Source: Comamonadaceae bacterium (GTDB lineage Bacteria > Pseudomonadota > Gammaproteobacteria > Burkholderiales > Burkholderiaceae_C). Taken from it: 37,754 bases of DNA. Made by a program: the position numbers and the translations under genes. The stretch covers positions 1-37,754 of the forward strand of contig CANFQF010000011.1 of NCBI GenBank assembly GCA_947449025.1, written 5' to 3'. The notes beneath the pieces were generated by a model. It did not search any database. It had not been told where the DNA came from and saw only the letters and a program-made list of their open reading frames with translations. Below, piece after piece: positions 1 through 37,754 of the stretch (the stretch's first letter is position 1; each line of letters starts with the position of its first letter).

Positions 1-143
1 CAGCCGCTAGCGCTGTCGGCCAGGGTCTGTTTGGTGAGAAGGGCCACGCGTTTTTGCGGGGCCAGCAGCAGGGCGGCGCACAGGCCTGCCAAGCCGCTGC
101 CGACGACGAGGACGTCGAATTCCGGTGTGGTGGTGGCCGGCAT
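1..143 (-). CDS. nadB: L-aspartate oxidase, N-terminal fragment
   Basis: Only the first 47 codons are in the window; the gene runs off the left edge. The visible protein begins MPATTTPEFDVLVVGSGLAG and continues with an ALLTK segment. This is the FAD-binding Rossmann start (GxGxxG as GSGLAG) of succinate dehydrogenase/fumarate reductase-type flavoproteins, and the spacing to ALLTK fits L-aspartate oxidase, the first enzyme of de novo NAD synthesis (aspartate to iminoaspartate). It lies 126 bp downstream of scpA on the same strand and may be co-transcribed with it, though no convincing ribosome site is visible before the ATG. Another flavoprotein of the same superfamily remains possible because no catalytic part is visible. 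Confidence 0.8.
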   Translation of the reverse strand, partial: MPATTTPEFDVLVVGSGLAGLCAALLLAPQKRVALLTKQTLADSASG

Positions 144-269
144 GCGACCGATTGTGGCCCGCACGTCGCCGCAGCGGGGGCTGCGGGAGCTGTCGTCGCC
201 GCGCCTGCTGGAGCTGATCGGGCGTATTGATCAGCCGGGTGAATCAGACGGTTGAACCAGACGGACAGA

Positions 270-1160
270 TCAGGTGGCTTGATAAGCCAAGCGCACATAG
301 ATGGGCGCGAAGGCCTCGGCCTGAGTCACGTCGATCAGCGACTCCTTGGCCAGTTCGAGCATGGCGATGAAGGTCACCACCAAGACCGGCACGCCGCGGG
401 TCGTGTCGAAGAGTTGCTCGAACTCGACGAAGCGGCGGCCCTGGAGCTTGCGCAGCACGATGGACATGTGCTCGCGCACCGACAGTTCCTCGCGCGAAAT
501 CTTGTGGTGCTGCACCAGCTTGGCCCGCCGGAGAATGTCGCGCCAGGCCGACTGCAGGTCTTCTGCACTCACATCGGGAAAGCGCGGCTGCAGTGACTGT
601 TCGATGTAGACCTGGGCCCGCAGCACGTCTCGCCCGACCTGCGGCAGCTCATTGACGCGGGCGGCGGCCATTTTCATCTGCTCGTATTCGATCAGGCGCC
701 GTGCCAGCTCGGCCCGCGGGTCCTCGGGCTCTTCGCCCTCGGCCGTCTTCTTGGGCGGCAGCAGCATGCGCGACTTGATCTCGATCAGCATTGCCGCCAT
801 CAGCAGGTACTCGGCTGCCAGCTCCAGGTTGCGGCTGCGGATCTCATCAACGTAGCGCAGGTACTGGCGGGTCACGCCCGCCATCGGGATGTCGAGGATG
901 TTGAAGTTCTGCTTGCGGATCAGGTAGAGCAGCAGGTCCAGCGGACCCTCGAAGGCTTCCAGGAAGACTTCGAGCGCGTCCGGCGGGATGTACAGGTCCT
1001 GGGGCAGTGCAAAGAGAGGCTCACCGTAAAGGCGGGCCAGGGCGACCTGGTCGACCACTTCGGGCAGAGCGGAAAGACCGGGCAGAGCGGGCAGAGCCGA
1101 AGGCTCGGACACCAGGCGCGCGTCGGCCTGGGGCAGGGCGCCGGGAGCGGTGTCGTTCAT
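270..1160 (-). CDS. scpA: Segregation and condensation protein A (kleisin subunit)
   Basis: The product is 296 residues. ScpA is the kleisin that bridges the SMC heads and recruits ScpB in the bacterial condensin complex on the nucleoid. The diagnostic segment FEGPLDLLLYLIRKQNFNIL at about residues 70-89 is the conserved N-terminal helix that binds the SMC neck. It is followed by AAEYLLMAAMLIEIKSRMLL (about 115-134) and a C-terminal winged-helix region ending in LAYQAT. The first 60 residues are a Pro/Ala/Leu-rich extension. The frame is open further upstream, but the ATG at 1160 leaves 8 bp after the stop of the DUF3460 gene, the normal two-gene arrangement in betaproteobacteria. The ScpB partner is not in this window. 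Confidence 0.93.
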   Translation of the reverse strand: MNDTAPGALPQADARLVSEPSALPALPGLSALPEVVDQVALARLYGEPLFALPQDLYIPPDALEVFLEAFEGPLDLLLYLIRKQNFNILDIPMAGVTRQYLRYVDEIRSRNLELAAEYLLMAAMLIEIKSRMLLPPKKTAEGEEPEDPRAELARRLIEYEQMKMAAARVNELPQVGRDVLRAQVYIEQSLQPRFPDVSAEDLQSAWRDILRRAKLVQHHKISREELSVREHMSIVLRKLQGRRFVEFEQLFDTTRGVPVLVVTFIAMLELAKESLIDVTQAEAFAPIYVRLAYQAT

Positions 1161-1168
1161 CGGCGGGC

Positions 1169-1384
1169 TCAGGCCCCGCTGCCGTAAACGTAGGCCTTCT
1201 GCGGCACGCGTGCCTCTTCCCACTCGGACTGCAGCTCGCGGTCGACCTGCTTGTCCCACAAAAGGGCGCGGCCGGCACGTTGCTGCGCTTCCAGATCGGG
1301 TTTGGCGGCCTTGAGGTCGCCCAGGAAGTCGCTGACCTCGGAGTGGTAGTCCGGGCGACGGAAGATGCGCTGCAGCAGGCTCAT
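1169..1384 (-). CDS. DUF3460 family small protein
   Basis: This is a 71-residue protein starting MSLLQRIFRRPDYHSEVSDF, with the family hallmark RAGRALLWDK in the middle and RVPQKAYVYG near the end. DUF3460 is a small, probably soluble family of unknown function found in betaproteobacteria, commonly just upstream of scpA as here. The start at 1384 fits the family length; upstream in-frame sequence would add 29 residues with no family resemblance. No signal peptide or membrane segment is visible. Its start defines the left edge of the 137-bp gap shared with the divergent chaperone gene. Confidence 0.88.
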   Translation of the reverse strand: MSLLQRIFRRPDYHSEVSDFLGDLKAAKPDLEAQQRAGRALLWDKQVDRELQSEWEEARVPQKAYVYGSGA

Positions 1385-1445
1385 GAAGGGATCCCTTGAA
1401 TCGATCAATTCTACCGGGGCCCCACCGGCTTTCCTCGAGGCCGGC

Positions 1446-1474
1446 GGAACCTGTGGGGTGGGCGCGGTCACCCA
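1446..1474 (+). promoter_or_regulatory. Candidate hrp box (HrpL-type ECF sigma promoter)
   Basis: The gap before the chaperone gene contains GGAACC at 1446-1451, exactly 16 nt, then TCACCCA at 1468-1474. The known HrpL promoter consensus is GGAACC-N15/16-CCACNNA, so only one defined base differs (T for C). The box ends 47 bp before the ATG at 1522, which gives a plausible short 5' untranslated region. The box overlaps the earlier in-frame ATG at 1474, which argues against that start. Its position directly before a type III chaperone-effector pair makes chance less likely. Whether this organism encodes an HrpL-like sigma factor cannot be seen here. Confidence 0.6.
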
Positions 1475-1521
1475 TGCCGAGCCACAACTTTCTGGCCGGC
1501 CCGAGCCCGGTAACCGCTCCC

Positions 1522-2013
1522 ATGCACCACCCCCTCGATGAAAGAACCCTGGTCAACGGCTGGCTCCGCCAGTTGGGCACGCAGGCCCGCATGTCCTTGC
1601 AGCTTGACGACCAGGGCCTGTGCGGCATCGGCCATACCAGCGGCGTTGACTGCGTCGTCGAAGTACCCGACCGCTCCGGGCGCCTCTACCTCTGGTCCCC
1701 CCTGCTGCCCTGGCCAGGCCTGCACCCGCAGCTGATCGCCGAGCGCTGCTTGGGGGCCCACTTCCTGGGGGCGCAGACGGGCGGCGCGAGCTTCGCGCTC
1801 GACCCCTCGGGCACCGAGCTGATGTTCTGGCAAATCCATCCCATCGCGTCCCTCGACGAAAGCCGCTTCGCCACGGCGGTCATCGAGTTCATCCAGCAGG
1901 CCGCGCAATGGCGCGACAACCTCCAGCGTCTCGACCTGCGCCCGCCGGCGGATCCGCTTCCCCGGCCCATGGCGGACACCGAGCTCGAAGCCGCTGGCAT
2001 TCAGAGGATCTAA
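1522..2013 (+). CDS. Class I type III secretion chaperone (CesT/SycE-like)
   Basis: The product is about 163 residues from the ATG at 1522; an in-frame ATG at 1474 would add 16 more. The protein has the fold order of CesT-type chaperones: an N-terminal helix (LVNGWLRQLGTQARMSLQLD), strands with a polar turn, LYLWSPLLPWPG, a LIAERCLGAHFLGAQTGGAS segment, and a C-terminal helix VIEFIQQAAQWRDNLQRL. Such chaperones are small dimers that hold the N-terminal part of one effector and deliver it to the type III ATPase. The next gene starts 3 nt after its stop, which strongly suggests a cognate substrate. Start chosen by family length and by the hrp box upstream. No secretion apparatus gene is in the window. 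Confidence 0.78.
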   Translation: MHHPLDERTLVNGWLRQLGTQARMSLQLDDQGLCGIGHTSGVDCVVEVPDRSGRLYLWSPLLPWPGLHPQLIAERCLGAHFLGAQTGGASFALDPSGTELMFWQIHPIASLDESRFATAVIEFIQQAAQWRDNLQRLDLRPPADPLPRPMADTELEAAGIQRI

Positions 2014-2016
2014 ACC

Positions 2017-5000
2017 ATGCAAACGAGCGTCAAGACACGGCTGTCTCCTGCCACCCTCAATTCTGATCCCCGGCCGCAGCCGGGAACCAGCCCAGGTGCC
2101 GAGCATCTCCGGGACTCCAGCCGCCCGCGGTCGGGCCAGTTCGCGGCTGCGTCCGCCAGTACCGGCGCGACGCCCGCTGTGCAGGCTCCCCGGGCTACGC
2201 AGGCAGAGGCGGTGGCGCAGCTGAGACCGCCCTCGAGTTGGTGGAGGCGCTTCTTGGGTTCTTTCTTCCTCGGGCCCAAGGCGTCCCAACTGGAGTCCGC
2301 CAGCCGCATCCATGCCCAGGTGCGCGCCGGTTCAAGCCCGGGGCAAACGACCGCCGTCGCGCCCCCCTTCATCTCCCGTGACCTGGCCGCCCTGATCCAG
2401 GGCGAGGCCAACGGCAAGCCCTACGAGAGCTTCGATCGCATGACAGGCCGCCTGAACCCGGATGCTCCTCCGCAAGAAGGGCGCCAGAACTGGCTCGCTG
2501 CGCGCGCCTTCCTTTTGGCTGCGCCCTCGCAGGACGACGCCCTGCGCGCGATTCGGCTTTGCCTCGCGCCAAGCGCGGGCGTGCGGCAGCCCCAGGCCCA
2601 GATCGAAATCCGGGCCCGCACCGTCTACCTCGCCCTGGTCGACGCTGTGCGCCGGCATGGCCAGTCGCCCAGCGTGCTCGAGGAGCTGGCGCAGCAGGCG
2701 CCCGAGGCGGCCCATGCCTCCGGGTCCGTCCATTCGCCCACTTTGGCGCTTTCCCCTGGAGACGAAGCGGCCGCCCGTCGCCAGCGCTCCCAGGTCGCGG
2801 CCCTGGCCTTCTCGCGTGAGTTGGACCTGGCCTGCCAGGCCAAGCCAGGCGGCCAAGACCTCGCAGCCAGGCTGGAGCGGCTGGACCTGCTCGAAGCCAG
2901 ACTGCCCGCGCTGCAGGACCTGGAAGCGGCGGACCGGACTCACTGCACCTTCCTGTTGGCCGAGCGCCGCGGCCAGATCGAGCCCGACCGGGCAGCTCTG
3001 GAGAAGATGCTGGCCGATGTCACTGAGGGCAAGACCTGGGAGCCCTTGCGTGAGGCCTTGCCGGCCCGGCGCAGCCAGTGGGAGGACCTGCGCAAGGCCT
3101 TGCCCCTGTGCCGCCAACTCGACACCCCGAGCCGCGCAGCGCTGAACAGCGTCCTGCAGGACACCGGGGCGCGGTTGGCGCTGCTGGAAACGCGCGACAC
3201 CGACCTGGCCGCGCTCCAGGTGGAGGCCCCGCGGATGGGGTCGGCGCTGGCCCAGCTGGCGCCGCAGGACTATCTCCAAGCACGCAGCGGCCTGGTCTCG
3301 CTGCTGGCCCGTCTGCCGGCGACCCCTCGGCACCTGCTGATCAAACATCTCGACACCCTGATCGGGCACGTGGACCAGACCCGCTGGCTCAGTGACATGG
3401 CAGCCGGCGACGCCGAGGCCATCGACATCGTGTTCAAGGGAGCCCAATGGCACGAGGACGCACTGGCGCTCAAGCTGGCGGTCATTCCGCCCGACGACAG
3501 CACGGCGCTGCGCAATCTCGACGTCCAGTACAACCTTCGGATGGTGGCCGATGAGCTCGACGCTTTCATGGCCAGCCGGAATGTCGCCGGCGGCAAGGCG
3601 AGCCTGCCCGTCAGCCTGTTCGGCGCCGTCAAGGCCAACCAGGCCGTCGTCTCCTGGCTGGTCAAGTACGCGTCCCAGGAGGTGGCTGCCCGTACCGCCC
3701 AGATCGGTGCCTGGATCAGCCTGTCCCTGTACGACCCCGCGCTGGGGACAGTTGACGAGAAACAGGTCAACGCGCTGCTGGCCCAGCTCCAGAAGCAGGG
3801 CATGGATGCCGGCCTGCTTCGTGAGCACATCCGCCAGGGCTTTCACAACACGGCCGAAGTGGTGGAATGCCGCGAGCTGATGCAATCGGTTGCGCGCGCC
3901 TGCCAGGAGTCAACCTTGCTGTCTTCCCTCGACGAGAAGCGCTTTCACGCCTTGCGCGCCACGCGCATCGTGTGTCAGTTGTTCCGGGAGGTGACGGGCA
4001 AGGACACCGAGGTCGCCACCGGCCAGGAGGTCGATGAAGCCCTGGCCGAGGCGGTCGACGCAGCGATGCCTTGGGTTCGTTTCGAGCAGGACCTGGCGCT
4101 TTCGCAAAAAGAACTCGAGCGCGAGCTGTTGCAACTCGGCCAGGCGTCCTCGAAGATCGCGGGGCACGAGCAGGCCGACCGCAGCTGGCTTTCCCAGCCG
4201 GACCAGCTGGCCGCTGCCGCCAAGGACCACGACCTGGTCCGCAACATCCTCTTCGCCGAAACCCGCATCAAGGAGTTGCAGGCCGAGAAAGGGGATCCGG
4301 CGCGGATTGCCGAGTTGAACGCGGCAATCACCACCCAGTGGAAGGCCTTGGCCGGCTTCAGCCCGGCCCACCTGCGACGCGAGCCGGGCTCGAGCGCCCA
4401 GCCCGAGATGTCCGAGTTGCGCGCCATCGGGCTGCAAATGGACCGGCTTTCGCGTTTGCCCGTCCTGCACCACCGGGTCGCTGCCTTGAAGGCACTGGCC
4501 ACGCCCGATGCCGAGCAAAGCCGGCAGATCGAGCCGCTGATGCAGCGCCTGCGCCAGATCGCCATCTTGCAGGTGGCCCTGGAAAGCGCAGACCCGGAGT
4601 TCAAGCCCAACGGCGCACGCACCGAAGGGTCGGGCGGTTACACCGGCGAAATCATGAAGCGACTCGCCGCCTTCGGCATTTCTGCGCAGCGACAAAGTGC
4701 CTTCCTCAAGAACGAAGTCCAAAGCACAGCGCAGGCCCTGGGCAAGGACAAGCGGGCCCTGGGCACACTGATCAGCGAGTTCGACCCGCAGACGACAAGC
4801 GCCCGCTTGCGCGGGGCCATCACCCGCGCGGTCGGCGGTAAGCGGGATAGCGTCACGGGTGCAGCCCCCCCGGGTGCGGCCCCCCCGGCTGTGTCCGTCA
4901 CCGAGGGCCAGCGCCGGCAGGCGGTGGCCTTGACGTCGGTGGCGCGGCAGGTGAACGACCTGGTTTTGGGTCAGGCGTTTGACATTCGCATGGGCGTCTA

Positions 5001-6171
5001 CGGCACGGTCTCGGTGGGCTCACCCATCGTTCCTGGTTTGAGCACCTCCACCGACGTGCGCGCTGAGCGGCAAAACGGCATCCGTGTGTCCCTGGAGCCC
5101 GATGGTGCCTATGTGGTGCGGGTGCAAGGCGGCGGGGCTGTGCGTCACGGCGTGACGCTCTCGGCCCTGTCGGACCTGATCAATTTCAGGGGTGAATCCC
5201 AGGTCGAGCGCGAGAAGGGATTCGATTTGCGTTTCGGCGATCGGGATAGCTGTATGGCCATGCTCCGCGGGCTCATCACCGGTGGCGAGGTCGATCCCGC
5301 CGCCTGGAGCCCCGAGCAGGTACAGCGCGTCGAGCGGCAATCGCTGGGTGGGCGCGCCAGCCTGAACGCCAAGGTCGACCTGACTCTGGCGGCCTTGTCC
5401 GTCGAGGCGGCGGCCGCGGTCGGCAGCGAGTCCACCGTGAAGCGGTCGACCGCCGGCGAGGTCGAGACCCAGGTCCGGCGCGTCATGGCCACCACCACGG
5501 CTTCCGCCCAGGCCGCGGCGGGCGGCGCCTCGCGCGAACTGAGTGCCGGCCTGAACCTGTCGGCCAGCAAGACCCTCGAGCGTCAATACGGCATGCTGCG
5601 TCCCGGCTCGCAAGCCACGCTTTCGGCCACCGTGGTCGGCGGCAACCTGGACCGCTGCCTGGACAGCCTGTTCCCGGCCGATGCCGATGAGGGCGAAGTC
5701 GCTCAGAAGGCGCAGAAGGACGCCATGAAGCAGGCAATGAAAGCGTCCCTCGCCCGCGAGACGGGCGCCGTACCTGACGGCACCGAACTGTTCGTCCGTT
5801 ATCGCCTCACACCCACCGCCATTCGCGAGGCCAACGCCTTGCTGGGCCAGGCTTCACAGGCGCTGACCCGCGCCAGCCTGGGCTCGGGTGAGGCACGCCA
5901 GTTGGCCCGCAACGAAGCGGCGGACTTCGCCAGCCAGGCCCATGCGGTCACCCGACGATCCGACAGCTATGCACTCGACGGCTGGGGCTGGACGCGCCGC
6001 GACCAGGTGGAAGTCACCCGCCACCGGGGCGCCTACCAGCAGTTCGCCCGCGGGGAGTCGGTGCAGACCGGGTACACGGCGGCCGATGGCGGCACTGGTG
6101 ACGGTGCCGCTGCCGGCACCGGTGCTTCGGCTCCGGCAATGAGCGCGTCGCTGGCCCGTTTGCTGCCCTAA
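2017..6171 (+). CDS. Large putative type III secreted effector, unrecognised family
   Basis: The product is 1384 residues. It starts 3 nt after the chaperone stop, with AGAGGA at 2003-2008 as a good ribosome site, so the pair is probably translationally coupled. I recognise no catalytic domain. The first 75 residues are rich in Ser, Pro, Thr, Ala and Gln with few hydrophobic residues, typical of type III export signals. Residues about 110-950 look almost entirely helical, with many Leu/Ala heptad-like stretches. Residues about 960-1384 change to Gly/Val/Ser/Thr-rich, probably beta-containing sequence. There is no Sec signal peptide and no clear membrane segment. Assignment as an effector rests on the adjacent chaperone, the hrp box and composition, not on homology. 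Its TAA overlaps the stop codon of the convergent transporter gene. Confidence 0.68.
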   Translation: MQTSVKTRLSPATLNSDPRPQPGTSPGAEHLRDSSRPRSGQFAAASASTGATPAVQAPRATQAEAVAQLRPPSSWWRRFLGSFFLGPKASQLESASRIHAQVRAGSSPGQTTAVAPPFISRDLAALIQGEANGKPYESFDRMTGRLNPDAPPQEGRQNWLAARAFLLAAPSQDDALRAIRLCLAPSAGVRQPQAQIEIRARTVYLALVDAVRRHGQSPSVLEELAQQAPEAAHASGSVHSPTLALSPGDEAAARRQRSQVAALAFSRELDLACQAKPGGQDLAARLERLDLLEARLPALQDLEAADRTHCTFLLAERRGQIEPDRAALEKMLADVTEGKTWEPLREALPARRSQWEDLRKALPLCRQLDTPSRAALNSVLQDTGARLALLETRDTDLAALQVEAPRMGSALAQLAPQDYLQARSGLVSLLARLPATPRHLLIKHLDTLIGHVDQTRWLSDMAAGDAEAIDIVFKGAQWHEDALALKLAVIPPDDSTALRNLDVQYNLRMVADELDAFMASRNVAGGKASLPVSLFGAVKANQAVVSWLVKYASQEVAARTAQIGAWISLSLYDPALGTVDEKQVNALLAQLQKQGMDAGLLREHIRQGFHNTAEVVECRELMQSVARACQESTLLSSLDEKRFHALRATRIVCQLFREVTGKDTEVATGQEVDEALAEAVDAAMPWVRFEQDLALSQKELERELLQLGQASSKIAGHEQADRSWLSQPDQLAAAAKDHDLVRNILFAETRIKELQAEKGDPARIAELNAAITTQWKALAGFSPAHLRREPGSSAQPEMSELRAIGLQMDRLSRLPVLHHRVAALKALATPDAEQSRQIEPLMQRLRQIAILQVALESADPEFKPNGARTEGSGGYTGEIMKRLAAFGISAQRQSAFLKNEVQSTAQALGKDKRALGTLISEFDPQTTSARLRGAITRAVGGKRDSVTGAAPPGAAPPAVSVTEGQRRQAVALTSVARQVNDLVLGQAFDIRMGVYGTVSVGSPIVPGLSTSTDVRAERQNGIRVSLEPDGAYVVRVQGGGAVRHGVTLSALSDLINFRGESQVEREKGFDLRFGDRDSCMAMLRGLITGGEVDPAAWSPEQVQRVERQSLGGRASLNAKVDLTLAALSVEAAAAVGSESTVKRSTAGEVETQVRRVMATTTASAQAAAGGASRELSAGLNLSASKTLERQYGMLRPGSQATLSATVVGGNLDRCLDSLFPADADEGEVAQKAQKDAMKQAMKASLARETGAVPDGTELFVRYRLTPTAIREANALLGQASQALTRASLGSGEARQLARNEAADFASQAHAVTRRSDSYALDGWGWTRRDQVEVTRHRGAYQQFARGESVQTGYTAADGGTGDGAAAGTGASAPAMSASLARLLP
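4861..4890 (+). repeat. Two 15-bp units, each with a C7 tract, inside the effector gene
   Basis: Two near-identical 15-bp units (4861-4875 and 4876-4890) each contain seven consecutive C residues (4865-4871 and 4880-4886). They encode a PPGAAPP-type linker between the helical and C-terminal parts of the effector. Homopolymeric C tracts can slip during replication, but at seven bases they are short for classical phase variation. Confidence 0.8.
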
Positions 6172-7517
6172 GCCGGGGGTTTGTCCGCGACGCCTCGCCG
6201 GAGCGACAAACCCCAGGCCAGCACCAGCCCTACGCCCAGGGCCACCGTGAGGTCAAACACCACGGTGAGCACGAAGGTCAGGACGACCAGCACCCCGTGA
6301 GTCAGCGGGTGCTCCCTCAGGCGGGCAAATTCGTGCCATTCGCCCATGTTCCAGGCGGTGAAGAGCAGCACCCCTGCCAGCACCGCGAGCGGCACCTGCA
6401 GCGCCAGCGGCGCCGCCAGCAACACGATGGCTGCCAGCACCACGGCGTGCACGAGCCCCGCCACCGGGCTGGTGGCGCCGGCGCGCACATTGGTCACGGT
6501 GCGGGCAATGGTGCCGGTGGCCGGCATGCCGCCCAGGCAAGGCGTGGCCAGGTTGGCCAGGCCCTGGGCCATGAGTTCCTGGTTCGGGTCGTGCGGCGCC
6601 AGGCCGCTCGTCTGGTCGGCCACCCGGGCGCACAGCAGGGACTCGATGGCGCCCAGTACCGCCAGCGTGAGGATGGGGCGGGCCAGGGCCGCCAGACCCG
6701 ACAGGCTCCAGTCTGGCGGTGACCACGCGGGCAGGCCGGCCGGGATGCTGCCGAAGCGGCTGCCGATGGTTTCTACCGGCAGGTGGAGCCAGGCGGCCAG
6801 CAGGGTGATGCTCACCAGGGCGACGACCGGCCCCGGTACCTTGGCGCCCACGTTGGCGAACTCATGCACCAGCGGCGTGTCGAGCGTGGCCCGCAGCGGC
6901 GAGCCGGCATGCCACAGGCGTGGCCACAGCCAGAGGCCCAGCACGGTGACTACCCCGAGGCCAAAGGCCCGGGGATTGAAGCTGCCGATGTGGGCTGACA
7001 GCGTGGCCAACTGGGCGAAGAACTCGGCGGGCATGCGTGGCACGGTAAGGCCCAGCCAGTCGCGCAACTGCGACAGGGCGATGAGCACCGCGATACCGTT
7101 GGTGAACCCGACCACGATGGGCGCCGGGACCTTCTTCACCAGATTGCCCAGGCGCAGCAGGCCCATGAGGAACAGCAGCACTCCGGATGCCGCAGTCGCC
7201 ACGAGCAAGTTGGCGACGCCGTGGCGCTCGACGATGCCGTAGACGATGACGATGAAGGCGCCAGCCGGTCCTGCGATCTGTACCGGCGAGCCACCCACGA
7301 GCGCGACGATGGCGCCAGCGATGATGGAGGTCCACAGGCCGGCCTCGGGCTTGAGGCCACTGGCAATGGCAAAGGCCATGGCCAGCGGCAGGGCGACGAT
7401 GGCCACCGTGAAGCCGGCCCCCAAGTCCTTCAGGAAACGGGCGCTGTCGTAGCCCTGCAGGGCGTCAAACAGGCGGGGGCGGAAGCGGGCAAAAACAAGA
7501 GCAGGGGGCAGGCGCAT
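6168..7517 (-). CDS. SulP family anion transporter lacking the STAS domain
   Basis: This is a 449-residue inner-membrane protein. The start carries the SulP signature region (GFTVAIVALPLAMAFAIASGLKPEAGLWTSI, residues about 35-65), then GGSPVQIAGPAGAFIVIV (about 74-91) and many hydrophobic segments consistent with the 14-segment SLC26/SulP core. SulP proteins move sulfate, bicarbonate or other anions. Full-length bacterial members usually continue for about 100 residues into a cytoplasmic STAS domain; this one stops within about 10 residues of its last membrane segment. The substrate cannot be assigned. The stop overlaps the effector stop from the other strand, so no room is left for a detached STAS frame. 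The start ATG lies 30 bp downstream of the lipoprotein stop. Confidence 0.88.
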   Translation of the reverse strand: MRLPPALVFARFRPRLFDALQGYDSARFLKDLGAGFTVAIVALPLAMAFAIASGLKPEAGLWTSIIAGAIVALVGGSPVQIAGPAGAFIVIVYGIVERHGVANLLVATAASGVLLFLMGLLRLGNLVKKVPAPIVVGFTNGIAVLIALSQLRDWLGLTVPRMPAEFFAQLATLSAHIGSFNPRAFGLGVVTVLGLWLWPRLWHAGSPLRATLDTPLVHEFANVGAKVPGPVVALVSITLLAAWLHLPVETIGSRFGSIPAGLPAWSPPDWSLSGLAALARPILTLAVLGAIESLLCARVADQTSGLAPHDPNQELMAQGLANLATPCLGGMPATGTIARTVTNVRAGATSPVAGLVHAVVLAAIVLLAAPLALQVPLAVLAGVLLFTAWNMGEWHEFARLREHPLTHGVLVVLTFVLTVVFDLTVALGVGLVLAWGLSLRRGVADKPPA

Positions 7518-7547
7518 GGTCGATCGTGCGTGTGCGCTGCGCCAGGT

Positions 7548-7772
7548 TTACTTCTTGTCCTTCTTGTCCTTCTTGTCATCCCCCGGCAGCACCATGCGGG
7601 CGGTGCCGATGACGGCATCGGCCGCTAGGCCGACGGTGCCCACCACCACGGTGGCGGCGGTGTCGGCCACTGCGATGACCGCACAGCTCGGGAGCAGGCT
7701 GGCACAGGCCAGCGCCAGCGCGAACAGTGCGCCGCGCGGCGAGGGCTTCAGGGGCAGGTGGCAGGACTTCAT
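7548..7772 (-). CDS. Small lipoprotein with Lys/Asp tail
   Basis: This is a 74-residue protein starting [14 protein letters not shown]. It has a hydrophobic stretch at about 15-28 and a lipobox LLPSC with the lipidated Cys at residue 30, so it should be exported and anchored in the inner or outer membrane. The mature part is a short Ala/Val/Gly-rich segment followed by the charged tail DDKKDKKDKK. Its ATG shares one base with the metG stop (TGATG arrangement), indicating translational coupling to metG. The function is unknown; it resembles other very short hypothetical lipoproteins of proteobacteria. Confidence 0.72.
   Translation of the reverse strand: MKSCHLPLKPSPRGALFALALACASLLPSCAVIAVADTAATVVVGTVGLAADAVIGTARMVLPGDDKKDKKDKK
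7551..7577 (-). repeat. 9-bp tandem repeat coding the KKD tail
   Basis: Three exact copies of CTTCTTGTC (plus-strand reading) encode the repeated Lys-Lys-Asp end of the small lipoprotein. Change in copy number would lengthen or shorten the charged tail without shifting the frame. Confidence 0.85.
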
Positions 7773-9838
7773 CAGCGGACTCTCATGCCCGGCTGCGCGC
7801 CTGGCCAGGGGTTGAGGATATAGATGCCCGGCTGGGCCTTCTCGTCGCCGTGGCTGGCGGCCAGCACCATGCCCTCGGACACGCCGAACTTCATCTTGCG
7901 CGGGGCCAGGTTGGCCACCATCACGGTGAGCTTGCCCACCAGGTCTTGCGGCTGGTAGGCCGAGGCGATGCCCGAGAAGACGTTGCGGGTGCGCCCCTCG
8001 CCCACGTCGAGCGTGAGGCGCAGGAGTTTGGTCGAGCCCTCGACCGCCTCGCAAGCGACGATCTGGGCGATGCGCAGGTCGATCTTGGCAAAGTCGTCGA
8101 TGGTGATGGTGTCTGCCATCGCCTCGCCGCCGGGCGGGGCCGGGGCCGCAGGGACCGCAGGGGCCGGTGCAGCATCGGCGGGGGGCTCGAAGAGCGCGTC
8201 GAGCAGCTTGGCATCGACCCGCTGCATCAGGTGCTGGTAGTTGCCCACCACATGCCCCGCGCCCAGTGGGCTGGCGGCGCTGGCCCAGTCGAGCGGCGCG
8301 CATTGCAAGAAGGCCTCGGCTTGCTCGGTCAGGGCGGGCAGCACGGGTTTGAGGCAGGCGGCCAGCACCTTGAAATGCTCGACGCACTCCGAGCCGATCG
8401 CGGCGGCCTCCAGGGCCTTGCCCTCCTTGGCCAGCTTCCATGGCGCGGCGCTGTCAAAGCGCAGGTTCACCGCGTCGGCGTAGGCCATGATTTCGCGCAG
8501 GGCCTTGCCGTATTCGCGCGCCTCATACAGGGCGGCCACGCTATCCACCAGTTTCGCGGGCTGCAAGGTGGCTGCATCGTTGGCCACGAGCTGGCCGCCG
8601 GGGATGAATTTCGCCGCGCGGGAGGCGATGTTGACGAACTTGCCCACCAGGTCGGCATTGACCCGGGCCGTGAAGTCGTCGGGGTTGAAGTCCACGTCTT
8701 CCACCCGGCCATTGAGCTTGGCGGCGATGTAGTAACGCAGCCACTCGGGGTTCATGCCCAGCGAAAGGTACTTGAGCGGGTCAATGCCGGTGCCGCGGCT
8801 CTTGGACATCTTCTCGCCGCTCACCGTGATGAAGCCGTGCACATTCACCTGCGACGGCGTCTTGCGGCCGGAGAACTGCAGCATGGCCGGCCAGAACAGG
8901 GTGTGGAAGTAGACGATGTCTTTGCCGATGAAGTGCACCTGCTCCACCGACGGGTCAGTCACGAATTCGTCGAAGGAGACCGCGGTGCGCGAGGCCGGAT
9001 GCCAGTGGTCCCGCGCCTGGCCTTTGTCGAAATGATTTTTCAGGCTGGCCAGGTAGCCCACTGGTGCGTCGAGCCAGACATAGAAATACTTGCCCGGTGC
9101 GTCCGGGATTTCGATGCCGAAATAGGGCGACTCGCGGGAAATGTCCCAGTCGGCCATGCCGGCCTCGAACCATTCGCTCGCCTTCTTGGCCATCTCGGGC
9201 TGAAGCCGGCCGGGGCTTTGCGTCCAGGTCTTGAGAAAGTCGACCACCTTCGGGTTCGACAGCTGGAAGAAGAAATGCTCGGAGCTGCGGATCTCGGGCT
9301 TGGCGCCGGTGAGCGTGGAGTAGGGCTCGATCAGGTCGGTGGGCGCGTAGACCGCGCTACACACCTCGCAGCTGTCGCCGTACTGGTCTTTGGCGTGGCA
9401 GGTGGGGCACTCGCCCTTGATGTAGCGGTCGGGCAGGAACATGCCCTTGACCGGGTCGTAGAACTGCTCGATGGTGCGGGTGGCGATCAGGCCGGCGGCC
9501 TTGAGGTCTTTGTAGATGCCTTGGGCCAGCTGGGTGTTCTCGGCGCTGTCGGTGCTGTGCCAGTTGTCAAAACGCACATGGAAGCCGTCGAGGTATTGCT
9601 GGCGGCCGGCGGCAATCTCGCCGACGAACTGCTGCGGCGTCTTGCCCGCCTTTTCGGCGGCAATCATGATGGGCGCACCGTGCGCATCGTCGGCGCCGAC
9701 GAAATGCACCATGTGCCCTCGCATGCGCTGAAAGCGCACCCAGATGTCGGCCTGGATGTACTCCATGATGTGCCCGATGTGGAACTTGCCGTTCGCATAG
9801 GGCAGGGCGGTGGTCACAAAAAGCTTGCGCTGGGTCAT
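7772..9838 (-). CDS. metG: Methionyl-tRNA synthetase
   Basis: The product is 688 residues and charges tRNA-Met with methionine. The class I HIGH motif is HIGH at residues 20-23 and the KMSKS loop is at about 341-345 (GEKMSKSRG). Zinc-knuckle cysteines occur as CPTC and CEVC at about residues 140-160. The C-terminal 105 residues (from about [18 protein letters not shown]) form the EMAP/Trbp111-like tRNA-binding and dimerisation domain, joined by a Pro/Ala-rich linker. Length matches the long MetG1-type enzyme. It is divergent from apbC, with 83 bp between the two starts, and its stop is fused to the start of the lipoprotein gene. Confidence 0.97.
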
Positions 9839-9921
9839 GGTGTTCTCGGAGGCAGCCCGCGATTTTATGTCGCGTCGTTAAACTGGCCGGCTTTTCGACC
9901 TCTGCGACCTGCGCAACCACC

Positions 9922-11016
9922 ATGGCCACCCCCGTCCCCCTCGATACCCTGTCCGCCGCCCTGGCCGCGGCCCAAGACCCCCTGACCGGGCGCGAATTCG
10001 GCGCCAAGGCCATCCGGGGCCTGCGCCTCGAGGGCGGCCAGGCCCGTTTCACCCTGGAGCTGGGCTACCCGGCCCGCAGCCAGCACGCGGCGATCACCGA
10101 GGTCCTGAGCCAGGCCGCCCGTGCGGTGGACGGTGTGGACGCGATCGAGGTGGCGTTCGAGCTGCAGGTCGTGCCCCATTCTGTGCAGCGCGGCTTGCAG
10201 CCCCTGCCCGGGGTGAAGAACATCATCGCCGTCGCCTCCGGCAAGGGTGGCGTGGGCAAATCCACCACCTCGGCCAACCTGGCCCTGGCCCTGGCTGCTG
10301 AAGGCGCCCGGGTGGGTTTGCTCGACGCCGACATCTACGGCCCGAGCCAGCCGATGATGATGGGACTGTCCGGCCGGCCCGAGTCGGAGGACGGCAAGAC
10401 CATGGACCCTCTGATGGGCCATGGCGTGCAGGTCATGTCCATCGGCTTCCTGGTCGGCCAGGACCAGGCCATGATTTGGCGCGGGCCCATGGCCACCCAG
10501 GCGCTCGAGCAGCTGCTGCGCCAGACCAAGTGGCAGGACCTCGACTACCTTGTCGTCGACATGCCTCCCGGCACCGGAGACATCCAGCTCACGCTTTCGC
10601 AGCGCGTGCCCATGACCGGCGCCATCATCGTGACCACCCCGCAGGACATCGCCCTGCTCGACGCGCGCAAGGCGGTCACCATGTTCGAGAAGGTGGGCGT
10701 TCCCATCCTCGGTCTGGTGGAGAACATGGCGGTTCACATCTGCGCCCAATGCGGTCATGCCGAGCATGTGTTCGGCGAGGGTGGCGGGCAGCGCTATGCC
10801 GCCGAGCGTGGGATTGCCTACCTGGGCGCGCTGCCCCTGCACATCGCCATCCGCGAGCAGGCCGACGGCGGCCGGCCGACGGTGGTGGCCGAACCCGAGG
10901 GCACGCTGGCGGGCCTGTACAAGTCGGTGGCTCGCCAGGTCGGGGTGGCGGTGGCGGCACGCACCAAGGACTACTCGGGCAAATTCCCGACCATTACCCT
11001 GTCCAAGAACACCTGA
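9922..11016 (+). CDS. apbC: Iron-sulfur cluster carrier protein ApbC/Mrp
   Basis: This is a 364-residue cytoplasmic P-loop ATPase that assembles and delivers Fe-S clusters. An N-terminal MIP18/DUF59 domain (about 1-85) is followed by the deviant Walker A SGKGGVGKST at residues 106-115, the DADIYGPS switch region and the DMPPGTGD motif. The cluster-binding pair CAQC is at residues 274-277. Full length for the family with both domains. It is head-to-head with metG, an arrangement common in betaproteobacteria. No partner gene follows; the next gene is the NRPS. Confidence 0.96.
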   Translation: MATPVPLDTLSAALAAAQDPLTGREFGAKAIRGLRLEGGQARFTLELGYPARSQHAAITEVLSQAARAVDGVDAIEVAFELQVVPHSVQRGLQPLPGVKNIIAVASGKGGVGKSTTSANLALALAAEGARVGLLDADIYGPSQPMMMGLSGRPESEDGKTMDPLMGHGVQVMSIGFLVGQDQAMIWRGPMATQALEQLLRQTKWQDLDYLVVDMPPGTGDIQLTLSQRVPMTGAIIVTTPQDIALLDARKAVTMFEKVGVPILGLVENMAVHICAQCGHAEHVFGEGGGQRYAAERGIAYLGALPLHIAIREQADGGRPTVVAEPEGTLAGLYKSVARQVGVAVAARTKDYSGKFPTITLSKNT

Positions 11017-11060
11017 GTCCCCGAGCCCCGGCGAGCCAGGGCCCGAAGGTGCTGGCGCGA

Positions 11061-11080
11061 CAGAGCCTGCGCAAGCTCTG
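11061..11080 (+). terminator. Imperfect palindrome after apbC, possible terminator
   Basis: The 20-bp palindrome CAGAGCCTGCGCAAGCTCTG has only one mismatched pair and could fold as a hairpin 45 nt after the apbC stop. No T-run follows, so it could equally be a protein-binding site within the 188-bp gap before the NRPS gene. I see no other clear structure in that gap. Confidence 0.3.
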
Positions 11081-11204
11081 AGATCGCCCAAGTCCTGCTC
11101 ATGCGGGGCACAGACGTCGCAAGGTGTAAGGCACGGCCCATGCGCGGGGCTGCTGCTGCCTAGCATCCGCCCGTTCTCATTTTTTCCATGGGACGGGGGT
11201 GGGC

Positions 11205-14200
11205 ATGATCAATCCGATTCGGGCCGTATTTGTGGGCGACGGCAGCCTGGTGGTCCGATGCGTCGAGGCCTTTGTGCAGGCCGGGCACCAGGTGGCCTGC
11301 ATCGCCAGCGCCGACGCCGCCGTGCTGGCCTGGGCGCAGGACGAGGGCCTGCCCTGCGAGCAGGTGCAGGGCTTGCCACTAGTGCCACGCTTGGCCGGCG
11401 CTGACTTCGACGTCCTGTTCTCCATCGGCTGGCTGCATCGCCTGCCGCCGCCGCTGCTTGCGCAGGCTCGCCGTATTGCGCTCAACTTCCACGACGGCCC
11501 ACTGCCCCGCCACGGCGGGCTCAATGCGCCGGCCTGGGCACTGCTCGAGGGGGCCCACCACCACGGCGTGACCTGGCACGAGATGACGTCGGCACTGGAT
11601 GCCGGCCGCATCGCCTGCGAGTTGTCATTCGACCTCTCGCCCGACGAAACGGCCTTGAGTCTGAACACCCATTGCTACGAGGCGGGCTTTCGGTCCTTCC
11701 TCACGCTCATGGACCTGCTCGCCCGCGATGCGCTGGTGCTGCGCCGCCCCTTGGCCCCGCCGCGGCTGCATGGCCGCCACCAGCGGCCGGCGGCCCTGGC
11801 CACTCTGGACTGGCGTCGGCCTGCTGCCGAACTTGCGGCGCAATGCCGGGCTCTGGACTTCGGCCCCACGCCCAATCCGCTGGCCTGTCCCAAGCTGTGG
11901 TGCGGGGGGCGCTTGCTGCGCGTGGGATCTGCGCAGTCCGAGGCGCCGACCGACCCCCCACTGGCGCCCGGCTGTGTGCTGGCGCAAGAGGCAGACCGGC
12001 TCTGGCTGGCCACAGGGCAGGGAACCCTGCGGCTCGAGGGCTTGGTGGCACTCGATGGCGGGCCGCTGCCCGTCCTGGTGCCTGGCCAATTGCTCGAACC
12101 GTTGCCCTTCGGGCGCCTGCAGCGCCTGGCCGAGGCCCGGCCTGCGCTGGCGCGTGGTGAGGCTGCCTGGCGTCCTCGCTTGCTGGCCCTGGCCGCGGGC
12201 CCCTTGGCGGCGCCGCCGCATCCGCGTCGCCATGCCCTCGCAGGGCCCGAGCTTTCCGAGCCCGCCACCCGCCAAACCGCTACTCCTGAAACCGACCTCC
12301 AGGAACCCGACCTGCGCGATCCGGGGCTCGCCGAATCGGACATCGACGCGACCTGCATTGCAGCGACGCGGACGGGAGCGCCTTCCAGGCCCCGCGCCCT
12401 GGAAGTGCCCCTGCCGGTCGATCCGGTGACCTGCGCCATGCCCGGTCATACCCTGCTGGCAGGCTGCGCCGCCTGGCTGGCCGCCGTCTCGGGCGAGCCC
12501 CGTGCGGCCCTGGCCTGGCGGGACCCGTTTCTGGTGCAGGCCAGTGAGGGGCTCGCGCCCCATGTGGCGCTCTGGTGGCCGCTGCTCCTGAATGTCGCCC
12601 GCGATACCCGCGCAGCCGACCTGCGCGAGTCCGCCGGCGAGGCGCTCGCCCTGGCCCGCGCTGACGGGCCCATCACGGCCGATTTGCCTCAGCGTCTGGG
12701 CCGGTCCGGGCCGCAGGTGCCCGCCCTGGGCGTGTGCATCGGGCCTTGGCCCGAGGGCCTGGATCTGGATGCGCCCGGGCTCTGCCTGATGGTGCCGGCG
12801 CTGGCGGATGCACTGCCCGGGCAACTTGCGGAACCTGCCCAAGGGGCTGAGGCCGGTGCGCAGGCGGATGCCTCGCAGGCCGCTGCTGCGACACCCGGTC
12901 CTTGGCGCCTGCGTGTGGACGCCCGGATGTGGACCGCGCCAGTCGCCCTCGAGATGGCGGCGCAGCTGGCGGCCTGGCTGCCCCGCTTTGCCCGCCACGC
13001 CGGCGCGGTGGGGGCGCTGTCCCTGTTGCCGCCCTCTGATCTGGACCGGCTCGCCGAACTTCACGACGGCGCGCAGACCGTCGATCAGCGCGGCGGCCTG
13101 TGGGCCGCGGTGGCGCGCGGCCTGGCGCGTCATCCCGAGGCGGTGGCGCTTGAATGGGACAGCGGCACTGGCGGCCCAAGCCAAAGCCTGTCTCGGGCCG
13201 AGCTCGCCCGCCGCGTCGATGCGCTGGCGGCGCTGCTGCGCGCGCGCGGGGTGGGTCGGCGCGATTTGGTGGGGGTGTGCCTGCCGCGCGGCCCGCAGCT
13301 GCTGGTGGCGGTGCTGGCGATTCTGGCCCGTGGCGGCGCCTACCTGCCGCTCGACCCCGACTACCCCGCCGACCGGCTCCGCTTCATGTGCCGTGACGCC
13401 GGGTTGCGCCGGGTGATTGGTGCAGACGAGGCGGCCACCGTGCTGGGGATGCCGCTGACGGCCATGGTCTCCCCCCTGGATGCGTGGCCGGGCGAGGGGG
13501 CTGGCGCAGAAGCCGACGCACAGCCCCACGCGCAATTTGGCGCGGAACATGAAGTGGGAGGGCCGGCTGGCCTGGGGCTGGTTCTCGGCCAGGCAACCCC
13601 GCCCAGGGTGGAGGAGGGTGACGAAGATGCGGAGGATGACGAGGGTGAAGATGGATACGAAGGTCAGGATGAAGACGATGAAGTCGAGACCGAAGAGCTC
13701 CTGCCCGCCGACCTTGGCTACCTGATCTACACCTCCGGCTCCACCGGACTGCCCAAGGGGGTGGAGATCAGCCAAGGCAGTGTGCTGAACTTCTTTGCCG
13801 GCATGGATGCGGTGCTGGCCGATGCCAAGGCCGACCACGATGCCGCCGTCGCCGGACGCTGGCTGGCGGTCACCAGCCTGTCCTTTGACATCTCGGTGCT
13901 GGAGCTTTTGTGGACCCTCTCGCGGGGATTCACCGTGGTGATGCATGGCGCCGGGCCGACGGCAGCCTTGGGCGCCTCTGCCACTGCGGCTATTCCTAAC
14001 GCTGCTGCCGCTCCTGCCACCGCGGCCCTGATGCCGGGCGGTGCCCCTCAGTGGAGCCTGTTTCACTTTGCCAGCGAGCGTGAGGGCGCGGACACCGATG
14101 ACGCCGGGGCCGCCTATCGTCTGCTGATCGACGCCGCGCGTTTTGCCGACACCCATGGCTTTGCCGCCATCTGGACGCCCGAGCGCCACTTTCACGGCTT

Positions 14201-16877
14201 TGGCGGTCCCTTTCCCAATCCCGCGTTGATCTCCGCCGCACTCGCCATGGTGACCCGCCATGTGCAGCTGCGCGCGGGCAGCTGCGTGCTGCCCTTGCAT
14301 CATCCGCTGACGGTGGCCGAGGACTGGGCTCTGGTCGACCGGCTCTCAGGCGGCCGGGTGGGCGTTTCCTTCGCCGCCGGCTGGCAGCCGCAGGACTTTG
14401 TGCTGGCGCCAGCGGCCTGGGCTGGCCGGCGCCAGCAGATGTTCGAGGGCATCGATGCAGTGCGGCGCCTGTGGCGGGGCGAGGCGCTGGCCTGGCCCGG
14501 ACCCGAGGGGCAGACGGTGACGGTGCGCACCCTGCCGCGACCGGTGCAGGCCGAGTTGCCAGTGTGGGTGACGGTGGCCGGCAACCCGCAGACCTTTGCC
14601 GAGGCCGGCCGGGCCGGCTGCCATGTGCTTACCCACCTGCTGGGGCAGTCTGTTCCGGAGTTGGCTGCCAAGGTGTCGGTGTACCGCGCGGCTTGGGACG
14701 TCGCCGGCCATCCGGGTCGGGGCCAGGTGGCCCTGATGCTGCACACCTTCGTCGGCGACGACGAAGACGCGGTGCGCGAGGCAGCGCGTGCACCGCTCAA
14801 GGCCTATCTGCGCGAGGCCATGGATTTGATTCGACGGGCCGACTGGCGCTTTCCCACGTTCGCCGCGCCAGCGGCCAGCGGGGAACCGGTCTGTTCCGAC
14901 GCGGGGAGGGGCGGCCCGTCGGTTCCCACGACGCGCGCAGAGTCGCCTGTGCACGTGGGGCAGGGCGACACGGCGGTCCAGGCAGACGGCCAGCGGGCCC
15001 CCGGTGGTGGCCTCGCCGACTTTGCCGAGCACCCCCCGACGGCGCAGGAGACCGAAGCCCTGTTGGAGCACGCCTTTGAGCGCTACGCGCGCGGCAGCGC
15101 CCTCATCGGCACGCCCGAGCGTTGCATGGACCTGGTGGCGCAGCTCGCCCAGCTTGGCCTGGACGAAATCGCCTGCCTGATCGACTTCGGCATCCCTGCC
15201 GACGAGGTGCTGGCGCATTTGCCGGATCTGCACCGTTTGAAGGGCCTGGCGCAGGTCAGGTTAGGAGCAGGGGCGGAGGCGAAGGTGGAGTCGGGGGCGG
15301 TGACTGTGCCGGCACACCGCCCCGGTGCACACGCCGAGCAGGCGGCCTGCCGCGCCCTGTCGGTAGGGGCGGCGCTCACGCGCCACCGCATCACCCATCT
15401 GCAATGCACGCCTTCGCAGGCGGCAATCTTGCTGGTCGACGACGCGGGTCGGCAAGGGCTGTCCCAGCTGTCTGCGCTGCTCGTGGGCGGAGAGGCACTA
15501 CCGCCCACGATGGCCGGCGCGCTGCGAGATCAGGTTCCCGGTCTGGTGCTGAACATGTATGGCCCGACCGAGGCCACGGTGTGGTGCAGCGCCTGGGCGC
15601 TGCCGGCTCGGGTCCCGGGCGCGAGGCAGGCTGCGGGGGCGGGGCCGATGGCTGTCTCCCTTGGCCGCCCTCTGGCCCGTACCGGGCTTCACCTGCGCAA
15701 CACCTGGGGGCAGGAGTGTCCCGCCTTTGTTCCCGGTGAACTCTGCGTGTCGGGCGTCTGTCTGGCCCGGGGGTACCACGCGCGACCGGCGCTCGATGCC
15801 GAGCGCTTTGTCGATGACCCCTTGCGTCCGGGTCGGCGGCTATACCGTACTGGCGATCAGGTGCAGCGCGAACCCGATGGCCGGCTGGCCTTCCTCGGCC
15901 GCGCGGACCACCAGGTGAAGGTGCGCGGTCACCGCATCGAGCTCGGTGAGATCGAGGCCGCCCTGGCAAGCCAGCACGGCGTGCACGAGGCCGTGGTGGT
16001 CGCCTGCCGCGATGGCGTAGGTGATGCGTGGCTGCAGGCCTTCGTCACGCCGCGACCAGGGCAGTCGCCCCAGCCGCTGGATCTGGCGCGCGCCCTGGCC
16101 CGCCAGCTGCCCGAGTTCATGCTGCCCCGGGGTATCGCCCTGCGCGACGCCTTGCCCAAAACGCCCAACGGAAAAGTCGACCGTCAGGCGCTCGCGGCGA
16201 CAGGCCGGGCGGGCGGGTCCAAGCGGCCGCTGCTTTCGCCGCAGCCACACCTGCAGCCACACCTTTCAGCGCAACGACCTGCAACACCACGACCACAGGC
16301 GCAAGTACAGACCCCAGCAATGTCGCATCCCAGCATCGCCAGCGTGCCTGCCCCGCCAGACTCTGCGCACCTGTTCGAGACCCGAACGCCCGCCGCGTTC
16401 TCTGTCACTCCCGACGCGGCACCGGTCCCCCCGGCGTGGGGTCATCACCTCGCCGCGATCGCCGTGACCCGCGCCGTCCTGACCGCAGCGCCGGACGCGC
16501 AGAGGGTGAGCGCCGCGAATGACCAAGGCGCGAAGGAGGAGGCACGAGAGGTGCCGGAATTGGCGGCGTTTGAAGCCCTTGTGGCCCAGACCTGGCGTGC
16601 GGTGCTGGGCAAGCAGGAGATAGGTCATGAGGTCAACTTCTTCGACCTCGGCGGCCATTCGCTGGCCGTGATCCAGGTGCAGCGGCGCCTGCGAGAGGCC
16701 TGCGGGATCGAGATCCCGGTGATCGAAATGTTCCGTCTGACCACCATTGCTTCGCTGGCGCGTCACCTCGCGGCGCAAGCGGGCGCCAGCGCCGCGCCGG
16801 TTGCAACGCCAACCGTCTCCGTCGGGCAGGACCGGGCGCTGGCCCGGCGCGCCTTGCGTGACAGGCTCACAGGCTAG
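11205..16877 (+). CDS. NRPS: formyltransferase - adenylation (Gly-like) with embedded luciferase-like monooxygenase - PCP
   Basis: The product is 1890 residues from the ATG at 11205; a GTG two codons earlier is possible. Domains: formyltransferase-like domain (about 1-310) with N94, H96 and D132, matching the N-H-D catalytic triad and its 38-residue spacing in methionyl-tRNA formyltransferase; a Pro/Ala-rich stretch and a condensation-domain-like remnant (about 400-620) without HHxxxDG; adenylation domain from about 630, with the A3 loop at about 840-850. Between A4 (FDISVLEL, D895) and A5 (NMYGPTE, M1451) sits a luciferase-like FMN-dependent monooxygenase domain (about 949-1350). A10 has K1657; the carrier domain has S1819 in LGGHSL. 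The ten specificity residues read DILQLGMVWK, very close to the known glycine code. Inferred role: loads, N-formylates and possibly alpha-oxidises glycine, then hands it to the PKS 9 nt downstream. Confidence 0.9.
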   Translation: MINPIRAVFVGDGSLVVRCVEAFVQAGHQVACIASADAAVLAWAQDEGLPCEQVQGLPLVPRLAGADFDVLFSIGWLHRLPPPLLAQARRIALNFHDGPLPRHGGLNAPAWALLEGAHHHGVTWHEMTSALDAGRIACELSFDLSPDETALSLNTHCYEAGFRSFLTLMDLLARDALVLRRPLAPPRLHGRHQRPAALATLDWRRPAAELAAQCRALDFGPTPNPLACPKLWCGGRLLRVGSAQSEAPTDPPLAPGCVLAQEADRLWLATGQGTLRLEGLVALDGGPLPVLVPGQLLEPLPFGRLQRLAEARPALARGEAAWRPRLLALAAGPLAAPPHPRRHALAGPELSEPATRQTATPETDLQEPDLRDPGLAESDIDATCIAATRTGAPSRPRALEVPLPVDPVTCAMPGHTLLAGCAAWLAAVSGEPRAALAWRDPFLVQASEGLAPHVALWWPLLLNVARDTRAADLRESAGEALALARADGPITADLPQRLGRSGPQVPALGVCIGPWPEGLDLDAPGLCLMVPALADALPGQLAEPAQGAEAGAQADASQAAAATPGPWRLRVDARMWTAPVALEMAAQLAAWLPRFARHAGAVGALSLLPPSDLDRLAELHDGAQTVDQRGGLWAAVARGLARHPEAVALEWDSGTGGPSQSLSRAELARRVDALAALLRARGVGRRDLVGVCLPRGPQLLVAVLAILARGGAYLPLDPDYPADRLRFMCRDAGLRRVIGADEAATVLGMPLTAMVSPLDAWPGEGAGAEADAQPHAQFGAEHEVGGPAGLGLVLGQATPPRVEEGDEDAEDDEGEDGYEGQDEDDEVETEELLPADLGYLIYTSGSTGLPKGVEISQGSVLNFFAGMDAVLADAKADHDAAVAGRWLAVTSLSFDISVLELLWTLSRGFTVVMHGAGPTAALGASATAAIPNAAAAPATAALMPGGAPQWSLFHFASEREGADTDDAGAAYRLLIDAARFADTHGFAAIWTPERHFHGFGGPFPNPALISAALAMVTRHVQLRAGSCVLPLHHPLTVAEDWALVDRLSGGRVGVSFAAGWQPQDFVLAPAAWAGRRQQMFEGIDAVRRLWRGEALAWPGPEGQTVTVRTLPRPVQAELPVWVTVAGNPQTFAEAGRAGCHVLTHLLGQSVPELAAKVSVYRAAWDVAGHPGRGQVALMLHTFVGDDEDAVREAARAPLKAYLREAMDLIRRADWRFPTFAAPAASGEPVCSDAGRGGPSVPTTRAESPVHVGQGDTAVQADGQRAPGGGLADFAEHPPTAQETEALLEHAFERYARGSALIGTPERCMDLVAQLAQLGLDEIACLIDFGIPADEVLAHLPDLHRLKGLAQVRLGAGAEAKVESGAVTVPAHRPGAHAEQAACRALSVGAALTRHRITHLQCTPSQAAILLVDDAGRQGLSQLSALLVGGEALPPTMAGALRDQVPGLVLNMYGPTEATVWCSAWALPARVPGARQAAGAGPMAVSLGRPLARTGLHLRNTWGQECPAFVPGELCVSGVCLARGYHARPALDAERFVDDPLRPGRRLYRTGDQVQREPDGRLAFLGRADHQVKVRGHRIELGEIEAALASQHGVHEAVVVACRDGVGDAWLQAFVTPRPGQSPQPLDLARALARQLPEFMLPRGIALRDALPKTPNGKVDRQALAATGRAGGSKRPLLSPQPHLQPHLSAQRPATPRPQAQVQTPAMSHPSIASVPAPPDSAHLFETRTPAAFSVTPDAAPVPPAWGHHLAAIAVTRAVLTAAPDAQRVSAANDQGAKEEAREVPELAAFEALVAQTWRAVLGKQEIGHEVNFFDLGGHSLAVIQVQRRLREACGIEIPVIEMFRLTTIASLARHLAAQAGASAAPVATPTVSVGQDRALARRALRDRLTG
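13608..13706 (+). repeat. Acidic low-complexity insert in the adenylation domain
   Basis: About 33 codons, almost all Glu, Asp or Gly, lie just before the A3 ATP-binding loop. The plus strand here is purine-rich (GAA, GAT, GAG runs), unlike the surrounding sequence. It is in frame, so the adenylation domain is not broken. It replaces a normally short loop between the A2 and A3 motifs. Confidence 0.75.
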
Positions 16878-16886
16878 GAACGGCGT

Positions 16887-19800
16887 ATGGACAGCGCATC
16901 GTCGCCCTCGGGTTCGGTGGCCGTGGTGGGACTGGCCGGGCGCTTTCCCGGCGCGCCCGACTGGCGTGCTTTTTGGCGCCTGCTGCGCGAAGGGCGCGAG
17001 GCCACCTGCTGGCTGGACGAGGCTGCCTTGCACGCTGCCGGCGTGAGCGCCGGGGAGCTGGCTGACCCAGGCTATGTCCGTGCCTGCTTGCCGCTGGCGG
17101 ACATGGAGTGCTTTGATGCCGGCTTCTTTGGCATCAGCCCCCGCGACGCCGCGGTGATGGACCCGCAGCACCGCCACTTCCTGGAGTGCTGCTGGGAGGC
17201 CATGGAGGACGCCGGCCATGTGCCCGGCAGCGGGTCAGGGCGATTTGCCGGTGCCGTCGGTGTATTCGGCGGCTGCGGCCAGCAGGCCTACTTCGCCCGG
17301 CACCTGCTGCCCAACGCGGAGTTGGTGCGGTCCATGGGCCTGTTCCTGCTGCGTCACACCGGCAATGACAAGGACTTCCTCACCACCCGGGTGTCTTACC
17401 TGCTCGACCTGCGCGGGCCCAGCGTGGGCGTGCAGACGGCCTGCTCCACCTCGCTGGTGGCGGTGCACCTGGCCGCGCAGAGCCTGCTGGCGGGTGAGTG
17501 CGACATGGCGCTGGCCGGCGGGGTCAGCATCGAGCTGCCGCATCGCCAGGGCTACCGGCATGCGGCCGGAGAAATTCTCTCGCCCGACGGGACCTGCCGG
17601 GCCTTCGATGACGCCGCGGGCGGCACCGTCTTCGGCAGCGGCGTGGGCGTGGTGGTGCTGCGGCGACTGCAGGACGCGCTGCGGGACGGCGACGCCATCT
17701 GGGCCGTCATTCGCGGGTCCGCGGTGAACAACGATGGGCGTGGCAAGGCGGGTTATCTGGCGCCGAGCCAGGACGGCCAGGCCGAGGTCGCGGCCGAAGC
17801 CCTGGCGATCGCCGGGCTGGAGGCCGCCGACATCGACTACATCGAGGCCCACGGGACCGGGACCGCGGTGGGCGACCCGATCGAAGTGGCGGCCTTGTCG
17901 CAGGCCTATGCCGGCGCGCCGCCCGGCGTGATCGGCCTGGGCTCGGTCAAAAGCAATATCGGGCATCTGGACACGGCCGCCGGTGTGGCCTCTTTGATCA
18001 AGGTCTGTCTGGCTTTGCGCCACGGGCAGTTGCCCGCCAGCCTGCACTTTCAGCGCCCCAACCGTCGCTTCGGCGCCAGCCTTCCTTTGCAGGTGCTCGC
18101 TCAAGGGCGGGCCTGGCCCCCCGGCGCCCGGCCGCGCCGCGCCGCTGTCCATGCACTGGGCGTCGGCGGCACCAATGCACATCTGGTGCTGGAGGAGGCG
18201 CCGCATCGCCCCGCCACGCCACCAGGCCCCGCGTCCTGGCAGTTGCTGCCGCTGTCGGCGCGCACCCCGCAGGCCCTGGCGGCGCTGACCCTGCGCTGGG
18301 AGGCTTGGCTGGCGGATGCAGAGGATGCCGCGGGTGATTCGCCGGATGGTGCGCCGGGTCATGCGCCGGGCGAAGGTGCTGCGTCAGGCCGGATGGCGTT
18401 GCCTGATCTTGTGGACGTGGCCGTGACCTTGCAGGAAGGACGCGTGCACCAGCCCTGTCGCCTCGCACTGGTGGCGCGTCACCCCAGCCAGCTGCGCGGC
18501 CTTGTGGCGGCGGCGGGCACACAGATTGCGAAAACAACGGCGACAACAGCGTCACCCAAAGCGGTCACATCAGGCGCTTTAACACCGGCCACATCAGCGG
18601 TGCCTGCCGCGCCCGGCCCGGCCTGGCGGGCAGACCCACCCGCGCGGCGGGTCCAGGGCCAGATGAAGGCACAGGGGACGGCACAGGGGGTGACGCAGGT
18701 CCCGCAGCCGGTGGCCTGGTTGTTCCCTGGCGCCGGCTCGCAGCGGCCGGGTGCCTGCCATGACCTTCTGGCCCTGCCCGCCTTCCGCGAAGCGGTGCAG
18801 CAATGCCTTGCTGCTTGGCCTGCTGACGCCGACGCGGAGGTCGGCGCGGGCCTGCGCTGTGCCTGGCTGGACGGCGGGGAAGGACAGGCAAGTGGAGGGC
18901 ATGCAAGTGGAGGGCATGCAGGGGCAGGGCAGAACACCCGGGCCGTGGCCGACGGTCCCCTCTCACCCCGCACCGAACTGCCAACGCTCTTTGTCCTCGA
19001 ATTCGCGTTGGCGCGGCTGTGGGAGTCGGCTGGCGTCACACCTTGCGCGCTCATGGGCCACAGCGCCGGCGAGGTAGCCGCCGCCTGCGCCGCCGGGCTC
19101 TTGTCGCTGCCCGATGCCTTGGCGCTGGCTTGCTGGCGCGGGGAACTGCTCGAGGCTGCCGGCGGCGCCATGCTCGCGGTCGAGGCGACGGAGGGGCAGC
19201 TGGCGCCCTGGTTGGCGCAGGAGGGCCTGGACCTGGCAGCGGTCAACGCGCCCGGCCTGTGCGCGGTCTCCGGCTCGCCGCAGGCGCTGGCACGTTTGGC
19301 CGCCCACCTGCAGGCCCTGGAGATCGTGTCGCGCCCCTTGCCGGTGGCGGTTGCGGCCCACTCGCGCGCGGTGGATCCGCTGGTCCCCAGCCTGCTCGCA
19401 CGCTGCGCGACGCTGCGCCCCTTGCCGGCGCGGCGGCCCTTTCTTTCTGCACTCGACGGCGCGTGGATCCTGCCGGGGCAGACGTTGCCGACCGATTACT
19501 GGGGCCGGCACCTGCGCCAGCCGGTGCGCTGCGCGCAGGCCATGGCCCGCCTGGCGCAGGACTATCCGGCCGCGGCCTGGCTGGAGTGCGGGCCGGGCCA
19601 GGCCCTGACCTCGCTGGCGCGCGCCAATGGCAGCGGCGAGCGGCTGCTGCTGGCCTCCGCGGGCCGGCCGCAGGAGGGCGGCGAAGACCTGCCCCACTTG
19701 CTAGCCGCCGCCGCTGCGCTCTGGTGCGCAGGCGCGCCACTGCATTGGGCGGCGCTGCGCGCCGGTCGGACGGGTCGGCGGGTCTCCCTGCCGACCTACC

Positions 19801-22800
19801 CCTTCGAGCGGGTGCGGCACTGGATCGACCCACCTGCTAATCACGCCAATCACGCCGGTCACACCGATCACCTGCGCAGCGACGCCGGGCCGCCGGCACA
19901 CACACGGGCCCACACGGCGATCGGCGATGCGATGTCTGACCACACCAAGCATGGCGATGCGAGGTCGGCCCGACCCGGCCCTGCCGCTCCAGCTCCCGCG
20001 CCCCCTCCTGCTCCTCGGCTGCCTCTGGGCCCTGACTGGTTCACCCAGGATGCGTGGGAGCGGCAGCCGCTGGTGTCCCCGCCAACCGCCACCACCCGCT
20101 GGTTGGTGCTGGGCGGATCCTCGGCCGCAGGCGCTGGCATTCGTCGGGCGCTGACCGCTGCCGGTGTCGAGTGTTTGCCGGAGGATGCGGGCCTGCCGCA
20201 GCACCCGCCGCCGGAGGTGGTGCTGTTGCTCGGCGCGTTGGACGGTGACAAGGGCCTTCAGTCGCAGCAGTCTGCAGCCTTCGAGCCAGCGATCGGTCTG
20301 GCACGTCAGTGGCTGGAGGCCGGCATCGAGGCCCCCTCGCGCTGGCTCTTCGTCACCGCAGGTGCCATGGCAGTGGCGGGCCAGCCGCCGCGCTCGCCGG
20401 TGCAGGCCCTGGCGCTCGGACCGGCGCTGGTGATCCCGCGTGAGCTTCCCGGTGTGCAGGCGCGGCTGGTCGATCTCGATCCCGACGCTGAGCCCGCCAC
20501 CCTGGCGGACTTGCTGCGTGCGGAGGCCGATGCCGATGCGCCGTGGGCTGACCCGCTTCCTTCTCCGGTCGTGGCCTGGCGCCAGGGCCAGCGCTGGGTC
20601 CGCCGATGCGTCCTGGCGCCGCCGCCCGAGCCCGCGCTGCCTCCCGGGGTTCGTCTGCGTCACGGCGGCGTCTACCTGATCACCGGCGGCCTCGGCGGCC
20701 TGGGCCTGACCCTGGCGAGTTGGCTCGCGCGCCGCTGTGCACCCCGGCTGGCACTGGTTGGCCGCCATCCCCTTCCGCCGCAGCGGCAGTGGCAGTTGCA
20801 GGCGCTGGAGGCCGCTGGCGCCCAGGTGCAGGTGTTTTGCGCCGACGTGTCCGACCCGGCGCAGATGGCCCAGGTGGTCCACACCTGCGCGCTGCGCTGG
20901 GGAGAGATCCACGGTGTTTTTCACGCCGCCGGCGACATGGGCGACGCGCCCCTGGCCCAGCGGCCGCTGGCCGAGATGCGTCGCCTCATCGAGGGCAAGG
21001 CCGGTGGCGCACTGGTGCTGGACCGCCTGCTGCCCGAGCCGATGGATCTGTTCGTGGTGTTCTCTTCGACCAGCGTCCTGCTCGGGCCGCCCGGTCAGGT
21101 TGATTACGTGGCCGCCAACGCGGTGCTGGAATCGCTCGCCGCGAGACGCCCTGACGGCCTGGCGATTCGCTGGGGGGTGTGGGCCGACTTGGGCATGGCG
21201 GCGCGTCGGGCCGGACTGGAACGTGCGTCAGAGGCGCCTGCCACGCGGGCAGGCGTGCAGCCGTTGCTGGGTGAGGAATCCGAGGGGCACCCGTTGCTGG
21301 GTGAGCAATCTGAGGTGCACCGATTGCTGGGTGAGGAATCTGAGGCGCACCCATTGCTGGGTGCACGGGTCTCGGCCGACGGAGGCCCCCGCTTCGAGGC
21401 ACTTGTCTCGCCCGAGGCGCTGTGGGTGCTGCGTGAGCACCGGGTGGCGGGGCGTCCGGTGTTGCCGGGCACCGCCTACCTGGAGATGGCTCGGGCCGCG
21501 ATGGACAGCATCGAAGCGAATGCGGCGAGCGGGCGGGCCCACCGGGCGGGGTGCGCGGACGGTGGTCAGGAGGAAGCCGCCAGGCTGGTCGTTCGCGATT
21601 GGGCCTGGGAGGCGGCGATGGTCTTTGCAGACGCACCTCGGCGTGTGCGGCTGACGCTCGATGCGGTGCAGGGCACGCAGAAGGCGCCAGCTTCGCTGGA
21701 GGCGCCTACTGCACATGAGGCGCCTGCTGCACGGGACGCCGCGGAGGCCTATGCATCAAGCCAGGCCCATGGAGCCCGTCACGCCCATCAAGCTGCCGAT
21801 GCGAGCAAAACACGCGACACAAGCGCCACACGCAACCCGCGCGATGCAGGCAACACCAGCCGCCCACACCCAGGCCAGACCGCCTGGGACTTGCGCATCG
21901 ACAGCCTCGGCCCGGGAGAGGCCACCTGGACCCGCCACGCGCGTGGTCGCCTGGCTTGGGTCGGCGCAGCGGCCACTGCAGCAGTGAAGGCGCCCCTTCC
22001 CGAACTGGCGTCAGGCCCCTGGACGAAGGCGCAGGCGCCGCAGGCTGCTCACCCCGCGCTGGCGCTGGGGCCGCGCTGGGATTGCCTGGATGGCGTGGCT
22101 CGCGCGGAGGGCGCCTCTGGCGCGGTGGCCGCCTCGGCGGATCTCCTGGCCGCCCACCTGGCCCTCGCGCCCGAATTCGCGCCTGACCTCGCGAGGTTTG
22201 CCTGGCATCCCGCGCTGATGGACATCGCGCTCACCATGGCCCTGCCGGCCTGCGGGCTCGGCGAGTCGGGTGAGCGGGGTGGGGCTGCGGGCCTGCTTTA
22301 TGCCCCGGTGTCCCTGGCCGAGGCCTGCCTGCCGCCGGCGCTGCCGGGGCAGCTGGTCAGCGTGTGCACCCGGCGCGAGCGGCTCCCTGGCGGCGGACTC
22401 GCGCTGGACGTGCAACTGCAAAGCACGGAGGGCCATGTTCTCGGCTGGATACGAGGGCTGGTGATGCAGCCGGTCGACCCCACCCGACTGGCGCGCCAGG
22501 ATGCACCGCCCTCTGGTGGCGGGTCATTCGCCACCCGGTCCCTGCAGGCGCTGGTGGCGGGCGGCATCCGCGTCGACGAGGCGTCTGCAGTCTTCGAGCG
22601 GGCGCTGGGATCGGCTGCGCCGCTGGTCACCGTGTCGTCGATGGATCTGGGCCACTTGCAGGAGCGGTTTTCACCACCGCCTGGCGTTGCGCGCTCCGTC
22701 GGCGGGGCCGCAGCAGACAGGCGCGCACTCGTTTCGGTTTCGCAGGCTCAAGCAGAAATTTCCGCACCTTCACGAGGCGCGCTCAACCCGGTCGAGGCCG

Positions 22801-24140
22801 CCCTCGCGCAGGCCTGGCGCGAGCTGCTTGGCGTCGCACAGCCCGAGCCAGACGACGACTTCTTCGCCCTCGGCGGCCACTCCCTGGTGGCGGTGCGCCT
22901 GTTCGCGCGCCTGCGCCGAGAGTTGGGGGTCGACCTGCCGCTGTCGACGCTGTTCGAAGCGTCCACGCTGGCCGGCCTCGCTGCCCGCGTGGTGGCTGCG
23001 CAGCCCTCGCAAATCGCCCCTCTTTCGGCAACGGCGCATGTGGCGACGTCCTGCGTAGCCGCGCTGCCGCCGGACGACGCGGGGCCGCTAGCGACCACGC
23101 AGTCGATCACGCAGTCGACCACGCAGTCGACCACCCACGCGGCTACCCCTTCGACCGTGCAGGTGAATCAGCACCTGCAGACACCCTGGTCCCCTCTGGT
23201 CACACTCCGCCCGGGTCCGCGACCAGATGCAGCGGCCGATCGCCCGGCCCGGCGCCCCCTGTTTTGCGTGCATGGTGCCGGCGGCCACGTCCTCAATTTC
23301 CGCGTCCTGGCCGACCGGCTCTCACCCGACCTGGCCTTCTACGGTCTGCAGGCCCAGGGCGTGGACGGTCGGCTGGCGCCGCTGGGCAGTGTCGAAGCGA
23401 TGGCCGCTCAGTACCTCATCGCCTTGCGCGAGGTCTGCCCCGAAGGGCCCTACCGCCTCGCCGGCTATTCGGCCGGCGGGGTGATCGCGATCGAGATGGC
23501 ACGCCAGCTTCAGGCCGACGGGCAGCGGGTGGAGCTGCTGGCGATGATCGACACCCTGTGCCCGGTGGCGGCGTCTGTGCGTTTGCCCTGGTGGCGGCGG
23601 CTGTGGCTGATGCGTCAATGGTCGCTGCGCTTCGCGCTGGGCTGGCCGGTACGGCGCCTGCAGGGGCGTGGTGATGAGGCCCGTCACGCGCAAGCCCTCG
23701 AAGTGCGTGAGCGCGGCGAGCCCTTGCCGCCGGAACTTGCCGAGGCCGTGCTGTTTCGCAACTTCATCGAGGCGCAGAGTCGCTACCAGCCGCCGCTCTG
23801 GGAGGGCGATCTGCTGCTGCTTCGTGCTTCCCAGGCCGAGGTGGCCTACCTGGCGGCCGGCCCCAGCCTGGGCTGGGATCGCTGTGTGCGGGGCCACATC
23901 GAGGCGCACAGCCTCAGCGGTTCGCACTTCTCTGTCATGCGCGAGCCGGGCCTGGGCGAGCTGGCCAACGCCCTCCAGTCGGCACTGGATAAGCGCGATG
24001 GGGTACCGTATCGCCCATGGCCCCCACGCACCGCCCCCCGTCCTCCTGGCAACTCGGCTGGCGAATGCTCCGTCGCGACTTGCGCGCCGGCGAGCTGGGA
24101 CTCCTGGTCGCTGCCATCCTTCTGGCGGTGGCGGCGCTGA
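16887..24140 (+). CDS. Type I polyketide synthase module KS-AT-KR-DH-ACP-TE
   Basis: The product is 2417 residues. KS (about 8-435): C186 in TACSTSL, H322 in EAHGTGT and H360 in KSNIGHLD. AT (about 610-930): S726 in GHSAGE, H825; GHSAGE suggests malonyl-CoA, although the usual HAFH position reads VAAH. After the LPTYPFER linker comes KR (about 1050-1435), with the nucleotide loop TGGLGGLG near 1266 and catalytic Y1407 in DYVAANA. DH follows KR: H1518 in HRVAGRPVLP and D1779 in HPALMDIAL. ACP has S1999 in LGGHSL. TE (about 2110-2375) has S2195 in GYSAGG and H2347 in GSHFSVM. All catalytic residues seem present, so it should extend once, reduce, dehydrate and release. AGGAACGG precedes the ATG, 9 nt after the NRPS stop. 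The last 42 codons overlap the next gene. Confidence 0.93.
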   Translation: MDSASSPSGSVAVVGLAGRFPGAPDWRAFWRLLREGREATCWLDEAALHAAGVSAGELADPGYVRACLPLADMECFDAGFFGISPRDAAVMDPQHRHFLECCWEAMEDAGHVPGSGSGRFAGAVGVFGGCGQQAYFARHLLPNAELVRSMGLFLLRHTGNDKDFLTTRVSYLLDLRGPSVGVQTACSTSLVAVHLAAQSLLAGECDMALAGGVSIELPHRQGYRHAAGEILSPDGTCRAFDDAAGGTVFGSGVGVVVLRRLQDALRDGDAIWAVIRGSAVNNDGRGKAGYLAPSQDGQAEVAAEALAIAGLEAADIDYIEAHGTGTAVGDPIEVAALSQAYAGAPPGVIGLGSVKSNIGHLDTAAGVASLIKVCLALRHGQLPASLHFQRPNRRFGASLPLQVLAQGRAWPPGARPRRAAVHALGVGGTNAHLVLEEAPHRPATPPGPASWQLLPLSARTPQALAALTLRWEAWLADAEDAAGDSPDGAPGHAPGEGAASGRMALPDLVDVAVTLQEGRVHQPCRLALVARHPSQLRGLVAAAGTQIAKTTATTASPKAVTSGALTPATSAVPAAPGPAWRADPPARRVQGQMKAQGTAQGVTQVPQPVAWLFPGAGSQRPGACHDLLALPAFREAVQQCLAAWPADADAEVGAGLRCAWLDGGEGQASGGHASGGHAGAGQNTRAVADGPLSPRTELPTLFVLEFALARLWESAGVTPCALMGHSAGEVAAACAAGLLSLPDALALACWRGELLEAAGGAMLAVEATEGQLAPWLAQEGLDLAAVNAPGLCAVSGSPQALARLAAHLQALEIVSRPLPVAVAAHSRAVDPLVPSLLARCATLRPLPARRPFLSALDGAWILPGQTLPTDYWGRHLRQPVRCAQAMARLAQDYPAAAWLECGPGQALTSLARANGSGERLLLASAGRPQEGGEDLPHLLAAAAALWCAGAPLHWAALRAGRTGRRVSLPTYPFERVRHWIDPPANHANHAGHTDHLRSDAGPPAHTRAHTAIGDAMSDHTKHGDARSARPGPAAPAPAPPPAPRLPLGPDWFTQDAWERQPLVSPPTATTRWLVLGGSSAAGAGIRRALTAAGVECLPEDAGLPQHPPPEVVLLLGALDGDKGLQSQQSAAFEPAIGLARQWLEAGIEAPSRWLFVTAGAMAVAGQPPRSPVQALALGPALVIPRELPGVQARLVDLDPDAEPATLADLLRAEADADAPWADPLPSPVVAWRQGQRWVRRCVLAPPPEPALPPGVRLRHGGVYLITGGLGGLGLTLASWLARRCAPRLALVGRHPLPPQRQWQLQALEAAGAQVQVFCADVSDPAQMAQVVHTCALRWGEIHGVFHAAGDMGDAPLAQRPLAEMRRLIEGKAGGALVLDRLLPEPMDLFVVFSSTSVLLGPPGQVDYVAANAVLESLAARRPDGLAIRWGVWADLGMAARRAGLERASEAPATRAGVQPLLGEESEGHPLLGEQSEVHRLLGEESEAHPLLGARVSADGGPRFEALVSPEALWVLREHRVAGRPVLPGTAYLEMARAAMDSIEANAASGRAHRAGCADGGQEEAARLVVRDWAWEAAMVFADAPRRVRLTLDAVQGTQKAPASLEAPTAHEAPAARDAAEAYASSQAHGARHAHQAADASKTRDTSATRNPRDAGNTSRPHPGQTAWDLRIDSLGPGEATWTRHARGRLAWVGAAATAAVKAPLPELASGPWTKAQAPQAAHPALALGPRWDCLDGVARAEGASGAVAASADLLAAHLALAPEFAPDLARFAWHPALMDIALTMALPACGLGESGERGGAAGLLYAPVSLAEACLPPALPGQLVSVCTRRERLPGGGLALDVQLQSTEGHVLGWIRGLVMQPVDPTRLARQDAPPSGGGSFATRSLQALVAGGIRVDEASAVFERALGSAAPLVTVSSMDLGHLQERFSPPPGVARSVGGAAADRRALVSVSQAQAEISAPSRGALNPVEAALAQAWRELLGVAQPEPDDDFFALGGHSLVAVRLFARLRRELGVDLPLSTLFEASTLAGLAARVVAAQPSQIAPLSATAHVATSCVAALPPDDAGPLATTQSITQSTTQSTTHAATPSTVQVNQHLQTPWSPLVTLRPGPRPDAAADRPARRPLFCVHGAGGHVLNFRVLADRLSPDLAFYGLQAQGVDGRLAPLGSVEAMAAQYLIALREVCPEGPYRLAGYSAGGVIAIEMARQLQADGQRVELLAMIDTLCPVAASVRLPWWRRLWLMRQWSLRFALGWPVRRLQGRGDEARHAQALEVRERGEPLPPELAEAVLFRNFIEAQSRYQPPLWEGDLLLLRASQAEVAYLAAGPSLGWDRCVRGHIEAHSLSGSHFSVMREPGLGELANALQSALDKRDGVPYRPWPPRTAPRPPGNSAGECSVATCAPASWDSWSLPSFWRWRR
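18888..18920 (+). repeat. 15-bp tandem repeat in the AT domain
   Basis: Two exact copies of GCAAGTGGAGGGCAT plus three further matching bases encode an ASGGHASGGHAG stretch. It lies in a surface loop of the AT domain before the conserved RTELPTLFVLEFAL helix. In frame and probably structurally neutral. Confidence 0.8.
21261..21363 (+). repeat. 30-bp tandem repeat at the KR-DH junction
   Basis: Three full copies and a partial fourth of a 30-bp unit (21261-21290, 21291-21320, 21321-21350, 21351-21363) encode repeated decapeptides of the form PLLGEESEgH. Copies differ at a few bases. The array sits exactly between the end of the KR domain and the start of the DH hot-dog fold, and so works as a variable linker. 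Confidence 0.9.
23099..23134 (+). repeat. 12-bp tandem repeat in the ACP-TE linker
   Basis: Three copies of GCAGTCGAYCAC (23099-23110, 23111-23122, 23123-23134) encode QSITQSTTQSTT, a Ser/Thr/Gln-rich flexible linker between carrier protein and thioesterase. Confidence 0.85.
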
Positions 24141-26638
24141 CGGCGGTGGGCTTTTTCGCCGACCGCCTGCAGGCCGGCTTGGCGCGTGACGCCCGCCAGC
24201 TGATCGGAGGCGACGCGGTGGTGGTGAGTGACAACCCGCCGCCGCCGCAGTTCGCCGCGCAGGCCCGTGCCTTGGGTCTGCAGGTGGCCAGTACCGTGTC
24301 GTTTTCCACCATGGCCCGGGCTGACGATGCCCACGGCGGTGCGACCCGGCTGGTGGCGCTCAAGGCGGTGAGCCCCGGCTACCCCTTGCGCGGCCGGCTG
24401 CAAGTGGCGCTGGTGCCGGGCGGGCCCGGCGCTGCCACCACCGAGATTCCTGCGCGCGGCGAGGTCTGGGTCGACCCGACCTTGCTCGAGGCGCTCGCGC
24501 TGCAGGTAGGCGACCCGATGGCACTGGGCGATACCGAGTTACGCATTGGCCGCCTGATCACCGCCGAGCCCGATCGCGGTGCCGGCTTCATGAGCTTCGC
24601 GCCGCGGGTCATGGTTCATGAGGCCGACCTCCCGGCCACGGGCCTGGTGCAACCGGCCAGTCGGCTCACCTGGCGTCTGGCGGTGGCGGGCCCGGATTCG
24701 GCGGTCAAGCGCTTCCAGGAGTGGGCGCAGGCACAAATCCAGCCTGCGACCGGTTCGTCGGCTTCTGCCAATGCCAACGCCGCTGCCAATGGCCTGGCCC
24801 AGGCCAATCCTCAGGCCAATGCTCAGGCCGAGGCGCCGCTGCGCGGCGTGCGCCTCGATTCGATGGACGCGGGTCGCCCCGAGATGCGGCAGACCCTGGA
24901 CCGCGCCAGCAAGTTCCTCCACCTGGTGGCCCTGCTGGCGGCGCTTCTCAGCGCGGTGGCAGTGGCCCTGGCCGCACGTGGCTTTGCCAGCCATCACCTC
25001 GACGACTGCGCCATGCTGCGTGTGTTGGGGCAAAGCCAGGCGGGCATTGCCCGCGCCTATGCCTTCGAGTTTGGGCTGGTGGGCCTGGCTGCCAGTGCCT
25101 TGGGCGTGGCGCTGGGCTTCGCGGTCCATTTCGTGTTTGTGCAGCTGCTCGCCGGTCTGGTGGAGGCGACCCTGCCCCTGCCGGGTGCCTGGCCGGCCCT
25201 GTTCGGCTTGGGCGTGGGTCTGACGCTGCTGGTCGCCTTCGGCTTGCCGCCGGTGTTGCAATTGGCCCAGGTGCCGCCGCTGCGGGTGATCCGGCGCGAT
25301 CTCGGCGGCCTGAAGCCGGCCTCGTTAGGCGTGCTGGGCCTGGGCATCGCTGGCTTTGCCGCGCTCTTGCTGGCTGCCAGCCGCGACCTGATGCTGGGCG
25401 GCATTGCGGTCGGCGGCTTTGCCGTCGCGGTGCTGCTGTTCGCCGGTCTTGCGGCCCTGGCCCTGCGGCTGTTACGGCGTGCGGTCAACGAGAGCACCGC
25501 GCCGCGCTGGCTGGTGCTGGCAACGCGTCAAGTTGCCGCCCGGCCGGCCTACACCGTGGTCCAGGTCAGCGCCCTGGCGGTGGGCATGCTGGCTCTGGTG
25601 CTGCTGGTCCTTTTGCGTACCGACCTCATTTCGAGCTGGCGCCGTGCCACGCCGCCCGACGCCCCCAACCGTTTCGTGATCAATGTCCAGCCCGAGCAGG
25701 CGCAGGACTTCCAGCAGGCGCTGGCTCGCGCGGGCGTGGCCCGTTACGACTGGTACCCCATGATCCGTGGCCGTCTGATCACGATCAACGGCCGCCCGGT
25801 CTCGCCCGATCAATACGCCGACGAACGCGCCCGGCGCCTGGTGGACCGCGAGTTCAACCTCTCGCACAGTGCCGATATGCCGGCGCACAACCAGGTGGTG
25901 GCTGGTCGCTGGCAGCCCGAGGAAGCCGGCGCGATCAGCATGGAAGAGGGCATTGCCCAGACGCTGGGGCTTGCGATCGGCGACACCCTGGTTTTTGACA
26001 TCGGTGGCCTGCGCCAGACCTCGCGCGTCACCTCGCTGCGCAAGGTGGACTGGGGCTCGCTGCGCGCGAATTTTTTCGCCATGTACACCGTCTCGCGGAT
26101 GCCGGAACTGCCGGCCACCTACATGGGGGCCTTTCGCGCGCCAGCCCAGGCGGGCTTTGACAACGCCCTGGTGCGCGCATTCCCGAACATCACCAGCATC
26201 GACATGAGCGCCACGCTCGGCCAGGTGCAGCGGGTGCTCGACCAGGTCATTCAGGCGGTGGAATTTCTCTTTGGCTTCACCCTGGCCGCGGGCCTGGTGG
26301 TGCTCTTTGCCGCCATCACGGCCACCCGGGAGGAGCGGGCCCGTGAGTTCGCCATCATGCGGGCGGTGGGCGCCCGCGCCTCGCTGCTGCGGCAGGTGCA
26401 GCGGGCGGAGCTCATTGGCGTGGGTCTGCTGGCGGGCTTTTTGGCGGCGTCGGTGGCCAGCGTGGTGGGCTGGGCCCTGGCGCGCTGGGTGTTTGAGTTC
26501 AGCTGGCAGGTGTCGCCCTGGGTGCCGGTGGGCGGTGCGCTGGCCGGCGCCCTGCTGGCCTGGGCCGCAGGCTGGTGGGGCCTGCGCGAGGTGCTTCGCC
26601 AACCGGTGGCGCAGACGCTCAGACGCGCCTCGGAGTGA
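24017..26638 (+). CDS. YbbP-like FtsX-family ABC transporter permease
   Basis: The product is 873 residues. It begins with one membrane segment (LGLLVAAILLAVAALTAVGFF, about 28-48), then a large periplasmic domain, a first FtsX core with several segments (about 295-400), a central pair, a second periplasmic domain and a C-terminal FtsX core including the EERAREFAIMRAVGA coupling motif. This is the double-FtsX architecture of the YbbP/LolE-like permeases, which pair with an ABC ATPase of the YbbA/LolD type and probably act on lipids or lipoproteins. No ATPase gene lies next to it. The start lies 124 bp inside the PKS gene; the next in-frame ATG (24065) would still overlap. An Asn/Ala/Gln-rich insert (about 250-272) interrupts the first periplasmic domain. 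Confidence 0.88.
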   Translation: MAPTHRPPSSWQLGWRMLRRDLRAGELGLLVAAILLAVAALTAVGFFADRLQAGLARDARQLIGGDAVVVSDNPPPPQFAAQARALGLQVASTVSFSTMARADDAHGGATRLVALKAVSPGYPLRGRLQVALVPGGPGAATTEIPARGEVWVDPTLLEALALQVGDPMALGDTELRIGRLITAEPDRGAGFMSFAPRVMVHEADLPATGLVQPASRLTWRLAVAGPDSAVKRFQEWAQAQIQPATGSSASANANAAANGLAQANPQANAQAEAPLRGVRLDSMDAGRPEMRQTLDRASKFLHLVALLAALLSAVAVALAARGFASHHLDDCAMLRVLGQSQAGIARAYAFEFGLVGLAASALGVALGFAVHFVFVQLLAGLVEATLPLPGAWPALFGLGVGLTLLVAFGLPPVLQLAQVPPLRVIRRDLGGLKPASLGVLGLGIAGFAALLLAASRDLMLGGIAVGGFAVAVLLFAGLAALALRLLRRAVNESTAPRWLVLATRQVAARPAYTVVQVSALAVGMLALVLLVLLRTDLISSWRRATPPDAPNRFVINVQPEQAQDFQQALARAGVARYDWYPMIRGRLITINGRPVSPDQYADERARRLVDREFNLSHSADMPAHNQVVAGRWQPEEAGAISMEEGIAQTLGLAIGDTLVFDIGGLRQTSRVTSLRKVDWGSLRANFFAMYTVSRMPELPATYMGAFRAPAQAGFDNALVRAFPNITSIDMSATLGQVQRVLDQVIQAVEFLFGFTLAAGLVVLFAAITATREERAREFAIMRAVGARASLLRQVQRAELIGVGLLAGFLAASVASVVGWALARWVFEFSWQVSPWVPVGGALAGALLAWAAGWWGLREVLRQPVAQTLRRASE

Positions 26639-26645
26639 GTGGCGA

Positions 26646-26666
26646 CGAGTTGCACAGCGCAACTCG
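26646..26666 (+). terminator. Hairpin between convergent permease and mtgA genes
   Basis: An 8-bp perfect stem (CGAGTTGC / GCAACTCG) with a 5-nt loop lies in the 42-bp gap between convergent stops. There is no strong T-run on either side. Location suggests a shared, bidirectional transcription end. Confidence 0.45.
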
Positions 26667-26680
26667 CCGACACTGGCCTT

Positions 26681-27409
26681 TTAGGGCAGCTCCGCATTCC
26701 CCATGCGCCCGACGATCACTTCGGCGCGGCCCGAGAGGTAGGGCGAATTGGGCAGTTTTTCGAAGTAGCGCGGGCGCGGCAGCATCACGGCCAGGCGTGC
26801 GGCCTCGAAGGGGGTGAGCTGCGACGCGCTCTTGCGGAAATAGTGACGCGCCGCAGCCTCGGCGCCGAACACACCCTCGCCCCATTCCACGCTATTGAGG
26901 TAGATCTCGAGGATGCGTTCCTTGGACAGCAGTTGCTCCAGGGCGAAGGTCAGTACGATTTCCTGGGCCTTACGCACCAGGGTCCGCTCGCCCGAGAGAA
27001 AGAGGTTCTTGGCCAGTTGCTGGGTGATGGTCGATCCGCCCACGATTTTCGGCGTTGGGGTTCGGCCTGCCTGCGCTCGCCGGGCCGCCTGTTGCTCGGC
27101 GCGGGAGTTGCGCTGCCAGGCTTTTTCGATCGCGTCCCAGTCCACGCCGTCGTGGTTGGCAAAGCCGTCGTCCTCGGAGGCAATGACCGCGCGCTTGAGG
27201 TTGTCGGAGATGCGCGCATAGGGCACCCATTCCTGGCGCCAGCGCAGGCCATTTTTGCCCTCGTGCGCAATGCGCCAGGCCTCGGAGCGCTGGAAAGCGG
27301 TGGACTCGGGCGCGACCAGTGCCATGCTGGCGATGCGCAGCACGAAAAAAAGCTGCAGGCCCACAAGGCCTACCACCACCAGCAACAGCCAGCGTCCAAG
27401 CGCCCTCAC
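26681..27409 (-). CDS. mtgA: Monofunctional biosynthetic peptidoglycan transglycosylase
   Basis: The product is 242 residues, the usual length. One N-terminal membrane anchor (about 6-28) precedes a GT51 domain that polymerises lipid II into glycan strands. Motif 1 is ASEDDGFANHDGVDWDAI (catalytic Glu in SEDD), motif 2 is GGSTITQQLAKNLFLSGERT, and LEIYLNSVEWGEGVFGAEAA is motif 4. The start is GTG at 27409 with GGAG six bases upstream. The TonB-family gene lies 90 bp upstream on the same strand. In several betaproteobacteria I recall aroE between these two genes; it is not here. Confidence 0.95.
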   Translation of the reverse strand: MRALGRWLLLVVVGLVGLQLFFVLRIASMALVAPESTAFQRSEAWRIAHEGKNGLRWRQEWVPYARISDNLKRAVIASEDDGFANHDGVDWDAIEKAWQRNSRAEQQAARRAQAGRTPTPKIVGGSTITQQLAKNLFLSGERTLVRKAQEIVLTFALEQLLSKERILEIYLNSVEWGEGVFGAEAAARHYFRKSASQLTPFEAARLAVMLPRPRYFEKLPNSPYLSGRAEVIVGRMGNAELP

Positions 27410-27499
27410 ATTTTTCTCCGCAGGCTAAGCAGGTCCATGTTCACATCCGGGTTCGGGGCCGCTGGGGCTGCCGGGGAGGCCTGAGGCAGGCCCTGGCGC

Positions 27500-28459
27500 C
27501 TAGCGGCCGGACAAACGGGTTTCCAGGGTCTCCTCACGGGTGAAGCGAAAGCGCGAGACCACCACGATCTGGTCGGCCTGGCGACGCATCGCGTCACTGA
27601 AGCGTGAGAAGGGTCCAGCCAGCCGGGCAATGGTCATCGCCCGACGGTCGAGGTTGAGGTTACCCGAACTTTCAACCACCTCTGCGCCCAGCACCCGGCC
27701 GTCGTGATTGACCGTGAGCAGCAGGGTCAGCTCGCCATAGAGCTTTTGCCCGGCCAGGGTCGGAAAGTTTTGCGTGCCCCGATCCTCGATGCGCCGGCGC
27801 AGGGCGTCGTAGTAGGCGGCGTAGACAGCCTCGCGGGTGGCTGGGCTCACAAAGCGTTTGCGGGGGCGGGCGTTTTCCTCCTGAATGCGGCGCTCGATCT
27901 CGGCCAGCAACTGCGTCAGCTGGCGCCTGCGTTGCTCGCGTTCGCGGGCCTGCGGGCTGTCCGCCTCGGCGCGCGGGTCTGGCGTCGGCAAGGTGGCCAG
28001 TGCTTCGCGCACCTGAGCGAGCAGGGCGGTCTGCTGGGCCTGCATCGCAGCGACCCGTTTTTGGGCCTCGTCCAGCGCGTCTCCGTCCCGGGCCGATGGG
28101 GAGGGTGGCAGCGGCGAGGTGGCCCGGCCGCGATCGGCCTCGCCGCCACCAGCCAGCGAGGCATTGGCCAGCGCCTGGGCCTTATCGACCCGCTCCTTGC
28201 TGCGCGCATTGACCAGTACCACCTCGAGCGGCGTGTCCTGGAAGATACGGTCAAAACGCTGGGGGTCGACGATGCGTAAGGTGAGCAGTGCCGCGTGCAC
28301 CGCCACCGAAATCAGCAGGGCGATTTGCAGCGTCGAGAGGTGCAGCCGCCGTGGCCCCTGCGCACCTGCGCCGCGGCGTGCATCAAGCTTGCCAGCCACG
28401 CCGGGCTCGCCCGGCGTGCGGCGATGCAGCGCGCTGGTGACGAGCTCCCGCAGGCCCAT
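27500..28459 (-). CDS. TonB-family protein (energy transducer-like)
   Basis: The product is 319 residues. A cytoplasmic N-terminal stretch of about 40 residues precedes a single membrane segment (LQIALLISVAVHAALLTLRI, about 44-63). Next comes a charged, Gln/Arg/Glu-rich, probably coiled-coil periplasmic region (about 125-200). The C-terminal 90 residues have the TonB-C fold pattern: YYDALRRRIEDRGTQNFP, GELTLLLTVNHDGRVLGAEVVESSGN, then a final strand. It may couple proton motive force to outer-membrane transporters, but no ExbB/ExbD genes are adjacent, and this genomic type may have a cell-envelope role. It starts 15 bp after the RNase gene stop, so the three genes probably form an operon. Confidence 0.82.
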   Translation of the reverse strand: MGLRELVTSALHRRTPGEPGVAGKLDARRGAGAQGPRRLHLSTLQIALLISVAVHAALLTLRIVDPQRFDRIFQDTPLEVVLVNARSKERVDKAQALANASLAGGGEADRGRATSPLPPSPSARDGDALDEAQKRVAAMQAQQTALLAQVREALATLPTPDPRAEADSPQAREREQRRRQLTQLLAEIERRIQEENARPRKRFVSPATREAVYAAYYDALRRRIEDRGTQNFPTLAGQKLYGELTLLLTVNHDGRVLGAEVVESSGNLNLDRRAMTIARLAGPFSRFSDAMRRQADQIVVVSRFRFTREETLETRLSGR

Positions 28460-28474
28460 TGCCTTTTGCCGGTT

Positions 28475-30547
28475 TCAACCTGCCGCCGGCGCGCTGCCGG
28501 CGGTCTCGCCGGCTTCGCCTTCGGAGAGGTCCACCGCAATCGCCAGTGGGCCAGCCACCGGCTCTTCGTCGTCAGCGCCGTCTTCCTCGGAGCCTGTGGG
28601 CAGTTCGGTGGCATCGAGCCGCTCAATGACCGTGCCGCCCAGATCCAGACCGATTTCGTCGATGTCGCCCAGGCGCACCCGCACGCGTGCGCCGCGTGGC
28701 AGGCCATTGGCGCCCATCACCGGCAGCACCAGGGGCAGGGCGTCTGCGCGGACCAAGCCCTCCTTGAACACGCTCGCCTCCAGCTCCTGGATGCCGCGTT
28801 GCGCCAGATAGCGCAGCGTCCAGAAACGCTCCATGCCGGCCTGGTAGCCGTTGTAGGCCGAGTAGGCGGCGTCAAAGCTGGAAATGATGGAAAAGAGCTC
28901 GGCGTCCTTGGGCTTGAAAGGCGCGGCCAGGGCAGCGGTGCGCCCGTGGCGCGCGGCGGCGATGATTTGCCACTGGTTCACCAGGTCGGTGTAGCGGCGC
29001 AGGGGCGAAGTGCTCCAGGCATAGCACCGGACCCCGATGCCGGCGTGGGGCGCCGGCTTGGTTCCCATGCGCACCTTCACACCTGGCGCCAAACTGGCCT
29101 GGCTGCGGTAGATGGCGGGCACGCCCAGGTCGGCCAGCCACTGGCCCCACTGGCTGTTGGCAAGAATCATGGCCTCGGCCACGATCAGGTCGAGCGGCGC
29201 CCCGCGCCGGCGCACGCTGATCTCGACCTGCTCATGGCCCGAGGGTTCATCACCCGCCGCATCGGCGAGGCGAAAGTTGTAGTCGGGCCGGTTGAAGGTT
29301 TCTGGCTTGCCCCGCACCACCTCGCGCAAGCCCTTGAGATGGCGCGCCAGCCGCCACAGAAAGGACAACTCGGGCCGCAGGGAGGCTGCGGGCTCGGGCA
29401 CCGGATCACCCTCGTACTCGGGGTTGCTCGGGTCCTCGAGCCAGGGCTCGGTGATGGTGGCGTCGAGCTTGTCGTGACGCAGGTTGTGGGCAATGGCCAC
29501 CCGCTCCAGTCGGGTGTCGGCGCCCTGGATCTCCAGCGTGGCTTCGTCAAAGCGCACGTACAGCGAGACGGCCGGGCAGTCGCGCCCCTCTTGCAGGGTG
29601 TAGGCCTGGACCACCGCGTCGGGCAGCATCGTGATCTTGTGCCCCGGCATGTAGACGGTGGACAGTCGCTGGCGCGCCACCTGGTCCAGCACCGAAGCCG
29701 GTGCCAGCGCCAGACCGGGCGCGGCGATGTGCACGCCCAGCGTGACGGTGCCCGAGCCCAGGCCCTGCACCGACAGCGCGTCGTCGATTTCGGTGGTGGC
29801 CGAATCGTCGATGGACCAGGCCGGCACCGGTGCCAGCGGCAGTTCTTCGGTGATCGGCGGCGCCTCCAGCGGGGGAAAGCCCGTGCCCTTGGGGAAATGC
29901 TCGAACAGGAAGCGCTTCCAGTGAAACTGGTAGGCCGATTCGATGGCGCCTGCCTGCCGCAGCAGGTTCAGGGGTGCCAGCTGGGTGCTGCGCGCAGCCT
30001 CGACCACCGCTTTGTATTCGGGCGAGTTTTTGTCTGGTTTGAACAGGATGCGAAAGAGCTGCTCGCGGATCGCGTCGGGGCATTGGCCGGACGCCAGCTC
30101 GCCTGCCCAGGTATCGATTTGGGCCTGGACCTGCTTTTTCTTTTCGATGGCGGCCAGGGCCTGTTGCACGATCTCGGCTGGCGCCTTGCGAAAGCGGCCT
30201 TTGCCGGCGCGCCGAAAGTAGTGCGGCGCCTCGAACAGGCGCAGTAAGGCGGCGGCCTGGTGTTCGAGGCTGGCCTGGGCGCTGAAGTACTCGCGTGCCA
30301 GGTCGGCAAAGCCGAACTCCTCGTCGGGGGCAAATTCCCAGGCCAGCTGAAGCTCGATCTCGGCGGCCAGGCCCTGGGCGGCCGCAAGCAGATCGGCGGG
30401 GCTCGGCTTTTCGAAACGCAGCAGGATGTGGGCGGATTTGACCTTGACCCGTTTGCCGGTCTCGAGCTCCACCTGAGCCGAGGCCTCGGCCTCGGACAGC
30501 ACGCGGCCGGTGTGGAATTTGCCGGCGTCTTCATACAGAACAAACAT
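28475..30547 (-). CDS. rnb: RNase II family 3'-5' exoribonuclease (RNB domain)
   Basis: The product is 690 residues from the ATG at 30547 (MFVLYEDAGKFHTGRVLSEA). The frame is open further upstream, but that part lies across the rodA promoter region and has no family resemblance. The RNB catalytic domain begins with WSIDDSATTEIDDALSV (about 295-312), carrying the metal-binding Asp cluster. It continues with VHIAAPG, ARQRLSTVYMPGHKITMLP and the C-terminal STSPLRRYTDLVNQWQI motif. A short acidic C-terminal tail follows. The N-terminal domains differ from E. coli RNase II, as in other betaproteobacterial members. It degrades single-stranded RNA hydrolytically. First gene of the rnb-tonB-mtgA transcription unit. 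Confidence 0.9.
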   Translation of the reverse strand: MFVLYEDAGKFHTGRVLSEAEASAQVELETGKRVKVKSAHILLRFEKPSPADLLAAAQGLAAEIELQLAWEFAPDEEFGFADLAREYFSAQASLEHQAAALLRLFEAPHYFRRAGKGRFRKAPAEIVQQALAAIEKKKQVQAQIDTWAGELASGQCPDAIREQLFRILFKPDKNSPEYKAVVEAARSTQLAPLNLLRQAGAIESAYQFHWKRFLFEHFPKGTGFPPLEAPPITEELPLAPVPAWSIDDSATTEIDDALSVQGLGSGTVTLGVHIAAPGLALAPASVLDQVARQRLSTVYMPGHKITMLPDAVVQAYTLQEGRDCPAVSLYVRFDEATLEIQGADTRLERVAIAHNLRHDKLDATITEPWLEDPSNPEYEGDPVPEPAASLRPELSFLWRLARHLKGLREVVRGKPETFNRPDYNFRLADAAGDEPSGHEQVEISVRRRGAPLDLIVAEAMILANSQWGQWLADLGVPAIYRSQASLAPGVKVRMGTKPAPHAGIGVRCYAWSTSPLRRYTDLVNQWQIIAAARHGRTAALAAPFKPKDAELFSIISSFDAAYSAYNGYQAGMERFWTLRYLAQRGIQELEASVFKEGLVRADALPLVLPVMGANGLPRGARVRVRLGDIDEIGLDLGGTVIERLDATELPTGSEEDGADDEEPVAGPLAIAVDLSEGEAGETAGSAPAAG

Positions 30548-30617
30548 CGTTGGATTGTCCCATGCAGGCTGGACGGAACGGGCCGGCGCCTGACACCACC
30601 AGCGATAATTCGCAACC

Positions 30618-31772
30618 ATGGCCGCCGTTATCGAAAGACCCTCCCTGTTGAAACGGGCTGCACCCCTGGTGCGGGGGTTCGACGGTCCGCTGGCCTTTGC
30701 CGTTTTCCTGCTCGCCTGCGCCGGTATGCTGACCATGTACTCCTCCGGTTTCGACCATGGCACGCGTTTTGTGGACCACGGCCGCAACATGCTGATTGCC
30801 GGCTTCGTGATGTTCGTCATCGCCCAGGTGCCGCCCCAGCGCCTGATGACCCTGGCGGTGCCGCTCTACACCCTGGGCGTGGCACTGTTGGTGGCGGTGG
30901 TGCTGTTTGGCATCACCAAGAAGGGGGCCAAGCGCTGGGTCAGCATCGGAATCGTCATCCAGCCCAGCGAGATCCTCAAGATCGCCATGCCGCTGATGCT
31001 GGCCTGGTGGTTCCAAAAGCGCGAAGGTCAGCTACGGCCGCTGGACTTTCTGGTCGCCGGCCTGCTGCTGGCCTTGCCGGTGGGCCTGATCGTCAAGCAG
31101 CCCGATTTGGGCACTGCCATCTTGGTTCTGGCCGCTGGCTTGTCCGTGATCTTTTTCGCCGGTCTGTCGTGGCGACTCATCGTGCCACCGCTGCTCCTGG
31201 GCCTCGCCGGCGTGATCTTGCTGGTGGTGTTCGAGTCGCAGCTGTGTGCGGCCGGGGTGAGCTGGCCGCTGCTCCACGACTACCAGCAGCAGCGGATTTG
31301 CACCTTGCTTGACCCGAGCAAGGACCCTCTGGGCAAGGGATTTCACATCCTCCAGGGCATGATCGCCATCGGATCGGGCGGCATCTTCGGCAAGGGCTTC
31401 ATGCAGGGGACGCAGACCCACCTCGAGTTCATCCCCGAGCGCACCACCGACTTCATCTTTGCCGCCTTTTCCGAGGAGTTCGGTCTGCTCGGTAACTTGC
31501 TGCTCATCGCCGCCTTTGTGGCCCTGGTGCTGCGCGGTCTGACCATCGCCTCCGAGGCCTCGACCGTCTTTTCCCGCTTGCTGGCGGGCGCAGTGACCAT
31601 GATTTTCTTCACCTATGCCTTTGTGAATATGGGCATGGTCAGCGGCATCTTGCCGGTGGTGGGGGTGCCATTGCCCTTCATCAGCTACGGTGGCACGGCC
31701 ATGGTGACCCTGGGCCTGGGCCTGGGGATTCTCATGTCCATTGCCCGCAGCAAGCGCCTGGTGCAGACATAA
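30618..31772 (+). CDS. rodA: Rod shape-determining SEDS glycosyltransferase RodA
   Basis: This is a 384-residue polytopic membrane protein with about ten hydrophobic segments. SEDS proteins polymerise lipid II during cell elongation together with PBP2. Landmarks are GAKRWVSIG and QPSEILKIAMPL in the first half, VKQPDLGTAILV with the conserved Asp of the SEDS active site, IPERTTDFIFAAFSEEFGLLG and VPLPFISYGGTAM near the end. The QPDLGT wording and length fit RodA rather than FtsW. It is divergent from the RNase gene with 70 bp between the starts; no mrdA or mre gene is adjacent. tldD follows after 7 bp. Confidence 0.92.
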   Translation: MAAVIERPSLLKRAAPLVRGFDGPLAFAVFLLACAGMLTMYSSGFDHGTRFVDHGRNMLIAGFVMFVIAQVPPQRLMTLAVPLYTLGVALLVAVVLFGITKKGAKRWVSIGIVIQPSEILKIAMPLMLAWWFQKREGQLRPLDFLVAGLLLALPVGLIVKQPDLGTAILVLAAGLSVIFFAGLSWRLIVPPLLLGLAGVILLVVFESQLCAAGVSWPLLHDYQQQRICTLLDPSKDPLGKGFHILQGMIAIGSGGIFGKGFMQGTQTHLEFIPERTTDFIFAAFSEEFGLLGNLLLIAAFVALVLRGLTIASEASTVFSRLLAGAVTMIFFTYAFVNMGMVSGILPVVGVPLPFISYGGTAMVTLGLGLGILMSIARSKRLVQT

Positions 31773-31779
31773 TCGTTCC

Positions 31780-33240
31780 ATGATTTCCCGCGAACCGACC
31801 CTCGAACGCCTGGACACCGCCCGGCGCTTGCTCCTCGAGCCTTTTGGTCTGACCGAGTCCGACCTCACGCGCGCCCTGAGCGAAATCACTTCGCACCGGG
31901 TCGACGACGCCGACCTCTACTTCCAGTACACCCGCAATGAGGGCTGGAGCCTGGAAGAGGGCATCGTCAAGACCGGCAGCTTCAGCATTGATCAGGGTGT
32001 GGGCGTGCGTGCGGTCAGCGGCGAAAAAACCGCCTTCGCCTATTCCGACGACATCTCCCTGGCCTCCCTGCTCGACGCCGCCCGGACGGTACGAGCAATC
32101 GGCGCAGCCGGCGGCAAGGCCCGGGTCAAAACCCCGGCACGCAAGGTGGCCGGCAGCCGCTCGCTCTATGCGGGCCTGGACCCCATCGCCACCCTCGACA
32201 GCACCGCCAAAGTCGAGCTTCTGGGCAAAGTTGAAAAGCTCGCCCGCGCCCGTGACCCGCGCATCGTGCAGGTCATGGCGGGTCTCGCCGCCGAATGGGA
32301 CGTGGTCATGGTGGCGCGCGCGGACGGCACCCTCGCCGCCGATGTGCGTCCGCTGGTGCGGCTGTCGGTGAGCGTCATCGCCGAGCAGGCGGGCCGGCGC
32401 GAGTCGGGTTCTGCCGGTGGCGGTGGCCGCTTCGGCTTAGCCTATTTCGACGACGCCCGTATCACCACCTATGTGGACGAGGCGGTCAAGGCCGCCCTGA
32501 CCAACCTCGAGTCGCGTCCGGCCCCGGCTGGCGAGATGACCGTGGTGCTCGGCCCGGGCTGGCCCGGCGTCTTGCTGCATGAGGCCATCGGCCATGGTCT
32601 CGAAGGCGACTTCAATCGCAAGGGCTCGAGTGCCTTTTCCGGCCGTATCGGTCAGCGGGTGGCGGCCAAGGGCGTCACCGTGCTCGATGACGGCACCATC
32701 GCCGACCGTCGCGGCTCGCTCAATGTCGACGACGAGGGCCATGCCAGCCAGCGCAACGTTCTCATCGAGGACGGCATTCTGCGCGGCTACATCCAGGACT
32801 CACTCAACGCCCGCCTCATGGGCGTGAAGGCCACCGGCAACGGCCGGCGCGAGAGCTATGCGCACATCCCCATGCCGCGCATGACCAACACCTACATGCT
32901 GGGTGGTGACAAGGCGCCCGAGGAGATCGTGGCCAGCATCAAAAAGGGGCTGTACGCCACCAACTTCGGTGGCGGTCAGGTCGATATCACTTCGGGCAAG
33001 TTTGTCTTTTCCGCCAGCGAGGCCTACTGGGTCGAAAACGGCAAGATCCTCTATCCGGTCAAGGGTGCCACCCTGGTTGGCAACGGCCCCGACGCGCTCA
33101 CCCGCGTGTCGATGATCGGCAATGACATGGCACTCGACTCAGGTGTGGGCACCTGCGGCAAGGAGGGCCAGAGCGTGCCTGTGGGCGTGGGCCAGCCCAC
33201 CCTGCGTATCGACGGGCTGACCGTTGGCGGCACCGCCTGA
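31780..33240 (+). CDS. tldD: Metalloprotease TldD
   Basis: This is a 486-residue cytoplasmic zinc metallopeptidase subunit; with TldE/PmbA it degrades unfolded or modified peptides and matures some peptide natural products. The metal site is LLHEAIGHGLEGD with H267, E268 and H272. Other family segments are QGVGVRAVSGEKTAFAYSDD at about residues 72-91 and NFGGGQVDITSGKFVFSASE near 400. The ATG at 31780 lies 7 nt after the rodA stop, suggesting co-transcription. PmbA is not in the window. Confidence 0.95.
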   Translation: MISREPTLERLDTARRLLLEPFGLTESDLTRALSEITSHRVDDADLYFQYTRNEGWSLEEGIVKTGSFSIDQGVGVRAVSGEKTAFAYSDDISLASLLDAARTVRAIGAAGGKARVKTPARKVAGSRSLYAGLDPIATLDSTAKVELLGKVEKLARARDPRIVQVMAGLAAEWDVVMVARADGTLAADVRPLVRLSVSVIAEQAGRRESGSAGGGGRFGLAYFDDARITTYVDEAVKAALTNLESRPAPAGEMTVVLGPGWPGVLLHEAIGHGLEGDFNRKGSSAFSGRIGQRVAAKGVTVLDDGTIADRRGSLNVDDEGHASQRNVLIEDGILRGYIQDSLNARLMGVKATGNGRRESYAHIPMPRMTNTYMLGGDKAPEEIVASIKKGLYATNFGGGQVDITSGKFVFSASEAYWVENGKILYPVKGATLVGNGPDALTRVSMIGNDMALDSGVGTCGKEGQSVPVGVGQPTLRIDGLTVGGTA

Positions 33241-33244
33241 GCCC

Positions 33245-33266
33245 GGGGCGGGGGCTGACCCGCCCC
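33245..33266 (+). terminator. First hairpin after tldD
   Basis: GGGGCGGG (33245-33252) and CCCGCCCC (33259-33266) form an 8-bp GC stem with a 6-nt loop, five bases after the tldD stop. Only a weak T-run follows, so it may be a pause or RNA-stabilising hairpin rather than a full terminator. Confidence 0.5.
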
Positions 33267-33358
33267 CGATTTGCCCGCGTCCATTCCGTTTTTTTCCGCG
33301 CCCACACCAGCCTCCCGCCACCTTCTTCCCCGATACCCATCGTTGCGCAGGTGACACC

Positions 33359-33384
33359 CCGGCCGGCAGGCCGGCCGGTTTTCT
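33359..33384 (+). terminator. Intrinsic terminator separating tldD from the aroG leader
   Basis: CCGGCCGG (33359-33366) pairs with CCGGCCGG (33371-33378) around the loop CAGG, followed at once by TTTTCT. It ends the rodA-tldD unit and lies just before the extended -10 element of the leader, so aroG is probably transcribed from its own promoter. Confidence 0.65.
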
Positions 33385-33385
33385 G

Positions 33386-33394
33386 TGCTAGATT
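33386..33394 (+). promoter_or_regulatory. Extended -10 promoter element for the aroG leader
   Basis: TGCTAGATT fits TGn followed by a -10 hexamer with four of six consensus bases. No good -35 is seen 17 bp upstream, as is usual for extended -10 promoters. Transcription would begin at about 33401, practically at the leader ATG (33402), giving a leaderless leader peptide; no ribosome site precedes that ATG. Confidence 0.45.
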
Positions 33395-33401
33395 CCCCCA
33401 C

Positions 33402-33473
33402 ATGCCTCGCGCGAACGTTTTCTTTTTTGCGTACTTTTATTTCTCCAGCCCCACCGGCGGCCGAGAGACCTGA
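33402..33473 (+). CDS. Phe/Tyr-rich leader peptide controlling DAHP synthase
   Basis: This is a 23-codon frame, ATG at 33402 to TGA at 33471-33473. The peptide starts MPRANV, carries FFFAYFYF (codons 33420-33443) and ends SSPTGGRET. Six Phe and two Tyr codons in the 24 bases are far beyond chance in a GC-rich genome where T-runs are rare. E. coli pheA and pheST leaders have the same type of run (known). The stop codon lies 10 bases after the copy of the terminator arm, where a terminating ribosome would cover it. Role inferred: a sensor of charged tRNA-Phe and tRNA-Tyr; slow translation spares aroG transcription. Not covered by a normal gene-length cutoff and easily missed. Confidence 0.85.
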   Translation: MPRANVFFFAYFYFSSPTGGRET

Positions 33474-33538
33474 GCGCAGCAAAAAGAAAGCACTCAAGAA
33501 TCCCGAAAAACCGCCGGTCCCCACCGGCGGTTTTTTTT
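33449..33538 (+). promoter_or_regulatory. Attenuator: mutually exclusive antiterminator and terminator
   Basis: CCCCACCGGCGG occurs twice, at 33449-33460 inside the leader frame and at 33519-33530 in the terminator. Both copies contain ACCGGCGG, which can pair with CCGCCGGT at 33511-33518. The first copy would form an antiterminator, the second the terminator. A ribosome stalled on the Tyr/Phe codons (up to 33443) leaves 33453-33460 free. A ribosome reaching the stop at 33471 covers it, letting the terminator form. No protector hairpin for an untranslated leader is evident. Confidence 0.8.
33506..33538 (+). terminator. Rho-independent terminator of the aroG attenuator
   Basis: The stem CCGCCGGT (33511-33518) / ACCGGCGG (33523-33530) is extended by five A-T pairs, has the loop CCCC and is followed by eight T (33531-33538). 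This is the strongest intrinsic terminator in the window. It lies 48 bp before the aroG start codon, so it must be bypassed for the gene to be expressed. Confidence 0.93.
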
Positions 33539-33586
33539 CGTCCCCTTCAATCTCTCTCGAATCACCACTTGAACAGGAGCTTCCCG

Positions 33587-34705
33587 ATGTCCGCCAAGCC
33601 CACCACCGATACGTCCTGGTATTCGCACCCTGCCGACAAGACTGGCCAGACCGACGATCAGCGTATCAAGGACATCACCGTGCTCCCCCCGCCCGAACAC
33701 CTCATCCGTTTTTTCCCCATCTCCGGCACGGCGGTGGAGCGGCTCATCACCGACACCCGCCGCCGCATCCACGACATCATGAGCGGCAAGGACGACCGCT
33801 TGCTGGTGGTCATCGGCCCTTGCTCCATCCATGACCCGGCCGCCGCCCTCGAGTACGCCCGTCGCCTCAAGCCGCTGCGTGAGCACTACGCCGACACGTT
33901 GGAGATCGTGATGCGGGTCTACTTCGAAAAGCCCCGAACCACGGTGGGTTGGAAGGGTCTGATCAACGACCCCTACCTCGACGAGAGCTACCGCATCGAC
34001 GAAGGCCTGCGCATCGCGCGCCAGCTCCTCATCGAAATCAACCGCCAGGGCCTGCCGGCCGGCAGCGAGTTCCTCGACACCATCTCGCCCCAGTACATCG
34101 GTGACCTGATCGCCTGGGGGGCCATCGGCGCCCGCACCACCGAGAGCCAGGTGCACCGCGAGCTGGCCTCGGGCCTGTCGGCGCCCATTGGCTTCAAGAA
34201 CGGCACGGACGGCAATATTCGCATCGCCACCGACGCCATCCAGGCGGCGGCCCGTGGCCACCATTTCCTGTCTGTCCACAAGAACGGCCAGGTCGCCATC
34301 GTGCAGACCCAGGGCAACAAGGACTGCCACGTCATCCTGCGCGGCGGCAAAGCGCCCAACTACGACGCGGACAGCGTGGCGGCTGCCTGCAAGGATCTGG
34401 CCGCTGCCGGTCTGCCGCCCAGCCTGATGGTGGACTGCAGCCACGCCAACAGCAGCAAGCAGCATGAGAAGCAGGTGGACGTCGCCGTGGACATTGCCCA
34501 GCAGATCAGCGCGGGTTCGCGCAGCATCTTCGGCGTGATGGTCGAGAGCCACCTAGAGGCCGGCGCACAGAAGTTCACCCCTGGCAAAGACGAGGTGAGC
34601 AAGCTGGTCTATGGCAAGAGCATCACCGATGCGTGCCTGGGCTGGGAGCCCTCGCAGCAGGTGCTGGCCACCCTGTCGGAGGCGGTGCGCAAGCGGCGCG
34701 CCTGA
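33587..34705 (+). CDS. aroG: 3-deoxy-7-phosphoheptulonate (DAHP) synthase, class I, AroG-type
   Basis: This 372-residue enzyme condenses phosphoenolpyruvate and erythrose 4-phosphate, the entry step of the shikimate pathway to Phe, Tyr and Trp. Diagnostic segments are VVIGPCSIHDP, MRVYFEKPRTTVGWKGLIND, FLDTISPQYIGDLIAWGAIGARTTESQVHRELASGLS, FKNGTDG, ILRGGKAPNYD and the C-terminal GKSITDACLGWE. They match the AroF/G/H (type I-alpha) family with full feedback domain. Which amino acid inhibits it cannot be fixed from sequence. The start at 33587 has AGGAG at 33575-33579, 7 nt upstream. The upstream attenuator with Phe and Tyr codons fits a Phe- and Tyr-responsive gene. Confidence 0.96.
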   Translation: MSAKPTTDTSWYSHPADKTGQTDDQRIKDITVLPPPEHLIRFFPISGTAVERLITDTRRRIHDIMSGKDDRLLVVIGPCSIHDPAAALEYARRLKPLREHYADTLEIVMRVYFEKPRTTVGWKGLINDPYLDESYRIDEGLRIARQLLIEINRQGLPAGSEFLDTISPQYIGDLIAWGAIGARTTESQVHRELASGLSAPIGFKNGTDGNIRIATDAIQAAARGHHFLSVHKNGQVAIVQTQGNKDCHVILRGGKAPNYDADSVAAACKDLAAAGLPPSLMVDCSHANSSKQHEKQVDVAVDIAQQISAGSRSIFGVMVESHLEAGAQKFTPGKDEVSKLVYGKSITDACLGWEPSQQVLATLSEAVRKRRA

Positions 34706-34746
34706 ACGCCTGGGCCTTCCTGAGGCAGGCGAGGGACAGGCGCCAA

Positions 34747-34773
34747 GCCAGGGGTGCCTTCAGCGCCCCTGGC
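34747..34773 (+). terminator. Hairpin between convergent aroG and mpl
   Basis: GCCAGGGGTGC pairs with GCGCCCCTGGC (11 bp including one G-T pair) around loop CTTCA, in the 84-bp gap between two convergent stops. No T-run follows on either strand, so it may act as a bidirectional, Rho-assisted end. Confidence 0.5.
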
Positions 34774-34789
34774 GGGTGACCCGGGCCGC

Positions 34790-36217
34790 TCAGTGCGGCA
34801 ACGCCGCCAGCAGCTTGGCGTGAATGCCGCCAAAGCCGCCATTGCTCATGCAAAGAATCTGGTCGCCAGGCCGGGCTGCGGCCGCGACCTGGCGGACCAG
34901 GGTGTCGATGTCCCCCGCCACTTCGGCGCGCATTCCCATCGGGGCCAGCGCCTCTTTGGCGTCCCAGTCCAGCCCGCCGGCATGGCAAAAAGCCAGGTCA
35001 GCCTGCTCCAGGCTCCAGGGCAGCTGGGACTTCATCGTGCCCAGTTTCATGGTGTTTGAGCGAGGCTCGAACACCGCTAGGATCCGCTGACCTGGCTGCA
35101 GCTGCCGGCGCAGGCCGTCGACCGTGGTGCGGATGGCGGTGGGGTGATGGGCGAAGTCGTCAAAAACCGTGACCTCCTTCACCGTGCCGCGCTTTTCCAT
35201 GCGGCGCCGGACGTTCTGGAACTCGGCCAGCGCCGCCGCGGCGACCTCGGGCGGCACGCCGACATGCTCGGCGGCGGCAATCGTTGCCAAGGCGTTGAGC
35301 TGGTTGTGTACGCCGGAAATATCCCACTCGACCCGGCCCACTTTCTTGCCGCGTTGCAGCACATCGAAGGCATGGGGCTCTCCCTGCGCGCTGAAGTCGC
35401 TCACCGCGGCGCCGAAGCTGCGCACCTCGCTCCAGCAACCCTGGTGCAGCACCCGTGCCAGGCTCTCCTCGAGGCCGTTGACCACCAGCCGGCCCGAGGC
35501 CGGCACAGTGCGCACCAAGTGGTGGAACTGCCGCTCGATCGCCGCCAGGTTGTCAAAAATATCGGCGTGATCGAACTCCAGGTTATTGAGGATGGCGGTG
35601 CGCGGCCGGTAGTGGACGAACTTGCTGCGCTTGTCGAAAAAGGCAGTGTCGTACTCGTCGGCCTCAATGACGAAGAGGGGCCGCTGCTCAGTCGGGGCGC
35701 CCTCAGTGGGCAGCGAACCCCGCGTAGCGGGGAGCGTGGGGGCGCCTAGCCTGGCAGACACGCCAAAGTTCATCGGTACCCCGCCCACCAGAAAGCCTGG
35801 CGCCAGTCCGGCTCGCTCGAGCACCCAGGCCAGCATGGAGGTGGTGGTGGTCTTGCCATGGGTCCCCGCCACCGCCAGCACATGGCGCCCCTGCAGCACG
35901 TTCTCCAGCAACCACTGGGGGCCGCTCACATAGGGCTGGCCCGACTCGAGGATGGCCTCCATCAGCGGGAACTTCGGGCTTGCATCCGGGAGGCGGGCGC
36001 GCGACACCACATTGCCGATCACCCAGACGTCGGGCCTCTGCGCCATCTGGTCTGCGCCGAAGCCCTCGATCAGGTCGATGCCCAGCGCCCGCAACTGGTC
36101 GCTCATCGGGGGGTAGACGCCAGCGTCGCAGCCGGTCACCCGGTGGCCGGCCTCGCGGGCCAGTGCGGCCAGGCCGCCCATGAAGGTTCCGCAGATGCCC
36201 AGGATGTGAATATGCAT
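34790..36217 (-). CDS. mpl: UDP-N-acetylmuramate:L-Ala-gamma-D-Glu-meso-DAP ligase
   Basis: This 475-residue murein-recycling enzyme joins the recovered tripeptide to UDP-MurNAc in the cytoplasm. Mur-ligase landmarks: the nucleotide-binding start HILGICGTFMGGLA (residues 4-17), the ATP loop GTHGKTTTT (118-126), FVIEADEYDTAFFDKRSKFVHY, NNLEFDHADIF and DDFAHHPTAI. Wording such as EADEYDTAFFDKRSKFVHY is specific to Mpl rather than MurC. Residues about 159-180 are an extra loop absent from the E. coli protein, encoded by a palindromic repeat (35696-35746). The start is 119 bp from the divergent hypothetical gene. Confidence 0.96.
   Translation of the reverse strand: MHIHILGICGTFMGGLAALAREAGHRVTGCDAGVYPPMSDQLRALGIDLIEGFGADQMAQRPDVWVIGNVVSRARLPDASPKFPLMEAILESGQPYVSGPQWLLENVLQGRHVLAVAGTHGKTTTTSMLAWVLERAGLAPGFLVGGVPMNFGVSARLGAPTLPATRGSLPTEGAPTEQRPLFVIEADEYDTAFFDKRSKFVHYRPRTAILNNLEFDHADIFDNLAAIERQFHHLVRTVPASGRLVVNGLEESLARVLHQGCWSEVRSFGAAVSDFSAQGEPHAFDVLQRGKKVGRVEWDISGVHNQLNALATIAAAEHVGVPPEVAAAALAEFQNVRRRMEKRGTVKEVTVFDDFAHHPTAIRTTVDGLRRQLQPGQRILAVFEPRSNTMKLGTMKSQLPWSLEQADLAFCHAGGLDWDAKEALAPMGMRAEVAGDIDTLVRQVAAAARPGDQILCMSNGGFGGIHAKLLAALPH
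35696..35746 (-). repeat. REP-like palindromic element inside mpl
   Basis: The element is bounded by GGCGCC at 35696-35701 and 35741-35746 and has the central hairpin CCCCGC-GTA-GCGGGG (35718-35732). It resembles the short GC palindromes I recall from intergenic regions of Comamonadaceae, but here is read in frame as part of the APTLPATRGSLPTEGAPTEQ loop of Mpl. Confidence 0.65.
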
Positions 36218-36336
36218 GGCCCGGGATTATCGGCGCGGCCACCGGCCATTCCGGGCTTCCCCACTGCTGTCTCCGGCTCGCCCCCGTAAATCCCTGCCGG
36301 TTGGGCGGGTGCCGTGAGCGTGGACAATGGACCCCC

Positions 36337-36933
36337 ATGGAAAGCGCCGCCCACGAAATCGCTGCCGCTGCCGCCCGCCTCGTTGTCGAGGAAGGGCTGG
36401 AGTGGGGCCCCGCCAAGCGCCGTGCACTCAAGGTCCTGGGCCTGGGCCCGCGCACCGCGCTGCCGGCCAATGAGCTGGTGGAAGACGCGGTGCGCGAGTA
36501 CATCGACATCTTCTGCGCCGACACCCAGCCCGTCGAACTGGCCGCCCTGCGGCGCTTGGCGGCGGTCTGGATGGAGCGTCTGGCCGAGTTCCGCCCGCAC
36601 CTGGCTGGCGCGGTCTGGCACGGCACCGCCACCCGGCTGTCCGACATCTATCTGCAACTGTTTTGCGACGACCCCAAGTCCGCCGAGATCACCCTCATCG
36701 ACAAGGGCGTGGCATTTGAAGCCCGCAGCGTCCCGGGCTTTCGCGGCGAGCCGGTCGACGCCCTGAGCATGTCCGTCCGCTGCGCCGAACTCGGGGAGTC
36801 CATCGGCGTCCATTTGTTGATCCACGATCTGGACGACCTGCGCGGCGCCTTGCGGCCGGATGCCCGCGGACGCCCGCCTCGGGGTGACCTGGCCGATCTG
36901 CGGGCACGCCTGGACCAGGAGGCACCCGCGTGA
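36337..36933 (+). CDS. Conserved-type hypothetical protein
   Basis: The product is 198 residues. I do not recognise the family. The N-terminal third is helical (AAHEIAAAAARLVVEEGLEWGPAKRRALKVLGL), followed by an acidic segment with VEDAVREYIDIFCAD. The middle has ITLIDKGVAFEARSVPGFRGEPVDALSM, which looks like strand-turn elements. The C-terminal end is DLADLRARLDQ. It has no signal peptide or membrane segment and so is probably cytoplasmic. Divergent from mpl (119 bp) and overlapping the TlpA-like gene by 4 bp (GTGA), suggesting co-expression. A similar small gene often accompanies mpl in betaproteobacteria, as far as I recall. Start: the ATG at 36337 fits better than earlier in-frame codons because it leaves a promoter gap. 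Confidence 0.8.
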   Translation: MESAAHEIAAAAARLVVEEGLEWGPAKRRALKVLGLGPRTALPANELVEDAVREYIDIFCADTQPVELAALRRLAAVWMERLAEFRPHLAGAVWHGTATRLSDIYLQLFCDDPKSAEITLIDKGVAFEARSVPGFRGEPVDALSMSVRCAELGESIGVHLLIHDLDDLRGALRPDARGRPPRGDLADLRARLDQEAPA

Positions 36934-37499
36934 GCAGCGCCAACGATCAGCCGAGCCGGAAAGCCCCGACGACCGGACGGCGGCGCGTGCTGCTGGGCGG
37001 CGTGGCCCTGGCTGCGGCCGCAGCTGGCGCAGGGCTGGCCAGTTGGCGGCTGCGTCCGGGCAAGCCGGTGCCGGAGGCAGTGCAGGCGCTGTGGAAACTC
37101 ACGCTGTCCACCCCCGAGGGGCCGCCTCTCGCCCTGGCTGAACTGCGTGGGGGACCGCTTCTGCTCAATTTCTGGGCGACCTGGTGCCCGCCCTGTGTGG
37201 AGGAGCTCCCGCTTCTTGATGCTTTCTACCGCCAAAATTCGGCATCTGGATGGAAAGTTCTCGGGTTGGCGATTGACCAGCCTGCCTCGGTGAAGCGCTT
37301 CCTGGCCCAGCGACCGGTCGGGTTCCCCATGGTGCTGGCTGGTTTTGAGGGCAGCGAGTTAGCACGCAAGCTGGGTAATGAGACGGGTGGATTGCCGTTT
37401 TCTGTCATTTTGGGGGCGGATGGCTCCATCATCGACAAAAAAATGGGGCAATTAACGGCGGAGATGCTTGCCCGCTGGAAGCAGGCGACGCCAATCTAA
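36930..37499 (+). CDS. TlpA-family thiol-disulfide oxidoreductase
   Basis: The product is 189 residues, starting at a GTG overlapping the previous stop. The N-terminus is a signal anchor: TGRRRVLLGGVALAAAAAGAG (about 15-35), with a twin-arginine-like RRRVLLG motif, so export may be by Tat or Sec. The mature part is a thioredoxin fold with active site FWATWCPPCVEE (Cys at 86 and 89) and the cis-Pro loop GGLPFSVILG. TlpA/ResA-like proteins keep periplasmic cysteines reduced, often for cytochrome c maturation. No cytochrome gene is adjacent. The next gene is accB, 181 bp downstream; I recall aroQ at this place in some relatives, but it is not here. Confidence 0.88.
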   Translation: MSSANDQPSRKAPTTGRRRVLLGGVALAAAAAGAGLASWRLRPGKPVPEAVQALWKLTLSTPEGPPLALAELRGGPLLLNFWATWCPPCVEELPLLDAFYRQNSASGWKVLGLAIDQPASVKRFLAQRPVGFPMVLAGFEGSELARKLGNETGGLPFSVILGADGSIIDKKMGQLTAEMLARWKQATPI

Positions 37500-37680
37500 G
37501 CCCCCGTACGGCGCAGTCACCCTCCTGCTGCCAGTCCGAATCCCTTCCGAGTCGGTCAGCATGACCGACGATGGCCTCCGGCGGCGACCCTCCCTGTCAA
37601 ATCGATCCAGATAGCTGTTTTTAGGCTACATTCGCCAATCGATTGCGTTCGCTTACGAATTACGGAATCCCGGAGAGCCC

Positions 37681-37754
37681 ATGGACCTGCGAAAACTCAA
37701 GACATTGATCGACCTGGTGTCGGAATCCAATGTCTCCGAACTGGAAATCACCGA
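37681..37754 (+). CDS. accB: Biotin carboxyl carrier protein of acetyl-CoA carboxylase, N-terminal fragment
   Basis: Only the first 24 codons are present. They read MDLRKLKTLIDLVSESNVSE followed by LEIT, almost the same as the start of E. coli AccB ([20 protein letters not shown]). AccB carries the biotin used in the first step of fatty acid synthesis. GGAGAG at 37672-37677 is the ribosome site. The 181-bp upstream gap is less GC-rich than the rest and has TACATT at 37627-37632 as a possible -10; no clear -35 is seen. Confidence 0.85.
   Translation, partial: MDLRKLKTLIDLVSESNVSELEIT

Follow-up and report, generated by a model that had tools for sequence, protein, structure and literature searches.

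The question raised by this locus is what a short, aromatic-rich reading frame and an intrinsic terminator, both lying between tldD and the gene of a type I 3-deoxy-7-phosphoheptulonate (DAHP) synthase, contribute to the expression of that gene. An earlier note on the same DNA had proposed a ribosome-mediated attenuator with a Phe/Tyr leader peptide. On the evidence collated here, the region is very probably a ribosome-mediated transcription attenuator by which aroG expression would be set according to the supply of charged aromatic tRNAs, the regulation itself being predicted. All coordinates are positions in the window, i.e. the whole stretch of 37,754 nucleotides that was analysed, and every mapped part lies on the + strand.

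The gene upstream of the leader unit, tldD (31741–33240), is followed by a G+C-rich hairpin with a short T tail (33359..33378, 8-bp stem, loop of 4), which occupies the −35 region of the leader promoter. The predicted extended −10 element TGTGCTAGATT (33384..33394) is placed 7 nt upstream of the leader ATG. The leader peptide ORF (33402..33473; ATG at 33402, stop TGA at 33471–33473), assigned from the sequence and its orthologues and predicted to be leaderless, translates as MPRANVFFFAYFYFSSPTGGRET. Its control codons, read from the sequence as Phe Phe Phe Ala Tyr Phe Tyr Phe, occupy 33420..33443, and seven of these eight codons encode Phe or Tyr (five Phe, two Tyr); the 23 codons and two Tyr codons of the earlier note were recovered, its six Phe codons being corrected to five. 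The 12-nt repeat CCCCACCGGCGG is present as exact copies at 33449–33460 and 33519–33530, the first of which is arm B, the 5′ arm of the antiterminator (33449..33460, core 33453–33460). Arm D (33506..33518) is shared, and is the partner either of B in the antiterminator or of E in the terminator; arm E (33523–33530) together with the T run forms the 3′ half of the intrinsic terminator (33523..33538). The terminator comprises a 13-bp D:E stem (33506–33535) and the T run to 33538 (−20.2 kcal mol−1), and the antiterminator, with B:D and an inner helix, was calculated at −21.8 kcal mol−1 for 33449–33517. Between the end of the T run and the aroG ATG at 33587 lie 48 bp. The perfect repeat with its competing antiterminator and terminator, and the distance of the terminator from the synthase gene, agree with what had been noted before. 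The RNA 33386–33540 folds with −52 kcal mol−1 (z −4.6), a value that was equalled by none of 200 shuffles. The leader terminator was unlisted by a simple terminator scan, though the fold shows it. A segment C of approximate extent (33475..33491), 3′ of the leader stop, is base-paired to the run of Phe codons in the folds of the window when the ribosome is absent; it was rejected as a conserved 1:2 stem, the evidence being confined to these window folds.

The downstream gene (33587..34705) was assigned by profile match to DAHP synthase (TIGR00034, aroFGH, 548.9 bits against a cut-off of 173.2). The AroG-specific profile NF006723 scored 551.7 bits, slightly below its cut-off of 568, and aroG is therefore used as a working name. 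In its own genome this gene is the sole match of its kind.

A chance origin of the leader frame was ruled out by ORF counts and by a shuffle test. Among the 269 ATG ORFs of 10–45 codons on both strands of the window, only the leader has at least five F/Y/W in nine codons, and it has seven. Seven were reached in none and six were reached in six of 5000 dinucleotide shuffles of 33241–33586. When 3178 short ORFs from loci L031–L110 were counted in the same manner, those with at least six F/Y/W in nine codons were leaders only and occurred in 79 of the 80 loci; 75 of these dense ORFs were situated in the expected zone, and the remaining four in loci cut by a contig end.

AroG was present in 57 of 61 genomes (that of the window and 60 relatives). 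A further 80 named loci, mostly from Comamonadaceae (Limnohabitans, Hydrogenophaga, Variovorax, Acidovorax, Ramlibacter, Curvibacter, and Polaromonas), were taken from genome contigs; some species occur twice among the family loci as a result of the two collections, and the 84 less similar loci were used for alignment A1. An F/Y-rich ATG ORF was found upstream of aroG in 108 of 110 family loci, so that the attenuator claimed in the earlier note was confirmed in its anatomy and shown to be conserved. In one of the two others (L025) the frame is broken inside the codon run, and in the second (L099) only 178 bases are available upstream of aroG, with no leader in them. The usual core of the family leaders resembles YFFGYFWFS or AFYFFYFWFS. 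Tyr and at least three Phe are present in all 108, and Trp in 103. RNAalifold on alignment A1 returned the terminator and no covariation, because the terminator stem is nearly invariant there, and an order-wide leader set was therefore built.

For this set, a covariance model (R1) was built from the family leaders and run on 300 genomes of the order, of which 103 matched at E 0.01 or better. Full-length matches were fetched (n=80), and aroG was found downstream in 76 of them, the window included; 70 of these 76 loci have an acceptable leader ORF, and the matches represent at least 14 family codes. Four weak full-length matches (L224, L225, L228, and L229) were rejected as members, no aroG being contained in the stretch fetched, and ten partial, terminator-only matches (L231–L240), likewise without aroG, were taken as chance. 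The script found leader ORFs in 71 of the 76 loci. Of these, L155 (the window again) and L207 (for which the script had chosen the terminator itself) were dropped, and L221 was left out as having no terminator by the script rule. The 68 remaining order-wide leaders and the 108 family leaders made up the folding set of 176. No ATG ORF passed the rule in L184, L212, L219, L223, and L226, despite the presence of aroG. By eye, L184 and L219 resemble GTG starts, and L223 and L226 have few aromatic codons. The leader upstream of aroG in L223 retains one Phe codon and that in L226, again by eye, three aromatic codons; homologous leaders without aromatic codons had been named beforehand as evidence against the attenuator, and these two loci are exceptions among the 76.

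Phe is encoded in all 176 leaders, Tyr in 170, and Trp in 135, with the synonyms TTT/TTC and TAT/TAC all in use; as read from these sequences, the aromatic codons are kept as amino acids. TTT accounts for 65% of the Phe codons in the family leaders, versus 14% in their aroG genes. Terminator arms were found in 176 of 177 leaders, and the arm cores are nearly everywhere GGCGG (B and E) and CCGCC (D). The exact GGCGG motif is present in 166 of the 176 leaders. Among the family leaders it falls 99 times in leader phase 0 and seven times in phase 2; the order-wide leaders have it in phase 2 (46), phase 0 (nine), or phase 1 (five). Since all three phases are used, the arm is kept as RNA and not as peptide. 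The codon run and arm B are found at similar spacing throughout the 176 leaders.

Pair positions were tested with 126 distinct rows derived from 170 of the 176 leaders. At the D:E pair adjoining the core (G-C in 88, A-T in 32), 120 of the 126 rows are Watson–Crick, with a shuffle maximum of 94, and at the B:D pair adjoining the core (C-G in 71, T-A in 24) the corresponding values are 95 of 126 and 75. Pairing at the remaining outer positions of these rows was equal or close to that of the shuffles, except at one position, at a distance of four bases from the core, where it was lower. A second alignment (A2) contained 46 of 49 diverse stretches, with L192, L211, and L218 left out; it is not independent of the earlier sets, because 41 of its 46 rows come from them. 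In A2, both sides had changed with pairing kept in 27 cells of the terminator (shuffles 7.8) and 16 cells of the antiterminator (shuffles 8.6), values reached by none of 500 shuffles in either case, and the covariation scores were reached by none (terminator) and two (antiterminator) of 500 shuffles. In the 46 leaders, 91.3% of the antiterminator cells are paired. Pairs with changes on both sides were at least as numerous in 31 of 500 shuffles for the terminator and in 465 of 500 for the antiterminator, and pair types in 486 and 500 of 500, respectively; of the measures applied to A2, these two counts are the least distorted by relatedness among the rows. At least six changes of D were placed on the AroG tree, and in six independent pairs B followed in about five and E in five (p 0.06 each). 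Pairing is thus well kept; covariation is genuine but sparse, and it falls mainly at one position adjoining the nearly invariant core. Between families the inner part of the antiterminator shares no sequence, but it folds better than shuffles (mean z −1.18 over 72 interiors, 12 of them above zero). The orthologue alignment that had been proposed as a check on the attenuator was on the whole favourable, in that codon run, arm B, and terminator are kept and the changes in the stems preserve pairing.

The start of the transcript was considered from the spacing of the −10 element. Its end lies 6–8 nt upstream of the leader ATG in 106 of the 108 family leaders; in L020 and L101, the two exceptions, an in-frame ATG is found at this spacing. 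Among the 68 order-wide leaders a −10 element was placed at 6–10 nt in 39 and at 22–30 nt in five, and none was recognisable by the rule used in 24. A Shine–Dalgarno-like sequence before the leader ATG was found in none of the 108 family leaders and in one of the 68 order-wide ones. A sigma-70 scan requiring a −35 element listed no promoter. These spacings suggest that the leader is probably leaderless, with a predicted transcript start at or beside the A of the ATG. Extended −10 promoters of the same type (TGnTA) belong to mapped leaderless mRNAs of Bradyrhizobium japonicum, according to the passages seen of that study (PMC4842269).

In the mechanism proposed, transcription from the extended −10 promoter would begin at the leader ATG or next to it, and the leaderless RNA end would be loaded by ribosomes. 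When charged tRNA-Phe or tRNA-Tyr is short (in most relatives also tRNA-Trp), the ribosome would stall in the codon run with its leading edge halted just before arm B; B would pair with D once D is made, and the polymerase would continue into aroG. With ample supply the ribosome would reach the stop codon and cover B, D would pair with E, and termination at about 33538 would release an RNA of about 137 nt.

The switch was modelled co-transcriptionally by folding the RNA from the front edge of the ribosome (assumed at the start of the P site plus 16 nt) to the end of D, before E is made. Under this model, the antiterminator was formed at 1189 of 1257 aromatic stalls (Phe 765/814, Tyr 287/300, Trp 137/143) and in none of the 176 leaders with the ribosome at the stop codon. 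The switch-over is sharp and occurs when the ribosome edge is 3–6 nt into B, and the positions just 5′ of it are mostly aromatic codons; for the window leader the antiterminator was obtained at all seven aromatic codons. Non-aromatic stalls upstream of B gave the antiterminator too, the model being positional, and specificity would therefore come from which codons occupy the stall positions. With no ribosome the same model gave a mixed outcome, the antiterminator forming in 82 of the 176 leaders; arm B of the window leader is then held by local pairing, as part of a stem between the codon run and bases 3′ of the stop. When the whole RNA was folded, the terminator resulted in 173 of 176 leaders if no ribosome was present, and at 1093 of the 1257 aromatic stalls, so that any switch would need to act kinetically. 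The equilibrium fold of the whole RNA was rejected as a test of the switch, the result being nearly always the terminator, and was replaced by the fold ending at D. The ribosome geometry of the earlier note, in which a stalled ribosome leaves the core of B free and a terminating one covers it, is accordingly reproduced by the co-transcriptional model and not by whole-RNA folding.

The range of the leader was followed beyond the family. Elsewhere in the order, 19 aroG upstream regions were taken from other families regardless of R1; seven of them have a leader and 12 have none. Some of those 12 loci have an AroG identity of only 49–56%. Second aroG copies were rejected as targets, a leader with terminator being found in none of 20 regions (19 second copies and one distant sole copy). 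The class was also sampled in its other orders: out of 104 matching genomes, 40 were surveyed, largely those that scored highest, and a leader was present at one of the 40 aroG loci (L250) and absent from 39. In four more of the 40 the ORF occurs without a terminator. On 200 genomes of the phylum R1 gave 11 matches at 1e-4 or better, and all five of those outside the order are situated upstream of aroG. With a broader model (R2), built from 46 leaders, 61 out of 398 genomes gave a match at 1e-3; some partial phylum matches of this model (G477, G562, G628, G693, and G754) were left out, and 32 of 50 loci were examined, families f1, f8, f32, and f44 being skipped as already covered. Among these 32 matches, which lie outside the nearer families of the window, 27 are upstream of aroG with a leader (f63, 6; f216, 9; f219, 10; f212, 2), families f212 to f223 being taken to be Alphaproteobacteria. 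Two weak matches (L330 and L332) are members of the Rfam Phe_leader family (120.8 and 79 bits), and no leader is present in L333–L335. One more leader upstream of aroG (L285, f223) brings those outside the order to 28, all of which have Phe, Tyr, and Trp codons and one of which has a GTG start. These matches give the range of the leader and not its frequency, since the model that retrieved them was itself derived from leaders of this kind. Judged from the loci recovered, the attenuator extends beyond the order of the window.

Other explanations of the same region were weighed against these data. Arrest peptides are a known means of controlling the transcription of downstream genes, and TnaC is a leader peptide that stalls on sensing tryptophan. 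By analogy, the leader peptide might sense a free aromatic amino acid or metabolite in the exit tunnel rather than uncharged tRNA, and the conservation of its core within the family would suit such nascent-peptide arrest. Arrest peptides require fixed residues, however, and between families the peptide varies freely in residue order and number, except in its aromatic content; its C-terminal part is moreover read in different frames among the leaders. Stalling on excess would, as we reason, also raise expression at good supply, the wrong sign for a biosynthetic gene, and peptide arrest is considered highly improbable. The same low standing is given to a terminator that merely fixes the level of read-through into aroG, the ORF being no sensor. 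The strength of the terminator and its dominance of the whole-RNA fold in nearly every state would be expected from it, yet such a device needs neither aromatic codons nor arm B, both of which are found in 176 leaders, and the hairpin after tldD could already close the upstream gene.

Slightly less remote, although still improbable, is a function mainly in trans, exerted by the terminated RNA (about 137 nt) or by the peptide, to which attenuation of aroG would be secondary. All 84 aligned family sequences have the motif GAGAG unchanged 3′ of arm B, which would favour such a role, and in Sinorhizobium meliloti the products of a likewise leaderless attenuator, rnTrpL and peTrpL, act in trans according to the passages seen (PMC7298713). 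GAGAG can nevertheless be explained by pairing within the antiterminator or with TTCTC of the leader, and it is not kept in other families; furthermore, every full-length match in which an acceptable leader ORF with F, Y, and W codons was found lies upstream of aroG. Attenuation in cis by the supply of charged aromatic tRNA thus remains the preferred reading. A wider version of it, in which a leaderless Phe+Tyr+Trp leader serves many families of several proteobacterial classes as a phylum-wide gate that opens when any aromatic amino acid is short and governs DAHP synthase, the enzyme that begins the pathway common to all three, and in which the RNA (about 137 nt), once released, and the peptide also act in trans, is put forward as speculation that is rather unlikely to hold in full.

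The mechanism is classical attenuation, and hence of a known kind. The enterobacterial leaders ilvL and thrL also sense several amino acids from one pathway, but they belong to the branched-chain and threonine pathways and are not leaderless, as the aroG leader is predicted to be. Comparison with Rfam 15 (T-box, riboswitch, and other families) gave no match at gathering score in the whole window. Membership in RF01859 (Phe_leader; pheL of enterobacterial pheA) was rejected (21.7 bits for the window against a cut-off of 55, and no match in its own genome), as was the best weak match, RF00506 (Thr_leader; 23.5 bits, E 0.021, cut-off 55). RF01859 and the aroG leader have in common a Phe-rich leader and a terminator/antiterminator switch, and the recovery of L330 and L332 by R2 shows this shared plan; the aroG leader differs in the gene served, in the addition of Tyr and usually Trp codons, and in having no Shine–Dalgarno site.

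Among the closest published systems is the aroR leader of the Corynebacterium glutamicum aroF operon, with Phe-Tyr-Phe (Mentz 2013, PMC4046766, seen in part), for which a review describing Neshat 2014 gives, in the passages seen, a response to Phe and none to Tyr availability (PMC11802643). There, too, a short aromatic leader peptide precedes a DAHP synthase gene and attenuation is ribosome-mediated; unlike the aroG leader, aroR, compared here by description, belongs to an actinobacterium and no Trp codon is named for it in those passages. The earlier note had known of no Phe plus Tyr leader directly controlling a betaproteobacterial DAHP synthase, and none was found for this aroG in the literature searched; a Phe-Tyr leader of a DAHP synthase gene as such is nevertheless on record in C. 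glutamicum. In Acholeplasma, the uORFC-13-1 motif before aroF (Brewer 2021, PMC8632094) likewise consists of a small ORF with Phe codon(s) and a terminator before a DAHP synthase gene; as described in the parts seen, it has an RBS and at least one Phe codon and comprises 24 sequences, only from Acholeplasma and the environment. Among Gammaproteobacteria, putative attenuators before a DAHP synthase–tyrA operon were reported for two Vibrio species in a paper whose scope is limited to tyrA operons and whose gene names differ (PMC1173090), and in a Shewanella study of 2009 the entry for aroF reads "attenuator sensing tyr-tRNA", following a hypothesis put forward for E. coli in 1980 (PMC2659441). 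Attenuation was thus proposed there also at a proteobacterial DAHP synthase gene; these are tyrosine-type aroF copies in an operon with tyrA, and no leader peptide is given in the passages seen. Enterobacterial DAHP synthase isozymes are described as being repressed by TyrR and TrpR (PMC11802643, in part). The attenuator RNA of S. meliloti trpL (rnTrpL) begins at the AUG of the leader ORF (PMC7298713 and PMC10117765, passages); that leader stands before trpE(G) and serves tryptophan, and the leaderless start reported there is predicted for the aroG leader. In the main text of a genome-wide terminator survey, as far as seen, aroG is not named (PMC2965389). A proteobacterial aroG leader of such a type was not found in the literature searched (titles, abstract openings, and passages, subscription papers being mostly beyond reach). 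As far as these searches reach, the reading of three amino acids in most relatives, the likely leaderless start, and the spread through the phylum are new, as is the probable loss of a Trp codon in the genome of the window.

If the preferred reading is correct, one RNA device would read all three aromatic amino acids and control one gene in many non-enterobacterial proteobacteria, and the leader would offer a simple handle on the flux into aromatic compounds. A leaderless start, if true, would place the coupling of polymerase and ribosome without a Shine–Dalgarno site in yet another group. The loci that keep Trp, have lost it, or differ in spacing constitute a natural variant panel from which it could be learned how a leader weighs several amino acids. 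Trp-free leaders are five of the 108 in the family, namely that of the window and four from loci of the Limnohabitans type. Where the window has FFFAYFYFSS, its two nearest relatives (AroG identity 95%) have FFFGYFWYFSS, and in the alignment with them the window is short of three bases at the Trp site; the Trp codon was therefore probably lost in the lineage of the window.

In 12 of the family leaders that precede aroG, the end of the peptide departs from the usual form: the tail either reads PAVER or PAVES, through a different frame, or is cut off by a stop codon directly after the GG codons, as in the Acidovorax type (loci L006, L009, L022, L061, and L098; L077, L091, L097, L102, L103, L105, and L109). 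The peptide tail is unconstrained and the RNA arm fixed. The GAGAG motif located 3' of the 5' antiterminator arm (window 33449–33460) was found without variation in all 84 aligned family sequences. It can pair within the antiterminator or with the TTCTC of the leader, and its complete invariance looks like more than either pairing would need.

The aromatic codon run was found broken or depleted in a few loci. In L025 (genome G014), the RNA arms and the terminator are intact between approximately 180 and 90 nt upstream of aroG, and the leader frame is disrupted within the aromatic codon run; intact copies are present in relatives, and a sequencing error in a T run is a possible cause of the break. 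In L223 (G327) and L226 (G237), the RNA arms are kept upstream of aroG, and one and three aromatic codons, respectively, were counted by eye. These two loci, as decayed or retuned sensors, come closest to being a counterexample. In a Limnohabitans-type group (L048, L075, L083, and L104), Ala takes the place of the Trp codon of other leaders (YFAF), which is apparently a second loss of Trp. Across L001–L110, TTT accounts for 65% of the Phe codons in the leaders versus 14% in their aroG genes; this preference could slow ribosome movement or leave the codon run weakly paired.

A single gene for an AroG-type DAHP synthase was found in the own genome (assembly 93% complete). At least two matches were obtained in 25 of the 36 same-genus relatives, those in G017 and G027 being fragments of one gene, and no leader with terminator was found upstream of the second aroG copies fetched from relatives. 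At the AroG N terminus (window 33587–33650), approximately 20 residues precede the start of the family profiles, the match to which begins at residue 19–23; this stretch is sufficiently conserved among relatives for the pattern WYSHPADK to be used in searches.

The hairpin 3' of tldD, together with its T tail (window 33359–33382), adjoins the −10 element of the predicted aroG leader promoter and occupies its −35 region, so that the end of tldD and the aroG promoter are nested. Of the neighbouring genes, rodA (30618–31772, forward strand) and mpl (34790–36217, reverse strand) scored above their profile cut-offs, a TlpA/ResA-like gene (36930–37499, forward strand) scored under the family cut-offs, and a 781-codon open reading frame (28475–30820, reverse strand) is, by the look of its sequence, a candidate RNase II-type protein.
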